From Flavobacteriales bacterium (GTDB lineage: Bacteria > Bacteroidota > Bacteroidia > CAIKAF01): a stretch of 64,000 bases of DNA. The notes below the pieces were generated by a model. That model was not told the DNA's origin and did no database searches. It saw nothing but the letters and a program-made list of their open reading frames with translations. Of this stretch, positions 1-64,000 are shown piece by piece. The translations under genes were made by a program, and so were the position numbers. Location of the stretch: contig JAGYKD010000001.1 of the NCBI GenBank assembly GCA_018401695.1, forward strand, positions 846,016-910,015, given 5' to 3'. Position 1 is the stretch's first letter; each line of letters starts with the position of its first letter.

Positions 1-2
1 TA

Positions 3-380
3 GACGAAACCAGCCAAAACACAGGAATGCACCTAATTTTGGCGCTTTCTTACAGCGCTCGTTGGGAAATCTTGCATGCCACACGCCAATTGGCAGCCAA
101 AGTGGCCCGTGGAGAACTAAATCCTAATGATATTTCCGAAGAACTTTTTCAGGCCGAACTTTGCACGGCCCAATACCCCGATCCCGAACTCCTCATCCGA
201 ACCAGTGGAGAATTGCGCATCAGCAATTACCTGCTTTGGCAAATTGCTTACAGCGAACTTTATTTTACGCCCAAACTGTGGCCCGATTTCACCCGCGAAG
301 ACCTCTTTGAAGCTATCGTAAACTACCAACAAAGAGAACGACGATTCGGACTGGTCAGTGATCAAATGCTTGTGCACTAA
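3..380 (+). CDS. uppS: Undecaprenyl diphosphate synthase, C-terminal part (5' end outside window)
   Basis: The reading frame is open from base 3 and enters the window mid-gene, so only the last 125 residues are present. The enzyme is a cytoplasmic cis-prenyltransferase that adds isopentenyl units to farnesyl diphosphate to make the C55 carrier lipid for peptidoglycan and other wall polymers. The C-terminal family signature is clear: LLIRTSGELRISNYLLWQ followed by AYSELYF and LWPDF, which carries the Arg and Ser residues that bind the isopentenyl diphosphate. The stop overlaps the bamA start as TAATG, so the two are probably translationally coupled. This uppS-bamA-ompH order is common in Bacteroidota. 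Confidence 0.93.
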   Translation, partial: DETSQNTGMHLILALSYSARWEILHATRQLAAKVARGELNPNDISEELFQAELCTAQYPDPELLIRTSGELRISNYLLWQIAYSELYFTPKLWPDFTREDLFEAIVNYQQRERRFGLVSDQMLVH

Positions 381-3034
381 TGCTTCTACGCTTTTTATAT
401 ATACTCCTGATTTCCAATGCCATCGGCTGCGTAGCTTCCCTTCATGCCCAAAATAAGGGAAGCTTTTCCGTCGATTATGCCCTGCCCAGAGATGTCGTTA
501 TCGACACCATTGAGGTTAGCTCATCATCCGAAGCTATCGACGAAAAATACGTGGTGCTGCTCTCCGGACTTAGAGCCGGTCAAAAAATATCCCTCCCCGG
601 CGAAGAATCCAGCCGAGCACTTAAAAAACTCTGGAACGAAAAGGTCTTTGCCGACATCAAGCTCTTGGCAAGAGAAACCCAACCCGGCCATGTTGCCATT
701 ATCCTGCAAGTTAAAGAGCGCCCAAGACTTCTTAAACCCATCATTACCGGCATTAAAAAAGGCGAACGCGACGACATCACCGACCTCATCAAATGGTACC
801 GGGGAGAAGTCCTCACAGAATACCTCATGAAGGTGACCGAGTACCGCATTAAAGACTACCTCGCCGATAAAGGCTTCCTTAACCCTACCATTGATTTCAG
901 TACCTCCTCCGACTCCACCATGCCGCCAAACTTTGTTAACCTCCAAATCGACGTACAGCGTGGTCAAAAAGTAAAAGTCGCAGGAATCGATATTCAGGGC
1001 AACCGCATGATGCCCACCTCCAAAATTCGCAAAGCACTCAAAGAGGCCATCGTCGAAAAGTCGCGCATAGACATGCACAAAGACTTTTTGCGTTTTTTGG
1101 GAGGACAGCCTAAATTTTCTGCGGTAGACTCTGTAGTGCTTACCGACGGTTTTTTTAAAGCCTCCGCCGAATACCTGCGCAACGCCAACCGAATCAATAT
1201 TTTTACCAAATCGCAATACAACGAATACGAGTGGGAAATGGCCCGCGACCAGGTCATTGCCCTCTACAATTCTAAAGGCTACCGCGACGCACGATTCTTG
1301 CACGATACCGTGTACATGAAGGACAACGAAATCTTTGCAGCATTCCTCATCGAAGAAGGAAATCAATACTTCTTTAGGGACATCAGCTGGTCGGGAAACC
1401 AAAAATATACCTCCGGAATGCTCGACACCCTGCTCGGCATTGAAAAGGGCGATGTTTACGACCAAGAAAGGCTCCAAAAGCGCCTAAACATGGACCCCGA
1501 TGCCCTAGACATAAGCTCGCTGTACCAAAACGACGGATACCTCTATTTTCAAATTCAACCCGTAGAAATGCTGGTGGAAGGCGACTCCATTGACCTCGAA
1601 ATACGCATCTCCGAAGGAAAACAAGCCTATATCCGACGCATTATCCTTACCGGAAATACCAAAACCAACGACCGGGTTATTCTCCGTGAGGTTCGTTCCA
1701 AACCCGGCGATTTATTCCGCCGTTCCGACGTCATTAGAACCCAACAGGCCCTTTCACAATTGGGCATCATAAACCCGCAAACCCTCGAAATTCGCCCCAT
1801 TCCTGACCCCGTAAGCGGCAACGTGGACCTGGAAATTATCATGGAAGAACAGCCTTCCGACCAAATCGAACTTTCGGGCGGCTGGGGCGCAGGCCGGGTA
1901 GTAGGTACCTTAGGCCTATCCTTCCGCAATTTTAGCTTGAGAAATCTACTTCGCCCCAGTACCTGGTCGCCACTGCCCAACGGCGACGGTCAAACCTTGT
2001 CTATACGCGGGCAGTCTACCGGCCCCCAATTCCAAGCCTATAACTTTAACTTTAACGAACCCTATTTGGGAGGATACAAGCCCATTTCTTTGGGATTCTT
2101 TGTGAACCACTCCTCTTTTGCATTTGGAATTACCGACAGCTCCAGCCGGCTTTCTACCACCTCCGTAGGCGTTACCGTGGGCAAGCAACTGCGCTGGCCC
2201 GACGACTACTTCCAAATCATGGGAGGCATCACCTACATGCGCTACGACGCGCGCGACTACCAACTCATTTCCGGAAGTGCAGATAGGTTTTCCGGGGTGT
2301 CCAACAACATCAACATTAACGTGGGCTTGGTGCGCAACTCCACCAACGATATGATTTTCCCCACCTCCGGTTCGGAATTTCGCCTGAACGCACAGATTAC
2401 CCCTCCCTGGAGCCTTTTAAACAACAAAGACTACAGCACCATATCCGACGAAGAACGCTTTGAGTTCCTGGAATACCACAAATGGAAATTCCAAGGCAAA
2501 TGGTTTATTCCGCTCGACAAAAGGGCCGGTGACCGAGATGCCAAACTGGTGCTCATGCTCCGCACCGAATTCGGCTTCCTTGGCCAATACAATGCCGCCG
2601 TTGGTATTACTCCCTTCGAACGCTTCTTTTTGGGTGGCGATGGCCTCACCGGCTTTAACGTAGACGGACGCGAAATCATTGCCCAGCGCGGCTATCCAAA
2701 CCTTTCCCTCACTCCAGGTTCCAATGGAACATCCACCGGTGCGGTAGGAGGCACCATTTACAACAAGCACACCGCCGAACTGCGCTTCTTGCTTTCGCCA
2801 AACCCCCAAGCCAAAATCTGGGTACACGCCTTTGCCGAAGCCGGAAACGCATGGCTCACCTTCGACGAATACACGCCCTTTCAAATCAACCGCGCTGTGG
2901 GCATTGGAGCGCGCTTCTTTTTGCCCATGTTTGGTTTGCTCGGTGTCGATTACGGCTGGGGGCTCGACCCCATTGGACCCAACCGTGAAATTCCAGGAGG
3001 GCAGTTCCACTTTATGATTGGTCAACAGTTCTAA
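380..3034 (+). CDS. bamA: Outer membrane protein assembly factor BamA
   Basis: 884 residues. BamA inserts beta-barrel proteins into the outer membrane. An N-terminal signal peptide (residues 1-24) is followed by successive POTRA repeats to roughly residue 430 and then a C-terminal barrel of about 400 residues that ends in a terminal Phe (GQQF), as expected of outer membrane proteins. The segment GGDGLTGF...REIIAQRGY matches the conserved loop-6 region of the family. The start codon shares one base with the uppS stop. The next genes, OmpH/Skp and glutamate racemase, make this an envelope-assembly operon. Confidence 0.93.
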   Translation: MLLRFLYILLISNAIGCVASLHAQNKGSFSVDYALPRDVVIDTIEVSSSSEAIDEKYVVLLSGLRAGQKISLPGEESSRALKKLWNEKVFADIKLLARETQPGHVAIILQVKERPRLLKPIITGIKKGERDDITDLIKWYRGEVLTEYLMKVTEYRIKDYLADKGFLNPTIDFSTSSDSTMPPNFVNLQIDVQRGQKVKVAGIDIQGNRMMPTSKIRKALKEAIVEKSRIDMHKDFLRFLGGQPKFSAVDSVVLTDGFFKASAEYLRNANRINIFTKSQYNEYEWEMARDQVIALYNSKGYRDARFLHDTVYMKDNEIFAAFLIEEGNQYFFRDISWSGNQKYTSGMLDTLLGIEKGDVYDQERLQKRLNMDPDALDISSLYQNDGYLYFQIQPVEMLVEGDSIDLEIRISEGKQAYIRRIILTGNTKTNDRVILREVRSKPGDLFRRSDVIRTQQALSQLGIINPQTLEIRPIPDPVSGNVDLEIIMEEQPSDQIELSGGWGAGRVVGTLGLSFRNFSLRNLLRPSTWSPLPNGDGQTLSIRGQSTGPQFQAYNFNFNEPYLGGYKPISLGFFVNHSSFAFGITDSSSRLSTTSVGVTVGKQLRWPDDYFQIMGGITYMRYDARDYQLISGSADRFSGVSNNININVGLVRNSTNDMIFPTSGSEFRLNAQITPPWSLLNNKDYSTISDEERFEFLEYHKWKFQGKWFIPLDKRAGDRDAKLVLMLRTEFGFLGQYNAAVGITPFERFFLGGDGLTGFNVDGREIIAQRGYPNLSLTPGSNGTSTGAVGGTIYNKHTAELRFLLSPNPQAKIWVHAFAEAGNAWLTFDEYTPFQINRAVGIGARFFLPMFGLLGVDYGWGLDPIGPNREIPGGQFHFMIGQQF

Positions 3035-3077
3035 TTCTGGCCTTATTTTTGTACCAAACTTGATAAAACCTAAGCCC

Positions 3078-3653
3078 ATGCGCTTTTTATCCTTGCTTCT
3101 TGTCCTCTTGTCCTTAAGCCAGTTTGCGCAGGCGCAGCGCTTTGCTTACGTCGACACCGACTATGTGCTGGCCAACTTGCCCGAATACGCCTCTGCTCGC
3201 AAACAACTGGATGAGCTCTCCGTAAAATGGCAAGAAGAAATCGAAGCCAAACTCTCCGAAGTCGATAAAATGTACCGCGACTACCAAGTTGAAAAAATTC
3301 TGCTTAGCGAGGAAATGCGCATCCAACGCGAAAACGAAATCATTCAAAAAGAAAAAGAAGTCAAAGAGTTGCAAAAAAAGCGCTTTGGCAAAGACGGTGA
3401 CCTTTTTACCAAACAAGAAGAGCTCATTCGGCCCATCCAAGACAAAGTATACAGCGCTATAAAAGAAATTTCGGACAACAAAGGCTACGCCATGGTCTTT
3501 GACAAAGCAGGCACCACCACCGTCATTTACTCCAACGACCGCTACGACATCTCCGACGCTGTAATTCGTGAAATGGGCTACGAACCGGGAACCGTTTCTG
3601 ACCAAGAAGACCAAGAAGAGGAAGAGTTCCCCGAGGAAAATACCGATGAATAA
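3078..3653 (+). CDS. OmpH/Skp family periplasmic chaperone
   Basis: 191 residues from the ATG at 3078. An upstream ATG at 3018 would add 20 non-signal-like residues and overlap bamA, so it was not used. Residues 1-19 form a signal peptide ending in AQA. The mature part starts RFAYVDTDYVL, the usual OmpH opening, followed by a long charged coiled coil (about residues 45-125) and an acidic Glu/Asp-rich tail. Skp-type trimers hold unfolded barrel proteins in the periplasm for BamA, whose gene is immediately upstream. A TATTTTTG box lies in the bamA-ompH junction and could give a secondary promoter. Confidence 0.88.
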   Translation: MRFLSLLLVLLSLSQFAQAQRFAYVDTDYVLANLPEYASARKQLDELSVKWQEEIEAKLSEVDKMYRDYQVEKILLSEEMRIQRENEIIQKEKEVKELQKKRFGKDGDLFTKQEELIRPIQDKVYSAIKEISDNKGYAMVFDKAGTTTVIYSNDRYDISDAVIREMGYEPGTVSDQEDQEEEEFPEENTDE

Positions 3654-4440
3654 GCCCATTATTCTGGGCATGTTTGACTCAGGAGTGGGCGGACTCACCG
3701 TAGCACATGCCATTCGGCAACGCATGCCCAACATAAACCTGCTTTACTACGGAGACACCCTTCACCTGCCTTACGGCGATAAAGGACCCGAAACGCTCCA
3801 AGCCTATAGCCGCACCATTGGACGCTACCTCCTTAGCCGCGGTGCCGACTTGCTGCTCATTGCCTGCAACTCCGCAAGCGCTTATGCCTACGACGCCGTG
3901 CGCGTTATTGACTCCCAAAAACCAACCCTCGATGTAATCCGACCTGTGGTGCAGCACCTCGGAAACACTTGGCCCAAGGGAACCATTGGCGTTATTGGCA
4001 CACGCGCCACCATCCGCTCCAACATTTACACCCAATTGCTGCACATGCAATTTCCTCAAATAAAGGTCAAAGCACTGGCCACCCCATTGCTGGCGCCCTT
4101 TGCCGAAGAAGGCATTGAGGACCCGCAACTGCGCAGCGCCTTAGTGGCCCATTACCTCAAGCAACCTGAATTGCAAGAAATCGACGCCTTGGTTTTGGCC
4201 TGCACCCATTATCCCTTGCTCAAAAAGGAAATCCGGGCGCAGCTTCCAAGCCACACACAAATCGTAGATCCCGCCGAAATCCTAGCCTTGGAACTCCAAA
4301 ACCGCCTCCCGGCACTCGAAGGACAAAGCCACATGGAGTGTCTCGTGTCGGAGTGGACGCCTGCCTTTGCCCAGGCAGCACAGCTCATGTTTGGCGAAAA
4401 TCTGGAGGTGAAACAACACAACATACATCCGGGCACTTAA
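3646..4440 (+). CDS. murI: Glutamate racemase
   Basis: 264 residues from the ATG at 3646, which overlaps the ompH stop by 8 nt. It interconverts L- and D-glutamate for peptidoglycan. Both catalytic cysteines are present: Cys74 in IACNSASA and Cys186 in LACTHYPLL, along with the N-terminal FDSGVGGLTV motif and the YYGDT segment. The length is normal for the family. The longer frame beginning at 3568 adds residues encoded inside ompH that match nothing in the family. It closes the uppS-bamA-ompH-murI block. Confidence 0.95.
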   Translation: MNKPIILGMFDSGVGGLTVAHAIRQRMPNINLLYYGDTLHLPYGDKGPETLQAYSRTIGRYLLSRGADLLLIACNSASAYAYDAVRVIDSQKPTLDVIRPVVQHLGNTWPKGTIGVIGTRATIRSNIYTQLLHMQFPQIKVKALATPLLAPFAEEGIEDPQLRSALVAHYLKQPELQEIDALVLACTHYPLLKKEIRAQLPSHTQIVDPAEILALELQNRLPALEGQSHMECLVSEWTPAFAQAAQLMFGENLEVKQHNIHPGT

Positions 4441-4446
4441 TTTTTT

Positions 4447-4605
4447 GGGGCGCCTTAACCGGTGCTCCTTTCAAGTCCTCGCTTAGGGCCTAAGGGCAGC
4501 AAGGCTTCCGGGGTCCCCAGATGGGTCTGGGGCCTCCTCAGCTCTTGCTGCCCTAAGGCCCTAAGCTCCGGGCTTTCCCAGCGCCCCGGGGCGCGTCTTC
4601 CAATG
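4447..4605. repeat. GC-rich stem-loop repeat, subtype A
   Basis: Fills most of the 329-base gap between murI and the DinB gene. A stem of about 22 bp pairs 4482-4503 with 4544-4565, and the loop carries its own CCCCAGA/TCTGGGG hairpin. The outer parts (TTTTTTGGGGCGCC at the left, CAAGTCCTCGC before the stem, GCTCCGGGCTTTCC after it, GTCTTCCAATG at the right) recur at 11704-11853 and in part at 24515-24700 with different stem sequences. ORFs called on both strands here look like artefacts of the high GC. The remaining bases of the gap hold nothing recognisable. Confidence 0.75.
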
Positions 4606-4769
4606 AGTAATAGCGGCATATTGCCTTTCCAAAAAGAAGAGCCTACAAAGGCAAAACCTTTGGTTCCAGAACCCATTTGCGGACAGAATAAAAAACAAAC
4701 ATCTGATAATCAACTATTAATACAACCTTTTGCCGGGTTTTAATTAATTTAGGGTTCAAAACAATTGCC

Positions 4770-5270
4770 ATGCATCCTACACTACACTCCTTTTTAGCCG
4801 AATGGGAACAAGAAGCCAAGGCCACCCGTGCTTATTTAGCCTCTGTGCCCTTAGACAAGGCCGATTGGAAACCCCACGAAAAGTCCTTTAGCCTGGGCAA
4901 ACTGGCGGCACACGTCGCCGAAATTCCTTCGTGGATGAGGATTACCTTATTCCAAGACGAGCTGGATTTTGCTACCAGCACCTACAAAACACCCGAATTC
5001 AACAATACCGAAGCGCTGTTGGCGTTCTTTGATCAAAACTTGGCGGATGCCGTGGAAGTGTTAAAGACCTGTCCGGTAGAAACTTTGGAAGAAATGTGGA
5101 CCATGCGCCATGGCGATATGGTGTTCTTTAGTCTTCCCAAAGGCGTTTGCATGCGGACCTGGGTGTTTAACCACCAATACCACCACCGCGCCCAATTGGG
5201 GGTATACCTGCGTATGCTGGATGTGCCCTTGCCTTCGGTGTATGGCCCCACAGCAGACTTCCAAGGATAA
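4770..5270 (+). CDS. DinB-fold putative metal-dependent protein
   Basis: 166 residues. It fits the DinB/YfiT four-helix family: His48 in LAAHVAEIP and His135/His139 in FNHQYHHRAQ occupy the positions of the usual metal-binding triad. Members are metalloproteins; several are thiol-dependent transferases, but the substrate of this one cannot be read from sequence. The ATG at 4770 is the only sensible start. It stands alone between a repeat element and a small lipoprotein gene on the same strand. Confidence 0.8.
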   Translation: MHPTLHSFLAEWEQEAKATRAYLASVPLDKADWKPHEKSFSLGKLAAHVAEIPSWMRITLFQDELDFATSTYKTPEFNNTEALLAFFDQNLADAVEVLKTCPVETLEEMWTMRHGDMVFFSLPKGVCMRTWVFNHQYHHRAQLGVYLRMLDVPLPSVYGPTADFQG

Positions 5271-5283
5271 AATCTCTAACAAA

Positions 5284-5544
5284 ATGTCTATGAAAACTGC
5301 ACGAAAAGCCATTGCGTTTGCTATACTCCTAACTCCCTTTATAAGCAGTTGCAGCGATGATTGCAGTACCGAAGATCCCGTATGCAAGGAAACGGTCCCT
5401 GTCGACCAAGCCTGCCAAGCCTATTTTAACCGCTGGTTTTACGATGCCAATCAAAACCAATGCACTGAAATTTCTTACTCCGGCTGCGATGCCAAAGGCT
5501 TTGACAGTCAAGCAGCTTGCGAACAATGCCTCTGTGCGGAATAA
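5284..5544 (+). CDS. Small lipoprotein with a Kunitz/BPTI-like domain
   Basis: 86 residues from the ATG at 5284; the earlier in-frame ATG lies inside the DinB gene. A short hydrophobic segment ends in FISSC, giving lipidated Cys23. The mature part reads like a Kunitz inhibitor: RWFYDANQNQC, YSGCDAKGF and SQAACEQC. Spacing Cys44-x15-Cys60-x7-Cys68 equals BPTI Cys14-Cys30-Cys38. The next loop is two residues short, and the final cysteine is displaced (Cys82 or Cys84). The position equal to BPTI Lys15 (P1) is Gln45, so trypsin-like inhibition is not predicted. Kunitz domains are mainly animal; this looks like a surface or periplasmic protease inhibitor, inferred only from the fold. Confidence 0.7.
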   Translation: MSMKTARKAIAFAILLTPFISSCSDDCSTEDPVCKETVPVDQACQAYFNRWFYDANQNQCTEISYSGCDAKGFDSQAACEQCLCAE

Positions 5545-5582
5545 GAGGCAATGGTCTAAACCATAAGGTAAGGGGACTTTAG

Positions 5583-5757
5583 CGCGTGGCCCCCCGGCCG
5601 TTTGGAGGCCCCTGCCGGAGCAAAGCCTTAGGCTGCCTTGGTGCGAGGAGGCGACCACAGGAAGCCCCCACAGCCCCGGCAGCCTTGGCTTTGCTTTGGC
5701 CGGGCCGCAAAGAGGACGGACAGGGACGATGCTTTACCCACGGAGCCGGGGCCCAAA
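5583..5757. repeat. GC-rich stem-loop repeat, subtype B
   Basis: A long imperfect stem pairs 5620-5637 (GCAAAGCC...GGCTGCC) with 5678-5694 (GGCAGCC...GGCTTTGC). The left edge GGCCCCCCGGCCGTTTGGAGG resembles the left edge of the element at 16186-16326. An ORF of 115 codons crosses it but follows the repeat composition and is not taken as a gene. Confidence 0.65.
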
Positions 5758-5770
5758 TAATTCCTTGGCC

Positions 5771-5798
5771 TTGGCCAAGCCTGCAAGGCTTATCTTTG
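5771..5798 (+). promoter_or_regulatory. Bacteroidota-type promoter for the LAB_N gene
   Basis: TATCTTTG at 5791-5798 fits the TAnnTTTG -7 element, with a TTGG about 17 bp upstream. The ATG at 5803 is only 4 nt further on, so the transcript would have almost no leader. Confidence 0.5.
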
Positions 5799-5802
5799 CC
5801 CC

Positions 5803-6432
5803 ATGTCGCACTGGCTAATTTATGCTTTGGGCTTTGCCGCGCAGCTGCTGTTTTTCAGTCGCACGCTGGTGCAGTGGTTTCAGTCCGAACGGGCAGGCAA
5901 GGTGGTTTCGCCTATTCTTTACTGGCAGTTTAGCTTGCTGGCGGCCGTGCTAATGTTTACCTACGGTATACTGCGCAACGATTTGGCCATTGCTGCGGGA
6001 CAGCTGCTCACCTACGCCGTGTACGTCCGAAATTTACAGTTTAAGGGGGCCTGGCGGTCCATGCCGCTGCTGCTTCGTTTGCTGTTTTTGGCACTGCCTG
6101 TGGCGGTGATTGCCTGGGTGGCCTGGCAACCGCAAATCCTTTGGGAACAATTGCTTCAAAACGAAGACATTCCCGGCTTTTGGCTCTGGTGGGGACTGTT
6201 GGCTCAAGTGGTCTTTACGTTCCGATTTGTGTTTCAGTGGATGGTTTCGGAGCGAAAAAAAACCTCGGAACTTCCGCTGGGCTTTTGGCTCATTAGCGCT
6301 TGCGGATCTTTAATGATTCTAGCCTATGCTCTGTTTAGAAAGGATCCGGTGCTGCTTGCTTCGCATAGTTTGGGTATTTTTCTATACCTGCGCAATATTC
6401 GTCTTCATTTGGCACAAAAAAAAGCATCATAA
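5803..6432 (+). CDS. Membrane protein with two LAB_N (lipid A biosynthesis N-terminal) repeats
   Basis: 209 residues, six or more hydrophobic segments. The protein is two copies of the LAB_N module: the first around residues 8-77 (QWFQSERAGKVVSP, YGILRND, YVRNLQ) and the second around 126-203 (QWMVSERKKTSELP, YALFRKDP, YLRNIRL). LAB_N domains are named for a region next to lipid A disaccharide synthase and often accompany glycosyltransferases in lipid-linked sugar pathways; no reaction is proven. The FkbM methyltransferase gene follows after 3 nt and is probably cotranscribed. Confidence 0.82.
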   Translation: MSHWLIYALGFAAQLLFFSRTLVQWFQSERAGKVVSPILYWQFSLLAAVLMFTYGILRNDLAIAAGQLLTYAVYVRNLQFKGAWRSMPLLLRLLFLALPVAVIAWVAWQPQILWEQLLQNEDIPGFWLWWGLLAQVVFTFRFVFQWMVSERKKTSELPLGFWLISACGSLMILAYALFRKDPVLLASHSLGIFLYLRNIRLHLAQKKAS

Positions 6433-6435
6433 GTC

Positions 6436-7071
6436 ATGAAAAAGCACATTCAACAACTCAAAAATCTGATTCAAAAGGTCCTGACCCGGCTTATGTTTGG
6501 TCGTTACCTCAAAGGTTTGGACTCCGGTTCGCTGGTTATTGATTGCGGAGCCAATGTGGGAGATATTACCACAAAATTGGCAGCAACCGGGGCCGTAGTC
6601 CATGCCTTTGAACCCAATCCCTTTGCTTTTGAAGTGCTCAAAAAACGGGTTGGAGACAACCCCAAAGTACATCTGCATCCTAAAGGGGTGTGGGACAAGC
6701 ATACGCGGACCAAGCTTTATTTTCATGAGGGGACATCCTCCGGCGATGAGGCGTTTTGGGCCTTTGGATCTTCGATTCTAGCAGAAAAAGGGAATGTGCT
6801 GAAAGGCAAATCGGTGGAGGTGGAAATAATTGATCTCACCGAATTCATCGAAGGCTTGGATCGACCGGTGGATTTGCTGAAAATTGACATAGAGGGTGCG
6901 GAATGCGAGTTGTTGGAGAAGTTTATTGCCAAAGGCTTGCATCAAAAGGTCAAGCAAACCTTGGTTGAAACCCACGACAGCAAAATTCCGGGGCAAAAGG
7001 TTAAAACAGATAAAGTGAGGGCTTTGATTCGGGACCAGGGGATTCGGAATATTAATTTGAATTGGCTGTAA
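6436..7071 (+). CDS. FkbM family SAM-dependent methyltransferase
   Basis: 211 residues. Class I methyltransferase fold: VIDCGANVGDITTKLA near residue 34 is the SAM-binding loop and AFEPNP is the acidic loop after strand 2; LLKIDIEGAECELL is the FkbM family signature. Such enzymes usually O-methylate sugars or small metabolites. The start lies 3 nt after the LAB_N gene, suggesting joint action on a glycan or glycolipid, which is inference from position. Confidence 0.85.
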   Translation: MKKHIQQLKNLIQKVLTRLMFGRYLKGLDSGSLVIDCGANVGDITTKLAATGAVVHAFEPNPFAFEVLKKRVGDNPKVHLHPKGVWDKHTRTKLYFHEGTSSGDEAFWAFGSSILAEKGNVLKGKSVEVEIIDLTEFIEGLDRPVDLLKIDIEGAECELLEKFIAKGLHQKVKQTLVETHDSKIPGQKVKTDKVRALIRDQGIRNINLNWL

Positions 7072-7117
7072 GATAAAGCCTGACGTTTCCGTTTCAAGCA
7101 AAGAGGCACAGGGCGCT

Positions 7118-7250
7118 TGACAAGGTTCATTTTCACGCAAAGGCGCCAAGCGCATTTGAGGGCGTTGTTGGCTCCTCGCCATGGCTTGTCTACGCTAAAG
7201 TCTTTGCGCCTTAGCGGCCTGGCGTGCTTTTTCTGGCGCAAGGCCTTTGC
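7118..7250. repeat. Imperfect palindromic intergenic repeat
   Basis: Between the FkbM gene and the broken DUF1801 gene. ACGCAAAGGCGCCAAGCG at about 7136 is mirrored by TCTTTGCGCCTTAGCGGCC at about 7201, giving a long-range imperfect stem. Nothing coding is supported here. Confidence 0.4.
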
Positions 7251-7308
7251 TATAAAATATCAATTGCATTATCTTTAAACTTAACCCCTGTACTTAAGCA
7301 GCAGTGCT

Positions 7309-7952
7309 ATGACCGACCATGTGCAAGAATACCTGAACAAACTCCCTACAGAAAAAAGAGGCACCTTCGAAAAGCTTTACACCAGCATCGCCAAGCATAT
7401 TGAGACCGTTGACGCGTTGTGTTTTCAAGGTTTTTTAATGCCGACCGTAGCGTCGGTGCGAATTAAGGCACGGGCAAATGGAAAGTCCGCAGTTTACTGA
7501 TTGTAAATGAGGAACTTGAGATTTGGCCGTAACGCAAAGTCGCCGCAAGAATAGCAACGCATCAACGGTCTCATATTCCTAAAGGGTTTGAAGCCCAAAT
7601 ACAATACCATATGCCGGCCTTTGTAGTGCCCCACAGCACTTTTCCGGAGGGATACCACTGCAATCCCAAAGAACCCCTGCCTTTTATACAGCTGGCTGCT
7701 CAAAAGAGTCACTTTGCGCTATACCATATGGGCTTGTATGCGCAGCCTGAGCTGTTGGCTTGGTTTCAAGAGGAATGCAAAAAGCGCATGCCGGTGAAAT
7801 TGGATATGGGCAAAGCGTGCCTTCGATTCAAAAAAGAAGCACATATTCCATTTGAGCTGCTCAGCGAACTTGCCCAAAAAATGTCGATAGAGGAATGGAT
7901 TGCCTTGTATGAAGGCTCGGTGAAAGATTCAAGAAAACGCAGCAAAGCTTAA
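7309..7952 (+). pseudogene. DUF1801 family gene interrupted by a small inverted-repeat element
   Basis: Codons from 7309 to 7401 encode the N-terminus (MTDHVQEYLNKLP...SIAKHI). The insertion at 7402-7572 then brings a stop at about 7500. Removing the insertion and one copy of the 5-bp duplication ATATT joins SIAKHI to PKGFEAQIQYHMPAF in frame and gives a complete 155-residue DUF1801 protein with the normal VPHSTFPEGYHCNP and ALYHMGLY motifs. So the gene was whole until the insertion. Its stop shares bases with the convergent ppx stop. DUF1801 proteins resemble YdhG/iron-chaperone-like folds with no settled role. Confidence 0.9.
7402..7572 (+). mobile_element. MITE-like element, copy 1 (171 bp)
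   Basis: Ends are GAGACCGTTGACGCGTTG and its mirror CAACGCATCAACGGTCTC (17 of 18 bases pair). It is flanked by ATATT at 7397-7401 and 7573-7577, a 5-bp target duplication. It has no transposase. It contains an internal hairpin GCCGAC/GTCGGT near 7441-7460. Other copies are at 25160, 37682, 49360 and 53014. Confidence 0.9.
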
Positions 7953-8854
7953 CGCTCTTTTTGCAAGCTTTGAGCATAAATGCTGCGGATAATACCGTCG
8001 GACAAGCCGGTTTTGGGCACCCAAATCTGCCTAATTTGGGCATGCTTACACATGAACAAAAATATTTCGGCAGCGGGCAAAATCACGTCGGCGCGGTCCG
8101 GGTTCAAATTCAAACTTCGAATCCGCTCGTCGAAACTCATGGCCGATAAACGCTTATACATGCTTTGCAAGCGGCTTTGGCTCATAGGTTTGGACTCTGG
8201 AATGGCGGTCATTTTTTTGATTTTAATAATGTTTCCCCCGCTACCAATGCCTTCTATGGCACCAAAACTCCGTTGTAAACCTTTTAAGCATTCCTTCATA
8301 GACTGCCACTCGGCCTCACCAACCTTGCCATGCAACAAGCGCACCGTTCCTACTTTAAAGCTGTCGCTAAACTGCTTGTTGCCTTTACTAAACAGGGTCA
8401 GCTCGGTGGAGCCTCCACCTACATCCATATACAAGTAAGCCGCCGAAGGGTCTAGTTTGTCTGCAATATGGGTTTCAAAAATAAGGTCGGCTTCTTCTTC
8501 TCCCTCAATAATATTTATGTCTACCCCTGAAGTCTTCCACACTTCGGCCCTTACTTCCTCTCGATTTTCAGCTTCACGCATGGCGGAAGTAGCACAGGCC
8601 CGCCAATCTGCTATGCCATGCACTTCCAACAAATTTTTGAAGGCCAGCATGGTTTTTCCCAACAAATGGGCTTTGGTCTTGGATATGCGGCCTTCAGCAA
8701 AAACATCTTCTCCCAAGCGCAAGGGAACACGGGTAAGCGCAAACTTTTTGAATACCAGCTCACCCTGCATGTTGGGGTAAATATGGTATATAAGCAATCG
8801 GACGGCGTTTGATCCGATGTCAATGGCTGCAATTTTCTTAGGGAGTTCCTGCAT
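7949..8854 (-). CDS. Ppx/GppA family exopolyphosphatase
   Basis: 301 residues from the ATG at 8854; the frame extends upstream into the neighbouring gene but without family similarity. It has the actin-like ATPase fold: phosphate-1 loop AAIDIGSNAVRLL at the N-terminus and phosphate-2 loop MDVGGGSTELTLF near residue 140, plus ATSAMREAENREEV with the conserved Glu. It would hydrolyse polyphosphate or pppGpp. It is shorter than E. coli Ppx (513 residues) and has only the catalytic half, as is usual in Bacteroidota. It starts 2 nt after the upstream kinase gene's stop, so the two form an operon. Confidence 0.88.
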   Translation of the reverse strand: MQELPKKIAAIDIGSNAVRLLIYHIYPNMQGELVFKKFALTRVPLRLGEDVFAEGRISKTKAHLLGKTMLAFKNLLEVHGIADWRACATSAMREAENREEVRAEVWKTSGVDINIIEGEEEADLIFETHIADKLDPSAAYLYMDVGGGSTELTLFSKGNKQFSDSFKVGTVRLLHGKVGEAEWQSMKECLKGLQRSFGAIEGIGSGGNIIKIKKMTAIPESKPMSQSRLQSMYKRLSAMSFDERIRSLNLNPDRADVILPAAEIFLFMCKHAQIRQIWVPKTGLSDGIIRSIYAQSLQKER

Positions 8855-8856
8855 AA

Positions 8857-9696
8857 TTATGCTTGTATGCCTATAGAATAATGCTTGGCCAAGGCATCGA
8901 TGGGTCGCTGAATAATTTTCCCCGGCACACATCCATGCTTTTTGGCACAAGCCCAAAACGCCGCCGAAAATACAAAAGCTATGCTGCCCACGGCATGAAT
9001 TGGCAGTTTCTGATGGTCGGTATAAGGTAAGATATGGGCTTTAAAAAAGGCGTCCATACCCTCATCTATCAGGTTTTGTACATAATCGCTATCTTCCATT
9101 TGCTCCGCCAAAAAGGGGACAAAGCTTGCCAAAAAAGCGTTGGGGCGGGGTTTGCGGTAGGTATGCTCCACAATCCAGGCTTCAGACAAATCAGGAAAAC
9201 GTTCCAGAGCATGGCTATGTAAAGATTCGGGAAGCTTTGCCCGCATAAAATCCAACAGAAAATGTTTGCCCAACCAAGTGCCTCCCCCCTCATCGGCAAA
9301 AACATATCCGGGAGCGGCTATGCTATCTACAATATGCGCTCCATCAAAGCAAGCGCTGTTGGCTCCGGTTCCTAAAATACCCACAATCCCCGCTTGATTT
9401 CCACAGCAGGCCAAAGCCGCTGCCAAAATATCGTGCCCTACCACCACCGTTTGCGCTTGAGGGAACCAGTGTTTTATCACCATTCGAATGCGTTCTTCGG
9501 CTTGGGGAGAGGAACATCCTGCGCCGAAAAAATAGACGGCTTCGGGCATATACCCTTTTAAGGAGTCCGGCAAAGCCTCCATCAATGCTTCGGTAGATTG
9601 AATTCCGGGATTCATTCCCGGCCCTGAAACCAAAGGAAGCCCCGTGGCCGCCCACTGGGTTTTGGTAGAGCCTGCCTCGGCAAGTAAGCGTTTCAT
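8857..9696 (-). CDS. BadF/BadG-type kinase, probable N-acetylglucosamine kinase
   Basis: 279 residues. ASKHA-fold kinase: LLAEAGSTKTQWA at the N-terminus (phosphate-1), GILGTGANSACFDG (phosphate-2) and FADEGGGTWLGK (the BadF/GlcNAc kinase signature). The Bacteroidota members of this group are usually annotated as N-acetylglucosamine kinases that phosphorylate sugar recovered from wall turnover; substrate assignment here is by family only. It is first in a two-gene unit with ppx. Confidence 0.78.
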   Translation of the reverse strand: MKRLLAEAGSTKTQWAATGLPLVSGPGMNPGIQSTEALMEALPDSLKGYMPEAVYFFGAGCSSPQAEERIRMVIKHWFPQAQTVVVGHDILAAALACCGNQAGIVGILGTGANSACFDGAHIVDSIAAPGYVFADEGGGTWLGKHFLLDFMRAKLPESLHSHALERFPDLSEAWIVEHTYRKPRPNAFLASFVPFLAEQMEDSDYVQNLIDEGMDAFFKAHILPYTDHQKLPIHAVGSIAFVFSAAFWACAKKHGCVPGKIIQRPIDALAKHYSIGIQA

Positions 9697-9760
9697 AGCT
9701 CTAAGGTAAGCACAGAAGCTATAACCGAATCAAGGTCTATGCCTTGTGCCTTTCTTCTTG

Positions 9761-10822
9761 CTACGCTTGCGGCTGTTGGTGTTCCAATTCAAGGGCTTTT
9801 ACCCGTGGGTTCATTAGCCGAAACCACAAGGGTGGAAACATTGCCAACAGCATAGAGCCGGGGTAGCCCAAAGGCAAGGCCGGGGCATCGTCGCGGTGCC
9901 GCAATATTTGGTATTTCCGTGAGGCACGGTAATGATGGTCTGAATGCCTGGGCAGTTCAAACAAAACAAATCGACCTAAGGCATGGTCGCTGTTCCAACT
10001 GTGCCAAGGCTGCACGGGTTCGTAGCGCCCCGGGGCCGTTTCTTTTCGACGCAGCCCATAATGTTCTATATAATTTACCGTTTCCAGCATTAAAATACCC
10101 ACCAGCCCCGCAAAAACTAAGGCGGCAGCAGGCACCGGCCCAAACACCAAATACAAAAACAACACATAGCCCAATTGCAATACCACATAATGCAGCATGC
10201 GGTTGTGCAAGGAAACGCTTGGCTTTCCTTGCTTTTGCAGCAGTTGAGCCTCTATACGCCAAGCCGAAAACCAAGTTCCAAGCATGGACCTAAGCCAAAA
10301 AAGGTACAAGGGTTCATTAAAACGTGCCGAAGCCGGATCGCGGTCGGTAGAAACCCACCGATGGTGGCCATGGTTGTGTTCAATAAAAAAATGATTGTAA
10401 AACGAAGGAAGCAACAAAACTAAGGCTAACACATGATGTGCTTTTTCTTTCCTATGCCCAAGTTCATGGGCCACATTGATGCCGTTTACCCCCAATACCA
10501 TGCCCAAGCTTATGAGCCAAGCCAGGGCCAAATACCAAGGAAGTTCAGAATCCATAAAATGCCTTGCCGTTAAAAAAATCAAAAGATACACCAGCGGCAC
10601 ATTGGCATACAATAAAAAATCAAAGACTTTGTTTTGTCTCAAAACCGGTTCTTCCGAGGGCTTTGGATTCGTTCTGGCGCGCGGCATGAGGTGTTCCATT
10701 AGTGGAATAAACAAAAAACCCGCCAAAGGAACAGACCATAACCAGCTGCTTTTCAAGCAAATAGAAACAAAAAGCAGCAAAGGGAAAAAAAATCCGGGAA
10801 AATAGTGCAGCGTCTTTGGCAT
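9761..10822 (-). CDS. alkB: Alkane 1-monooxygenase (AlkB-type di-iron membrane hydroxylase)
   Basis: 353 residues from the ATG at 10822; the preceding 24 codons lack family character and run into the promoter region. Histidine boxes: HELGHRKEKAHH (119-130), EHNHGHH (148-154) and LPRHSDHHY (291-298), plus NYIEHYGLRR (250-259), which is diagnostic for alkane hydroxylases. Several transmembrane helices surround them. The enzyme hydroxylates the terminal carbon of medium-chain alkanes using O2, rubredoxin and rubredoxin reductase; no rubredoxin gene is in the window. A TetR-family gene is divergent from it, 96 bp away. Confidence 0.92.
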   Translation of the reverse strand: MPKTLHYFPGFFFPLLLFVSICLKSSWLWSVPLAGFLFIPLMEHLMPRARTNPKPSEEPVLRQNKVFDFLLYANVPLVYLLIFLTARHFMDSELPWYLALAWLISLGMVLGVNGINVAHELGHRKEKAHHVLALVLLLPSFYNHFFIEHNHGHHRWVSTDRDPASARFNEPLYLFWLRSMLGTWFSAWRIEAQLLQKQGKPSVSLHNRMLHYVVLQLGYVLFLYLVFGPVPAAALVFAGLVGILMLETVNYIEHYGLRRKETAPGRYEPVQPWHSWNSDHALGRFVLFELPRHSDHHYRASRKYQILRHRDDAPALPLGYPGSMLLAMFPPLWFRLMNPRVKALELEHQQPQA

Positions 10823-10918
10823 GACCCTTGTCTTTATATCAGAAAGATACAAAGCAAATGCCTTTTGTTGCAAACCGTTCTTTTTAAACCGCAACCAGGC
10901 AAATTACTTTTTAGCATT
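10823..10918. promoter_or_regulatory. Divergent alkB-tetR control region
   Basis: The 96 bp between the two divergent starts must hold both promoters and is the likely binding place of the TetR-type protein. I do not see a convincing perfect palindrome, so no operator is marked. Confidence 0.4.
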
Positions 10919-11581
10919 ATGGGAAGAAGACCAGTAAAGAAAATCAGAAGAGACGACTCTAAGGTAAAGCAAGAGTGGCTTGAAACCCTAGCCCCCATGT
11001 TTTTGAGTCAAGGATTCCGCCACATGGGCATGGACGAGGTAATTCACACCGTGGGCGTTAGCAAAGCCACTTTTTACAAATATTTCAGCTCTCGCGAAAT
11101 GTTGGTTTCAGAAATTATCGAAACCAAACTCGCCGAAATCGCTCAATTCAAAGACGCCTTGTTTGAGTTTGGCAAGCCCTTTCACGACCGCTACATCAAT
11201 GCCCTAGAAATCGTAGGCCGGGCATTGCAACACATTTCCGGACGTTTTCTGGAAGACGTGCAACAAGCGCACCCTGAACTTTGGGAGTCTATCGATTCAT
11301 TCAAAAAGTTCTCTCTGGAATGGTTGGAGCAATTTTACCTGGAAGGCATGCGCGATGGGCATTTAAAACCGCAAAACCCAAAGGTAATTGTGTTGGCCGA
11401 CCGTGCCTTTTTACGCTCCCTTACCAGTTCTAACGAGCTCAAAGCTTGCAACTTAAGCATGCAGGATGCCTTCGTGGGTTATTTTAGCATGAAAGCCGAG
11501 GGCATTTTTCAGGAACCAACGGCTGTTATCCGTGCAGGCCAAACCTTAGCCTCTGCGGTAGCCACAAATCAAGACGCCTAA
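10919..11581 (+). CDS. TetR/AcrR family transcriptional regulator
   Basis: 220 residues from the ATG at 10919; the frame continues upstream to 10805 into alkB, so the later ATG was chosen. The N-terminal helix-turn-helix is clear (FRHMGMDEVIHTVGVSKATFYKYFSSRE is the family pattern, residues about 33-60), followed by a divergent ligand-binding part. Position opposite alkB suggests control of the alkane hydroxylase, but there is no direct evidence. A strong terminator follows at 11653-11680. Confidence 0.85.
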   Translation: MGRRPVKKIRRDDSKVKQEWLETLAPMFLSQGFRHMGMDEVIHTVGVSKATFYKYFSSREMLVSEIIETKLAEIAQFKDALFEFGKPFHDRYINALEIVGRALQHISGRFLEDVQQAHPELWESIDSFKKFSLEWLEQFYLEGMRDGHLKPQNPKVIVLADRAFLRSLTSSNELKACNLSMQDAFVGYFSMKAEGIFQEPTAVIRAGQTLASAVATNQDA

Positions 11582-11652
11582 AGGCGACCCGTTCTTAAAC
11601 GTTCTTTTCGTTCTTTTCGTTCTTTCTCCTTCGTTCTTTAATTAACACCCTG

Positions 11653-11680
11653 GACCCGGCACTTGTCGGGTCTTTTTTTT
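11653..11680 (+). terminator. Rho-independent terminator after tetR
   Basis: GACCCG and CGGGTC pair around a short loop at 11653-11672 and are followed by eight T residues (11673-11680). Confidence 0.8.
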
Positions 11681-11703
11681 GCCAAAATTTTCCATGTTTT
11701 TTT

Positions 11704-11853
11704 GGGGGGCAGCCGGGTGCTTCCTCCAAGTCCTCACCCCAAGCCTAAGGGCAAATAGGGCTTGCAGGGGCTTTCCAAGCCGCTTCAGCTCCTTTTGCCC
11801 TAAGGCTTGGGGCTCCGGGCTTTCCGTGCGCCCCCTGCCCCGGTCTTCCAATG
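11704..11853. repeat. GC-rich stem-loop repeat, subtype A
   Basis: Stem CCCCAAGCCTAAGGGCAAA (11737-11755) pairs with TTTTGCCCTAAGGCTTGGGG (11793-11812). The flanks (GGGTGCTTCCTCCAAGTCCTC on the left; GGCTCCGGGCTTTCC and GGTCTTCCAATG on the right) match the copy at 4447-4605 although the stems differ in sequence. Confidence 0.75.
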
Positions 11854-11887
11854 CAACATCTTGGGAAAAGAAAAAATTGCCGACCCT

Positions 11888-13108
11888 TTATTTGGCCAAA
11901 CTTCGCAAGGCCTGCATTTGACTAAACATTTGAGCCCGAAACTGAGGCGCCGCTTGCTGCAACAGCGCAGCATCGGTTGGAAAGGCCAGTCGTCTTCCAT
12001 TCATGGCCCGGCGGCTTTGCTTAGATAAGGCCCTGCTGTCGCCCCTAGCCGATCCCCATTCGTTCAAAAACTCTGCTGAACCCGAAAACTTCCGCTGTGC
12101 TAAGATTTCTCCACTGCTGCCATCGGCCATTTGTATGCTGCCCAGCGCAGAAGCCGTTTTGATTTGTTGGTACAAACGCACCCGGACTTTAACCTCTCGG
12201 AATACGGTAACTTTTATCCGGTTGCCCGAGGTATCCCGGGCAATAGATCCGTCGGCGTACTTTTTGTACTCCCAACCATCTTCTACACGGGCTGTTTCTT
12301 CGTAATTGCGTTCGCGTATTTGCTCCGGCGAAACCACAAATTGGTCAAACCTAACCTCCATAAAATAGTGGTTGGGCTCGTTCATTATCTCTACTTGAGT
12401 AAACTCTACCCATTGGGTATTTAAGGCATTCAAGTCAATCCGCCGCACCTCTTCTTCAAAAGCTACCGGAACAGAAAGCCCTTCGGCGGGCTGAAGCGTT
12501 ACCATAATCCTTGTTACTCCTGCGGCCTTTGCCCTGCGCAATAAATTTTCTGAGTCTTTATAGCCCGGATTTAGGCGTTGCACACGTTGCAGCTTATCGT
12601 ATGCCGTACGTGCATCAAAGCGGTTGGCTTTGGCCATAAGTGCTTGGGCTGCTACATACAAATCTTCTACCGCGCGGTTTTTTGAATCGGCCAAATCTGC
12701 CGAATAGTCTCTAAAAGTAAATTGGTCGGAGGGCAATAGTCTTGATCCCTGGTCTAAAGCCCTTTTAACAATGGCTTGACGGCTTTCCAGCTGTCGGTAT
12801 AGGTGGTGTATGTTCTCCCAGGCGGTGGGAGAGTCGCTCAATTCCAGTTGGCGAATGCGAGAAAAATCGGCTTCATTGGCCATTCGAAAGGCGGAGGCCA
12901 TGATTTGCATATGCTTAACGTCGCTTGGTCTTTTGTGGAGCTTTGCCGCCGCCAGTTGAATGGCTTGATCGTAGCGTCCTTGCTCAAAAGCCTTGGAAGC
13001 CGTCATACAGCTCTGAAGGGCTAAGGTTAAAAAAAGCCAAGGGAGCACGCTTGCCCCAAAAGAAAAACGGGCAAAAACGGAAGTATGTAAAGTAGAAAAG
13101 CGCAGCAT
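11888..13108 (-). CDS. Lipoprotein of unknown function with TPR-like N-terminal part
   Basis: 406 residues. The long N-region ends in LTLALQSC, giving a lipidated Cys34. The following stretch SKAFEQGRYDQAIQLAAAKLHKRPSDV is a typical TPR helix pair, and residues about 40-180 look helical; the second half (180-370) is richer in beta strands and includes a WEYKKYADGSIARDTSGNRI segment. I do not recognise the family beyond that. It is a single gene with a repeat element downstream and a transketolase-like gene divergent from it. Confidence 0.7.
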   Translation of the reverse strand: MLRFSTLHTSVFARFSFGASVLPWLFLTLALQSCMTASKAFEQGRYDQAIQLAAAKLHKRPSDVKHMQIMASAFRMANEADFSRIRQLELSDSPTAWENIHHLYRQLESRQAIVKRALDQGSRLLPSDQFTFRDYSADLADSKNRAVEDLYVAAQALMAKANRFDARTAYDKLQRVQRLNPGYKDSENLLRRAKAAGVTRIMVTLQPAEGLSVPVAFEEEVRRIDLNALNTQWVEFTQVEIMNEPNHYFMEVRFDQFVVSPEQIRERNYEETARVEDGWEYKKYADGSIARDTSGNRIKVTVFREVKVRVRLYQQIKTASALGSIQMADGSSGEILAQRKFSGSAEFLNEWGSARGDSRALSKQSRRAMNGRRLAFPTDAALLQQAAPQFRAQMFSQMQALRSLAK

Positions 13109-13238
13109 ACCTGTATTTTAAACGCAAAGTAACCAATTCCGTGCCAAAGCCAACGACGACTTTTCTATAATTGGCCGGGAGGGTTTCGATGTGTAGGGTC
13201 TTTCCCTTTTTGTACCTTCGCAGCAGACTCCTAAAGGC

Positions 13239-14216
13239 ATGACTTACGAAGAACGCATACGCGATTACGCACTGGCCAACGAAGAGGTGGTAGTAATGAC
13301 CGCCGAGAATCGTGCCCTCATCCGGAACTTACCTCCCATTTTAGGCGATAGGCTCATAGACACCGGCATTACAGAACAAACCATGATTGGCGCTGCCGCA
13401 GGCCTTGCCCTCCGTGGTCGGCGCCCCATTGTGCATGCCTTGGGTTCTTTTTTAACCATGCGGGCCTTTGAATTCATCCGCACCGACATTGGCATTCCGG
13501 GACTTCCGGTAAAGCTTTCCAGCTTTGTTCCCGGCCTGTTGTCCGACGGCAACGGCCCTACCCACCAAGCCATAGAAGACATTGGACTCATGCGCGGCAT
13601 TCCCGGCATGCAGGTGTTTAGCCCCGCCGACAACGAAGACATGGTAGGCATGTTGGAAACCATTTGGAACAGCCCAAATCCCGCCTACTTAAGAGTAAAT
13701 ACGCGTCCCGGAGTGGTTGCCCACCAAGCCTTTGAAATCGGCAAAGCTGAGCGTTTGCAAGAAGGTAAAGACCTTTGGATTTTGGTGCATGGCATGCTGC
13801 TCGAAGAGGTTCTGAAAACCAAAGAGCTGCTTGAATCGCAAGGACTTTCTGTGGGCATCGCCAATATGCGCAGTTTAGTCCCTATAGATGAAGCGTTTTT
13901 AAGCGAAATCACCGTTTCGGGAGTGCCTATTTTTGTGGTAGAAGACCACTTTAAAATCGGTGGGCTTTACAGCATCATTGCCGAATGGTTGCTCGGAAAG
14001 CAACGCACGGCTCCTGTCCACTCCATAGCCTTGGATCAACGTTGGTTTAAACCCGGGCTGCTGTCCGAAGTGCTACGTTACGAGGGATTTACAGGGCCAC
14101 AAATGGCTGTGCGTATCCTAGAGCAAATGAACATTGCATTTAATAAAGAACAAGTACTGGCCTCGCTAGGCAATGCCGCTGAGAGAACAGGCAGTACCCT
14201 TCCTTTTGTAGAATAA
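13239..14216 (+). CDS. Transketolase C-terminal-half protein (pyrimidine-binding plus C-terminal domains)
   Basis: 325 residues, equal to the second half of a transketolase or the beta subunit of an E1 enzyme. Residues near 45-60 (DTGITEQTMIGAAAG) carry the Glu that activates thiamine diphosphate, and GNGPTHQAIEDIGLMRGIPG matches the transketolase pyrimidine domain. The partner that would bind the diphosphate end is not beside it: upstream is a lipoprotein gene on the other strand. The aminotransferase gene follows after 10 nt, so they are cotranscribed. A TACCTTCG box at 13213-13220 may be the promoter. Confidence 0.85.
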   Translation: MTYEERIRDYALANEEVVVMTAENRALIRNLPPILGDRLIDTGITEQTMIGAAAGLALRGRRPIVHALGSFLTMRAFEFIRTDIGIPGLPVKLSSFVPGLLSDGNGPTHQAIEDIGLMRGIPGMQVFSPADNEDMVGMLETIWNSPNPAYLRVNTRPGVVAHQAFEIGKAERLQEGKDLWILVHGMLLEEVLKTKELLESQGLSVGIANMRSLVPIDEAFLSEITVSGVPIFVVEDHFKIGGLYSIIAEWLLGKQRTAPVHSIALDQRWFKPGLLSEVLRYEGFTGPQMAVRILEQMNIAFNKEQVLASLGNAAERTGSTLPFVE

Positions 14217-14226
14217 AAACTACCAT

Positions 14227-15564
14227 ATGCCGAATACCGTATCCCTACAGAACGACTACCCCTCCATTAGCCGCTCGCTCGAAATCTATGAAAAGGCCTT
14301 GCAGTGCATGGCCCCTCCAACCCAAACCTTAGCCAAAGGCCCCGGCCAATACAGCCTTGGAGCTTGTCCTATTTACCTCAAAAAGGGAAAGGGAAGCCGT
14401 GTGTGGGATGTAGACGGCAACGAATATTTGGACTGGAATGCAGGTATTGGCCCCCTTTCTTTGGGCTATGCTTGGCCTGCGGTCGATCAGGCCATTCGTG
14501 CACAGTTGGAAGACGGCATTACCTTTTCGCTCATGCATGAGTTGGAGTATACGGTGGTGGAACGGCTTCAGAAAATCATTCCCAATGCCGAATCGGTGCG
14601 TATTTCCAAATCAGGAGCCGACGTATGTTCAGCCGCCATTCGCATTGCGCGTGCCTTTACCGGACGGGAGCGGGTGTTGTGTTGCGGGTATCATGGTTGG
14701 CACGACTGGTATATTGGGGTTACCACACGAGATGCCGGAATTCCTGAAGCCGTAAAAGACCTGACCAATACTTTTGACTACAACAACATTGACTCCTTAA
14801 AAGAAGCCTTGGACGGAGACGTTGCCGCCGTTATTTTGGAACCTTTTGTGTTTGATAAGCCTAAGGACGGCTATTTAGAAGAGCTTGCCCGCCTTTGCAA
14901 AGAAAACGGCACCTTGCTCATCTTTGATGAAATGTGGACCGGATTTAGGTTGGCATTGGGCGGCGCTCAAGAGTTCTTTGGCATGAAGCCGGACTTGGCC
15001 GTTTATTCCAAGGCCGTCGCTAACGGAATGCCCATAGCATTTCTTACGGGCAGAAAAGACGTAATGGACCATTTCAATACCGATGTCTTTTTCTTTACCA
15101 CTTTTGGAGGCGAAGCTTTATCTCTGGCAGCCACCATGGCAACCTTGGACGAGCTGGAAAAGCATGACGTTCCGGCAGACTTGGCACGTAAAGGCCAAAA
15201 ACTCATGGATGGCTACAACGCCTTGGTGTCTAAATTTGGAATGGAAGCCTATACCCTCTGTAAAGGCTATCCATGCCGCACTACGGTTGCTCTGCTCCCT
15301 GCTGCAGGAAATGCCCTGGAAGTCAAAGCCTATTTCCAACAAGAAATGATAAAACGAGGTGTGCTTTGGCAGGGCAACCACAATATGATGGCAGCCCACA
15401 GCGACGAAGACATTGCATACACCCTTAAGGCTTACGAAGCCGTGCTCCCCTTGGTGAAAGCTGCCATTGAAGGGGGGGATGTGGCTTCCAAACTCAAAGG
15501 GAAACCACTGGAAGCCGTATTTAGAAAAGTGGACAACTTCAATACCAAGCCCAAAATGCGCTAA
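14227..15564 (+). CDS. Class III aminotransferase, glutamate-1-semialdehyde aminomutase-like
   Basis: 445 residues. Fold-type I PLP enzyme: VWDVDGNEYLDWNAGIGP near 60-76, GYHGWHDWY near 154-162, Asp234 in LIFDEMWTGFR for the pyridine nitrogen and Lys262 in VYSKAVANGMP for the Schiff base. It is closest in pattern to the HemL-like group used for sugars and amino acids in natural-product or cell-surface pathways, not to a clear housekeeping HemL. It is cotranscribed with a lone transketolase C-half; the pair could make or move an amino group on a ketose, which is speculation. Confidence 0.85.
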   Translation: MPNTVSLQNDYPSISRSLEIYEKALQCMAPPTQTLAKGPGQYSLGACPIYLKKGKGSRVWDVDGNEYLDWNAGIGPLSLGYAWPAVDQAIRAQLEDGITFSLMHELEYTVVERLQKIIPNAESVRISKSGADVCSAAIRIARAFTGRERVLCCGYHGWHDWYIGVTTRDAGIPEAVKDLTNTFDYNNIDSLKEALDGDVAAVILEPFVFDKPKDGYLEELARLCKENGTLLIFDEMWTGFRLALGGAQEFFGMKPDLAVYSKAVANGMPIAFLTGRKDVMDHFNTDVFFFTTFGGEALSLAATMATLDELEKHDVPADLARKGQKLMDGYNALVSKFGMEAYTLCKGYPCRTTVALLPAAGNALEVKAYFQQEMIKRGVLWQGNHNMMAAHSDEDIAYTLKAYEAVLPLVKAAIEGGDVASKLKGKPLEAVFRKVDNFNTKPKMR

Positions 15565-15622
15565 GAAAGGCGGGCTTTGTTTTCATTGCAGAATCCCGTA
15601 CTTTGAAGCATAGAATTTTGGC

Positions 15623-16153
15623 ATGCGTAGCATCTATTACATCTGCATTTGGTTTGTTTTTTGGGCGGCAGGTTTCACCTTAAGGGCGCAAGACCATGAC
15701 ATGACCCTGCCCAAAGAACGCGAAGCCTTACGTAAGCTTGCAGATGCCGATTCCATTATTCCTTTGCCCGACAGAGAAACAGGAGCCTTTAGCGGCATCT
15801 TTTTTGCCCGATCCTCTCGTAGCAAGCAATGGGGAGTCTTCAATAAACACGCCGACCCTCCCGAGGTATTGCCCATGATGTTTGACAGCTTGGTGCAAGT
15901 GCACCACCCCGTCTATGCCTATTTAGGATGGCGCAAAGGGAAGCTTGGACTTATTGAAAACAAAAGTTGGTTTGGTGCGCCTGTGGTTGCCTTTAGCTAT
16001 CAGGATGGCTTGTATGCCCTGGATGCACGGCAAAACCACTACATATTGGTGCGCGAAAAAGGCCGGTGGAAAGTGCTTGACGCACGCACCCGAAGCCCCT
16101 TAAGCGATAAAACCTGGACCGACCCTTGGGATATTCCCTTGCCTCCCAAATAA
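15623..16153 (+). CDS. Secreted protein of unknown function, WG-repeat-like
   Basis: 176 residues with an N-terminal signal peptide (residues 1-22, ending LRAQ). The mature part has short units around KQWGVFNK, GKLGLIENKSWFG and GRWKVLDART, which resemble WG-type beta repeats, but the match is weak. No function can be assigned. Confidence 0.6.
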   Translation: MRSIYYICIWFVFWAAGFTLRAQDHDMTLPKEREALRKLADADSIIPLPDRETGAFSGIFFARSSRSKQWGVFNKHADPPEVLPMMFDSLVQVHHPVYAYLGWRKGKLGLIENKSWFGAPVVAFSYQDGLYALDARQNHYILVREKGRWKVLDARTRSPLSDKTWTDPWDIPLPPK

Positions 16154-16185
16154 AGTCGGTCGAAAGGTTCAAGGATTTTAATAGA

Positions 16186-16326
16186 ATGGCCCCCCGCCCG
16201 GACGGAGGACCCCCTTGGCGCAAAGGGCTTGGGAGGCTTTGGGGGCCGGCGTGGAGCTTGCGGAACGCCCGGCAACAGTTAGCCTCCCGCTCTTTGCGCT
16301 AAGGAGGCCGAAGGCATGGGGCGGAT
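16186..16326. repeat. GC-rich stem-loop repeat, subtype B
   Basis: GGCGCAAAG...GGGAGGC (16217-16237) pairs with AGCCTCCC...CTTTGCGC (16281-16299). The left edge GGCCCCCCGCCCGGACGGAGG is close to that of the copy at 5583. The inner segment GTGGAGCTTGCGGAACGCC is also found near 53213. Confidence 0.65.
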
Positions 16327-16359
16327 AGAATTTCTACTCTCCTAAAAAAGCAGGGCCCA

Positions 16360-17967
16360 TCACTTATGTTCCGGCAGGAGCATGCCCGGAACCAGTTTTT
16401 TGCGGTCCACACCATTTAGGAATACTTTGCCGCCGGGCAAGAGCAAGAATTCGCGAAACATGGGCACAATGGTTTTGCCTGATTTTTCGGGGAGGGCGTA
16501 GGTTTGGGTTTTGGGAATGCCTTTGTAGGGCAAGGTCCAATGCACGATATGCGCCCTTTTGGGGTTGTTCATGTAGCGCAGGTCGCTTTGGTCGCTGAGT
16601 TTGTTTTTGGGGTGGTCGAGCCAAAACAAGTGGAGGGCGCTGTTGTGTCTAAAATACAGGAAGGAGGAAAAAGCACCTTGGTCGTCGGTGGTCATTTGCC
16701 GTTTGGGCAGCTTTACTTTGTATTTAAGGCTTCCGTCGGGCAACAAGTAAAACAGATAAATATCGGTGTAGAACCAGGTGTAGCTGCAGTATTGGCGTGC
16801 TGTGCGGTAATCGGTATGGCAGGATTCGGTGAGCAGGCTTTGTTCGGCCAAAAGAGCGGCACTTCCATCGCTGAGGGGTAGTAAAGCACGGGGAATTAAG
16901 GATGATTCGTCTTGTCCGTTGGACAGGGACAGTCCGGGAGGCCTTAGTGCTTCATAGAACCCAAACTCGAAGGGGTGTTTTAGCATGTTGGAGGGAAGGG
17001 TATCTTTGGGCTTTAGCTCAAAAGTAATGAGTCCTTCGGAGGGGTCGCCGGGGTTTTGAGCATAGAACCCTGCAAAGCGAAGGGACTGGTCACTATGGGT
17101 AAAGAAGCGTAGTTGCTGTATCCACGGCGACTCAAAGAGCAGTCGCGTATGGTGAAAACTGCCCAAGGAGTCCTGAGGGAAGAAACTAAAGAAGGCATAA
17201 AAAGGGTGACGTTGGTTGAGCTGCAAGGATTTGCGCTGTTGGCGTCCGGGAAAAATACGGCTTAGTGCGCGAAGGTTTCCAAGGGAGTCAAGGCTAAATT
17301 CAATATCGTCGAACTCATCGCTGCGGTAAGGCAACTGAACGGTATTGGTCCAAGAAAGCTCCATGGCCGCATTAAAGACCGTAATTTCCCATACTTCGCC
17401 TTGAAACCTTTCGGGACTTTGGCGGCTAATGAGTGCAAATTGGTTGCGGTTGTTGGAGGGCACAAAAAGGTAATCTGCTGCCTGCAGTGCCGAAGGCGAT
17501 TTTTCTTTGGATAGGGTTTGGGGTCGGTCAATCGCCTCGCCGGAAGTTTCTAATTTTTGAGCAAAGGCCATGGTTCGGTCACGGGTTGGATCGTAGGCGG
17601 TATAAAAAAAGCTAAGGTGGTCGCCGGTAACAGAAATACCTGCGTACTTGGGTTTGTAAAGTTGGGTGGCTTTTCGCACCGTTTTGCCATGATGAAACCT
17701 CAGGTGGCTTTTTAGACTTGGGCTGTTTTTTTGGAAGCGGTATAGGGTGGCGGAGTGGTAGCCCAGGGTAGGGTATTTGAGCACAATCCATGCAGGGCTG
17801 GAGTCCGGGAGCAGCAGCATTCTGTCGAGCTCTTGGGCCGAAGAAAAACGCATGGGGTTGCCCCACGCTAAGCGGTAACTATGCTGTGCCCCTGCGCTTA
17901 AAGGCCACAAAGCGGCAAGAAAGCAGATTAGGGCAAGCGACTTAAGGCAGCTCTTCAAAGGATCCAT
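16360..17967 (-). CDS. Secreted protein of unknown function
   Basis: 535 residues with a signal peptide (residues 1-27, ending SAGAQ). The mature part is rich in aromatic and hydrophobic strands separated by polar turns, suggesting a beta-propeller or similar beta-rich fold, but no repeat motif or known signature could be identified and it has no T9SS tail. Its start overlaps the end of the small membrane-protein gene by 26 nt, so the two are probably expressed together. Confidence 0.6.
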   Translation of the reverse strand: MDPLKSCLKSLALICFLAALWPLSAGAQHSYRLAWGNPMRFSSAQELDRMLLLPDSSPAWIVLKYPTLGYHSATLYRFQKNSPSLKSHLRFHHGKTVRKATQLYKPKYAGISVTGDHLSFFYTAYDPTRDRTMAFAQKLETSGEAIDRPQTLSKEKSPSALQAADYLFVPSNNRNQFALISRQSPERFQGEVWEITVFNAAMELSWTNTVQLPYRSDEFDDIEFSLDSLGNLRALSRIFPGRQQRKSLQLNQRHPFYAFFSFFPQDSLGSFHHTRLLFESPWIQQLRFFTHSDQSLRFAGFYAQNPGDPSEGLITFELKPKDTLPSNMLKHPFEFGFYEALRPPGLSLSNGQDESSLIPRALLPLSDGSAALLAEQSLLTESCHTDYRTARQYCSYTWFYTDIYLFYLLPDGSLKYKVKLPKRQMTTDDQGAFSSFLYFRHNSALHLFWLDHPKNKLSDQSDLRYMNNPKRAHIVHWTLPYKGIPKTQTYALPEKSGKTIVPMFREFLLLPGGKVFLNGVDRKKLVPGMLLPEHK

Positions 17968-18208
17968 CTTCGGTATCTTGTCGTTGTTGCTGCTGACTGT
18001 AGGATTGGTGGAAAGATTGGGGAGGTTTTTGGGGCATGTTTAGCCCGGCAAAAAAGAGCCCTACGCCCACAAGGAGAACAATACCGGCGAAGACGAAGGC
18101 AAAAAACTCCGGGAAAACAAAGACAAGAAGAGAGAATACAATGAGGATTGCTCCTGTGGTGATGGCGGCTTTTTTAGCGCCCTGACCGTTTTGCCAAACA
18201 AATTTCAT
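17942..18208 (-). CDS. Small two-helix membrane protein
   Basis: 88 residues from the ATG at 18208. Two hydrophobic helices (about residues 16-36 and 37-56) are followed by a Gln/Ser-rich soluble tail. No family recognised. It precedes and overlaps the secreted-protein gene at 16360-17967. Confidence 0.6.
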   Translation of the reverse strand: MKFVWQNGQGAKKAAITTGAILIVFSLLVFVFPEFFAFVFAGIVLLVGVGLFFAGLNMPQKPPQSFHQSYSQQQQRQDTEDGSFEELP

Positions 18209-18242
18209 AGTCAAATATCGGTAGGTATAAAAGAAGAAACAA

Positions 18243-18260
18243 CCTCCCCAAGCGGGGAGG
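18243..18260 (-). terminator. Rho-independent terminator
   Basis: CCTCCCC and GGGGAGG pair around AAGC. Read on the minus strand the hairpin is followed by TTGTTTCTTCTTTT. It ends a short unit lying between recJ and the 88-residue gene. Confidence 0.7.
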
Positions 18261-18267
18261 CTGCTTC

Positions 18268-18411
18268 TTAATCAACCCTAACCATCCAAATCTTAAATAT
18301 CTTAATCAACCTCTTTGTTAAACGCCTAGGTTGAATTTTTGTTTCGTTTGGCAATCGAAATGTCAATCTATGTTTAGAACGAATGAGAATTTGGTTTCTC
18401 ACAAGCAACAT
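18268..18411 (-). CDS. Possible 47-residue basic small protein, or a small RNA
   Basis: Between recJ and the terminator at 18243-18260 lies a unit of about 170 nt. A TATATTTG box (18421-18414, minus strand) is followed after 2 nt by an ATG opening a 47-codon frame that stops just before the terminator hairpin. The predicted product has 13 Lys/Arg and no match that I recognise. The region is AT-rich, so the frame could be chance and the unit could be a non-coding RNA. The exact fit of promoter, frame and terminator is the only argument. Confidence 0.3.
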   Translation of the reverse strand: MLLVRNQILIRSKHRLTFRLPNETKIQPRRLTKRLIKIFKIWMVRVD

Positions 18412-18413
18412 CA

Positions 18414-18421
18414 CAAATATA
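18414..18421 (-). promoter_or_regulatory. TAnnTTTG -7 element after recJ
   Basis: TATATTTG on the minus strand, starting 5 bases past the recJ stop. It could start the short unit that ends at the terminator 18243-18260. Confidence 0.4.
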
Positions 18422-18425
18422 CGGT

Positions 18426-20150
18426 TTAATTGGCCAATATCACCAAATCTTTAACAAAAATTTGAAGCCTTTTTAGACCATTCCATTCATTTTGCTCTAA
18501 ACTATAGGCCATTTCGAAGGATGCGCCATTATTTAATGCCGATTCCAAGCTTCCCAAGCCAAAAGCAATCGCTTCCAAAAATTCACCCTCGGCATTGGGA
18601 TGCTCCAAAACGAATTTTAAATGCTGCTCCTTTAGAATTCGGGCAGAATTCGGGTAAATCCGTTGCGGCCCGCTTTTAAACACAGGACGTAAATTTTTTG
18701 GACCAAAAGGCTCCATTTGATCTAAAACGGCAAAGGATTTGCCCGTCCAGTGCTGGGGAGGGCTTTCTAAATCAATATATTGGGTGGCTTGGCGATTTTC
18801 TTCCGGCCAAGATTGGGCTACCGCTTCTTCAAACCGGGTTTTGAAAGCCTCCAAATGCTTCGGGTCAAAGGTTAGACCGGCCGCGTGGCGGTGCCCACCA
18901 AAACTCTCGAACAGGTCGGAGCAAGTCGACAATGCAGCATACAAATCGAAGCCCTCCACACTTCGGGCGGACCCCGTAAGCTTGTTGTTGTGTTTGGTTA
19001 AAACCACCGTTGGCCTGTACACCTTTTCTATCAGTCGGCTGGCCACAATGCCCACCACTCCTTTGTGCCAATCTTCGCCGGCTACCACGGTGCTCAGCTT
19101 TTTTTGCTCTTCGGGACCCTCCAACAATTGCAAGGCTTCCTCGGTAATGCTTTTGTCCAAGCTTTGCCGGTCTTTGTTTTGTGCCAAAATCTCCTTGGTT
19201 CGGTTTAGGGTTTCTTCATCTACCTCCTCCGAACAGAGCAATTGCACCGCACCAAAACCGTGGGCCATGCGTCCTGCCGCATTAATTTTAGGAGCAATTT
19301 GAAACACCACATCGCTGACCCTCCATTGGGAAATGTTGGAGTATTCGCTCATGAGTGCTTTAAAGCCCGGAAGCGGGTTTCGGTTTAGCTCCGCCAAGCC
19401 AAGGGAAGTGAGGATTCGGTTTTCGCCCTGCATTTCTACAATATCGGCGCAAGTAGAAACGGCAACAAATTGAAGGGCTTCCCGGAGTCCGGTTTGTTCC
19501 AAGCCTAAGGACTGATTTAGGGCTGTAATTAGCTTGAAACCCACCCCACAACCGCTAAGCTCTTTAAAAGGGTATGGACAGTCGCTTTGCTTTGGATTTA
19601 AAATGGCCAATGCCGGAGGCAAATGTTCGCCGGGGTTGTGGTGATCGCACACAATCACCGGCAGGCCCTTCATGGCTGCATAGCTCAGCTCTTTTTTGGC
19701 TTTAATGCCACAATCCAGCGCTACCATTAGTTCCACTCCGGAATCCAGCGCATGGTCAATGCCTTGCATTGAAATTCCATAGCCTTCCTTGTAACGGTCA
19801 GGAATATAGACGTCTACGTTTTCGTAGCCCAGGTGGCGCTTAAAATGATACCACATCATAGAAACGGAGGTGGTTCCGTCTACATCGTAATCTCCATAAA
19901 AGCGAATCATGCCCTTATTCTCCATGACTTCATGGAGTTTTTCCAGGGCTTTATCCATGCCTTTCATGATCCATGGATCATGCAAATGCTCCCAGCTTGG
20001 CCTAAAAAAGGCTTTGGCGGCTTCGAAGCTTTTTATGCCTCGCTGCACTAAAATTTGGGCCAAGTAGGGGTTCACATGAATGGCCGAGGCCAGTTGTTCC
20101 ACATCTTCTTGGGCAACCGGGGGGACCAGTTTCCAGCGCTTCTGTGTCAT
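18426..20150 (-). CDS. recJ: Single-stranded-DNA-specific exonuclease RecJ
   Basis: 574 residues. The 5'-3' ssDNA exonuclease acts in recombination and mismatch repair. DHH-family motifs are in order: FYGDYDVDGTTSVSMM near 84-99 (motif I), ALDCGIK near 145 (motif II), VIVCDHHNPGEHLP near 166 (motif III, the DHH), and FGGHRHAAGLTF near 420 in the DHHA1 domain. The C-terminal OB-like part is present. Length is normal. It reads leftward and is followed by a short promoter-terminator unit. Confidence 0.95.
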   Translation of the reverse strand: MTQKRWKLVPPVAQEDVEQLASAIHVNPYLAQILVQRGIKSFEAAKAFFRPSWEHLHDPWIMKGMDKALEKLHEVMENKGMIRFYGDYDVDGTTSVSMMWYHFKRHLGYENVDVYIPDRYKEGYGISMQGIDHALDSGVELMVALDCGIKAKKELSYAAMKGLPVIVCDHHNPGEHLPPALAILNPKQSDCPYPFKELSGCGVGFKLITALNQSLGLEQTGLREALQFVAVSTCADIVEMQGENRILTSLGLAELNRNPLPGFKALMSEYSNISQWRVSDVVFQIAPKINAAGRMAHGFGAVQLLCSEEVDEETLNRTKEILAQNKDRQSLDKSITEEALQLLEGPEEQKKLSTVVAGEDWHKGVVGIVASRLIEKVYRPTVVLTKHNNKLTGSARSVEGFDLYAALSTCSDLFESFGGHRHAAGLTFDPKHLEAFKTRFEEAVAQSWPEENRQATQYIDLESPPQHWTGKSFAVLDQMEPFGPKNLRPVFKSGPQRIYPNSARILKEQHLKFVLEHPNAEGEFLEAIAFGLGSLESALNNGASFEMAYSLEQNEWNGLKRLQIFVKDLVILAN

Positions 20151-20175
20151 TTTACAAAAATAAACTATTCCCCGC

Positions 20176-20547
20176 TTAGACCTGCCTTCCCACCCAAAGT
20201 CCTAAAGCCGCAGAAGCCAATCCCAATACCACATGAAGCGCAATAAGTCCAAAAGCGGCAAGCATTTGGCCTTTACCTAAGGTTAAATGATCTAGGGCAA
20301 ACGCAGAAAAGGTGCTAAACCCGCCACAAAAACCACTTACCAAAAACAATCGATGGTTGGATTGAACCAAAGGAAGAGAGACCAACAAACCGGCCAAAAA
20401 GCAAGCCAAAACATTGGCCGTTAAGGTACCAAAGCCTCTCCACTGAAGCGGAGCCAAGCTCCAAATCAGGTGCTGAATGCCCCAGCGGCACAAGCCGCCA
20501 AATCCGCAGGCTATAAAAAAAACAGCTCCTTGCATCCAAATTCCCAT
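20176..20547 (-). CDS. fluC: Fluoride exporter FluC (CrcB)
   Basis: 123 residues with four hydrophobic helices. GFCGGFSTFSAF near residues 72-83 is the pore motif of the dimeric fluoride channel, and the N-terminal GGLCRWGIQHL and central GTLTANVLACFLAG (with the conserved Asn) fit. It lets fluoride leave the cell. No fluoride riboswitch was recognised upstream. Confidence 0.9.
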   Translation of the reverse strand: MGIWMQGAVFFIACGFGGLCRWGIQHLIWSLAPLQWRGFGTLTANVLACFLAGLLVSLPLVQSNHRLFLVSGFCGGFSTFSAFALDHLTLGKGQMLAAFGLIALHVVLGLASAALGLWVGRQV

Positions 20548-20687
20548 AAACCGGCTAGCTTTTGCTTGATTCTATTTGTTTTTGCCTGAGCCTCTCCCAA
20601 GCATGGGTTTGCTTTCAAAGATAAGCAACCACCCCTTACTGTGCCTGCACCAGGACTCCACTTTCTGCGCATTTTGCCCCAAACCCG

Positions 20688-23477
20688 TCAATGGGCCTCC
20701 AGCCAATTGTTGCCGTAATTCACGTCAACCACTAAAGGTACTTCCATGGCATAGGCCTGTTCCATGTGCTCTTTTACCAGACTTTCCAAGGCATCCAACT
20801 CGCTTACATGGGCATCAAAAACCAGTTCGTCGTGCACCTGAAGTACCATGCGGCTTTTGAGATTTTCGGCTTCCATGGCTTCAAAAAGCCGAATCATGGC
20901 CAACTTTATTATGTCTGCTGCAGACCCTTGAATCGGAGCATTTATGGCATTTCTTTCGGCAAAGCCACGTACGGTTCCATTGCCCGATTGAATGTCGGGG
21001 AGGTAGCGCCTGCGTCCCAATATGGTTTCCACATATCCATGCTTGCGGGCAAACTCGATTTGCCGATCCATATAGGCTTTGATTCCCGGGTATTGCTCAA
21101 AATAAGCATCGATGATTTCGGCCGCTTCTTTGCGGGCAATGCCCAACCGTTGGGAAAGACCAAAGGCCGAAATGCCGTATATAATGCCAAAATTCACCAT
21201 TTTGGCTTTGGAACGCATGGTTTTGTCCACTTGATTTAACCCAACGCCAAACACTCTGGCTGCTGTGGCCGCATGAATATCCACTCTATCTCTAAAGGCC
21301 TGCAGCATGTGGGTTTCGCCGCTTAACTCGGCAATGATGCGTAGCTCAACCTGACTGTAATCCGCCGCCAGCAATTTATACTCCTTACCTCGGGGCACAA
21401 AGGCCTTGCGTATGAGCCTTCCCCGCTCGGTGCGTATGGGTATGTTTTGCAAGTTGGGGTGCTGCGAACTGAGGCGTCCGGTAGCGGCCACGGCTTGGTT
21501 ATAACTGGTGTGGATTCGGCCGGTGCGGGAGTGCATCAACTCCGGAAGGGCGTCAATGTAGGTGCTTTTGAGTTTTTGAAGCTCGCGCCACTCAAAAATA
21601 TGGTCAATAATGGGGTGTTTGCCCTCCAGCTTTTTAAGGGTCTCCTCGTTGGTGCTGTATTGACCGGTTCTGGTTTTCTTGGCTTTTTCGTCAAGTTTGA
21701 GGTGATCGAACAACACTTCGCCCAGCTGTTTGGGAGAACCGGGATTGAATTCCATGCCGGCCAGCTCCTGAATTTCAATATAGGTTTTGTCAATGATTCC
21801 CTGGTATTCTTTAGACATTTGAGCCAAAGCCTCTTTGTCCAAAGCAATTCCCTCTTGCTCCATAGAACTCAGCACGCGAATTAAAGGCATTTCGGCTTTT
21901 AAAAACACTTCTTCACCGTTTACTTTTTCCAATTCCGGAGCAAATCGTTGGGCCAATTGCAAGGTTACATCCACGTCTTCGCAGGCATAAGCAGCCACCT
22001 TTTCCAGAGGCACTTCCCGCATGGTTTTTTGGTTTTTTCCTTTGGGTCCCAGCAATTCACTGGTAGGAATGGCGGCATAGCCAAGATAGGTAAGGGCCAA
22101 ATAGTCCATATTGTGCCGCTGTTCGGGCTGCATGATGTAATGCGCCAACATGGTGTCGAACAGCTTGCCCTTGATGGCCACACCATGCTGCGCCATAACC
22201 GAAAAGTCATACTTAAGGTTTTGGCCTATCCACTCCAGGTCCTCACGTTCAAAAAGGGGACGAAACCGGGCCAATAATTCATCTGCCGCCTTTTTATCTT
22301 CGGGCACCGGCACGTAATAGGCCTGGCCCGGTTTTATGGAAAAAGCCATGCCCACCAACTCGGCATCCATGACGTGCAGGGCCGTAGTTTCGGTATCAAA
22401 ACAAATGCGCTCTTGCTTGTGAAGCAAGGCCAAAAGGTCTTCTATCCAATGGGAATCCTGCACCGTAAAATATTGATGCGGCCAATCTTCCAAGGTTTTG
22501 GGGGCTTGCACATCGCCGGAGGGCTGCGCCTCTCCCTCTTCATTTTCCTGACTCGAAAAAAGATCCAATTGACGAGGGGCAATACTGGTTCCCAAAATCT
22601 TCTCGGCCAAATTCCGGAATTCCAACTCCGTAAATATTTCTCTAAGGGCTTCTTCATTGGGCGGGTCTACATGCAAGGCTTTGGGGTCAAATTCAATAGG
22701 CACATCGGTAATGATGGTGGCCAGTTGCCTGGACAAAAGGGCCTGTTCCTTGTTTTCGCGCACTTTTTCGCCCAACTTGCCTTTGATTTCATCGGCCCGC
22801 TCCAAAATAGCTTCCATAGAACCAAATTCCTTGAGCAGTTTTATGGCGGTTTTTTCGCCCACACCGGGAACTCCGGGAATATTATCCACAGCATCGCCCA
22901 TGAGGCCAAGCAAATCAATAACTTGTTCGGGACGCTCAATATCAAATTTTTCGCACACTTCCTTCGGGCCAAGCACTTGGTCGGGGGTTTGCATCCGTCC
23001 CGGTCTGTACCAAAGAATCTTGTCGGTAACCAATTGACCATAGTCTTTGTCGGAGGTCACCATATAGGTGGTATAACCCGCGGCTTCAGCTTTTTGAGCA
23101 AGGGTGCCAATGACGTCGTCGGCCTCGTAACCCTCCACCACCAACAGTGGAATATTCATAGCCTCTACAATACGGGCAATATAGGGCAAGGCTTGACGAA
23201 TGTCTTCGGGCATGGCTTCCCGATTGGCTTTATATTCGGCATAGGCTTCTATGCGCTCGGTGGGGGTTTCCATGGGGTCAAACACCACCGCAAAATGGCT
23301 GGGTTTTTGTTTCCTTAGGAGGTCGTGCAACACATTGGTAAAACCAAAAGCCGCCGAGGTGTTCATGCCCTGGCTGTTGACTCTGGGGTTTTTAATGAAT
23401 GCAAAATAGGCCCGATAAATGAGGGCAAAGCCGTCCAATAAAAACAAGCGTTTGTCGTTTGCCTCGGTTTCTGCCAT
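20688..23477 (-). CDS. polA: DNA polymerase I
   Basis: 929 residues from the ATG at 23477. The N-terminal 5'-3' exonuclease domain (about 1-300; LFLLDGFALIYRAYFAF, GYEADDVIGTLA, GDAVDNIPGVPGVGEKTA) is followed by an apparently active 3'-5' exonuclease (about 340-540; CFDTETTALHVMDAEL keeps the Asp-x-Glu, and YACEDVDVTLQL is the third motif) and the polymerase domain (about 560-929; DYSQVELRIIAELS motif A, YGISAFGLSQRL in the O helix, LQVHDELVFD motif C). It processes Okazaki fragments and repair gaps. Single gene. Confidence 0.96.
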   Translation of the reverse strand: MAETEANDKRLFLLDGFALIYRAYFAFIKNPRVNSQGMNTSAAFGFTNVLHDLLRKQKPSHFAVVFDPMETPTERIEAYAEYKANREAMPEDIRQALPYIARIVEAMNIPLLVVEGYEADDVIGTLAQKAEAAGYTTYMVTSDKDYGQLVTDKILWYRPGRMQTPDQVLGPKEVCEKFDIERPEQVIDLLGLMGDAVDNIPGVPGVGEKTAIKLLKEFGSMEAILERADEIKGKLGEKVRENKEQALLSRQLATIITDVPIEFDPKALHVDPPNEEALREIFTELEFRNLAEKILGTSIAPRQLDLFSSQENEEGEAQPSGDVQAPKTLEDWPHQYFTVQDSHWIEDLLALLHKQERICFDTETTALHVMDAELVGMAFSIKPGQAYYVPVPEDKKAADELLARFRPLFEREDLEWIGQNLKYDFSVMAQHGVAIKGKLFDTMLAHYIMQPEQRHNMDYLALTYLGYAAIPTSELLGPKGKNQKTMREVPLEKVAAYACEDVDVTLQLAQRFAPELEKVNGEEVFLKAEMPLIRVLSSMEQEGIALDKEALAQMSKEYQGIIDKTYIEIQELAGMEFNPGSPKQLGEVLFDHLKLDEKAKKTRTGQYSTNEETLKKLEGKHPIIDHIFEWRELQKLKSTYIDALPELMHSRTGRIHTSYNQAVAATGRLSSQHPNLQNIPIRTERGRLIRKAFVPRGKEYKLLAADYSQVELRIIAELSGETHMLQAFRDRVDIHAATAARVFGVGLNQVDKTMRSKAKMVNFGIIYGISAFGLSQRLGIARKEAAEIIDAYFEQYPGIKAYMDRQIEFARKHGYVETILGRRRYLPDIQSGNGTVRGFAERNAINAPIQGSAADIIKLAMIRLFEAMEAENLKSRMVLQVHDELVFDAHVSELDALESLVKEHMEQAYAMEVPLVVDVNYGNNWLEAH

Positions 23478-23544
23478 GCTTTTTTTTGTCAAAGTACGGA
23501 AAAAGGCAGGGAGGAACACGCAGGAAATTGGCTATATTGCTGCA

Positions 23545-24495
23545 ATGTTGCTTAGAAAACCTTTTTTGAGCCTGTGTTTTGTGTGGGCGCTTGCTTGCCT
23601 AAGCTTTGGACAGCAGCGTCAGTCGGTTTTGGCCTTTGGCGCCGGCAACCACCCCGGAGCCAGCCAAAGTACCTGGCTAAATGTGCTCGAAGCCGGCCCT
23701 AATTGCTTTTTTTGGGCGGGCAGCTTCAGTCCCGGTTCTCCGGTATCAAGCCATGACCTAGACCGGATGCTTCAAAAGCAAGCACAAAACAAACATTACC
23801 GGCTTTTTGCCGACAGTATTCCCATTTCCGGAAGCTGGTATTGGACCACTCCGCCATTGGTAGCCAACGACAGCCTCGACAAATGGCACCGCAAATGGTT
23901 TTCCTTTGTTTACGGCCCCAAGCAACCTTGGCCTGGCAAGAGCTATTGGGCCCAATGGCTGGTATTCGGCAAAGACTCGGTGCACTGCCTTTTCTTGGAC
24001 ACCTGGCGCTTTGCCCGCCCGGGCGAACCCGAAAATAACATTTTGGGCGAAGAGCAATGGAAATGGCTGGAGCAAGAACTTTCCGGACCTCATCAAAAGT
24101 TACGCCTCATTTTTACCGCAAAATCCTTCTTTTGGGAGCAAGACAAGGGCGACAGTTGGCATAGTTTTCCACCGGCCAGAGCGCGATTTGCCGCTTTGTT
24201 AGAAAAGGCAAAAGGACCATTACTGCTGGTTTCCGGCTCGCACCCATGCGCTGCGGTAGCCCTTGGCGACGCCGGAAAACGACGCGTGGTGGAGCTCCAA
24301 ACCAACGGCCTCAATCAAGTGCGCTGGCGCTTGGGAAGAACCCCGGAAAAAGCCGCCATAATTGGCCCGTACTGCCAACGCAATTTTGGACTGCTGACCA
24401 TTTCCTGGAACGCCCCGGTCTCCTTAAAATACCAAATCATTGACCTTTCGGGTTTTGAGGTGGAACAATGGACGGCCTATCTGGGGGATTTGTAG
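23545..24495 (+). CDS. PhoD-fold secreted protein lacking catalytic residues
   Basis: 316 residues from the ATG at 23545, with signal peptide (ending LSFGQ). The segment LDTWRFARP...NILGEEQWKWLEQEL and the later WHSFPPARARFAALLE match PhoD-like metallophosphatases closely. The metal ligands do not: the family LGDN is here AGSF, the WDDHD motif is WYWTTP, and the SGDRH motif is SGSHP. So this is the PhoD scaffold without its two-metal centre, probably a non-enzymatic or altered protein. The 5' end lies 67 bp from the divergent polA start. Confidence 0.75.
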   Translation: MLLRKPFLSLCFVWALACLSFGQQRQSVLAFGAGNHPGASQSTWLNVLEAGPNCFFWAGSFSPGSPVSSHDLDRMLQKQAQNKHYRLFADSIPISGSWYWTTPPLVANDSLDKWHRKWFSFVYGPKQPWPGKSYWAQWLVFGKDSVHCLFLDTWRFARPGEPENNILGEEQWKWLEQELSGPHQKLRLIFTAKSFFWEQDKGDSWHSFPPARARFAALLEKAKGPLLLVSGSHPCAAVALGDAGKRRVVELQTNGLNQVRWRLGRTPEKAAIIGPYCQRNFGLLTISWNAPVSLKYQIIDLSGFEVEQWTAYLGDL

Positions 24496-24514
24496 CTTTT
24501 TTGATTGTTTTTTT

Positions 24515-24700
24515 TGGGGGGCTTATCCGGCCATTACTGCAAGTCCGCAACCCTAGACTAAGGCTCCTGTGGCCTGCGGGGTCCCGCCCGTATTGGGGCG
24601 GGCCTCCTCGCCTCACGGAGCCTAAGTCTAGAGTTTTACGGGCTTTCCGTGCTGTCCGGGCCCCGGATGGCGGCCAAGTGCTTGGACAAATACCACTCAT
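24515..24700. repeat. GC-rich stem-loop repeat, subtype A (divergent)
   Basis: Occupies most of the 341-base gap before the abiE remnant. CTAGACTAAGGCTC (24553-24566) pairs with GAGCCTAAGTCTAG (24618-24631, 13 of 14), enclosing a GTCCCGCCC/GGGGCGGG hairpin. TTTTTTGGGGGG at the left, GCAAGTCC before the stem and ACGGGCTTTCC after it repeat the pattern of 4447 and 11704. Nothing else is seen up to 24836. Confidence 0.65.
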
Positions 24701-24836
24701 GGTTTAAAACGGGCGCGTCCTTTTTTGAGCTTCCCGGCCGGAACATAGGCTCCAAACATGTAAAGAATTTGGCAGACCTCGGAATGCGGAAGTGAGGTGG
24801 TCGACCACTACAGGTAATCTTCTAATTGTTTTTGTG

Positions 24837-25514
24837 TCATAGTTTTAATTTCTTTAAGTGTCGCATCACTTCTCTCTCCACTTCATCAAAGTCGGGCAAG
24901 TCTTGAATTTGATCAGCCATGGATGATTGCCAACGTCCTTTATATTGTGGTAGTCGTTGCTCCAGTTTGTTGTGAAATTCAGATGGGTTGATGTCTTTGC
25001 TTTCGCATTTAGTTCGAAATTCTGCTAAATAAAAATCAACCTCCATTTCATGAATTTCAAGAAGGTACCAGATGTCGTAAAAATCACGAGCCTGCATGCG
25101 TTGCATCACAGATCTCATCTTTTCTACCAAGACTTCCTCCAATGGATAACATAGGAGTTGAGACCGTTGACGCGTTGTGTTTTCAAGGCGAATTAAGGCA
25201 CGGACAAATTGAAAGTCCGCAGTTTACTGGTTGTAAATGAGGAGCTTGAAATTTGGCCGTAACGCCAAGTCGCCGCCAGAATAGCAGCGCGTCAGCGGTC
25301 TCGAGTTTATGGTCCTCTTGATCTGTATAACCCAAAAATGCTTCTTTCAACACCGGATCGAAAACCAAGGATTCGCTTCTGGAAATGTCTACTTTGACCT
25401 TTTTGTTAGCGCCTAATCCACCAAGTGGACCAACATAGCTAATATAGAAGTTGATGCCTCCATCTTCGTGTTCATTGTTATCAATGATTTCAAGTGGGAT
25501 GTTGGCTTTATCAT
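24837..25514 (-). pseudogene. abiEii: AbiEii toxin gene remnant (deleted 5' part, MITE insertion)
   Basis: The minus-strand frame from about 25514 to 25303 (NIPLEIIDNN...VDISRSESLVFDP...GYTDQEDHKL) joins, once the insertion at 25160-25302 and one GAGTT copy are removed, in frame to LCYPLEEVLVEKMRSVMQRMQARDFYDIWYLL and on to 24837. That is the second half of an AbiEii nucleotidyltransferase toxin. The N-terminal half with the GGTAL and D-x-D nucleotidyltransferase motifs is missing: only ATG ATA AAG, overlapping the abiEi stop, is left of the start and it is out of frame. The gene is therefore dead twice over. Its stop overlaps the start of a further 10-codon frame (MTQKQLEDYL), perhaps the relic of a third gene. 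Confidence 0.85.
25160..25302 (+). mobile_element. MITE-like element, copy 2 (143 bp)
   Basis: Same terminal repeats as copy 1 (GAGACCGTTGACGCG at the left; GTCAGCGGTCTC at the right), flanked by GAGTT at 25155-25159 and 25303-25307. It lacks both internal hairpins found in the longer copies. It splits the abiEii remnant. Confidence 0.9.
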
Positions 25515-26332
25515 GTGTAGATGGCAGATTTAATGGTTTCAGTTTCCAGATTTTGCTGAATGCTCCAACGACTTATCATTTTACCAGATTTCGGAAGTTC
25601 TGTGTCCAGAAGTACATAGGAAACTGTCTTGGCTTTTTGAAGCTGTTTTGTAATGCCGGAATTTATTTCAAGCGTTTCGAGAAGGAATCCCAGTCGTTTA
25701 ATGACTGCCTGTGATTTGAATCTCTGAGCGTATTCAAGGAGCCGGTCATACTTGATTTTGTCTTTTGAGGTATGCATAGCCCGGGCTATTTCAACTATGC
25801 CACCGGCATAATCCGGCTTGAATAAGCAGTCAATGAACGTTTTTTCCAAATCCGAGCACATGACCTTATTAAAATTGTCAATCCAGATTTTCTTGGAGCC
25901 AAAAAAGTGATCGGCATTATGGTAGATGAATTGAAAACATACATCCTTTATTTTTAGGGTAGACGGCCGAATTTGTTTTGCAACAACAATCTGTTCCTTT
26001 AGAGATGGTTGGGTGATTAAGTTATGAATTTGCAATGCAGAGTAGTAACCAATATAGTGTTCAGTTCCTTTGGTTAAATGTTCTGCGAGTAAATGCCAGT
26101 CAGGCATGAAAGAACTGGCTTCTTGCTCATAAGGAATGATGTAGTACAAGCCTTTCTTTAATCTCATTAAAAGCCCCCTTTTAACCATGTCACTGAGCAG
26201 TTCCTTTAAAGCACTTTCGCTGGATTCAGGCAATGCTATCTGCGCTTCAGAATAATCAAAGCAATTCTTGTCCATTTGATTAAAATGGGTAAGTATCTCG
26301 TTAGATTGCGTTGATATGAACTTATTTTTCAT
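25511..26332 (-). CDS. abiEi: AbiEi-type antitoxin
   Basis: 273 residues. An N-terminal winged-helix region (LTHFNQMDKNCFDYSEAQIAL...LLSDMVKRGLLMRLKKGLYYIIP) is followed by the AbiEi antitoxin domain (WHLLAEHLTKGTEHYIGYYSALQIHNL...TFIDCLFKPDYAGGIVEIARAM). AbiEi is the DNA-binding antitoxin of the type IV AbiE abortive-infection system and represses its own promoter. The gene appears whole, whereas its toxin partner downstream is destroyed. Two copies of a GTCAG...CTGAC palindrome lie just upstream and are the probable operators. Confidence 0.88.
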   Translation of the reverse strand: MKNKFISTQSNEILTHFNQMDKNCFDYSEAQIALPESSESALKELLSDMVKRGLLMRLKKGLYYIIPYEQEASSFMPDWHLLAEHLTKGTEHYIGYYSALQIHNLITQPSLKEQIVVAKQIRPSTLKIKDVCFQFIYHNADHFFGSKKIWIDNFNKVMCSDLEKTFIDCLFKPDYAGGIVEIARAMHTSKDKIKYDRLLEYAQRFKSQAVIKRLGFLLETLEINSGITKQLQKAKTVSYVLLDTELPKSGKMISRWSIQQNLETETIKSAIYT

Positions 26333-26341
26333 AGTAAGAAA

Positions 26342-26358
26342 GTCAGCTTTAACCTGAC
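26342..26358 (-). promoter_or_regulatory. Probable AbiEi operator 1
   Basis: GTCAGCTTTAACCTGAC, an inverted repeat ten bases upstream of the abiEi start. Within a longer repeated segment beginning AGTAAGAAA. Confidence 0.6.
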
Positions 26359-26408
26359 AAAAATGATACGAATAATAATTTGAATAAATTACCTATCGTA
26401 GTAAAAAA

Positions 26409-26425
26409 GTCAGCTTCAACCTGAC
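26409..26425 (-). promoter_or_regulatory. Probable AbiEi operator 2
   Basis: GTCAGCTTCAACCTGAC, the same palindrome 67 bp further upstream with one base changed. The flanks (AGTAAAAAA before, CTAATAC after) also match operator 1, so a segment of about 36 bp is repeated. Confidence 0.6.
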
Positions 26426-26466
26426 TAAACTAATACAAAGTGTAATAATCTTGCGAGTGTGGGTGA

Positions 26467-26528
26467 TTTGGCTCTTTTGCAAAGCTTGGGTTGTGGGTTG
26501 GCTGGTGCGGTTTTGCAAATGTGCCAAA
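26467..26528. repeat. Palindromic cassette-boundary repeat, left copy
   Basis: TTTGGCTCTTTTGCAAAGC and its mirror GGTTTTGCAAATGTGCCAAA enclose GTTGTGGGTTGGCTGGTGC. The same block, lightly changed, is at 34184-34248. A second shared block (GGCAGAGAAATTTTTAAAAATGCGAAGCGGGGG near 26589, cf. 34253-34290) follows both. Together they place matching DNA at both ends of the RT operon unit. Confidence 0.7.
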
Positions 26529-26747
26529 TAAGCGCAGCGATTCACGAACACCATAAAAAACAATTCTTGAGTGAGTAAGTGCGGGTTGGCAGAGAAATTT
26601 TTAAAAATGCGAAGCGGGGGGAATAAAAAACCTGTCATTCTTTGTCGAATGATAAAAGCACGGTTCAGTCGGGCTGTCTGTCCAGTTGCTCCATATGTTT
26701 CTTATTTCAGTTTCACTTCTTGTCAAGGTTCAATCTGTTCTTTTTTG

Positions 26748-26905
26748 CATGACGCACAACGGCTCTGGCTAAGAAACGTGCAGGTTTTGGAACACGTATT
26801 TGTCAACCGAGTACCGAGTTCTATTATGCGTTTTAAGTTTCATTTTACCGTGTCAGCCCGCATGTTTTCTTAGCCTTTGTTGGGGCATCGTGCTTTTTAT
26901 TCTTT
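26748..26905. repeat. attC-like long palindrome after the RT operon
   Basis: GCACAACGGCTCTGGCTAAG at about 26754 and CTTAGCCTTTGTTGGGGC at about 26874 pair over GGCTAAGAAA...TTTCTTAGCC with unpaired bases on one side, separated by about 85 nt. The outer boxes (GCACAAC, GTTGGGG) approximate the RYYYAAC/GTTRRRY boxes of integron attC sites, though not perfectly. A perfect GTTGGGC also occurs near 26994. The 768 bases between abiEi and the GHKL gene hold only this, the hairpin at 27029 and the repeat at 26467. Confidence 0.5.
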
Positions 26906-27027
26906 TTATTTTTCTGTCCACAGTGTCAACCGGTTAAGAAGTCCGTATTTGTCTGTCCGATTCATAGTCTCTGTCCTTTTTTAGTCGCGCGTTGGGCATT
27001 TTTGAAAATTTCTTTTTCCGGGCTGGG

Positions 27028-27099
27028 AAGACACACTCTTTGGCTGGCTTTGGTCTGCGGGAGGCTTTGAGTGGCCAGCCAATGTGTGTGACTTCTTTG
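27028..27099. repeat. Inverted repeat at the 3' end of the GHKL/nuclease gene
   Basis: GAAGACACACTCTTTGGCTGGC pairs imperfectly with GCCAGCCAATGTGTGTGACTTC (named by ends; about 22 bp arms) just outside the gene stop. It could be a transcription end or part of a cassette boundary. Confidence 0.5.
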
Positions 27100-27100
27100 A

Positions 27101-30100
27101 CTATACACTGTTCTTATCATGAGCAACTTTTAGATATACAATTTCTGGATTATCGCTGTTTACGTTGAATACCCGAGCGATCAGGTAATTTGAATTCGCA
27201 ACGTCCTCTATGAATTTCCATTCTGAATTTCTCCAGTAGATTTCAGTCTTATCAGTTTGATATTTCTTGGACGTAGTAGACTTAGCATCAACGTATAATA
27301 TTATCTTCTCTTTCTTGTTATCCAGAATTTCGAAATCGTATTCATCTGTTCCAATTGAGTTCTCAGGATTTTCTGCACTTGTCCATCTTACTCTCTCTGG
27401 TGAGAATCTTTTTTTCAAATCACTGTAAACAATGCGCTCGCCTTCGTAGCCAGAATTAAACAGGGCACCGTCATTACTAAATGCTTGCTGTCCAACGGCA
27501 AGAATTTTCGAAATGTCTTTATTACCCAATTGCTTTTGTAATTCAATTAGCTCCATGATTTTTGGCTTGCCAATCTCAGTAACGGCTTCAAGTAATTTCC
27601 TGTCTTCATCAGAAATACCTGAATCACCGCTATGCAGCCCGCCCATTCTAATTATTAGCTTTCTCCAGTCGCTTTCTTCCATTTTACCTTCCTCAACCAG
27701 CGTACTCAACAATCCCTGGATCCGGTGAATCTCAGATTCATTGATGTAGATTTCATTTTCATTGTTGATTGCAATTTCTCCGTCATTGAATTTGCGAAAA
27801 GTGTAATCCTGTATTTCGTCCAAGCTTATCAATTTTGGAATACCACCTTCATGTAGAAAAATTGAATATTTATCTTCTAATTCTTCCTTCCAGGCATTGT
27901 AGTGACTCTCAATCCATTCTGTTGCGCTGGATTTTAGAGCGCTAAAGTTTGTCGCGGTCTTAATTACCAATGCTCCCTCATTATTATCTTCTCGGATTCG
28001 ATTAATGGCATTCACTATTTCTTCAAATGATTTAAATGTTTCATCGCTTTCAATCACAATACTTTTTTCTTTGATCCACAGTAGGGTATTGAAAAGGAGT
28101 TCTTCGTTTCCTACCTGTGTTATCTGCGAAACGGAAATCCGGTTACTACTATGAAAGTGCTTTCTTAATTCAACAATAAATGATGATGATGTTTTTATTC
28201 CTAAATGTTGTAGGAACAAATCTGCCCCTTCCGTATAAGCAATCCAAGAACTAATAAACTCGGGCAAGCGCTCAGTTTCCAAGCTATACCCATCAGCAAA
28301 TACACATACCTCTGGATTGAATCCAAGCGGATCGTGGTCAATAATGTGCAGCAGTTTATGCCAGTCCTTGTTGGAAAATGCACTTTTTGATTTTCTATAA
28401 AGTGAATACAAGAATCTAAAGACATTCAATTTTTCTTCATCAGACAGCTGAAATGAATATTCTGACCAGTTGATTTCTGTGGTTTCTCCGATAAGTCCTA
28501 AGTATAGGAGTTGTTGTCCAGTAATAATTTCAAGCCCGATTTGATTAAGGACGTAGTTGTAATCCAATTCTGACCTGATTCCAAAGAGGTCCTTCAATTG
28601 CTGTTCTGGCAAACCTGCAGAAGCCAATGACTTTACAATGTCCACTAATTCATCGCTGTTCTGGAAGGAGTTCGGAATTACTTCTGCTGTCTTTAGTACA
28701 ATATGATTACCAAAAGTGATTTCGCCAATGGACTGAATGGAAGCCACTTTAATGTCTAAATCGTTTACTCGAATAGTCAATTTTTCGCGAAACTGCTCTT
28801 TTTGGCCTGACTTTGTAAGTTCCTTTATAGCAATGTCCACTACCTTATACTCGAAACTTTCCTGAGCGTATGTTTTTGCCGGCTGGAAATATATCTCTGA
28901 TAAATTAAGAAGGAATTTTTGTTTTGGCTCTGCATACGAAATCACATCAATGAGTTGATCGCGATAGGAATCAACATCTAAGCTGTCAATAAGCTTCTGA
29001 TAAAAGTCCTCTCCGTAAAGTATGCCCTGTTCTTTGTTGTATTTGGTAAAACTATATGGAAGGATTTTAAATTGCGTAATCGCTTCATCCGCTTCACTAT
29101 TGTTCTTCAAGAAATTTATTGCTTCCTTGTTCGGACTTACCTGAAAGGCATCACTATCCCGAGGTGTCACCAGAATCTGCTTTCCTAATTGCTGCAAATA
29201 ATAGTGCTCGAAGAAACTTTCTCGATTCTCGATACAGGATTCAATAAGTGCTTCAATGTCCATAGAATCAAGTAACCCTTCCTCACTTGATAGATCGCAA
29301 AAATCTTGTGATGTAAGTTGAAAAGGTGACGCATTAAAAAATTGGAGGATTTCCTTTGACGGGGTGTAGAAACCGGTTAGAGAAAAAATCGCTGTTTGCA
29401 ATCCGTAGTAGTTCTTGGATTGAGCCAAACTTGTATTAAAAAACACTTTTTTGGCTATCATGAACTTCTTTCTGCCATCCGGTTGTTTGATAAAAACAAA
29501 TTTTTGATCTGTAAAGGGCGTGTTACTTTCGGACAGCTTGAAGTATTCTAGCGTGCTTTCATATAGTTCCATGATGTCAGCAACATTATCTGCAATCACA
29601 TCCCATTGAGGCAATATCAGTGTTTCATATATCTCAGCCTCTTGCAATAGATATTTATTCAGTCCTTCGAAATATTCATCGTGAGTGATTTTGTACGAAT
29701 TGAGCCATTGAGGTGCGGATGTAGATGATGGAATTAGTTTGTCTAAAGGGCTAATCTTACCATCAGAATTACAGAATAACTCAAGGTGCTTTAATGATTC
29801 AGTTCCAACATCAGTGAATTTTGTTTCAGGATTTACGAAATTCTTGAAAAGGTTCTTTTTCTGCGAAGCTGTTAAAGGGTTTGCTTCGGCAGTTCTAATG
29901 GATATTTCTTCGAAAACCTCCTTGTCTTCTTTAATCTTATCAGTGATTTTGGTGGTAAATTCATAATTAGATATGTTTTCTTCCGAAACAAGGAAGTTAA
30001 GGGCTTTAAGTTCGTCTTGAATTGCAACTGTCTTTTTAGTAAGGAATATGAAGTTTGCACTCTTATGAGCTTGTTCTATCGAATAGAATTTTCCATCCGA

Positions 30101-31825
30101 GAATTTAAAAATTTTGGCTTCGCAAAATCTCTCGATTATTTCTTTTCCGAATCGAGCATCGGTCTCCTCAAGAAACGAACGGTACGTATCATTATCCAAA
30201 GATTCAATCCAGGAGTTGAGACATTCCAAATCAGCACTCAGCAATAAGTTTCTAATACTCCATTTCTCCAAGCTAAGCTTTGCTTCATTTTGCGCTTCTT
30301 CAGTAAGTTCATGGTCGTTTTCTTCTTCCCAAAAGAACCAATGCACCCCTTTAATTCCAAGATCAGCTAAGTCAATATCAAGGTTAATATCCTTGATTAT
30401 TACGTGGCTGGATTCTGCTACCACCCCATCTTTTGTTGGAATGTGTTGCGTTATGTATGACAACAGATCAGAAATGAAATATTCAATCAACCACTTATTA
30501 TTTTCTTTAGCCGGAATTTGGGAGAGAAGAATATTTGCAAAAAGTTCTCTGTACTCCCTAATATCATCTTTAATGAGCGCTTCTGCAGTTTCGATTATTG
30601 ATCTTGCAATCTCTGGAAGTAAGTTCTTGTTTTTATCGCTCTCGTGCAGTTTTCTGCGGTTTGCTTCAATATCGAAACTGTCGCAGTGTACGATGAACGA
30701 GAAACCATTGGTTTCATCTCCCATTGGGAAGTACTTATAGAAATTGGGGGAGTTCCGAAGTTTTTCTGCTTTTATGTATTGTGTGTAGCCAAAAGTTATT
30801 TTGATATCACAATTTCGATATTCGGGATTGATTCGATTGAAGGCGTCAGTTCCTTGACTGATTCTATATTCCCAGAGTGTTAATTCTTCCTTTTTTAGCG
30901 AATGTTCGTTTATGTATACTTCACGTAGGTTTCGTAGGAAATTCATGGAATACTGGACTCCCTTTTGAAGGTCTGAGAAGTCATTATCCAAATGTTCTTT
31001 TTTCCCACTTCCAAGTTTCAGGAAGAATAAAGAACCTTGATTTAAGCTGTCAAAATTGAAAGTACCATAGTGCTGACCAAAATTGAATTTCAGGTATTTA
31101 ACCAGATCTTCCAATTCAGAATTATCAAAGAGTACTCGTCTTTCATAGTTGATGTCATAAACTTCTTCTCTTGGTTCAGCGGGAAAGTTAGTCGCAATAA
31201 TTTTGAAAAGCCATGGGCTACCTTCTGAATCGAAATCGTTTTGGTTTTTGACGAAATTGGGATAGACAGGAATAACTCCCTTGTTGTCACGATTCTTAGT
31301 TAAAAGCTGCTTTAATTCATCAATTTTACTCCAACTAAAAATGATTGGACCTCTGTAGTCCTTTGTCAATTCATCTATACCATCATTTTTCCCCACGAGG
31401 CGATGAACCAATTTAAAGCCAATCCCGAAGCGACCAATTTTTTCACAATCATATTCTTTCGTGGTGTTTGCTATATTGAGGATTGAAAGAACGTCCTTAT
31501 GATTGAACGGTTCTCCATTGTTAACCGCAAGAAAATACTCTTCGTTGTAGAATATGAAGAAATGTGAAGAATTACAGTCAACAGCATTTTGCAGAAATTC
31601 ATAGATCGCTTGACCATCTTCGGCAATTTTCAGTAAGGATGGTAGAAATTTTTCTATTTTTTTATCCCCATGAAATAATTCAAATAATCCATTTATTCGC
31701 TGGCCATTTTCATCGTGATAAACACCAACGAAATTTGGATCTGTATAAGAGTCCCTACTATCAGCACGTTTCTTAACTTCCGTTTTATAGTGCCACCGAA
31801 GATTCTTGAGGCTTTTGATTTTCAT
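27101..31825 (-). CDS. Sacsin-like GHKL ATPase with C-terminal DUF3883/NOV-type nuclease
   Basis: 1574 residues. The N-terminal HSP90/sacsin-type ATP-binding fold has IYEFLQNAVD (Glu76, Asn80, Asp83), VNNGEPFNHKDVLSI (101-115) and IGRFGIGFK (130-138). About 1200 residues without a recognised motif follow. The last 116 residues begin GYEGERIV (Glu1463) and run through EYDFEI (Asp1497) to YVDAKST (Asp1513, Lys1515), a PD-(D/E)XK-type nuclease core like the DUF3883/NOV C-terminal domain. The start overlaps the HEPN stop as ATGA. In defence islands, large GHKL proteins are seen as switchable effectors; here the nuclease tail is the likely killing or DNA-cutting part. Low GC content compared with the flanks indicates transfer. 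Confidence 0.85.
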   Translation of the reverse strand: MKIKSLKNLRWHYKTEVKKRADSRDSYTDPNFVGVYHDENGQRINGLFELFHGDKKIEKFLPSLLKIAEDGQAIYEFLQNAVDCNSSHFFIFYNEEYFLAVNNGEPFNHKDVLSILNIANTTKEYDCEKIGRFGIGFKLVHRLVGKNDGIDELTKDYRGPIIFSWSKIDELKQLLTKNRDNKGVIPVYPNFVKNQNDFDSEGSPWLFKIIATNFPAEPREEVYDINYERRVLFDNSELEDLVKYLKFNFGQHYGTFNFDSLNQGSLFFLKLGSGKKEHLDNDFSDLQKGVQYSMNFLRNLREVYINEHSLKKEELTLWEYRISQGTDAFNRINPEYRNCDIKITFGYTQYIKAEKLRNSPNFYKYFPMGDETNGFSFIVHCDSFDIEANRRKLHESDKNKNLLPEIARSIIETAEALIKDDIREYRELFANILLSQIPAKENNKWLIEYFISDLLSYITQHIPTKDGVVAESSHVIIKDINLDIDLADLGIKGVHWFFWEEENDHELTEEAQNEAKLSLEKWSIRNLLLSADLECLNSWIESLDNDTYRSFLEETDARFGKEIIERFCEAKIFKFSDGKFYSIEQAHKSANFIFLTKKTVAIQDELKALNFLVSEENISNYEFTTKITDKIKEDKEVFEEISIRTAEANPLTASQKKNLFKNFVNPETKFTDVGTESLKHLELFCNSDGKISPLDKLIPSSTSAPQWLNSYKITHDEYFEGLNKYLLQEAEIYETLILPQWDVIADNVADIMELYESTLEYFKLSESNTPFTDQKFVFIKQPDGRKKFMIAKKVFFNTSLAQSKNYYGLQTAIFSLTGFYTPSKEILQFFNASPFQLTSQDFCDLSSEEGLLDSMDIEALIESCIENRESFFEHYYLQQLGKQILVTPRDSDAFQVSPNKEAINFLKNNSEADEAITQFKILPYSFTKYNKEQGILYGEDFYQKLIDSLDVDSYRDQLIDVISYAEPKQKFLLNLSEIYFQPAKTYAQESFEYKVVDIAIKELTKSGQKEQFREKLTIRVNDLDIKVASIQSIGEITFGNHIVLKTAEVIPNSFQNSDELVDIVKSLASAGLPEQQLKDLFGIRSELDYNYVLNQIGLEIITGQQLLYLGLIGETTEINWSEYSFQLSDEEKLNVFRFLYSLYRKSKSAFSNKDWHKLLHIIDHDPLGFNPEVCVFADGYSLETERLPEFISSWIAYTEGADLFLQHLGIKTSSSFIVELRKHFHSSNRISVSQITQVGNEELLFNTLLWIKEKSIVIESDETFKSFEEIVNAINRIREDNNEGALVIKTATNFSALKSSATEWIESHYNAWKEELEDKYSIFLHEGGIPKLISLDEIQDYTFRKFNDGEIAINNENEIYINESEIHRIQGLLSTLVEEGKMEESDWRKLIIRMGGLHSGDSGISDEDRKLLEAVTEIGKPKIMELIELQKQLGNKDISKILAVGQQAFSNDGALFNSGYEGERIVYSDLKKRFSPERVRWTSAENPENSIGTDEYDFEILDNKKEKIILYVDAKSTTSKKYQTDKTEIYWRNSEWKFIEDVANSNYLIARVFNVNSDNPEIVYLKVAHDKNSV

Positions 31826-32463
31826 TCTTCTGAAGTTGGTGACAAAGTTTTATAGGTTTTCAAGATTCTTCGTAAAGCATCAGGATACAGTTTAACAACA
31901 ATGCGCCTTACCTTATTTTTTCTCGGAGGCACCAGTTCTTGTCTGCCGTCCGGGTGAGTGATGGTGCGGTGTTCCAATTTGTTCCGCAAGTCATATAGCT
32001 CTGTTAATTCTGAACCTGCAACTGAAATATCTCCGTCCTTTTCGCTTATGTGTTTATACCTTGCCTTTTCAACTCCTGTTTTTGGATAGGTCTTCGGTTT
32101 TTCATTGCAATAATCCTGAATGTAATGCAATACGATGTGGTCGGTGAATTTTAAGGCATTTTGTAGCCAGCCATCAACTGCCCATGAAGAAAGTTTGAAG
32201 AACTCAGGACAAATGTTCAAACACCCCAACGCATCGTTTGAAGCATTCTTGTAACTCCTAGTTCCAAGTGTGGTTTCAAAGTTATATTGAAGAGGTTCGC
32301 TTATCACATCTTCATAGAAGAATACAAAAGGGTTCTCCTTCGCACCGGCCTTCTTTTTTTCCTTTTCAAGATATTCAGTGAGTAATTGCTTCTGCAACTC
32401 AGATTCTGGTGCTTCGGTGGCAGCAACCCGGTTTTCAATATTCTCTATTTCCTTAAAATTCAT
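31822..32463 (-). CDS. HEPN-like protein, probable RNase or RNA-binding partner
   Basis: 213 residues from the ATG at 32463, which overlaps the reverse transcriptase stop as ATGA (a start at 32475 is also possible). The helical C-terminal half contains ELYDLRNKLEHR with Arg160 and His165, the R-x4-6-H motif of HEPN ribonucleases. The first half (about 1-115) has no known motif. HEPN domains occur as RNA-cutting effectors in many defence systems, and AbiA-type proteins fuse such a domain to a reverse transcriptase; here it is a separate gene directly after one. Function in this operon is inferred. Confidence 0.7.
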   Translation of the reverse strand: MNFKEIENIENRVAATEAPESELQKQLLTEYLEKEKKKAGAKENPFVFFYEDVISEPLQYNFETTLGTRSYKNASNDALGCLNICPEFFKLSSWAVDGWLQNALKFTDHIVLHYIQDYCNEKPKTYPKTGVEKARYKHISEKDGDISVAGSELTELYDLRNKLEHRTITHPDGRQELVPPRKNKVRRIVVKLYPDALRRILKTYKTLSPTSEE

Positions 32464-34160
32464 AGGCCAAACCAAAATTGTATGTCATCCACATTTTCCT
32501 TTGTTGTCTTGCGCGATATATACCCGGCCATGTGTCTTTTGATATAAGGTTCTTTGTCATCTTTTACAGCTTGTCTGAACGAGGTAAAGAGTTGATGGTC
32601 GGTATTAAGGTTCTTCAGTAGAATTTTGAAATAGCCAAGTCGTACCAAAGCCGATGGCTCATTCTTGCAAGTTCTGAAGAGGTTCCGTAATTCGGAGGAA
32701 TTAAACTTTTGGGCAATGGCCATGTTCGAGAGAATCTGGTACCTAACCCATTCAAAGCTGGTAAACTTCGGGAGTATTTCGCTTAACTTGAGCGCAATTA
32801 CCTGATTGGGACCGTACTGATTGAGATTCCAGCAAAAGTGATTTGCTTTCCAAAAAAAATGCTCAACGCAGAACAACCATATTTCAATTAATTCCTTGTT
32901 TAGGATGGGCTTGTCAATATTCTTCAGAATGGAATTTGAACTCCTCCAACGATACGCGATGTTAATGATGTCTCGTTTAAGCTGTTCATCACCGGCTAAA
33001 GCTCTTGGATTGAAATTGGGTTGACTTAGACTCTTGAACTTGGACAATAGAAATTTCTCAACGCTTGCTATTTCCTTTTTACAATACTTGATCAGCTCTT
33101 TTCCTTGTATTGTTTTTATGATGTATTGTTTTGATTGCTCGTTGTCGGGATTTTGCTCAGTAAGGTAAATTTGCTTTTCTGGATCGCCAGATTTGTTTGA
33201 ACTGTAATCGGTTGATTGTTCACCGTATCCGAGTAATAAGGGTAGGATTTGGGATTCTCTGTCCTCTCCGATTTCTTCAATTGATGTCTTTTTCGTATTC
33301 AGTGACAATGCTCGTCCTTTCAAGTAGTTGTCTATCAGGATAAGCGCTTCTGACAGCATTTCTTCTGTTTCTTCATAAATGCGGATGTCGTCCATGTAGC
33401 GATAATAGGTGTAGCCACTTTGGCTAATCAGATAGTCCAAATCGTTAAGGAAAACATTAGCGAAGAAGAATGAAGCGGCAGGCCCCTGTGGAATGCCTAC
33501 TCCTGGTGTTACTGAATCCTTGGTGCCCGAATAAATGTTAAGGCAATCATTCAGTAGGTCAAGAATTTCAGCTTCCACACCAAACTTATTTAGTGTAATA
33601 AGGAGCTTGGAATGTGGGATGCAGTCAAAAAAACCGGTGATGTCCGTTTCGAGTTTATATCGAATATTCGTATTTGTGATTTCAGTATTCACCGAATTGA
33701 TGAACTTATTGTAAAGTGGGATATAGTACTCGAAAAAATAGAAATCCGCATCTTCATCATTTAGTATATCAATTCCTTTTTCAACCTCCGGATGAAGTAC
33801 GCTGCCGAAAACAAAGCTGTTGTTCTCAGCGAGTTTGTGATAATTGTTGCTGGCAACGGTATTTGCAATAGCTTGATAAACTAAAGCGTCCTCAATATTC
33901 AATACCGATTTTGTTCTATGTGTTTTGGTAGGCTTAGGCTCGTAATACTTGAATGGTCGTTGGGGCTTGAATTCTCCTGCTATTATTAGCTCAGATAGTC
34001 GAGATAGGTTTTTTTCAAGATTTACGGAGTATAGCTCAATTCCAAAGAAGTCTTTAACATCCTTGCCATTGGAGCGCACCATTCTTTCCCAAGCAAGCTG
34101 AAGGCTATCGGATGAGAAATACTTTTCGAATATCTTTTTCCTGTCCTTTTCGTTATCCAT
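32460..34160 (-). CDS. Reverse transcriptase of the Abi/DRT defence type
   Basis: 566 residues from the ATG at 34160; the ten codons upstream lie in a repeat. Polymerase motifs: LETDITGFFDCIPHSKL (Asp173, motif A), TPGVGIPQGPAAS (218-230, motif B) and YYRYMDDIRIY (YMDD at 255-258, motif C), with an N-terminal finger segment HRTKSVLNIEDALVYQAI. There is no maturase or HNH endonuclease domain, so it is not a group II intron protein. The C-terminal 200 residues appear all-helical (LVRLGYFKILLKN, EPYIKRHMAGYI), like the alpha-helical repeat region of Abi and UG-class reverse transcriptases. First gene of the RT-HEPN-GHKL operon. Confidence 0.88.
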   Translation of the reverse strand: MDNEKDRKKIFEKYFSSDSLQLAWERMVRSNGKDVKDFFGIELYSVNLEKNLSRLSELIIAGEFKPQRPFKYYEPKPTKTHRTKSVLNIEDALVYQAIANTVASNNYHKLAENNSFVFGSVLHPEVEKGIDILNDEDADFYFFEYYIPLYNKFINSVNTEITNTNIRYKLETDITGFFDCIPHSKLLITLNKFGVEAEILDLLNDCLNIYSGTKDSVTPGVGIPQGPAASFFFANVFLNDLDYLISQSGYTYYRYMDDIRIYEETEEMLSEALILIDNYLKGRALSLNTKKTSIEEIGEDRESQILPLLLGYGEQSTDYSSNKSGDPEKQIYLTEQNPDNEQSKQYIIKTIQGKELIKYCKKEIASVEKFLLSKFKSLSQPNFNPRALAGDEQLKRDIINIAYRWRSSNSILKNIDKPILNKELIEIWLFCVEHFFWKANHFCWNLNQYGPNQVIALKLSEILPKFTSFEWVRYQILSNMAIAQKFNSSELRNLFRTCKNEPSALVRLGYFKILLKNLNTDHQLFTSFRQAVKDDKEPYIKRHMAGYISRKTTKENVDDIQFWFGL

Positions 34161-34183
34161 ATTCTCAAAAGTGCGTTGGCAGA

Positions 34184-34248
34184 ATTGCATTCTTTTGCAA
34201 AGCTCGGGCTGTGGGTTGGCTGGTGCAGCTTTGCAAATGTGTGCAATG
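34184..34248. repeat. Palindromic cassette-boundary repeat, right copy
   Basis: ATTGCATTCTTTTGCAAAG and its mirror CTTTGCAAATGTGTGCAAT enclose GTGGGTTGGCTGGTGC. It matches 26467-26528. It lies directly upstream of the reverse transcriptase start and is therefore also the leader or promoter region of that operon. The similar block GGCAGAAATGTTCAAAAATGCGAAG follows at about 34254. Confidence 0.7.
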
Positions 34249-34435
34249 TGTGCTGGCAGAAATGTTCAAAAATGCGAAGCGGGGGCTTTTTATTTTTTCT
34301 CCTTTGTCAGTCATCCGTGTACTTGTCCGGTTACACTGTTGGTTAAGTCGAGTCAGTCCGGTCGTAAAGTCGGTCTGTGTCTTGATATGTCTGTCGTTAC
34401 TCGTCATTGTCAATGTGTCCGTTGTCTTTTTTTGC

Positions 34436-34585
34436 ATGTGCCCCAACGGTTCTCGGCTATGAGTAGTTGGGGATTTCTTGCCCTAACTTTTCGGTTTAGC
34501 ACTGACCTTTGATTTGTATTTTAATTTTGGATTAAGCATTTAAACCCCAATTACTTATAGCCGATGTTGGCGGTTCGTTGTTTTT
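34436..34585. repeat. attC-like long palindrome between CBASS and RT units
   Basis: GTGCCCCAACGGTTCTCGGC with CTATGAGTAGTTGGGG at the left pairs with CCCCAATTACTTATAGCCGATGTTGGCGG (ends at 34573) at the right; the left arm has an extra AACGGTTC bulge. Arms are separated by about 80 nt of AT-rich DNA. Folded single strands with extra-helical bases and AAC/GTT edges are the mark of attC sites; box sequences deviate from the strict consensus. It fills the 400-base gap before the SLATT gene together with the repeat at 34184. Confidence 0.55.
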
Positions 34586-34593
34586 TTCATTCG

Positions 34594-35172
34594 TCATAAT
34601 TTCTTTAATTGCTTGGGTAAAAAAGCATCAATTTCTTTATCAGAAAAAGTCAGTTCTTCATTTTCCTTTAATGCTTTACTTGCTTTTTTATATGCTTTAT
34701 AATTTGTTCGTGGTGAACCACTGTAAATATTATGAAGTCTTTTTTGAAGTTCGTCTCGCTGATTTATAATCTGATTTATTGATAATTGATTAGCTTTTAT
34801 ATCTGTTAATAGCGAAAGATAAGTTTCTCTTATATCCCAAAGCTCGTTCGCAGCATTTGTGTGTTTTTGTGAAATTTCCCCTAAATCATAGTCTTTCATA
34901 TAAGTGTTGAGTCCAAATAGTATAGTCGATAAAATTATGCCTACCATCAAAGCCCATTCTTGGTCTCCAAAAAGTTTAATTAAGAGGCTTGTAGTAACAA
35001 TTGCTGAAATTACAATAAGAAACAATTTTAGTTTCTTGTGAAGAGAAAGTATAATGTCTGCACATTTTTCCTGTGTCTTATGAGAATAAACAACACGACC
35101 GAAGCATTCTCTTATTTGTGCTTCAAGAATTTCTAATTGCGCTAATTTATCAGCTTGGGAATTTTGTTCCAT
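34594..35172 (-). CDS. SLATT-domain membrane effector (CBASS)
   Basis: 192 residues. Helical N-terminus, two transmembrane helices (LFLIVISAIVTTSLLIKLF, residues 50-68, and ALMVGIILSTILFGLNTY), then a coiled helical tail (AANELWDIRETYLSLLTDIK). This is the SLATT layout, a predicted pore-forming effector that accompanies cyclic-nucleotide synthases. The start overlaps the CD-NTase stop by 23 nt. It should be opened by the nucleotide signal and depolarise or permeabilise the inner membrane. Confidence 0.82.
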   Translation of the reverse strand: MEQNSQADKLAQLEILEAQIRECFGRVVYSHKTQEKCADIILSLHKKLKLFLIVISAIVTTSLLIKLFGDQEWALMVGIILSTILFGLNTYMKDYDLGEISQKHTNAANELWDIRETYLSLLTDIKANQLSINQIINQRDELQKRLHNIYSGSPRTNYKAYKKASKALKENEELTFSDKEIDAFLPKQLKKL

Positions 35173-36022
35173 ATATTTCTCTCCATTTTAATTTTGCTGT
35201 CGTTGGATAATCCTTTTCTTTGGTAATAGCTTCTAATGTTAAATTATAACATTGCTTTGCTTTATATTCAAATTTCCCTTTTCTCCAAACATATTGATTT
35301 GCACCTGGGCTTAACCAATAATTTTGTTCATAATTTTGCTCTGAAAGAAATTTAAAAAAATCTCTACTTATAAAGTCATAGTACAAATATGATTTGTCTT
35401 TGTATTCGCATCCCTTCATAAAGTTATAGGCCAAAGTATCTATTAATAAACCTCCCATTGGTACATCCCATTTATATTTCCAAGCACGAGCCATTCTGCA
35501 AAGTCTTTTCAAGTTTCTATTCCAAAGAATATTTTTGGCTGTCATTTCAGCTATTTCTGGTTTTGGATTTGTTGTCTTCCAACTTCCACCTTTGTTGGTG
35601 TCGGCAAAAGTGTAAGAGTTGTCCGTATTTATAAATGCCGGAACTAATTCAAAAACAATTCCGTCAGTAAATGAAATAATAATTACTTGACCATCAGCTT
35701 TCATACTTGACTTATAAGTTTTTTCAATCGAAGTCTTTACAGCTTGAAGCAATGAAGATTGACCGTTCCCACTATAAGCGTTGTATTTCACATATTCAGA
35801 ATAAGGTAATTGAAAAATCATATCAATATCACTTACTAAAATGTCAGTTCCGCGCCCGTAAGATCCTGCATAAAAACTGTGATAAGTGTCAGAGTCCGAA
35901 TTGTAGAAGTCTTTATTGAGTTGCTTCGTTATCCTTTTGTAACGATATGAGATAGCGTCAACAGTTTCTGTCGACATTCTTAAATTCTGATTAAAGGTTT
36001 CAAACCAATTCGATACACTCAT
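35150..36022 (-). CDS. CD-NTase (SMODS nucleotidyltransferase) of a CBASS
   Basis: 290 residues. Nucleotidyltransferase core AGSYGRGTDILVSDIDMIF (Gly53-Ser54, Asp65, Asp67) and a third acidic residue in VFELVPAF (Glu125), followed by the helical OAS1-C-like domain. CD-NTases sense phage infection and make cyclic di- or oligonucleotides. With only a SLATT effector beside it and no Cap2/Cap3 or HORMA/TRIP13 genes, this is a minimal type I CBASS. The signal nucleotide cannot be told from sequence. Confidence 0.88.
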   Translation of the reverse strand: MSVSNWFETFNQNLRMSTETVDAISYRYKRITKQLNKDFYNSDSDTYHSFYAGSYGRGTDILVSDIDMIFQLPYSEYVKYNAYSGNGQSSLLQAVKTSIEKTYKSSMKADGQVIIISFTDGIVFELVPAFINTDNSYTFADTNKGGSWKTTNPKPEIAEMTAKNILWNRNLKRLCRMARAWKYKWDVPMGGLLIDTLAYNFMKGCEYKDKSYLYYDFISRDFFKFLSEQNYEQNYWLSPGANQYVWRKGKFEYKAKQCYNLTLEAITKEKDYPTTAKLKWREIYGTKFPS

Positions 36023-36039
36023 ATTTTATGTATTTCATT

Positions 36040-36150
36040 TTTTTCGGGGTCGTCTTTACAATGACCGCCAACTCACTTATAAGCGAACATCCGTCTCGCC
36101 TTTTATGCTCGTGGCGCTGTATAGGCGAAACACTTGTTCGTTTATTTTTT
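36040..36150. repeat. attC/attI-like palindrome upstream of CBASS
   Basis: ACCGCCAACTCACTTATAAG and GCGAACATCCGTCTCGCC (36065-36097) on one side, TATAGGCGAAACACTTGTTCG (36120-36140) on the other; CGAACA...CGCC mirrors GGCG...TGTTCG. The CGCCAAC edge equals the outer edge of the palindrome at 34436. It sits between the integrase remnant and the first cassette gene, where an attachment site would be. Confidence 0.45.
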
Positions 36151-36174
36151 GGTCGTGAAAAATACGCAATTTGC

Positions 36175-36291
36175 TTACAAGTCGTCAAATGGTGAGCGTA
36201 TTTTTTGCAATGAGCGGGTGCTTACGTGTGTGTAAATCTTCGTAGTACGTGAACTCTTGGGCCCCAACAACTCCTGAATGTACCGTAAACC
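36175..36291 (-). pseudogene. Tyrosine recombinase/integrase, C-terminal remnant
   Basis: About 38 codons remain (LRYIQELLGPKSSRTTKIY then THVSTRSLQKIRSPFDDL), including the catalytic Tyr in KIYTHVS. This is the tail of the Bacteroidota XerD/integron-type integrases. Upstream, the frame breaks into a small palindrome (CCTGACGCCTTGTGCTGACG... near 36286-36318) and repeat debris, so the active-site Arg-His-Arg residues are lost. Next to attC-like sites it suggests that the adjacent genes came in as cassettes. Confidence 0.8.
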
Positions 36292-36604
36292 CTGACGCCT
36301 TGTGCTGACGCTGGGGTCAGCATCTTTGAGTCGGGACAGGATCGGTGCCTGACTCAAGCAGGTGCGGCGCATAGCTGTCCCTCAGCAAATGAAGCGTTGC
36401 TTTCTTGTTGACTGTTGTTTAGCCCACGGTTGAAACCACACAGAGCGGAATCCGCGCCCAGGCGGAGGTTTACAACCTTAACCCTGTTCCTAGGAGTAAC
36501 ATGCGGTCCATTTTTATGGAATTCTAAATATCCAAAGTGCAACCGAAACAAGGCTTTAGTTTGCAAGCAAGGCTTAACAGTTCTACAAAAAGCATTAAAA
36601 TCAA
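36292..36604. other. Repeat debris between integrase remnant and DUF5615 gene
   Basis: No coding sequence is supported. It includes the palindromic CTGACGC/GCGTCAG insertion near 36286-36330, a half copy of the CCCACGGTTGAAACC palindrome at 36422-36436 and GCGCCCAGGCGGAGG at 36457, which also occurs at 37390. Confidence 0.5.
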
Positions 36605-36958
36605 TTACACATGCTCTACAATTTCGGTTCTGCTAATCTCAATTAAATGGCTCCTAGACAGTGCTAGCTCTATAAAATCTAAATGGTCGGCAAATATTTT
36701 TAGCAGATCCTTATTGGGTATATTCCCAGTCCTTACTAAAATAAGCTTCTTTGGCTTCTCATGAAGCAAGAAAGATTCTAAAAAGTCATTGTCCTTGGAA
36801 ACTACAATTCTATCCTGCTCCAATGCAGATTGTATAATGTCGCCATCAGTAGTGTGGTTTTTATTGGGCAGTTCAAAAGTATGCATGGATTCGTGCCCTC
36901 TATACTTCAAGAAAACAGATAAGGACATTGGCAGCTGAGCATCAATCAAAAACCTCAC
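36605..36958 (-). CDS. DUF5615 PIN-like putative toxin
   Basis: 117 residues. The opening MRFLIDAQLP with the conserved Asp and the central IVVSKDNDFLES (second acidic pair) fit the DUF5615 PIN-like nuclease group. Its start overlaps the DUF433 gene stop as ATGA. Such pairs are predicted toxin-antitoxin modules in which the PIN-like protein cuts RNA. Activity is not shown. Confidence 0.82.
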   Translation of the reverse strand: MRFLIDAQLPMSLSVFLKYRGHESMHTFELPNKNHTTDGDIIQSALEQDRIVVSKDNDFLESFLLHEKPKKLILVRTGNIPNKDLLKIFADHLDFIELALSRSHLIEISRTEIVEHV

Positions 36959-37188
36959 GATGCGATTCTATGAATGCTTTTTACATGGAGTAATTTAGAG
37001 GCGTAGTTCAGGCATGCTAAAAAGTCCTCTTTCTCTAAATCAGGGTAATCCTCCAACAATTCTTCCATGGTCATTCCCGATGCTAAAAGCTCCAGCATGT
37101 TTTCCACCGGATATCTAAGGCCACGAATGGTTGGCTTTCCGTGACAAATGTTCGGGTCAATGGTAATCCTAGCTAAAAAATCGTCCAT
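36955..37188 (-). CDS. DUF433 putative antitoxin
   Basis: 77 residues from the ATG at 37188 (the next ATG upstream at 37200 adds four residues). ITIDPNICHGKPTIRGLRYPVENMLELLASG is the DUF433 signature with a helix-turn-helix fold. First gene of a two-gene unit with the DUF5615 protein; it probably neutralises it and represses the promoter. Confidence 0.85.
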   Translation of the reverse strand: MDDFLARITIDPNICHGKPTIRGLRYPVENMLELLASGMTMEELLEDYPDLEKEDFLACLNYASKLLHVKSIHRIAS

Positions 37189-37385
37189 AATGCAGGGCAT
37201 TTCAGTAAAATTAGGGAAAAATGTACATCTAAGCCTTTATGCTTTCTTATTTGAAATAAATGTTCCTAGTATTTATGCTTCCCAGAACAATCCCAAAGGC
37301 ACTAAATGATATAAGAAATGGATACTAACAATAAAAACAGTGAGGTTTAAGTAAAATTATCTTTTGTAACCCAAACTCCGAAAAA

Positions 37386-37661
37386 ACACGCGCCCAGGCG
37401 GAGGCCAATTAGTCTGCCGAAATAGAGTGCCCAGCAGCCGCCCGGCCAAGAGCGACCACAGGAAGCCCACGGTTGAAACCGTGGGCTATGGGGAAATCTC
37501 CACACGGAGCTTAAGCGCCCCGGCGCAGGCCCATTAGCCTGACGCAGTGGGGTGCTCAGCCGCCGCCCGACCAAGAGCGACCAGAGGAAGCTCCTTGGAC
37601 GGGCCTGGCGGCGTAGCTTCCCCACAAGGCAGCTAGTGGCCGGAGACGGATAAGGCGCCAA
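37386..37661. repeat. GC-rich repeat, tandem or nested subtype C
   Basis: Part of a 608-base gap (37201-37808) with no gene. GCGCCCAGGCGGAGGCC at 37390 and GCGCCCCGGCGCAGGCCC at 37524 begin two related blocks; both have AAGAGCGACCAnAGGAAGC inside. The right edge GCCGGAGACGGATAAGGCGCC (37640-37660) equals that of 46206-46358. The first 180 bases of the gap show nothing. Confidence 0.6.
37464..37487. repeat. REP-type palindrome
   Basis: CCCACGGTTGAAACCGTGGG with extra A-G/C-T pairing. Other copies or halves: 36422, 49339, 49761 and 54167. Possibly linked to a REP-associated transposase elsewhere in the genome. Confidence 0.7.
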
Positions 37662-37681
37662 AATAAAATAAACAAAAAGAG

Positions 37682-37774
37682 AAGACCGTTAACGCGTTGC
37701 TATTCTAGCGGCAATCCTGTCCTGACCGAAGCGTCAGGGTTATAAACTTGAAAACACAATGCGTCACCAGTCTC
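37682..37774 (-). mobile_element. MITE-like element, internally deleted copy (93 bp)
   Basis: Ends AGACCGTTAACGCGTTG and CAATGCGTCACCAGTCTC. The middle joins the GATCCTG-side hairpin of the full element directly to the ACTTGAAAACAC side, as if the two internal hairpins had recombined and the part between were lost. No clear target duplication. Confidence 0.75.
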
Positions 37775-37808
37775 AAACTTCAAAAAAACGGAGTGGGGCC
37801 CAAAAAAA

Positions 37809-38585
37809 TCAAGTCAAAACGAAGCTATCGGCCTCGTTTTGGAAGGGAAATTGGCGGCGTTGCTGCTCCAAGGTTTCTTTGGACAAGACTGCACTCAGGG
37901 TTTGGGTGTGGAAGGGGCGGGCCGCCGCCAGGGTTTTGCCTAGCCCGTCAAAAAGAAGGCTGTCGCCGCTGTGTAATACTCCGTTTCCGTCGTAACCGAC
38001 GCGGTTGAGCCCCAAAACATAGCTTTGGTTTTCTATGGCGCGTGCTTTTAGCAAGGCTTTCCAAGCTTCGGAACGGCGTTCGGGCCAATTGGCGGGTACC
38101 AAGGCCAAGTCGTAATCAAATGCGGCATGTCGGCGCATCCACACCGGAAACCGGAGGTCGTAGCATACAAATGCGGCCATTTTCCAACCCCGAAATTCAA
38201 AGCATAGCCCTTGGTTTCCCGGACTAAATACCTGATCTTCTTTAGCAAAAGCAAACAGGTGGCGTTTGTCGTAGGTAAATTGCTGCTGGTTGGGAGTGCA
38301 GCAAAAAAATCGGTTGTAGCGTTTGTCTTTTTCGAGCCAAGGCAAGCTGCCCGCAAGGGCATAATTTCCTTCGACGGCGCGTTGTTGCATCCACTGAACC
38401 ATGTCCGGGCTGTGTCTGCTTAGCTCGGGATTCATGCTGAATCCGGTGGCAAACATTTCGGGAAGCAAAACCAAGTCGCAGGTACCGGGCGGAGGCAATA
38501 GGGTGTCGAACAGGCTGCGGTTGGCCTCCGGCTCTTCCCAGTGCAAGAAGCTTTGAATAAAGGCGATGCGCAGCTTGCTGCTCAT
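37809..38585 (-). CDS. Nitrilase-superfamily omega-amidase (YafV-like)
   Basis: 258 residues. Catalytic triad Glu43 (LLPEMFATGF), Lys107 (YDKRHLF) and Cys141 (FVCYDLRFPVW). This pattern belongs to omega-amidases that hydrolyse 2-oxoglutaramate or 2-oxosuccinamate and repair the side product of glutamine transamination. Its start overlaps gatC by 4 nt (ATGA). Confidence 0.88.
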   Translation of the reverse strand: MSSKLRIAFIQSFLHWEEPEANRSLFDTLLPPPGTCDLVLLPEMFATGFSMNPELSRHSPDMVQWMQQRAVEGNYALAGSLPWLEKDKRYNRFFCCTPNQQQFTYDKRHLFAFAKEDQVFSPGNQGLCFEFRGWKMAAFVCYDLRFPVWMRRHAAFDYDLALVPANWPERRSEAWKALLKARAIENQSYVLGLNRVGYDGNGVLHSGDSLLFDGLGKTLAAARPFHTQTLSAVLSKETLEQQRRQFPFQNEADSFVLT

Positions 38586-38917
38586 GAAGATTTGTCCAAG
38601 ACTTTGGGTACACGAAAGTAATCGCTGTCTTTGCCCGGCGCATTTTTAAGGGCTTCCTGGTGGCTGATGGAGGGCGGCTGCTCCACAAGATCTTGACGAA
38701 GCACTTGTTCTTCGGGGGAGTCCAGCAGGTAGGTTCGGTCGGAAAGATAGGTTAATGGTTCGACCCCTTCGGTATCCACATGTTCGAGCGTATGGATAAA
38801 GTCTAAGATGCGCTCCAAATCCCGGCGAATGAGGTCGCGTTCTTCTCCGGAAAAGCGAAGCTTGGCTAAATGGCTCAGGTGGTCCAAGAGCGCATCGTCC
38901 ATAGGTACCTTACTCAT
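38582..38917 (-). CDS. gatC: Asp/Glu-tRNA amidotransferase subunit C
   Basis: 111 residues. LDHLSHLAKLRFSGEERDLI and ILDFIHTLEHVDTEGVEP are the GatC family blocks, ending in the YFRVPKVL motif. GatC holds GatA and GatB together in the enzyme that amidates misacylated Glu-tRNA(Gln) or Asp-tRNA(Asn). It lies in an operon with the omega-amidase gene; gatA and gatB are not in the window. Confidence 0.92.
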   Translation of the reverse strand: MSKVPMDDALLDHLSHLAKLRFSGEERDLIRRDLERILDFIHTLEHVDTEGVEPLTYLSDRTYLLDSPEEQVLRQDLVEQPPSISHQEALKNAPGKDSDYFRVPKVLDKSS

Positions 38918-39056
38918 GCTTCAAAGATAGGGGATTTTTGCTAGAGCGGGGGAAGTTTAGCGACCGGGGTTTGGCCCTGCCCCCTTTGCTCCGGCTCTTA
39001 GGTAATTCGTTCCATGTTGCCGGTACCAATCCCTGCGCTTAAAGCGAGCGTATATG

Positions 39057-39064
39057 TACCTTTG
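39057..39064 (+). promoter_or_regulatory. -7 element for the ABC-F gene
   Basis: TACCTTTG fits TAnnTTTG. The chosen ATG at 39069 is 4 nt downstream, which implies a leaderless transcript. Confidence 0.5.
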
Positions 39065-39068
39065 GGGC

Positions 39069-41000
39069 ATGTTAAGCGTACAACAACTTTCGGTGTATTT
39101 TGGAGGAACCGTACTTTTTGAGGACCTCAACTTTCAGGTGAACACCAACGACCGCATTGGCTTGGCAGGAAGAAACGGGGCGGGAAAATCCACCTTAATG
39201 AAAATCATTGCTGGTATACAGGTTGCTAGCGAAGGCTCCGTAAATAAACCCAAGGAGTTTCGGATTGGATATTTACCGCAAGAATTTGCCCACCAATCCC
39301 AAAAACCGGTTCGGGAGGAGGCTGCTGAAGCTTTCGCTGAGGTGCTGGCCCTGGATGCCAGGCTAAAAAGTATTACCGAAGAGCTTCAAACCCGGGAAGA
39401 TTATGAATCAGACGGATATTTAAAATTGATTGAAGACCTTAATACGGTTCAGGAGCGTTTCGATTTGCTGGAAGGAAATAAAATTGAAGAGCGCTTGGAG
39501 CGTGTACTCAAGGGTTTGGGCTTTTTGGAGGAAGATCTGGACCGACCCATGAGTTCATTTTCGGGCGGTTGGCAAATGCGCGTTGAGCTGGCCAAATTGC
39601 TGCTCATTCAACCGGACTTGTTGCTGCTCGATGAGCCCACCAACCACCTGGATATGGATTCCATCATTTGGTTGGAGCAATTCTTGGCTGCCTATCCGGG
39701 TGCCATTATGATGATTTCGCACGACAAGCAGTTTTTAGACTCCTTAACCAATCGAACCATAGAAATTACCGGCGGTAAAATTGAGGACTACAAAGCGGCC
39801 TACAGCAAATACTTAGTGCTGAGGAAGGAGCGTAGAGAGCAATTGTTGAATGCCAAAAAAAATCAAGACAAAGAAATTGCGCGCATGGAGCGCAATATTG
39901 AACGATTTAGGGCCAAAGCTTCCAAGGCCAGTTTTGCGCAAAGCTTGCAAAAAAAGCTTGACCGCACCGAGCGTATAGAAATAGACGAGGAGGCTATACG
40001 GTCCATGCAGATTCGTTTTCCGGAGCCTCCCCGCAGTGGAAAAGTGGTGGTTGAGGCCAAAGGAGTCGCTAAAAGCTACGGCGACAAAAAAGTCATTGCT
40101 CCTTTTACCTTTAGTGTAGACTCCGGCGATCGAATTGCTTTTGTGGGTAAAAACGGCATGGGAAAAACCACTTTAAGTCGCATAATCGCCGGCGATTTGG
40201 ACTACAATCAAGGGCACCTGGAGCTGGGGCATAATGTGGCTTTGGGCTATTTTGCCCAGCACCAAACCGAGCGCCTAAGGGCAGAGCACAGCATCTTGGA
40301 AGAAATGGAAATGGCCGCCAATCAAACCGACCGGTTTAGCCAGGTAAGGGGTATTCTTGGCGCTTTTTTGTTTAGTGGCGAAGAAGTGGAGAAAAAAATT
40401 AAAGTGCTTTCGGGCGGGGAAAAAGCAAGGGTTTCTTTGGCAAAACTGCTGCTGGAACCCATTAACTTTTTGATTTTGGACGAACCTACCAATCACTTAG
40501 ATATTATTTCGAAGGATGTTTTAAAACAAGCCCTAAAGCATTTTCCGGGCACCTTGATTGTGGTTAGCCACGACCGGGAGTTTCTGCAAGGCCTCACTAC
40601 CAAGACCTTGGAATTTACGCCGGAGGGAATCAAAACGCATTTGGGAGATATTGATGAGTTTTTGAGCAAAAAGCAGTTGGATTCGTTTCGGACCATGGAA
40701 CAGCAAAAACAAAGCGCCGAAACCAAAAAGGGAAGCCCTTCGGAGCCTTCGGACTACCACCAAAAAAGGGAAGCCGAGAAGCAGCAACGTAAACTTCAGA
40801 GCCAACTAAAACGTGCCGAAGAAAAGGTGCAAAAACTGGAAGCCCAGCTTGCACTAATGGATAAAGAATTGCTTGACCCGGAACGTTTCAAAGAACGGAG
40901 TCAGGATGCCGCCTATTTTGAACGCTACAATGGCCTAAAAAAAGAGTTGGAGAAGGCCATGGCAGACTGGGAAGCAGCCATGGCTGCTTTGGAGAACTAA
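39069..41000 (+). CDS. ABC-F family ATPase
   Basis: 643 residues from the ATG at 39069 (an upstream ATG at 39054 would include the promoter box). Two ATP-binding cassettes: Walker A GRNGAGKST and GKNGMGKTT, signatures FSGGWQMRVELAKLL and LSGGEKARVSLAKLL, Walker B LLLLDEPTNHLDM and FLILDEPTNHLDI. A linker of about 80 residues lies between, and a charged C-terminal coiled coil (KREAEKQQRKLQSQLKRAEE) ends the protein, like Uup/ABCF-type factors. There are no transmembrane segments: it acts on ribosomes, not in transport. Subfamily not fixed. Confidence 0.93.
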   Translation: MLSVQQLSVYFGGTVLFEDLNFQVNTNDRIGLAGRNGAGKSTLMKIIAGIQVASEGSVNKPKEFRIGYLPQEFAHQSQKPVREEAAEAFAEVLALDARLKSITEELQTREDYESDGYLKLIEDLNTVQERFDLLEGNKIEERLERVLKGLGFLEEDLDRPMSSFSGGWQMRVELAKLLLIQPDLLLLDEPTNHLDMDSIIWLEQFLAAYPGAIMMISHDKQFLDSLTNRTIEITGGKIEDYKAAYSKYLVLRKERREQLLNAKKNQDKEIARMERNIERFRAKASKASFAQSLQKKLDRTERIEIDEEAIRSMQIRFPEPPRSGKVVVEAKGVAKSYGDKKVIAPFTFSVDSGDRIAFVGKNGMGKTTLSRIIAGDLDYNQGHLELGHNVALGYFAQHQTERLRAEHSILEEMEMAANQTDRFSQVRGILGAFLFSGEEVEKKIKVLSGGEKARVSLAKLLLEPINFLILDEPTNHLDIISKDVLKQALKHFPGTLIVVSHDREFLQGLTTKTLEFTPEGIKTHLGDIDEFLSKKQLDSFRTMEQQKQSAETKKGSPSEPSDYHQKREAEKQQRKLQSQLKRAEEKVQKLEAQLALMDKELLDPERFKERSQDAAYFERYNGLKKELEKAMADWEAAMAALEN

Positions 41001-41063
41001 GAGGCCGGCGCTATGCTTATGGCCTTTTGAGGGCAGGAAAGCCACCCTTTCTAAAGTTATTTT

Positions 41064-41093
41064 TTGGCTAGTCTAAAAATTTAGCTACCTTTG
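41064..41093 (+). promoter_or_regulatory. Bacteroidota-type promoter for the TonB receptor gene
   Basis: TTG at 41064-41066 and TACCTTTG at 41086-41093 are separated by 19 bp, the expected -33/-7 spacing. The ATG follows at 41112. Confidence 0.65.
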
Positions 41094-41111
41094 GCTAAAT
41101 ATTTTTTGAAA

Positions 41112-43517
41112 ATGCTCAGGTCTTTGGTGCGCTTGCGCCCCATGCTTTTTTACTTTACGCTTTGCCTCTCTCCTTTATTGACCCGAGGGCAAACGAGTTT
41201 ATTGATTCAAGAGCAAGACTCTCCTTTACCTTTGGCGGAGGTGAGTATACAGTCTGAAACCGGCGAAAAATTACTGTTTAAGGACCTTACGGGCCTTTCG
41301 GGTAGCCTAAATATTCCCAAGAATGTGATGGACGCATGTCCATGCCGCATTGTGGTGCAACACCTGTCCATGGAACATCTGGATACCCTCATTCAGCATT
41401 TCCCCAAAAAGGGCCCGCTAAGCCTTTCGCTTAAGCCAAAATCTAAATTTTTAAACCCGGTAGTCGTTACCGGTAATCGGAATGAAATAAACCAATCCGA
41501 AGCTCCGGTATGGGTAAGCCAAACCAACGCCGAACAACTGCACCGAGCACAGGCCTTGAGTTTGGCAGAGGGCTTGGCCTTTTCTCCCGGACTTCGGGTG
41601 GAGAACAATTGCCAAAATTGCGGATTCACCGGAGTGCGCCTCAATGGCTTGGATGGCCCCTACACCCAAATACTAATAAATAATCGGCCTATTTTTTCTG
41701 CCCTCGCCGGAGTATATGGCTTAGATATGTTGCCGGTGTCGCTCATAGACCGGGTTGAGGTGGTCCGTGGGGGCGGTTCCGTTTTGTACGGAGGAAACGC
41801 CATTGCAGGCACGGTGAATATTATTACGCAAGAGCCCATACAAAACCGAGTGGAGCTCCGGCAATTTGTCCGGCTCATTAACGGAGAAGTTCCGGATATA
41901 GCCACTACCGGTTTTGCCGACTTGGTTTCTCAGGACGGAAAAGGAGGCGTTCGCCTTATGTTTATGAACCGCAGCCGTGACTATTGGGATGCCAATGGAG
42001 ACGGCATCTCTGAGCTGGTAAAGTGGAACAGCCAAACGGCAAGCTTAGACGCATTTTACCGAACCGGCAAGTCCGGTAGATTAAAGGCAAGGGCTTGGTT
42101 TACCAAAGAGTTTAGAAGAGGGGGGAGTCAATTCGACTTGGAGCCGCACCAAACCGATGTAACCGAACAGCTCGACCACCGCATTTTTGGAGGCGAGTTG
42201 GCTTGGGAAACCTTGTTAAAAGACCCTAGGCATAGGTTTTCGGTCTATGTTTCTATGCAGGGCGTTCTGCGCGACAGTTACTATGGCGGCGGGGGCAGGG
42301 TGTTGCAGCCGGGCGACAGCTTAACCGAAGCAGACCTCTTGGCCATAAATGCCTATGGCAAAAGCGAGGATTTGAGTTTGGTGGGCGGACTGCAATATTC
42401 CGGGCCCTTGGCCAAAGGCTTGGCGCTTATTGCCGGAGCGGAGTTTCAACGAAACCGGGTAAAGGACCGCATGCCGGGGTATCAGCGGCAAATCGACCAA
42501 GAGGTTCAAGTGTTGGGTACTTACGCTCAAGTGGAGTGGAAACCCATACGCACATTCTCTTTGGTTGGCGGAGCCAGGTTCGACTTGGTGCATATTTTTG
42601 GCATGTATCGCTTTGGACAAAGCTTGGGGCAGTTTAATCAAGACCAACGGTTGCCGGTCTTTGTGCCCAGGGCATCGTTTCGTTGGCAATTTCACCGGGC
42701 CTTTACCCTTCGCGGAGGATTTGCGCAAGGCTATAGAGCTCCCCAGGCCTTCAATGAAGACCTGCACATCGAAACCGTGGGAGGTGCCGCCCTTTTTACT
42801 CAATTTGCCCCGGATTTAGAAACCGAACGGTCCAACAATTTTACCCTAGGTCTAAGCTGGATGCCTCAAAACCTAAAAAAAGCGTTTAGCCTCACTGCCG
42901 AAGGTTTTTATACGGAATTGGTGAACCCCTTTATTTTGAGCGGTCAAACGGAGCTCCCTTCGGGTGTAGCCGTAATTACCAAACGCAACGGAGCCGGAGG
43001 GCAAAGTACAGGGGTTAATTTAGAAGCTTCTTGGCTGCCACGAAACAACTTGGAGCTGAGCATCGGGGGCACATATTTGCAAGCTCGATATCATGAACAA
43101 GAAGAACTATGGGTTCCGGAAAGCGGGAATACAGACAGTTTGGTGTCTACCCGCCGTTGGCTGCGCACTCCTGATTTTTTCGGCTTCTTTTCCGGAGCCT
43201 GGCGCCCCTTAAAACCCCTGGAATGGGTAATAACCGGCAATTGGACGGGGCCTATGTTGGTGCCGCATGTGGTAGATGTAGCATCGGAATATACCGAACT
43301 TAAAACCACGCCTTGGTTTTTTGATGTACAAACCAGCCTTGCCTATACCTTTACCTTGAGCAAAAAGGCCGAATTGGAATTTCAAGCCGGAGTGCGCAAT
43401 CTGTTCAACAGTTTTCAATCGGACTTTGACAGCGGTGCCGAGCGAGACGCCGGGTATGTTTACGGTCCTCTAGCTCCCCGTACCTATGTGTTTTCGGTGC
43501 GGTTTTCTTTGGAATGA
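41112..43517 (+). CDS. TonB-dependent outer membrane receptor
   Basis: 801 residues from the ATG at 41112, with signal peptide to about residue 26. A short carboxypeptidase-D-like regulatory region (PLAEVSIQSETGEKLLF) precedes the plug: NPVVVTGNRNEINQSEAPV is TonB-box/plug start, LNGLDGPYTQILINNRPIFS and DRVEVVRGGGSVLYGGNAIAG complete it. The 22-strand barrel ends in FSVRFSLE. Cys-Gln-Asn-Cys in ENNCQNCGFTGVR occurs in a group of receptors thought to serve metals or metal chelates; substrate unknown. No SusD gene follows. It overlaps the convergent DUF502 gene by 34 nt. Confidence 0.9.
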   Translation: MLRSLVRLRPMLFYFTLCLSPLLTRGQTSLLIQEQDSPLPLAEVSIQSETGEKLLFKDLTGLSGSLNIPKNVMDACPCRIVVQHLSMEHLDTLIQHFPKKGPLSLSLKPKSKFLNPVVVTGNRNEINQSEAPVWVSQTNAEQLHRAQALSLAEGLAFSPGLRVENNCQNCGFTGVRLNGLDGPYTQILINNRPIFSALAGVYGLDMLPVSLIDRVEVVRGGGSVLYGGNAIAGTVNIITQEPIQNRVELRQFVRLINGEVPDIATTGFADLVSQDGKGGVRLMFMNRSRDYWDANGDGISELVKWNSQTASLDAFYRTGKSGRLKARAWFTKEFRRGGSQFDLEPHQTDVTEQLDHRIFGGELAWETLLKDPRHRFSVYVSMQGVLRDSYYGGGGRVLQPGDSLTEADLLAINAYGKSEDLSLVGGLQYSGPLAKGLALIAGAEFQRNRVKDRMPGYQRQIDQEVQVLGTYAQVEWKPIRTFSLVGGARFDLVHIFGMYRFGQSLGQFNQDQRLPVFVPRASFRWQFHRAFTLRGGFAQGYRAPQAFNEDLHIETVGGAALFTQFAPDLETERSNNFTLGLSWMPQNLKKAFSLTAEGFYTELVNPFILSGQTELPSGVAVITKRNGAGGQSTGVNLEASWLPRNNLELSIGGTYLQARYHEQEELWVPESGNTDSLVSTRRWLRTPDFFGFFSGAWRPLKPLEWVITGNWTGPMLVPHVVDVASEYTELKTTPWFFDVQTSLAYTFTLSKKAELEFQAGVRNLFNSFQSDFDSGAERDAGYVYGPLAPRTYVFSVRFSLE

Positions 43518-44104
43518 GTGCGTTCTAATTCGGAAAAAGAAATCACTCCACCGGAAACCACATACTTCATTAGTTCCGAGGAAGGAATATTAAGCGGTTC
43601 CACCCACGATTCGGGCACTACATAAAAATTACCGCTGAAATTATAGGAGTGGGGAAGGTACACCCCAACAAATCCTTGATCTAAGCCAAAGGGCTCTGTA
43701 TTGGTTTCTGTTACAAAACCCAATCGGTAGGCGCCTTCCGGCCCAAACTTTACTCGGACCGGTTTATTAAACCGCTTTTCCTCCCCTACAAATGCGGTAA
43801 GCAAATCTTTCAGCGCTCCGTAAATCACCTTAATGAGTGGAGCACGCTCCAGCAACCGATCCAAATACCGCAGCAAGGGCTTGGCCAAAAGAGTAGAGCC
43901 TAAAGCACCAACAAGGGTAATACCGGCCAGCAACAAAAGCAAGCCAAGTCCCGGCAGTTTGTAATGGAACAGCCCATCCAGAAAGCTAAAAGAAAGTACC
44001 AATAAGTAAACGGTAATCCCCACGGGGGCAGTTACCAACAAGCCTTGAAAAAACCAACGCACCAAGCGTCGGCTCCAAGCTGCTATGCCGCGTTTCTTGT
44101 CCAT
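43484..44104 (-). CDS. DUF502 family membrane protein
   Basis: 206 residues. Two transmembrane helices (about 19-42 and 50-72) and the soluble PLIKVIYGALKDLLTAFVGE...FVGVYLPHSYNFSGNFYVVP region are the DUF502 signature. The family is widespread with no assigned role. It starts 2 nt after the SDR gene stop. Confidence 0.85.
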   Translation of the reverse strand: MDKKRGIAAWSRRLVRWFFQGLLVTAPVGITVYLLVLSFSFLDGLFHYKLPGLGLLLLLAGITLVGALGSTLLAKPLLRYLDRLLERAPLIKVIYGALKDLLTAFVGEEKRFNKPVRVKFGPEGAYRLGFVTETNTEPFGLDQGFVGVYLPHSYNFSGNFYVVPESWVEPLNIPSSELMKYVVSGGVISFSELERTHSKENRTENT

Positions 44105-44106
44105 AA

Positions 44107-44910
44107 TTACATGGCTGTCCAGCCTCCGTCTACCACTAAATTTGCCCCGCTCATATAGGCACTGGCTTCAGAAGCCAGAAAGACCACAGCTCCTCTGTAA
44201 TCGTTTGGCTGAGCCATGCGTCCCAGAACAGTTTTAGCGGAGTAGTTTTGAATAAACCAGTCCTCTTGACCATTTTCTACTCCACCGGGGCTTAAGGTAT
44301 TTACCCGCACGCCCTTTGCTCCCCAATAAGCGGCCAAAAATCGGGTGAAATTGATAACCGCCCCTTTGGTGGCAGGGTAAGCCGCCGATTTGTAGAAGGT
44401 TTGCTTGCCCTCCGGGTTTATATAAATGGATTGATCGGGCCCTACCATACCGTAAGTAGAAGCCACGTTGATGATGGATCCGCTGCCGGCCTCCGCCATT
44501 ACGGAGCCAAACACTTGCGCACATAAAAACACTCCGGTAACATTTACTTCGAGCGACTTGCGAAACATGTCTACCGGATAATGTTCAAACATGGATTGTT
44601 CCGCGGCCAATGCCGGATTTTCGAACATATCGTTTATGGCGGCATTGTTCACCAGCACATCGATGCTTCCGAAAGCTTGCAAAATTTTATCCCTGGCATC
44701 CTTGAGCGCTTCCTCGTTGCATACATCTAGGGCAAGCCCCAGGTGTCCTTCTCCTAAGCTTTTTGCCAGCGCTTCTGTTGAACCGGCTTCCCGGTCGAGT
44801 GCTACCACCTGTGCCCCTGCTTCTGCCAGAGCCTCGCAATGGTGCCTTCCTATCAATCCACAGGCTCCTGTTACCAGAGCCACTTTGCCCTTAAGATTAA
44901 ATGCTTGCAT
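44107..44910 (-). CDS. Short-chain dehydrogenase/reductase (SDR)
   Basis: 267 residues. NAD(P)-binding TGACGLIG (14-21), VNNAAIND, catalytic Ser in [10 protein letters not shown] and Tyr/Lys in [10 protein letters not shown]. The classical SDR fold; the extra loop with [15 protein letters not shown] is typical of a sugar- or polyol-oxidising branch, but the substrate is not determined. First in a unit with the DUF502 gene. Confidence 0.88.
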
Positions 44911-44938
44911 GCGGTAAAATTACCACAATTTTGCGGCA

Positions 44939-45394
44939 TTAGTCTTCTTTCATCTTGGCCGCGAATTTATCTTTTGCCACCTCCATAGAGCTTAAAATAC
45001 GCACAAAATGCCGCTCGAAATTGCCCGGATCATCGGAATAAATTTCAGCACTTACCCACACATTGTCGCGCACCATATAGACCTTAGTTACTTTGGTATT
45101 TGCTGTGGCATAATCACAGGCCTTTAATACGCTGATGCGTTCAAACTCTGACTCAATGGGCCAAATATTAGGCAATACCACCTGAAAATAGGTTTCGTCT
45201 TCAGGGTTTAGGTTAATGAAATAAGTGAACTTCCCTTTTTTAAACACCACATCTCCGTCATCGTCGATATGTCCTTCCATATCTTCCTTTTCCACCATGG
45301 CCAAAAATATTTGCTGTAGGGTTTCCTTGTCCAAATTTTGTGCAGAAAGCGAACCCAAAGAAATCCAAACAAGTGCAATAGCAAGCAGTTTCAT
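44939..45394 (-). CDS. YbjN-like secreted protein
   Basis: 151 residues with a signal peptide (MKLLAIALVWISLGSLSAQ). The mature part (HIDDDGDVVFKKGKFTYFINLNPEDE...) looks like a YbjN/type III chaperone-like fold. No function known. Single gene between the SDR gene and the divergent SprT-like gene. Confidence 0.65.
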   Translation of the reverse strand: MKLLAIALVWISLGSLSAQNLDKETLQQIFLAMVEKEDMEGHIDDDGDVVFKKGKFTYFINLNPEDETYFQVVLPNIWPIESEFERISVLKACDYATANTKVTKVYMVRDNVWVSAEIYSDDPGNFERHFVRILSSMEVAKDKFAAKMKED

Positions 45395-45551
45395 AGCTGT
45401 ATTAAAATAAGGTTAAGCCCAAATCTATATTTTTTAGCCGAGTCCTCCCAAAAAGCCACCTAAAAGGTTGACCTTGATTTTTTTTGGGCTGTTGGAATGC
45501 TGCAAGTTCAAAGGGAGACCATGGCCGCCTGACAAGCATAAAAAAACTCTG

Positions 45552-45559
45552 TACTTTTG
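45552..45559 (+). promoter_or_regulatory. -7 element for the SprT-like gene
   Basis: TACTTTTG fits TAnnTTTG; the ATG at 45563 is 3 nt downstream, again implying a leaderless message. This is why the ATG rather than the TTG at 45557 is taken as start. Confidence 0.5.
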
Positions 45560-45562
45560 AAT

Positions 45563-46198
45563 ATGTCTTCAAAAGTTCAGATGTTTCGTTTGGCTTTGGC
45601 GGGATACCTGCCGGATCAGGCCTTGGATTTAGTGGTGGCTTGGTTTAAGGGCGAGCCACTGGCACTTCACCTAAAAAGACCTCGAAGCAGTCGTTTAGGG
45701 GATTTTAGACCTCCGGTGGAGCGTAGCGGTAGGGTGCTGGCTAAAATTACGGTAAACCACAATTTAAATCGCTATGCCTTTTTGGTGACCCTCACCCACG
45801 AATATGCCCATTATTTGGTGTGGAAAGCCCATGGTCTTGGGCCGGCTCCCCATGGCAATGAGTGGAAAAACGCGTATTCCCAACTGATGCGGGAAGTCCT
45901 TAAAACCAATGCATTTCCCGGGGATTTAGCGGCAATTATTGAAGCGTCCCTGCTGCAAGTAAAAGCCGCCTCCTGCAGCGACCCTATGCTTTACAAGGCC
46001 CTTAAGAAGTACGATGAGGTTCAGGTAATTCACCTGGACGACCTTCCTATGGGCGCATTATTTTCTTTGCCCGACGGCCGCACCTTTGAAAAAGGTCCTT
46101 TGCGCAGAACCCGGTATTTGTGCAAAGAAGTGCATAGCCAACGGGCATTTACCATTGCCGGAGTGGCCGAAGTAACTCCTTTAGAGGATTTGTCATAG
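45563..46198 (+). CDS. SprT-like zinc metalloprotease
   Basis: 211 residues. TLTHEYAHYLVWKAHG has the HExxH zinc motif (His79, Glu80, His83) and PAPHGNEWKNAY supplies the third ligand (His97). This is the SprT/Spartan core. The C-terminal part (ALFSLPDGRTFEKGPLRRTRYLC) replaces the usual zinc ribbon. In eukaryotes Spartan cleaves DNA-protein crosslinks; the bacterial role is not established. Confidence 0.85.
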   Translation: MSSKVQMFRLALAGYLPDQALDLVVAWFKGEPLALHLKRPRSSRLGDFRPPVERSGRVLAKITVNHNLNRYAFLVTLTHEYAHYLVWKAHGLGPAPHGNEWKNAYSQLMREVLKTNAFPGDLAAIIEASLLQVKAASCSDPMLYKALKKYDEVQVIHLDDLPMGALFSLPDGRTFEKGPLRRTRYLCKEVHSQRAFTIAGVAEVTPLEDLS

Positions 46199-46205
46199 TA
46201 TCCAT

Positions 46206-46358
46206 TTGCGCCCCGGCGCAGGCGGAAACCCCACAGCCGGGAGGTTTTGTGCCCCTTGGTCGGCGGAGGCCTTCCGATTTTTCGGGAGGACCCCGTACGA
46301 CTTAGGGGCACATGACCTCCCGGCGAGGAGTTGCAGCCGGAGACGGAATAGGCGCCCA
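46206..46358. repeat. GC-rich stem-loop repeat, subtype C
   Basis: GCCGGGAGGTTTTGTGCCCC (46236-46255) pairs with AGGGGCACATGACCTCCCGG (46304-46323). The edges GCGCCCCGGCGCAGGC and GCCGGAGACGGAATAGGCGCC are shared with 37386-37661. It fills the gap between the SprT-like and PhoH genes. Confidence 0.65.
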
Positions 46359-46394
46359 AAAAACACTTCTCTTTTTTGTTGAATAAAAAAACAC

Positions 46395-47735
46395 TTAAAG
46401 TAGTTCGTTTGCCAGGTTTGCTAAAGGACTCCGTTCCCCCTTCTCCAAGGTAACATGGGCGTGCAAAGCCTGCCCGTGCATGCGGTCGATTAGGTACGAA
46501 AGGCCGTTGCTTTGGGTGTCGAGGTAGGGCGTATCGATTTGGTAAATGTCGCCGGTAAACACAATTTTGGCATTTTCACCCGCGCGGGTAATGATGGTTT
46601 TTATTTCGTGCGGGGTTAGGTTTTGCGCTTCGTCTACAATAAAAAAGATTTGCGACAGGCTTCGGCCTCGAATGTAGGCCAGGGGAGTAATCACCAGCTT
46701 TTCGTTGTCCAACATTTCCTGAATTTTCCGACCCTCCTTTTCCTTCTCGTCAAAAGTGCTTTGGATGTACTTGAGGTTGTCGTACAAAGGCTCCATGTAG
46801 GGGTTGAGCTTGCTTTTGATGTCGCCGGGCAAAAACCCTATATCCTTGTTGCTCAGTGGTACTATAGGACGGGCCAGGTAAATTTGCCTAAAATCGCGTC
46901 TTTGCTCCAAGGCGGCGGCCAATGCCAACAGGGTTTTTCCGGTGCCGGCAACTCCCTGTACAGTCACCAATTGCACCTCCGGATTAAGCATGGCATGTAA
47001 GGCGAATACCTGCTCGGCGTTCTTGGGTTTTATATTGAAGGCAGCGCGCTTTTCCACCCTTAAAATACAATCGCTCTCCTCATGGTAAAACGCCAAAACG
47101 GAGGATTTTATGTTGCGCAAAATAAAGTAATGGTTGGGCAAGGGCTTTTCTTTTCCAAAAATGGCGCTCCTTGAAATGCGCCCCTCGTTATACAAGCTGT
47201 CGATTAATGTTTGATCCACATCCTCAACCACGGTTTTGCCGTTGTAAAGCGCCTCAACGTTTTGCACTTTTCCGGTTTCGAAGTCCTCGGCGGCAATGTC
47301 TAAGGAGCGGGCTTTAATCCTCAAATTCACGTCCTTGGTGACCAATACTACCCGCCGGTCGGGAAACTCCTGTTGCATGCCAATGGCGGCATTTAGGATG
47401 CGGTGATCGGCCTTGTCGGCGCCAAAAATTTTGCAGGCATCGGGATTGGTGCTTACGTCCATGCGCACTTTCATTTTCCCAAGCTTTTTTCCGTTAAGGG
47501 GTATCCAATCCGTAAGTGCAATTCCCTTGGAATAGCTATCCATGATGCGGATAAACTCCCTGGCCTCGAAATTTTTGATTTCGTTGCCCTTCTTAAAGGT
47601 ATCCAGCTCCTCCAAAACCGGAATGGGAATAACCACATCGTGTTCCTCAAACGAAGTAAGGGCAGCGTGGTTGTACAAAATCACCGAGGTGTCTAAGACA
47701 AAAATCTTGGGCGGGCTTTTCTTGGCTCTGGGCAT
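46395..47735 (-). CDS. PhoH family protein with PIN domain
   Basis: 446 residues. N-terminal PIN nuclease (VLDTSVILYNHAALTSF, PIPVLEELDTFKKG; about 1-150) fused to a PhoH ATPase (GVAGTGKTLLALAAALEQ Walker A near 263; FFIVDEAQNLTPHEIKTI Walker B). PIN-PhoH proteins unwind and cut RNA. Single gene. Confidence 0.92.
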   Translation of the reverse strand: MPRAKKSPPKIFVLDTSVILYNHAALTSFEEHDVVIPIPVLEELDTFKKGNEIKNFEAREFIRIMDSYSKGIALTDWIPLNGKKLGKMKVRMDVSTNPDACKIFGADKADHRILNAAIGMQQEFPDRRVVLVTKDVNLRIKARSLDIAAEDFETGKVQNVEALYNGKTVVEDVDQTLIDSLYNEGRISRSAIFGKEKPLPNHYFILRNIKSSVLAFYHEESDCILRVEKRAAFNIKPKNAEQVFALHAMLNPEVQLVTVQGVAGTGKTLLALAAALEQRRDFRQIYLARPIVPLSNKDIGFLPGDIKSKLNPYMEPLYDNLKYIQSTFDEKEKEGRKIQEMLDNEKLVITPLAYIRGRSLSQIFFIVDEAQNLTPHEIKTIITRAGENAKIVFTGDIYQIDTPYLDTQSNGLSYLIDRMHGQALHAHVTLEKGERSPLANLANELL

Positions 47736-47825
47736 AAACTGGAATGCTTTGATTCAGCAAAAAGGTAGCTATTCCTTGCCGTAAAGCGATGTAAAGTTTA
47801 GGTTAATTTACCGCTGCCCATGCCC

Positions 47826-49277
47826 CTAGTCCTTGCTCCATTGCACACAAACGTTTTTGGGCTCCGTAAAGAAACGGAGGGCCTCCCAACCGCCTTCTCG
47901 ACCCACTCCGCTATGCTTCATGCCTCCAAAAGGTGTCCGAAGGTCGCGCACCATCCAACAGTTCACCCAAACAATGCCTGTTTCGAGGGCCTCGGCCACA
48001 CGGTGGGCTCGGTTTAGGTCGCGGGTCCACACCTGTCCTGCCAGTCCATAGCGGCTATCGTTGGCCAGCGTTAAGCCTTCGGCCTCGTGGGCAAAGGGCA
48101 TTAAACTTACCACCGGGCCAAAAATTTCTTCTTGGTTTACACGGCAATCGCCGGAAAGACCGTCCATCACCACCGGTCGCATAAAATAGCCTTTTTGGTA
48201 GGCTTGGGGCAGGTCAAGGGCTTCCTCACCGCACCAAATGCGTGCACCTTCTTGCTTGGCCAAGGCCACATAACTTTGCACTTTGTCAAAATGGGCTTTG
48301 GAAACCAGGGCTCCCATAAAGCTGTCTTCGGCCTCCGGCGGCCCCACCTTCAGGGCTTTTACCTTTTCTACAAAAGCCGACCTAAAAGCTTCGTAAATAG
48401 ATTTTTGCACCAAAATCCGGCTTCCGCACAAACAGATTTCGCCTTGATTGGTAAAGCTGCTGCGCACCGCAGAATCAACCGCCTGTTCCAAATCGGCATC
48501 TTCGAAAATCAAATGGGGGTTTTTGCCGCCCAATTCCAAGCTCAATTTTTTGAATTCGGGGGCCGCCAGGGCCGCAATGGTTTTGCCGGTGGCGGTGCCT
48601 CCGGTAAAGGAAATGGCCTTAACGTCCGGATGCGTTACCAAGGCTTCGCCCACCTCAGCGCCTCGGCCATGGAGTATGTTCAGCACCCCTGCCGGAAAAC
48701 CTATGTCCACACAAATTTCGGCCAGCATAGCGGCCGTGGCCGGGGTCACCTCCGAAGGTTTGGCCACCACACAGTTGCCGGCAGCCAGGGCCGGAGCAAT
48801 CTTCCACGAAAACAAATACAGGGGCAAATTCCATGGAGAAATGCAGGCCACTACGCCCAGAGGTTTGCGCAAGGTATAATTGAGGGTTTGGGCATCGGTG
48901 GGATGTGCTTCGCTGGCAAAATGTTGAATTCCGGAGGCAAAAAACTCAAAATTTCGAGCGGCACGGTCAATGTCAACCTTTCGGGTGAGCCAAAGCGGTT
49001 TGCCGGTATCGCGGGATTCGGCCTCGGCCAGCGCATCGAAATGGTTGCGAATGGCTTGCGCAAGACGCATAAGCCAGACGGCGCGCTCTTCGGCACGCAA
49101 GGCGCTCCAATGAGGGAATGCGGCTTTGGCTGCCTCGATGGCGGTGGCAACATCCTCGGCATGGGAATCCGGAATAGAAGCCCAAACTTGGGCCAAAGCA
49201 GGATTTTCGACCGGCAAACGCCGACCGGAAACCGATTCGACCAAGGCGCCGTTGGATAAATTAAAGAAAGAAACCAT
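47826..49277 (-). CDS. Aldehyde dehydrogenase, 2-aminomuconate/hydroxymuconate semialdehyde type
   Basis: 483 residues. NAD-binding SPWNLPLYLFSWKIAPAL and SFTGGTATGKTI, catalytic Glu in LSLELGGKNPHLIF, and catalytic Cys in FTNQGEICLCGSRI. The C-terminal NCWMVRDLRTPFGGMKHSG motif is characteristic of ALDH8A1-like 2-aminomuconic semialdehyde dehydrogenases of tryptophan (kynurenine) breakdown; other kynurenine genes are not in the window. Confidence 0.85.
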   Translation of the reverse strand: MVSFFNLSNGALVESVSGRRLPVENPALAQVWASIPDSHAEDVATAIEAAKAAFPHWSALRAEERAVWLMRLAQAIRNHFDALAEAESRDTGKPLWLTRKVDIDRAARNFEFFASGIQHFASEAHPTDAQTLNYTLRKPLGVVACISPWNLPLYLFSWKIAPALAAGNCVVAKPSEVTPATAAMLAEICVDIGFPAGVLNILHGRGAEVGEALVTHPDVKAISFTGGTATGKTIAALAAPEFKKLSLELGGKNPHLIFEDADLEQAVDSAVRSSFTNQGEICLCGSRILVQKSIYEAFRSAFVEKVKALKVGPPEAEDSFMGALVSKAHFDKVQSYVALAKQEGARIWCGEEALDLPQAYQKGYFMRPVVMDGLSGDCRVNQEEIFGPVVSLMPFAHEAEGLTLANDSRYGLAGQVWTRDLNRAHRVAEALETGIVWVNCWMVRDLRTPFGGMKHSGVGREGGWEALRFFTEPKNVCVQWSKD

Positions 49278-49359
49278 GGCTTAATACTAAGCTTTTTTTT
49301 GGAAAAAAGGGAGGCATGTATGGGAGCGGGGATGATGTCCACGGTTGAAACCATAGGGG

Positions 49360-49553
49360 GAGACCGTTGACGCGTTGTGTTTTCAAGTTTATAATCCTGA
49401 CCGAAGCGTCAGGAGACAATTAAGGCACGGGCAAATGGAAAGTCCGCAGTTTACTGATTGTAAATGAGGAACTTGAGATTTGGCCGTAACGCAAACCCTG
49501 ACGCCTCGTTCAGAGCAGGATCGCCGCAAGAATAGCAACGCATCAACGGTCTC
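49360..49553 (+). mobile_element. MITE-like element, copy 4 (194 bp)
   Basis: Ends GAGACCGTTGACGCGTTG and CAACGCATCAACGGTCTC, flanked by AGGGG at 49355-49359 and 49554-49558. It carries both internal hairpins: CCTGACCGAAGCGTCAGG (49393-49411) and CCCTGACGCC...CAGAGCAGG near 49495-49520. Confidence 0.9.
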
Positions 49554-49559
49554 AGGGGG

Positions 49560-49745
49560 TGGGCCCCGGTTTCATAGGAAGGGTAAGCTTCGTGTCCGGC
49601 CCTTGACTGCGGTCTCCCTTGCCCCAAGCAAGCCGGCCTAGGGCTGCGGGGGTTTACCCCAAACAAGGGGACCACCTCCTCGCCCAAAGCCGGCTAGCTA
49701 GGGGCTGCGGGCGGCCCTCCGTTGGGGCCGGGGGGCGATATTAGA
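49560..49745. repeat. GC-rich intergenic repeat
   Basis: GC-rich block with direct repeats (GCCGGCCTAGGGCTGCGGG; GCCGGCTAGCTAGGGGCTGC) and inverted CCCC/GGGG tracts. Probably a member of the same broad family but without a clear long stem. Confidence 0.45.
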
Positions 49746-49760
49746 TAGTCCATGGTACAG

Positions 49761-49780
49761 CCCACGGTTGAAACCGTGGG
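49761..49780. repeat. REP-type palindrome
   Basis: Perfect CCCACGGTTGAAACCGTGGG, just beyond the stop of the T9SS protein gene. Confidence 0.7.
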
Positions 49781-49790
49781 TTATCATGGG

Positions 49791-51032
49791 CTATGGAACC
49801 ACCAACCGCCCTACCCGATAGGTTTGTCCGTCCGGATTTTTGAAGAAAACCTCGTACAGTCCTTTGCTCAAGCTTTGGGTATTCAGGTGCTGAGGGTCAA
49901 TGCCTTGAATGGCATACACCACCTTGCCCGACATAGATACAAAGTAAAAGCTCGCCTCTTGGTGCAACTCTTTGGCTTCAATGCGCACCATACCTTGGCT
50001 TGGATTGGGATAAAGCAGCGCTCCGGTGGCTTCTTGGGCTTGTTGCATGCCTGTAAACTGCCAGGCCGAATCCAGAGGAGAACCACAACCATACACCGGA
50101 TACAAGCCATGGGTGCTGATTAAATTGCCGTCCCGCCAATAGCAGGAAAGGCTGGAGAGGTGTAAGGTAGAGGCATATGACATATGATGATCTTGGTTCC
50201 ATGGACTACTCACATAAGGTAGCTCGACCTCTTTAATTAATCCACTAAGCACAAAATTGTTCCCTGCACCTTCGATGTATTGATACGTTTCCTCAGGATT
50301 CGGTCCTGGGTTCAAGAGCATGGGATAATAAATGGAGTCATCGAAGTAACCATACTCCCGCTTGCTTATGGAGGTGTAAGCAATGCGTTGATTATTCAGG
50401 AAGCTTACCGAATCAATGGATACTCCCACCAAATCTCCTCCGGCAGGAGTTAGGTTATTTCCCAAAACCACATTGTCCTTAAATTTATAGGTCAAAATCT
50501 CTGGAAAATCTTCTGCTTCAGGCTTTGCCCCAAGTTGCGACAAAAACACCCTCGGTGAATTGGTTGTCGGATAAGTTGAAACGGCTCCATTGAGGTTAGG
50601 AAGGATTTGAGCCCTTTCGGTTGAATCCATAAAGGCATTGTCTTTGAAATCTTTTCTACTACCGTTGCCATAAACATAGATATATGTTTGAACAAGAAAA
50701 TAGTGGTTGGTGTCTTCGTACAAGAAAAATCCATCGGATTCCCAGTCGGATTTCCCGGGATAGCGAAAGCGAACGGCATGCAGCATGATGCTATCAACGA
50801 TACCCCAAGGACGTGCTTCGACCTCAAAATGGCCAAAAACCATCCACCCCTTTTTAATGGTCGTCGGGGGTGCGGCAGGATGCGGATAATAAGGCTCAAA
50901 ATACGACAACAGCCCCTCCCAGCGGGTGAGCGTATCGCCCAAAAAGGGTTGGAAATTTGAACTCTGAGCAAATCCCTTGCCTGCAAATGCCAGAAACAGG
51001 GAACACAAGAAAACAATTACTTTAAATGGCAT
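49791..51032 (-). CDS. Secreted protein with T9SS C-terminal sorting domain
   Basis: 413 residues. A signal peptide (residues 1-22, ending GFAQ) and a C-terminal domain of about 80 residues beginning LLYPNPSQGMVRIEAK and ending GRLVV are the marks of a type IX secretion substrate (type A sorting domain). The middle part has no recognised motif. Exported across the outer membrane and shed or anchored to the surface. Confidence 0.82.
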   Translation of the reverse strand: MPFKVIVFLCSLFLAFAGKGFAQSSNFQPFLGDTLTRWEGLLSYFEPYYPHPAAPPTTIKKGWMVFGHFEVEARPWGIVDSIMLHAVRFRYPGKSDWESDGFFLYEDTNHYFLVQTYIYVYGNGSRKDFKDNAFMDSTERAQILPNLNGAVSTYPTTNSPRVFLSQLGAKPEAEDFPEILTYKFKDNVVLGNNLTPAGGDLVGVSIDSVSFLNNQRIAYTSISKREYGYFDDSIYYPMLLNPGPNPEETYQYIEGAGNNFVLSGLIKEVELPYVSSPWNQDHHMSYASTLHLSSLSCYWRDGNLISTHGLYPVYGCGSPLDSAWQFTGMQQAQEATGALLYPNPSQGMVRIEAKELHQEASFYFVSMSGKVVYAIQGIDPQHLNTQSLSKGLYEVFFKNPDGQTYRVGRLVVP

Positions 51033-51252
51033 GGATTGGATTTTGGGTTAAGTTACAGGGTTTTTGTTTAAAATCAAGCCGTTTGTCTGAAAATTTAACC
51101 TTAAATGCTTTCACGCTCCACCAAAAACCCCTAAATTACACCATGATTAAAAAGCCGTCCACCATGGGTACACCTCGCAGCACCATGACGCAAGCTCGGG
51201 GCTTGGGCTGCGCTCTTTGGCCTTCCTTGTGCACCGGAAAATTAGTGGTTCA

Positions 51253-52848
51253 ATGAATAAAGGATTAACGCTTTACTTGTGGGTATTGGGCATGGCTTGG
51301 CTAAGCCTGCCCATGAAGGCCCAAAGCTTTGTGCGCGATACGTCCTTTATGACCAAGGTGCATTGGATGGAAATCAATTCTGACCAAGGCAATGGCCACA
51401 GAAGTTCTAACCTCTATAGCTTTCATTTTGGACCCAATCCTAATCAACTGCTGGTAGTGGGTGATTTTTGGCAGCAATATTTTTCGTATCCTCCCCGTGG
51501 AGGACAAGCCCATTGGTCCAGTTGGGTGCGCTTCTTTTTGGATGGGAGTCCAGATTCAAGTCTTGTTCCTATGGTTGGTTATGGCGGGGGAGGAGTCGAC
51601 ATGATTGCCGTCGAAGACGGCTACATTTTCAGAAACGGCAATGAATTGGCCAAGCTCTACCATAACGGAGTTTGGGACGATTCCTGGGACAGCCTGGCCA
51701 ATAGGCGCATTGGCAATTACAAAGGTTGTATCATCCCGAACCATGGGTTAGGCCTGGACTCCATGGTCTATTTTGTGGTCATTCCCAGGGTGCATACCCC
51801 CTGCATTCCCGAAGGCCTGCCTCCCATTCCGCTGGGCCAACGCACCCTCAGCCGTATGCACCCCAACGGCATTTGGGATACCTCCTTTATGGTGCCCCTG
51901 AACCACCATTCCGCCGGCTCTGAAATCTTTTGGGAAAAAGAAGACCACCTCTACATCGCCGGTAGGCTCGATTCCCTTTGCGGTTTGCCCAGAAATGGCA
52001 TCGGTAGAATATCTGCCCATACCGGATTCGTCGATTCCACTTTCAATCCGCCCTTTGTCCATAGCTACCACATTCATCAAGGAGATACCTTAGGACTACC
52101 CAATACTTCTTGGGTAAAGCATGAGGACGATCGGGGGCGCCTTTGGGTCACTGGGCACTTATATTACCCCAACGACTCCAACCGCTACCTGTTGGCGCGT
52201 CTGCTCCCCGACGGCAGCCTCGACAGCAGCTTCAACAATTTCAATAATTTCCAGCCCATCCCTCGGTCTAAGTTTGTTACAAGCGATATGAGCGGCTTCG
52301 CTGTTTACGCCTTGGAGAAAGTTCATGACAACTTATTTGTCTTGGGAGGTAGTTTTGACTTAGAATACCAGGGACACCGCGTCAATAATATCATGGCTGT
52401 GGATTCCATGGGCAATATTCTTCCCCATGCCTTTCCCTCCACAGGAATCGACAGCACCAAGGCCACCCTTGGTTTTAATCCCCCAGCTTATGTTAAGGAC
52501 ATTCAATTGGGACCCGATGGCTTGCTCTACGTGGCCGGTTATTTTATGTACTACAAGGACCGCTACGTACCTCCTATCCTGCGTTTTGCATGGTCGCCTT
52601 TGACTTTGGATCAACCCACCCATGCCCAAGCGGATTCTGTTTGGCTGTTCCCCAACCCTGTACAGGCGGGCGCATGGCTGCAATTCAAAGGCAGCGAAAA
52701 AGACTTTAGCCTCTTCAGCACCCAGGGGCGCTTGCTTTGGCAAACCCAGATCAACGACCAACAACAGATTTACCTCCCCCAAGATATTGCCTCGGGCCTA
52801 TACCTCTGGCAAGCCGGCAACAAACGCGGGAAATTGGTGGTGCGCTAG
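51253..52848 (+). CDS. Secreted delta-60 repeat protein with T9SS sorting domain
   Basis: 531 residues from the ATG at 51253; upstream in-frame codons lack a signal. Signal peptide to about residue 24 (LPMKAQ). The body has delta-60-like beta-propeller units with endings GIWDTSFM, GFVDSTFN and GSLDSSFN, and a C-terminal sorting domain VWLFPNPVQAGAWLQF...GKLVVR. A second T9SS substrate, divergent from the one before. Role unknown; presumably surface or adhesion. Confidence 0.83.
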   Translation: MNKGLTLYLWVLGMAWLSLPMKAQSFVRDTSFMTKVHWMEINSDQGNGHRSSNLYSFHFGPNPNQLLVVGDFWQQYFSYPPRGGQAHWSSWVRFFLDGSPDSSLVPMVGYGGGGVDMIAVEDGYIFRNGNELAKLYHNGVWDDSWDSLANRRIGNYKGCIIPNHGLGLDSMVYFVVIPRVHTPCIPEGLPPIPLGQRTLSRMHPNGIWDTSFMVPLNHHSAGSEIFWEKEDHLYIAGRLDSLCGLPRNGIGRISAHTGFVDSTFNPPFVHSYHIHQGDTLGLPNTSWVKHEDDRGRLWVTGHLYYPNDSNRYLLARLLPDGSLDSSFNNFNNFQPIPRSKFVTSDMSGFAVYALEKVHDNLFVLGGSFDLEYQGHRVNNIMAVDSMGNILPHAFPSTGIDSTKATLGFNPPAYVKDIQLGPDGLLYVAGYFMYYKDRYVPPILRFAWSPLTLDQPTHAQADSVWLFPNPVQAGAWLQFKGSEKDFSLFSTQGRLLWQTQINDQQQIYLPQDIASGLYLWQAGNKRGKLVVR

Positions 52849-53511
52849 CCGAGAACCTCAACCCTGTGTTGGCCTTCGCAACCCATGGTATATACTTCTG
52901 CAAAACCTAGGGTTTAAATCGTGGGTCTTAGATTTCAGATTGCTCTTCCGGCGGCTCCGGACCGAAGGTATGTCCCCGCGCGGTGAGCTGCGTGGCTTAG
53001 CCAAGGGAGGCTTGAGGCTGCTGATGCGTTGCTATTCTAGCGGCGATCCTGTCCTGACCAAGGCGTCAGGGTTTGCGTTACGGCCTAATCTCAAGATCCT
53101 CATTTACCACCAGTAAACTCCGGTCTTTCGATTTGTCCGTGCCTTAATTGTCTCCTGACGCTTCGGTCAGGATTATAAACTTGAAAACACAACGCATCAA
53201 CAGTCTCACCATGTGGAGCTTTGCGGAACGCCGCCGAGCGCAGCTAAGCCCGCCGCCCACAAGCGGGACAGCAGGGAGGGCCGACACGGAGCGGGATTTT
53301 CCCATGGGCGAGGCCCCTCTATCCTCCCCTACCTTAGGGTTGCAGCTGTGGGGCATAGGAATCAAAGTCGCCCATCCAGAGGCCAAGAACCGGGCAAATG
53401 TTCAGAAAATTTCATCAAAGCAGGGAATGCGGACATGGAGCCTTAATTCAACAGGCTAAGAAATTTGGAAAATGTTATCTCTTAAAGTGACTTTATAGGG
53501 TGTAAAAGGAA
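52849..53511. other. Repeat-filled intergenic region
   Basis: 663 bases with no gene. Holds MITE-like copy 5 (53014-53207), a GC-rich block at 53213-53345 (TGGAGCTTTGCGGAACGCC is shared with 16186-16326) and, before it, weak GC-rich sequence. ORFs on both strands here cover repeat DNA and are not accepted. Confidence 0.55.
53014..53207 (-). mobile_element. MITE-like element, copy 5 (194 bp, reversed)
   Basis: Right end CAACGCATCAACAGTCTC matches the consensus terminal repeat with one change; left end GAGGCTGCTGATGCGTTG has three changes. Carries both internal hairpins like copy 4. No target duplication is seen, so it is an older copy. Confidence 0.8.
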
Positions 53512-53853
53512 GTGATTTTCTTCAAAAGCCATTTTATGGAGTTTTACCAAAGGCAGGATCCCAAGGTCAAGATAAAAATCCAATACGTTCTTGAGCTAAT
53601 AAGGCAGGTTGACCGTGTTCCCGAAAAGTTTTTAAAACATCTGACAGGAACCCGTGGCTTGTATGAAATCAGAGTGGAGCATCAGTCGAATACCTACCGA
53701 ATCTTCTGCTGTTTTGATGAAGAAAAGCTTGTAGTTTTGTTTCATGGATTTCAAAAAAAGAGCCAAAAAACGCCCTTAAAAGAGATAGAAAAGGCAAAAA
53801 AAATAATGCACGACTATTTTCAAAGCAAAAACAATGGAAATGGAAAAAACTAA
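53512..53853 (+). CDS. HigB/RelE-type toxin (phage Gp49-like)
   Basis: 113 residues from a GTG at 53512 preceded by AAAAGGA; the domain begins at once (IFFKSHFMEFYQ), so the internal ATG at 53536 would cut it. LLVVLFHGFQKKSQKTP (here KLVVLFHGFQKKSQKTP) and YRIFCCFDEEK are the Gp49/HigB pattern. Predicted ribosome-dependent mRNA-cutting toxin. The antitoxin start lies 20 nt inside its end. Confidence 0.88.
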   Translation: MIFFKSHFMEFYQRQDPKVKIKIQYVLELIRQVDRVPEKFLKHLTGTRGLYEIRVEHQSNTYRIFCCFDEEKLVVLFHGFQKKSQKTPLKEIEKAKKIMHDYFQSKNNGNGKN

Positions 53854-54139
53854 GAATATAAGAACATTCGACGAACTGTTGGAACTAGAGCATGGGAAAA
53901 TTGGGACAGAAAGTCGAAACAATTATGAAGAGGGTGCCCAACGATTCATCATTGGCGAAATGCTAAAGGCCGCTCGTAAAGAGGCCAAAATGACACAGCA
54001 AGAGTTGGCAGAAAAGGTCGGAACAAAAAAAAGTTACATTTCCAAACTGGAGAATGGTAAAGGAAATATCAAGCTATCTACCTTAATCCGAATTTTTGAG
54101 CAGGGCCTAAATCGTAGAGTTGGACTTACCTTTTTATAA
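53834..54139 (+). CDS. HigA-type antitoxin, XRE family
   Basis: 101 residues. Helix-turn-helix MTQQELAEKVGTKKSYISKL near 53-72, followed by ENGKGNIKLSTLIRIFEQGL. Toxin first, antitoxin second is the HigBA order; it binds toxin and represses the pair. CGGGGATCATCCCCG forms a hairpin just after the stop. Confidence 0.9.
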   Translation: MEMEKTKNIRTFDELLELEHGKIGTESRNNYEEGAQRFIIGEMLKAARKEAKMTQQELAEKVGTKKSYISKLENGKGNIKLSTLIRIFEQGLNRRVGLTFL

Positions 54140-54166
54140 AAACTCTTTCCCGGGGATCATCCCCGA

Positions 54167-54310
54167 AGTTGAAACCGTGGGTATTCAACCGTGGGCATAA
54201 ACACGGAGTAGCCCGCGTGAGGGATAGCAGCGGAAAGCCCACAGCGAGGCACGAGCGAGGACTTGCAGCGGATAGCCCGACCCAGAGGGGCACGCCCAAA
54301 TCCTAAACCA
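54167..54310. repeat. REP half-sites and GC-rich repeat
   Basis: GTTGAAACCGTGGGTATTCAACCGTGGG gives one REP arm followed by another (described by its parts), then GGGATAGCAGCGGAAAGCCC and CTTGCAGCGGATAGCCCGAC, a widely seen Bacteroidota type of intergenic repeat, ending CACGCCCAAATC. Confidence 0.5.
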
Positions 54311-54396
54311 TCCAAAACGACGAGGAACTTCCTTTGCCGGAGAAAGGCCCTTTCCCCGGCATTAAAAATCCCTTACATTAGCTGTAAAGCGTGTTT

Positions 54397-54774
54397 ATGC
54401 AAAAAATTCACACCGATAAAGCTCCTGCCGCCATTGGGCCATATTCCCAGGGCCTGGCCTGGCAGGGCTTGCACTTTTTTTCCGGACAAATTGCTTTGGA
54501 TCCGGCCAGTGGCGACATGGTGCAGCAAAGTTTGGAAGCCGAGGTGACTCAGGTCCTCAACAATGTAGAGGCTTTGCTGGAAGCTTGTGGGCTAGGATGG
54601 CACCGAGTTATCAAAGTAAGCATCTTTTTGACCGACATGCGGGATTTCCCGAAAATAAATGCCTGGTATGCGGAGCGGCTTGGAGCCCATTTACCGGCGC
54701 GTGAAACGGTCGAAGTTTCGGCCTTGCCCAAAGGGGCGCGGGTAGAAATGTCGGTGATAGCCGCTGCGGATTGA
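54397..54774 (+). CDS. RidA family enamine/imine deaminase
   Basis: 125 residues from the ATG at 54397 (the GTG at 54391 adds two residues). IGPYSQGLAWQGLHFFSGQIALDP, LLEACGLGWHRVIKVSIFLTD and LPKGARVEMSVIAA are RidA motifs including the substrate Arg. Removes reactive 2-aminoacrylate-type intermediates. Single gene, convergent with the DUF2079 gene. Confidence 0.9.
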   Translation: MQKIHTDKAPAAIGPYSQGLAWQGLHFFSGQIALDPASGDMVQQSLEAEVTQVLNNVEALLEACGLGWHRVIKVSIFLTDMRDFPKINAWYAERLGAHLPARETVEVSALPKGARVEMSVIAAAD

Positions 54775-54786
54775 ATGCCATTCCTT

Positions 54787-56289
54787 TTAATGGCGTTTTT
54801 TAAATATAAAAAGGCCCTCACCTTCATGCATTGGGCTATATGAGCTTTTCTCTCTTAACATTTGGACAGAAGCCAAGAAGACCTCTTGATTCTGAGGATA
54901 ATACATATACCCATCGTCCAACAAGACCACAAAATCGTCTTCGCGGAGATCGGGCCAAGTCCGTATAATTTTGCGGTCGGCCAAATGAGGCACCAGCACA
55001 GAGCTGGCGCTTACCGAAGCCTCTTGCGGGATTTGGTCTAAAACTTTTCGAATTTTTGCCGCACTAGGACTGCGTTTCCAATGGTCGGCATGCCACACTT
55101 TTAGTTGTTGGGGCATATAGGCTTGCGGGCGGTAAAGGTCAAAACTTCGCCAGGTAGCTAGAGCACCTCCGATCAACCCCAGGGAAACCATCAACACATA
55201 GATTTTGGGGGTTAACCGAGCGGCAAAGACCACCAAAGCAAAAGCCAAAATGGGAGCAAACTCAATGTTGTAATGCAAAAAAGGGCTCCATTTGGTAGGG
55301 TCGTCGTTGAACATTTTTTGAGCCAACACAGGAAGTGCCATTAGCGCAGCTGCAGGTCTAAATACGGCCAGCCAGGCTCCTGACATAAGCAGAAGTTCCC
55401 AGGTCCAGGCCTTGGCTTTTAGGGCAAAGCTGCTGTCTATGCTTTCAGGTACAAAGAACAACAGCTCTATACCCTTCCAAGGTTGGGTCAATAGGGTTTT
55501 TATGGCCTGTCCCATGTCCTTTCCCAAAGCGCTGTAATTAAAGTGCAAGTATTCGAGTTTGCCATCCGCCATGTAAGGCATTAGCCACTTAAGAATCAGC
55601 AAAAAGGCGCATACGGCGCTTAAGGAAAGCACCAAGGCGGCTTTGCCTTGCCCCACTTGGCGTCGATAATGCCAGGCTAAGCCCAAACCAATAAAGACCA
55701 GCCATAAGGCTATATTCTCTTTACAGGCCACCATCAGCAGCGCCCAAAAAGCGGCTTTCCCCCATTTCTTTTGCTCAAAGGCTACAAACAACCAAGGTAG
55801 AAATCCGGCTGCCATAACGTTGGTATGGACATCGAAGGAAAGCGCGCTAAACACCCCCCAAAACATAAAAAAGGAAAGCATAGCGGCCAGAGGCAACCAA
55901 TCTTTGGCAGGGGCTGCACAACGGGCAAATCGAAACATGCCCCAAGCGCCCAACAAAAGGCAAAACCATTGCACCACCAAGAGGGTCCAGTTACCAAAGA
56001 CCCAATACATGGGGCTCAGCAGTGCCATAATAGGCTCAAAGTGATTGGCCAGATTGTTGACTTCGCCACCAAGTTCCGGAAGCACGGTATTGTAATTGTG
56101 CCGACCATGGGCATAGTCGAACACGGCTTGGTTTTTGATGCCTAAATCAAAAGCAAAGGTTCTGTAGAAGTAGTGGTTTCCGAAACTCAGGGCCGCGTAC
56201 CAAAGGCCAAAAATCAGTGTGGCACACCAAGCCAAGCGGTAAACTATACGTGGAGACCGCAATTCATGGGGAACCATTGCTTTCCGCAT
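54787..56289 (-). CDS. DUF2079 multi-pass membrane protein
   Basis: 500 residues from the ATG at 56289, five bases past the SCOT subunit B stop. About ten transmembrane helices. FAFDLGIKNQAVFDYAHG near 45 and NHFEPIMALLSPMYWVFG near 78 are the DUF2079 signature; the fold is of the GT-C glycosyltransferase kind. A lipid-linked sugar substrate is likely but unproven. Confidence 0.85.
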   Translation of the reverse strand: MRKAMVPHELRSPRIVYRLAWCATLIFGLWYAALSFGNHYFYRTFAFDLGIKNQAVFDYAHGRHNYNTVLPELGGEVNNLANHFEPIMALLSPMYWVFGNWTLLVVQWFCLLLGAWGMFRFARCAAPAKDWLPLAAMLSFFMFWGVFSALSFDVHTNVMAAGFLPWLFVAFEQKKWGKAAFWALLMVACKENIALWLVFIGLGLAWHYRRQVGQGKAALVLSLSAVCAFLLILKWLMPYMADGKLEYLHFNYSALGKDMGQAIKTLLTQPWKGIELLFFVPESIDSSFALKAKAWTWELLLMSGAWLAVFRPAAALMALPVLAQKMFNDDPTKWSPFLHYNIEFAPILAFALVVFAARLTPKIYVLMVSLGLIGGALATWRSFDLYRPQAYMPQQLKVWHADHWKRSPSAAKIRKVLDQIPQEASVSASSVLVPHLADRKIIRTWPDLREDDFVVLLDDGYMYYPQNQEVFLASVQMLREKSSYSPMHEGEGLFIFKKRH

Positions 56290-56293
56290 GGAC

Positions 56294-56950
56294 TTAGAAC
56301 TGCATTTCCGGAACTTGGTCCGGCACCACCAAACGACCCTCCGTAGCCTCCACGATTTCACTTACCGAAATACCGGGGGCACGTTCTCGCAGCACAAAAC
56401 CTTCGGCTTCGATATCAAATACGCCCAAATTGCTCACTACTTTGGTAACGCATTGCAGCCCGGTAATTGGCAGCGTGCATTCTTTGAGGAGCTTAGAGGC
56501 TCCGTCTCGGCTGGTATGCTGCATGGCCACAATGATGTTTTTTGCGGAGGCCACTAAATCCATAGCTCCTCCCATGCCTTTGACCATTTTCCCGGGAATT
56601 TTCCAGTTGGCAATATCGCCGTTATCGGCTACTTCCATGGCTCCGAGTACGGTGAGGTCTACCTTTCCGGCGCGAATCATACCAAAGCTCATAGCGGAAT
56701 CGAAAAATACCGACCCGGGAATGGTGGTAATGGTTTGTTTACCGGCGTTGATTAGGTCCGGGTCTTCATCGCCTTCGAAAGGAAAAGGTCCCATGCCCAG
56801 CAAGCCGTTTTCGGACTGCAAAGTTATGGTCATTCCCTCAGGGATATAATTGGCCACAAGGGTTGGGATACCAATGCCCAAATTGACGTACATGCCGTCT
56901 TTAAGTTCTTTAGCGATGCGCTGTGCGATTTGTTCTTTGGTCAACATCAA
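56294..56950 (-). CDS. scoB: 3-oxoacid CoA-transferase subunit B
   Basis: 218 residues. The catalytic Glu is in [14 protein letters not shown] near 46-52, and [19 protein letters not shown] and [13 protein letters not shown] follow family pattern. With subunit A it moves CoA from succinyl-CoA to acetoacetate. Its start overlaps the subunit A stop as ATGA. Confidence 0.93.
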
Positions 56951-57645
56951 ATTCTTGGTTTTACCGTGCGTTGCTCAATGCGTTTTTCGTAGTTGGTGCC
57001 TTCAAAAATCCGATGCACATAAATGCCCGGCGTATGAATTTGGTCGGGATCCAAACTTCCGGCGGGCACCAGTTCTTCTACCTCGGCAATGGTTACTTTT
57101 CCTGCCATGGCCATAAGCGGGTTAAAATTACGTGCGGTGGCTTTAAAAATCAGGTTGCCGTGGGTGTCGCCCTTCCATGCTTTCACAAGAGCAAAGTCTG
57201 CGTCAAAGGCCATTTCCATTAGGTAGTCTTTTCCGTTGAATGTTCGAATTTCTTTTCCTTCGGCGACTTCGGTCCCAACCCCGGCGGGTGTAAATACGGC
57301 CGGCATTCCGTAACCTGCCGCCATGCATCGTGTAGCCAGGGTGCCTTGAGGAATGAGTTCAACTTCGAGCTCCCCGGAGAGCAGTTGGCGTTCGAATTCT
57401 GCGTTTTCGCCTACGTAGGAAGAAATCATTTTCTTTACCTGCTTGGTTTGCAGCATGAGTCCAATGCCAAAGTCGTCAACCCCTGCATTGTTCGAAATAC
57501 AGGTCAAGTCCTTCACTCCGGATCGAACAAGTGCTGCAATGCCGTTTTCGGGAATTCCGCAAAGCCCAAACCCACCCAACATAAGGGTTGCCCCATCATG
57601 AATATCGGCTATGGCTTCGTCGGCATTGGCATATACTTTTTGCAT
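56947..57645 (-). CDS. scoA: 3-oxoacid CoA-transferase subunit A
   Basis: 232 residues. [19 protein letters not shown] near 22-40 (glycine loop), [34 protein letters not shown] and [18 protein letters not shown] are SCOT A motifs. First of scoAB; it allows use or formation of ketone-body-type acetoacetate. Confidence 0.93.
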
Positions 57646-57658
57646 GTGCTATGGTTTG

Positions 57659-59980
57659 TTATTGATCAAAATTTATGGTTTGTGTCCCTCCTTGTTGCAT
57701 GGCTTCTCTTTGTTCTATAAGTTCTTGGGAGCAATCCATAGAAATATCGGTCAGGGATTCGGGTTTGGGGAAATCACCCCGGCTAATGGTAATGCTTGGG
57801 TCATCGTACACTTGACGCATATACAAAGCCCAAACGGGCAGCGCCATATTGGCTCCTTGACCAAGGGCGGTGCTGTAGAAGTGCACGCTACGGTCTTCGG
57901 CTCCGGTCCAAACACCGGTAACCAAATCGGGGGTGCCTCCGATAAACCAACCGTCGGAGTTGTTTTGGGTTGTTCCTGTTTTACCGGCAATGGGCTCAGT
58001 AAATTTGTATTTATACCGCAAGCGGATGGCTGTACCGCTAAGTACTACCCCTTTGAGGAGCTGTACAGTAAGCCAAGCCGACTCGGCGCTCATTACCTCT
58101 TTGCGCTCGGGAGAAAATTCTGCCAAAATGTTTCCGTTGCGGTCTTCGATACGGGTCATCATCATGGGGCTCACATGCATGCCCTGATTAAAGAAAGTTC
58201 CAAAAGCACTGGTCATTTCGTACACAGACACGTCTGCGGTTCCCAAACAAAGGGAGGGTGTTGGCTCCAGGGGGGCGGTAATTCCAACCCTACGCGCCAT
58301 ATTAACCACCGCATGGGGGCCGTACTGCTTCATAAGCAAGGCCGATACGTAGTTAATGGAGTTGGCTAAGGCTTCGCGAAGGGTTATCATTTTACCTTCT
58401 TTGTAATCTCCGGAATTGTCGGGGCACCAAGGTTTGTCCAGGCCTTCTTCGATGCATACGCGAATGTTGGGTACCAATTTGCAAGGAGAAACCCCCTCTT
58501 CCATGGCCAATGCATACACAAAAGGTTTAAAGGTAGAACCTACTTGGCGCCCACCTCCCGGAAGAATTTTGTTGGATTCGCTATGGCGTTTTCCGGCGCG
58601 CACGTGGTCGTATTTAAAATGCTGAATGTCTATTCCGCCTACCCAAGCCTTAATATGTCCGGTATGCGGATCCAGACTCATGAGGCCATTTTGGAGGAAA
58701 TATTTGTAATAAATTACCGAGTCTTTAGGACTCATGAGGGTATCTCTGTTTCCCTGCCAAGAAAAAACGGTCATTTCTACGGGAGTATCAAACACTTTTT
58801 TGATTTGCTCCTCGGATTTACCTTGTTCTTTTAAAATTCGGTAGCGATCAGACCTGCGAATGCCTTGCCAAATGATGTCTTCGCGTTGTTTTTCGCTTAA
58901 TCGGTAGGAAAAGGGGGCGTTTTTTTTGCCCTTTTTGCGTTTAAAGAAGCTTGCTTGAAGCTCTTGCATATGCGCTTTCATGGCCTTTTCGGCGTAGCGC
59001 TGCATGCGCGCATCTATGGTGGTGTGAATCCGCAATCCATCGCGGTAAACATCAAAGGGCTTTCCGGTGGCGGGGTTGATATGTTGGTCGCACCATAAGT
59101 CCAGGTCTTTTCTAAGTTCGTTTAGAAAATAGGGCGCCAATTCGCCTTGTCCATACACCGATTTACGGATGCGTTCCCGGAGTTTGCCATAGTCGGTAAT
59201 TACGGGTAAGTCGGCAATGGAATCTTGGGTGGCTTGTTCGATTTTTTTGTTTTTAACCATCTGCCCAAGTACTACGTTTCGCCGTTTTTGATTGGCTTCG
59301 GGGCGGTTTATGGGATCGTAGTTTCCCGGCGCTTTGAGCATGCCCACCAAGGTGGCTGCTTCGCTTAAGCTTAAATCGTGGACCGATTTATCAAAATAAA
59401 TACGGGCAGCGGACTGAATGCCAAAAGCTTGTCGGCCAAAGTCGGCACGGTTCAAATAAAGGGCTAAAATTTCGGTTTTTGTATAGCTTTTTTCGAGTTT
59501 GATGGCAATGACCCATTCTTTGAATTTTTGGAGTACCCTTTCGGCCATACCCGAGGGTTTTTCATGAAACAAAAGCTTGGCCAGCTGTTGGGTAATGGTA
59601 GAGCCTCCTCCTTTTCGATTGCCTGTTAGCACCCCTTTGATAACCCGGCCAAGCGCTTCGGCATCTATACCGGAGTGGGAATAAAAGCGTTCGTCTTCGG
59701 TAGATACAAGGGCGTCGATGAGGTGCAGGGGTAATTCTCGGTAGTCCACATTTACCCTGTTTTCTATATAATATTTGCCCAGGGTTTCACCGTCCGAGGA
59801 GTAAATAACCGAGGCTAAATTAAACCTTGGGTCTTCGAGTTCCTCAAAAGAAGGCAGGCTACCCAAAGCCCCGGATCCGGAAAGCAGTAATGCCAAATAA
59901 AAAGCAAATAAAGGGGCGTGGAATACCACCCATACCCAGGGCAAAAAACGAAACTTTTTGGACTTGCTTTTTTTGCTCAT
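57659..59980 (-). CDS. Penicillin-binding protein 1A (bifunctional)
   Basis: 773 residues. One N-terminal transmembrane helix, GT51 transglycosylase (Glu96 in TEDERFYSHSG, GGSTITQQLAKLL) and transpeptidase (Ser482 in GSTFKPF, SIN at 541-543, KTG at 667-669). It polymerises and crosslinks peptidoglycan. Its ATG shares one base with the gldH stop (TAATG). The C-terminal tail is Gln-rich. Confidence 0.95.
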   Translation of the reverse strand: MSKKSKSKKFRFLPWVWVVFHAPLFAFYLALLLSGSGALGSLPSFEELEDPRFNLASVIYSSDGETLGKYYIENRVNVDYRELPLHLIDALVSTEDERFYSHSGIDAEALGRVIKGVLTGNRKGGGSTITQQLAKLLFHEKPSGMAERVLQKFKEWVIAIKLEKSYTKTEILALYLNRADFGRQAFGIQSAARIYFDKSVHDLSLSEAATLVGMLKAPGNYDPINRPEANQKRRNVVLGQMVKNKKIEQATQDSIADLPVITDYGKLRERIRKSVYGQGELAPYFLNELRKDLDLWCDQHINPATGKPFDVYRDGLRIHTTIDARMQRYAEKAMKAHMQELQASFFKRKKGKKNAPFSYRLSEKQREDIIWQGIRRSDRYRILKEQGKSEEQIKKVFDTPVEMTVFSWQGNRDTLMSPKDSVIYYKYFLQNGLMSLDPHTGHIKAWVGGIDIQHFKYDHVRAGKRHSESNKILPGGGRQVGSTFKPFVYALAMEEGVSPCKLVPNIRVCIEEGLDKPWCPDNSGDYKEGKMITLREALANSINYVSALLMKQYGPHAVVNMARRVGITAPLEPTPSLCLGTADVSVYEMTSAFGTFFNQGMHVSPMMMTRIEDRNGNILAEFSPERKEVMSAESAWLTVQLLKGVVLSGTAIRLRYKYKFTEPIAGKTGTTQNNSDGWFIGGTPDLVTGVWTGAEDRSVHFYSTALGQGANMALPVWALYMRQVYDDPSITISRGDFPKPESLTDISMDCSQELIEQREAMQQGGTQTINFDQ

Positions 59981-60474
59981 TACTCTGCCGTTTCGCTGGT
60001 TTCAATACGAAGTCCTACATCTAATACAAAAGGCAAGACCCCTTGGTATTGATCAATCCGCATGGCATGTCTCATTATAAATTCATAATTGCCGGCTTGC
60101 GGAAAGCGGACCCCATTACGGAACATAAACCGTGCATCACAAAGATCTCCGGCGCAATCGCTTAGAGATTCTCCGGCCGCATTAAAAAGCATAAACTGCA
60201 CCGAATCGGTGCTAAGGCTTCCGTCGGGGTATTTGGTATCGAGCAACACGTACAGGTTTTGGAATGGATATTGCGGCATGTGGCGCACCATAAGGTGTAC
60301 ATTACAGGCTTGCATGGTATCCTCAATTTCCACTTTAAAGGTCACCGGTTTGTCGGCAGGCCAGCCTTTGTCCGGCAAAGAGGTATACGATTCGTATACT
60401 TTATAGGAGTCGCATGAGCTAAAGACCATCAGTAAAGAAAGGCTAAATAGCCAAGCATTAAGATTTAGGCGCAT
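59980..60474 (-). CDS. gldH: Gliding motility lipoprotein GldH
   Basis: 164 residues from the ATG at 60474, 17 nt inside the ricT end. Lipobox LMVFSSC. The YPFQNLYVLLDTKYPDGSLSTD and GVRFPQAGNYEFIMRHAM stretches are GldH family. GldH is needed for gliding or T9SS function in Flavobacteria and sits beside PBP1A in many of them. Its presence supports the lineage assignment. Confidence 0.88.
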   Translation of the reverse strand: MRLNLNAWLFSLSLLMVFSSCDSYKVYESYTSLPDKGWPADKPVTFKVEIEDTMQACNVHLMVRHMPQYPFQNLYVLLDTKYPDGSLSTDSVQFMLFNAAGESLSDCAGDLCDARFMFRNGVRFPQAGNYEFIMRHAMRIDQYQGVLPFVLDVGLRIETSETAE

Positions 60475-61657
60475 CGGATTGGGGTTTTGATTTACGTTGA
60501 TTTCTGTTGCGGCCCGGACTGTTCGGACGTCTTCGCTGTCCGCTGTTGCGTTTTTTTCTGTCGAAACGGTCCAAGGATCCTTCCTCAATAACGTTGGTAA
60601 AGGAATCTTGGTCCAAGGGTTCATTGATTTTTACCTCCACCTTAAAATCGGCTAGGCTGCCGGGAATCAGGCCTTGTTTGTTTTGTTCGGCTACCTCATC
60701 AATGGCCTCAAGGCTTAAAGGGATGAGCACTTCTGGTCTATCCAGATAGCTGTAATACACAATTCCTTTAAAAATGTCGGTTTTTTGATGCACTGCTGTT
60801 CCTTCGGCGGTTTTGAGTTTAAGTTGAGGAGAAGGAAAGCCTTTGAGGGCATCGAGATAGGTGTCCAGTTCGTAGTTTAAGCAGCATTTGAGCTTGCCGC
60901 ATTGGCCGGCCAGCTTTTGTGGATTTATGGAAAGCTGTTGATAACGAGCAGCAGCGGTAGTTACCGATCTAAAATCTTTAAGCCAAGTGGAACAGCACAG
61001 CTCTCTACCACACACGCCGATTCCCCCCAAACGACCGGCTTCTTGGCGGTAACCGATTTGGCGCATTTCGATGCGTACGCGCAGGTCTCTTGCAAGAATT
61101 TTTATGAGCTCTCTAAAGTCTACCCTTCCATCGGCGGTGTAGTAGAAGGTGGCTTTGCTGCCGTCGCCCTGGCATTCTACATCGGAGATTTTCATACTGA
61201 GCCTCAAATCCAAGGCCACTTTTCGTGCGTGGCGCATGAACTCGTCTTCCTTTTTTATTGCCTCTTGCCATCGCTCCACATCGGCTTCTCGAGCTACTCT
61301 AAAAATTTTTCGTGGGGCTTCTTGTTCCGGGTCAAATCGAGTTTTGCGCATTTGCGCCTTTACCAATTCTCCGGTAAGGGAAACGGTGCCTATGTCGTGG
61401 CCCGGGCTGCCTTCTACCGCCACTAAGGTGCCTTGTTGCAGCGGAAGTTTTTCGTTATTGTAAAAGAATTCCTTTCGGGTGCTTTTAAACCGTACTTCTA
61501 CCCAGGCAAATCCGGGCTCAGACTCCACCATTTGCAAATTACCAAGCCAATCGAACACTTCGAGCTTGTCGCAGCCGCCTGTACCGCAGGACCCATTGCT
61601 CTTGCACCCTGCAGGTACCCTTCCGTCGTCTCTAGTGCCACATCCTGTACAAGCCAT
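60458..61657 (-). CDS. ricT: PSP1 domain protein RicT (YaaT-like)
   Basis: 399 residues. GRLGGIGVCGRELCCSTWL and AGQCGKLKCCLNYELDTY carry the cysteine pairs of the PSP1/RicT family (iron-sulfur in the B. subtilis complex). A Cys-rich N-terminus (ACTGCGTRDDGRVPAGCK...) is also present, and the C-terminus is basic. In B. subtilis RicT supports RNase Y-dependent processing. It is upstream of gldH and just downstream of holB. Confidence 0.88.
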   Translation of the reverse strand: MACTGCGTRDDGRVPAGCKSNGSCGTGGCDKLEVFDWLGNLQMVESEPGFAWVEVRFKSTRKEFFYNNEKLPLQQGTLVAVEGSPGHDIGTVSLTGELVKAQMRKTRFDPEQEAPRKIFRVAREADVERWQEAIKKEDEFMRHARKVALDLRLSMKISDVECQGDGSKATFYYTADGRVDFRELIKILARDLRVRIEMRQIGYRQEAGRLGGIGVCGRELCCSTWLKDFRSVTTAAARYQQLSINPQKLAGQCGKLKCCLNYELDTYLDALKGFPSPQLKLKTAEGTAVHQKTDIFKGIVYYSYLDRPEVLIPLSLEAIDEVAEQNKQGLIPGSLADFKVEVKINEPLDQDSFTNVIEEGSLDRFDRKKRNSGQRRRPNSPGRNRNQRKSKPQSDAPKS

Positions 61658-61676
61658 ATTGCTTTATGCTATTAAA

Positions 61677-62801
61677 TTATGCCTTTCGTTGCTTAAAGGT
61701 CTGATAAATATCAATGGCCGCCCCCATAAATTCGGTCTTTTGATGGGCATTGCCCTGAATGGCGCGAATGGAGTCCTCCAAAACGCCTTGCAAGCCATAA
61801 GCCACCTCTAAAGGTACAAAAGCCGCAAATTTACTAAGCCAGTGCCTTTCGTTTTCGGTGATTCTAAGCAGCTGAGGATCGGTGTGAAACACCTGAGTCT
61901 CCCGCACAATATGCAAACCATACCTAAAAAAGTCGATTTGCCCGTCGCGGTGCATTTTGGCAAAGGCCTCGGCCTGCTTTTCCACCACATGGAACTGAGC
62001 TTGAAAAGAAGCGCGAATAAATTCTTGAAAAAGGGGTAAAAAGCTGCTGCGGCTTTCTTCCTTTTGCATGAGTTGCACGGCCATGCGCACGTTTCCATCG
62101 GCCATGTTTACTACCTCCTGGGCTTTTTCTAAAGGGGGCTCAAAGCGAGAACTAAGCATGTCGAGCATGTCAAAATCTGCAATTTTAGGCAAGGAAATTA
62201 CCTGCAAGCGCGATACTACCGTAGCAAGCAACTGCTCTTCGCGTTCGGCCACCAACATAAACACCGTTTTGCGTGGTGGTTCTTCTAAGGTTTTAAGCAG
62301 TCGATTGGCCATTCCGCGGGTTATGCGCTCCGGATACCACATAATCATAAACTGCAAGCCCCCCTCGTAAGGCTTTTGCTGCACTTCCTGAATCACCTGC
62401 TGACAAGTGGCTGAGTTTATCGTTAGCTGCTTCTTGTCCGTACTCAAAAACTGCTGCCAATCGCTCAAATTGCCGTAGGGCATTTTTTGAACAAAATCGC
62501 GGAATTCCGGCAAATATTCCATGGAGGTATCGGTGGGAGTTTTGGGCCCAAAAGGAAACGCCAGATGCAAATCCGGGTGACTTAGCCTTTCCATTTTTTT
62601 GCATGCAGAACAAATTCCGCAGGAGTCCTCGGAGCCGGGATCGGCACATAGCAAATACTGCGCATATGCCAGGGCGAGCGCCAAATTGCCGGAACCTTCG
62701 TTGCCCAAAAACAATTGAGCATGAGGCACCCTTCCGTTCTTGGCGGCTTGAATAAGTTTTTGCTTTACAGCGCCGTGCCCAACTACATCCTTAAAACGCA
62801 T
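61677..62801 (-). CDS. holB: DNA polymerase III subunit delta'
   Basis: 374 residues from the ATG at 62801; upstream codons lack family character. AAA+ fold: MRFKDVVGHGAVKQKLIQAA, a degenerate Walker A GNEGSGNLALALA, zinc-binding Cys residues in SCGICSACKKME and the sensor region ITRGMANRLLKTLEEPP. Part of the clamp loader. The RicT-HolB pairing also occurs in Bacillus. Confidence 0.92.
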   Translation of the reverse strand: MRFKDVVGHGAVKQKLIQAAKNGRVPHAQLFLGNEGSGNLALALAYAQYLLCADPGSEDSCGICSACKKMERLSHPDLHLAFPFGPKTPTDTSMEYLPEFRDFVQKMPYGNLSDWQQFLSTDKKQLTINSATCQQVIQEVQQKPYEGGLQFMIMWYPERITRGMANRLLKTLEEPPRKTVFMLVAEREEQLLATVVSRLQVISLPKIADFDMLDMLSSRFEPPLEKAQEVVNMADGNVRMAVQLMQKEESRSSFLPLFQEFIRASFQAQFHVVEKQAEAFAKMHRDGQIDFFRYGLHIVRETQVFHTDPQLLRITENERHWLSKFAAFVPLEVAYGLQGVLEDSIRAIQGNAHQKTEFMGAAIDIYQTFKQRKA

Positions 62802-62969
62802 GGCATAAAAGTACGGAATCCCTTGGGGATTGGTATGGTCATTTTGCTTTATGCTCCCCCTAAAACAACCATTTTTTGACCGGGTTTGGCTATGGTGGGA
62901 ATTGGGCATTTGTAGTTCCAAAAGGTAATGCACCGCTTTGGGCTAAGGGTAATTCATAATATACTAGAA

Positions 62970-63118
62970 CCCGCGGCAGGGATGGAGCCGGCTAGCCCAC
63001 AGGTCGGCGGCCCGGCAGGCGGGACCACACAGGGCGACCTTGGAAGCCCCTGTGGGGGACTTGACCTGCCGTGGCCGGCGACCGAGGACTAGCGGGGACA
63101 GCCCGGCGGCCGCCCAAA
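62970..63118. repeat. GC-rich stem-loop repeat
   Basis: In the 403-base gap before pgk. CGGCAGGGATGGAGCCGGCT at the left edge; CAGGTCGGCGGCC and GGCCGGCGACC face each other in the middle, and CCCACAG/CTGTGGG pair as well. Ends GCGGCCGCCCAAAAAAT. No gene is supported in the gap. Confidence 0.55.
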
Positions 63119-63180
63119 AAATGAATGGTTTTGCCCGAAAGGTTTATATTACATCGCAGGGGTCTTTTGCCCTAAAAGGT

Positions 63181-63188
63181 TATTTTTG
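63181..63188 (+). promoter_or_regulatory. -7 element for pgk
   Basis: TATTTTTG fits TAnnTTTG, 16 nt before the pgk ATG at 63205. A TTTTG at 63165 is too close for ideal -33 spacing. Confidence 0.45.
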
Positions 63189-63204
63189 CCCAAAACTTGT
63201 GGCT

Positions 63205-64000
63205 ATGCGCTCATTGCAAGATCTTAATATTCAGGGAAAAAAGGTGTTTGTTCGGGTCGACTTTAACGTGCCTTTGGATGCCTCGGGTCGGGTTACGGAC
63301 GATACCCGCATACGTGCCGCTTTGCCTACGCTGCGCTACCTTTTGGAGCAAGGTGCTGCGGTTATTCTGGGCTCACACTTAGGCCGGCCTAAAGGAAAGG
63401 TTTCTCCCGAATTTAGTCTGCAGCAAATTGTACCGGCCTTAGAAGGGCTTTTGGGACAAAAGGTAATTTTTGCGGGCGATGCGCTTGGCTCGGCTTGTCA
63501 AGAGGCACTCGGACAACTGAAAGCCGGCGAGGTGGCATTGCTCGAGAATTTGCGTTTTCATGCCGAGGAGGAACAAGGCGATGAGGCATTTGCCCGGCAA
63601 CTGGCAGACCTGGCCGATGCCTATGTAAACGATGCCTTTGGTACTGCGCACCGGACGCATGCCTCTACCACGGTTATGGCTCAGTTTTTTGAGCAAAAAG
63701 CTCCGGGCTTGCTCATGCAAGCAGAGTTGGATGCTATGGCGCAAATTCTAAAAACTGAAGGTGGACTTACTGCAATTGTGGGTGGAGCAAAGGTGAGTTC
63801 CAAGATTGGCATTTTGGCGCATTTGATTGAGCGCGCCGACTGTTTTATCATTGGCGGCGGCATGGTGTATACCTTTGTGCGTGCCATGGGCGGCAACACC
63901 GGCAACAGCTTGGTGGAAGAAGATATGGTGCCCGTAGCCCGCGACTTTTTGGACCGCTGCAAGGCCAAGGGGCGCCGGGTGTTGATTCCGGAAGACAGCA
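63205..64000 (+). CDS. pgk: Phosphoglycerate kinase, N-terminal part (3' end outside window)
   Basis: Open from the ATG at 63205 to the window end, 265 residues. FVRVDFNVPLDASGRVTDDT, LGSHLGRPKGK, LLENLRFHAEEE, YVNDAFGTAHRTHAS and AIVGGAKVSSKIGIL are conserved PGK blocks in order. Transfers phosphate between 1,3-bisphosphoglycerate and ADP in glycolysis. About 130 residues are missing at the C-terminus. Confidence 0.97.
   Translation, partial: MRSLQDLNIQGKKVFVRVDFNVPLDASGRVTDDTRIRAALPTLRYLLEQGAAVILGSHLGRPKGKVSPEFSLQQIVPALEGLLGQKVIFAGDALGSACQEALGQLKAGEVALLENLRFHAEEEQGDEAFARQLADLADAYVNDAFGTAHRTHASTTVMAQFFEQKAPGLLMQAELDAMAQILKTEGGLTAIVGGAKVSSKIGILAHLIERADCFIIGGGMVYTFVRAMGGNTGNSLVEEDMVPVARDFLDRCKAKGRRVLIPEDS

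Follow-up and report, generated by a model that had tools for sequence, protein, structure and literature searches.

The Kunitz inhibitors are considered a family of animal proteins. A small gene in a 64,000-nucleotide stretch of Flavobacteriales DNA (hereafter the window) raises the question of whether a bacterium may display such an inhibitor on its surface, since an earlier note, made from the sequence alone, had read its product as a lipoprotein with a Kunitz-like fold. In the literature that we searched, the sole bacterial Kunitz report describes a pathogen's protein with five such domains (PMC11511053). The window protein is a real variant of a familiar fold from an unusual group of hosts and, as far as that search extends, had not been described before. 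It belongs to a set that we term class A, a sparse and unstudied bacterial family whose reactive site, judged from its sequences, is not built for trypsin. The presence of this family across many Bacteroidia, together with its distinctive loop chemistry and a predicted fourth disulfide, extends the range in which the Kunitz fold is known and bears on the origin of that fold. Being short and easy to express, the protein also offers a means of testing whether protease inhibitors serve as a displayed defense in free-living bacteria.

A Gene for a Small Lipoprotein

The gene lies at positions 5284–5544 of the window on the forward strand, as do all the features of the gene and of its DinB-family neighbor described below. 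It encodes a protein of 86 amino acids (MSMKTARKAIAFAILLTPFISSCSDDCSTEDPVCKETVPVDQACQAYFNRWFYDANQNQCTEISYSGCDAKGFDSQAACEQCLCAE), for which Met3 (5290) is an alternative possible start. Residues 1–22 (5284–5349) correspond to a signal peptide II ending in the lipobox I-S-S-C23, in agreement with the lipoprotein reading, and homologs with a complete N terminus likewise have a hydrophobic stretch followed by cysteine.

The nearest relative, L032, is 76% identical over the precursor and 89% identical over the mature part. In the mature region the two genes are separated by ∼8 synonymous and ∼7 nonsynonymous changes, giving dS = 0.24, dN = 0.05, and dN/dS ≈ 0.19. A chance open reading frame is ruled out by this ratio together with the occurrence, in dozens of genomes, of homologs that keep all the cysteines described below. 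We conclude that 5284–5544 holds a genuine gene that is subject to purifying selection.

A Variant Member of the Kunitz Family

The single Pfam match of the window protein is PF00014 (Kunitz_BPTI), with a score of 32.3 bits against a cut-off of 21 (E = 1.1e-7) and an envelope covering residues 33–81 (5380–5526); all 24 mature family members match the same profile. PF00014 corresponds to MEROPS family I2 and has BPTI, the Kunitz domain of APP, and collagen VI C5 among its members. No NCBIfam model matches the window protein. The PDB sequence matches listed are Kunitz domains, including SmCI, boophilin, APP, collagen VI C5, ShPI-1, and BPTI, with a best E of 6e-8.

Comparison with BPTI reveals both the shared frame and the departures from it. 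The motifs on which the Kunitz reading had been based (Cys44/60/68, RWFY, YSGC, and CDAKGF) are all present, and the six core cysteines occur in order, with the spacing C34-x9-C44-x15-C60-x7-C68-x10-C79-x2-C82-x-C84. They are in register with the 1-6, 2-4, 3-5 disulfide scheme of the family, giving putative pairings. The P1′ Ala, the R20/aromatic core (RWFY in place of RYFY), and YxGC are also shared. The corresponding spacings in BPTI are x8, x15, x7, x12, and x3; the first loop of the window protein is thus one residue longer (9 versus 8), the last cysteine spacing is 2 rather than 3, and the loop before the last pair is short, as had been noted, with 10 residues compared to 12. In addition, Gly12 is replaced by Gln42 (Glu in most relatives), Phe33 by Ile63, and Gly36 by Ser66. 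Unlike BPTI, the window protein is a bacterial lipoprotein with two extra cysteines.

The classical signature F-x(3)-G-C-x(6)-[FY]-x(5)-C (PROSITE PS00280) is not an absolute requirement of the Kunitz family. The window protein reads I-x(3)-G-C-x(4)-F-x(5)-C, with Ile in place of Phe33 and a loop that is two residues short, and because of this we regard it as a variant rather than an ordinary member of the family.

Structure prediction, which the earlier note had proposed, was carried out with AlphaFold2 without templates, using an alignment of the window sequence and 23 bacterial relatives only. In the model (pLDDT 75.5, pTM 0.56), a short helix at the N terminus leads into a two-stranded hairpin, which is followed by a helix at the C terminus. 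When it was compared with the PDB using Foldseek, the best 50 matches were all Kunitz domains, with probabilities of 0.99–1.00. A second family member, modeled with the window sequence left out of the alignment, gave a pLDDT of 79.8, and its best 50 matches were again all Kunitz domains. The TM scores of both models against single-domain PDB Kunitz chains are ∼0.5–0.7; model confidence is moderate, and the Foldseek E-values are weak (best 0.002–0.003), as expected for a domain this small. The hairpin-helix arrangement of the models, together with the profile score, supports the predicted adoption of a Kunitz fold by the window protein.

An Additional Pair of Cysteines

The mature window protein contains eight domain cysteines rather than six, its main departure from the family and one that the earlier note had missed. 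The extra residues are Cys27 (5362–5364), just after the lipid anchor, and Cys84 (5533–5535) in the tail, and both are invariant in an alignment of 24 class A sequences. In a wider set, 39 sequences have both a cysteine 5–9 residues before the first Kunitz cysteine and one two residues after the sixth, and both are absent together from four (L018, L058, L059, and L092), although in L059 a separate N-terminal region contains cysteines that lie farther upstream. The co-occurrence gives p = 8e-6 by Fisher's exact test, uncorrected for shared ancestry. The pair is also found in the more BPTI-like L093–L095, and so is not limited to one branch. Since the two cysteines are either both present or both absent, we infer that Cys27 and Cys84 form a fourth disulfide beside the lipid anchor, with the canonical first-to-sixth bond provided by Cys34 and Cys82.

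The Predicted Reactive Site

The predicted reactive-site loop is QACQAYFNR (residues 42–50; 5407–5433). Alignment to BPTI places P1 at Gln45 (5416–5418), followed by P1′ Ala46, just as the earlier note had it. The description of this glutamine as unusual does not hold within the family, where Gln is the commonest P1 residue: the counts in the wider set are Q 18, L 8, A 4, E 3, D 3, N 2, and one each of M, T, K, and Y. The Lys and the Tyr both belong to a second bacterial group, class B, so that no class A member of the wider set has Lys or Arg at P1, in contrast to the basic P1 found among Kunitz/BPTI proteins; in the 24-sequence alignment the class A residues are Q, L, A, D, M, and E. P1 ranks 11th in variability among 51 core columns; it varies, though less than some other columns do. 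Around it the frame is fixed. P1′ Ala46, P3′ Phe48, and Glu/Gln42 are each conserved in 24 of 24 sequences, Ser66 in 23 of 24, and the Cys44-Cys68 pair that frames the loop is invariant in class A.

A variable P1 within a fixed frame (Ala46, Phe48, and Ser66) is the pattern expected of substrate-like inhibitors, and this favors the reading of the protein as a canonical-loop inhibitor. What it might inhibit is a separate matter. Trypsin inhibitors typically have Arg or Lys at P1 and chymotrypsin inhibitors Leu or Met (PMC5107962), and the Gln of the window protein fits neither class. Together with the substitutions at BPTI positions 12, 33, and 36, this residue speaks against inhibition of trypsin. 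Moreover, the replacement of Gly12, Phe33, and Gly36 and the additional residue in the loop before Cys44 could weaken canonical inhibition, and for this reason inhibition should not be assumed. On balance we infer, with a probability of about 0.55, that the window protein is a surface-displayed, canonical-loop inhibitor of serine proteases.

Some animal Kunitz domains act as non-inhibitory binding modules. The window protein might likewise have lost inhibitory activity and serve as a small disulfide-stapled surface module for adhesion or for ligand or receptor binding, a reading that we consider less likely. In its favor are the changes at positions 12, 33, and 36 of the BPTI frame, which are found in nearly all class A members, the presence at P1 of Asp and Glu, which are unfavorable for most S1 proteases, and the second C-terminal domain of ∼110 residues in one Saprospiraceae homolog (L056). 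However, a non-inhibitory domain has no obvious need of the invariant P1′ Ala, P3′ Phe, and Cys44-Cys68 pair.

Probable Location and Possible Targets

Surface display of the protein is plausible from the residues around its anchor. The lipid-anchor Cys23 and the S-D-D after it occupy residues 23–26 (5350–5361) and are followed by Cys27. In Capnocytophaga canimorsus, the sequences SDDDD (from Bacteroides fragilis) and SDDFE (from Flavobacterium johnsoniae) drive surface display when placed after the lipid cysteine (PMC5080379), and C-S-D-D matches the start of both signals. The window protein also has what is expected of a Bacteroidota surface lipoprotein with a lipoprotein export signal (LES), namely a polar residue next to the lipobox cysteine and acidic residues at positions +3/+4. 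This is suggestive of an export signal in the window protein and does not imply export across the family, since many members have K, E, or N at these positions.

The favored reading can be set out as a sequence of steps. Following cleavage, Cys23 would be lipidated to give a small outer-membrane lipoprotein, which the S-D-D signal would probably carry to the outside of the cell. The other 63 residues of the mature protein would fold as a Kunitz domain of β-hairpin and C-terminal helix, held by the putative bonds C34-C82, C44-C68, and C60-C79, with the predicted C27-C84 disulfide tying the tail to the anchor. The loop would then inhibit extracellular serine proteases in a substrate-like manner, for example enzymes of grazing protists or of bacterial competitors, and the P1 residues of the family (Gln, Leu, Ala, Glu, or Asp) would suit specificities other than that of trypsin. 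It is a more tentative suggestion that the eight-cysteine proteins are a Bacteroidia-specific lineage whose lipid-anchored inhibitors, bearing an acidic, amide, or aliphatic residue at P1, shield the cell surface from the proteases of bacterivorous protists or rival bacteria. If true, this would be a bacterial counterpart of an animal defense fold.

The target might instead be the cell's own secreted proteases, the inhibitor guarding the surface against self-digestion. The genome has six subtilisin-family (S8) matches and one trypsin-family (S1) match, and the likely surface location would suit such a role. Yet none of these protease matches lies in the neighborhood of the Kunitz gene, making an exogenous protease the more likely target, and no protease gene was recognized as a conserved neighbor across the family. 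Furthermore, 6 of the 16 genomes of the order lack the gene, and Kunitz inhibitors are described as inhibitors of S1 proteases (PMC5107962). We therefore consider protection against self-digestion unlikely.

Other Bacterial Kunitz Proteins

Class B comprises Kunitz lipoproteins (L018, L058, L059, and L092–L095) that, like the window protein, come from Bacteroidia, have a lipobox, and match PF00014 (∼48–52 bits where reported). They differ in keeping a BPTI-like loop (PGxC or AGPC in most), in having GGC, in showing YYY instead of WFY, and, in most, in a longer loop between the fourth and fifth cysteines. One of them, L092 (G677:C1:7900397-7900534; Pfam 50.4 bits), has the fully BPTI-like loop PGRCKAAF with P1 Lys, and is the best candidate that we have seen for a bacterial trypsin inhibitor. 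The retention of such loops in related bacterial domains counts in favor of the inhibitor reading of the window protein.

The published bacterial example is F6W77 of Acinetobacter baumannii, a five-Kunitz protein (domains KABP1–5) from a bacterial genome (PMC11511053). It is similar to the window protein in being a Kunitz-domain protein encoded by a bacterium. By its description it differs in having five canonical six-cysteine domains, three of them with P1 Arg, and in being an exotoxin that acts on factors Xa and XIa rather than a small lipoprotein (PMC11511053).

Distribution and Ancestry

The rarity of Kunitz domains in bacteria, which the earlier note had asserted, is borne out within Bacteroidota: PF00014 exceeds its cut-off in 6 of 396 genomes sampled across the phylum (one being that of the window itself) and in none of 14 control genomes, though in the window's own order the gene is common, with 10 of 16 genomes exceeding the cut-off. 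A class A profile, providing the taxonomic search that the note had also proposed, has matches in 28 of the 395 Bacteroidia genomes to which it was applied. Ten are in the window's order, ∼12 are class A elsewhere (among 379 sampled genomes outside the order), and the rest are weaker and mostly class B. Homologs are present in all six sampled genomes of the window's genus, and the contigs, most from MAGs, include those named as Crocinitomix, Pontibacter, Sphingobacteriaceae, Saprospiraceae, and Cytophagales.

A tree of 38 rows and 60 columns, in which BPTI and the APP domain represent animals, has low resolution. A branch with support 99/99 sets off class A as one group and a second, with 98/92, sets off class B, beside which BPTI and the APP domain lie; the alignment is too short to settle the branching inside class A or the direction between bacteria and animals. 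Eukaryotic contamination or a very recent transfer from animals, the best-known source of Kunitz domains, is refuted as contamination by orthologs with bacterial neighbors in many independent assemblies and is highly improbable as transfer given the bacterial lipobox, the bacterial genes that flank it on a long contig (genome size 2.99 Mb), and the strong support for class A as a group distinct from class B and from BPTI and the APP domain.

Gain by transfer had also been proposed. A recent eukaryotic origin is not supported, the family being a diversified group within the Bacteroidia, while movement of the gene among Bacteroidia, where its neighborhoods change, is likely. Searches of plasmids, phages, and viral contigs found no relatives, and so no sign of carriage by known mobile elements. 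In the tree, the window gene and L032 are placed away from the other members of the genus, and those others also have the gene at another site, which suggests that it has moved within the window's lineage.

Genomic Setting of the Kunitz Gene

The two sites within the genus are DinB-Kunitz, in two species, and queA-Kunitz-pseudouridine synthase, in four. In the window, a DinB-family gene (PF05163; 4770–5270) ends 13 bp upstream of the Kunitz gene, with which it is probably co-transcribed; elsewhere the pairing was seen only in the nearest relative, L032. Comparison of neighborhoods found no gene conserved beside the Kunitz gene across the family.

Some arrangements recur in part of the family. 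An ECF sigma factor gene lies ∼40–430 bases downstream on the same strand in three lineages (L033, L051, and L052), and a gene for an LVIVD-like lipoprotein lies upstream in L033, L047, and L053. One Saprospiraceae contig carries two tandem class A Kunitz lipoprotein genes (L053:5004-5192 and 5496-5687). In the two-domain Saprospiraceae homolog (L056:3782-4351) the Kunitz domain comes first, and Pfam recognizes this part only.

The window also contains a G+C-rich intergenic hairpin at 4450–4600, with arms at 4481–4521 and 4526–4566. It is a repeated element, having 26 matches in its own genome at E ≤ 0.01, several of them ∼140–150 bases long at 68%–80% identity. A second hairpin, with a similar CCTAAGGGCA-like core, lies at 11737–11812.
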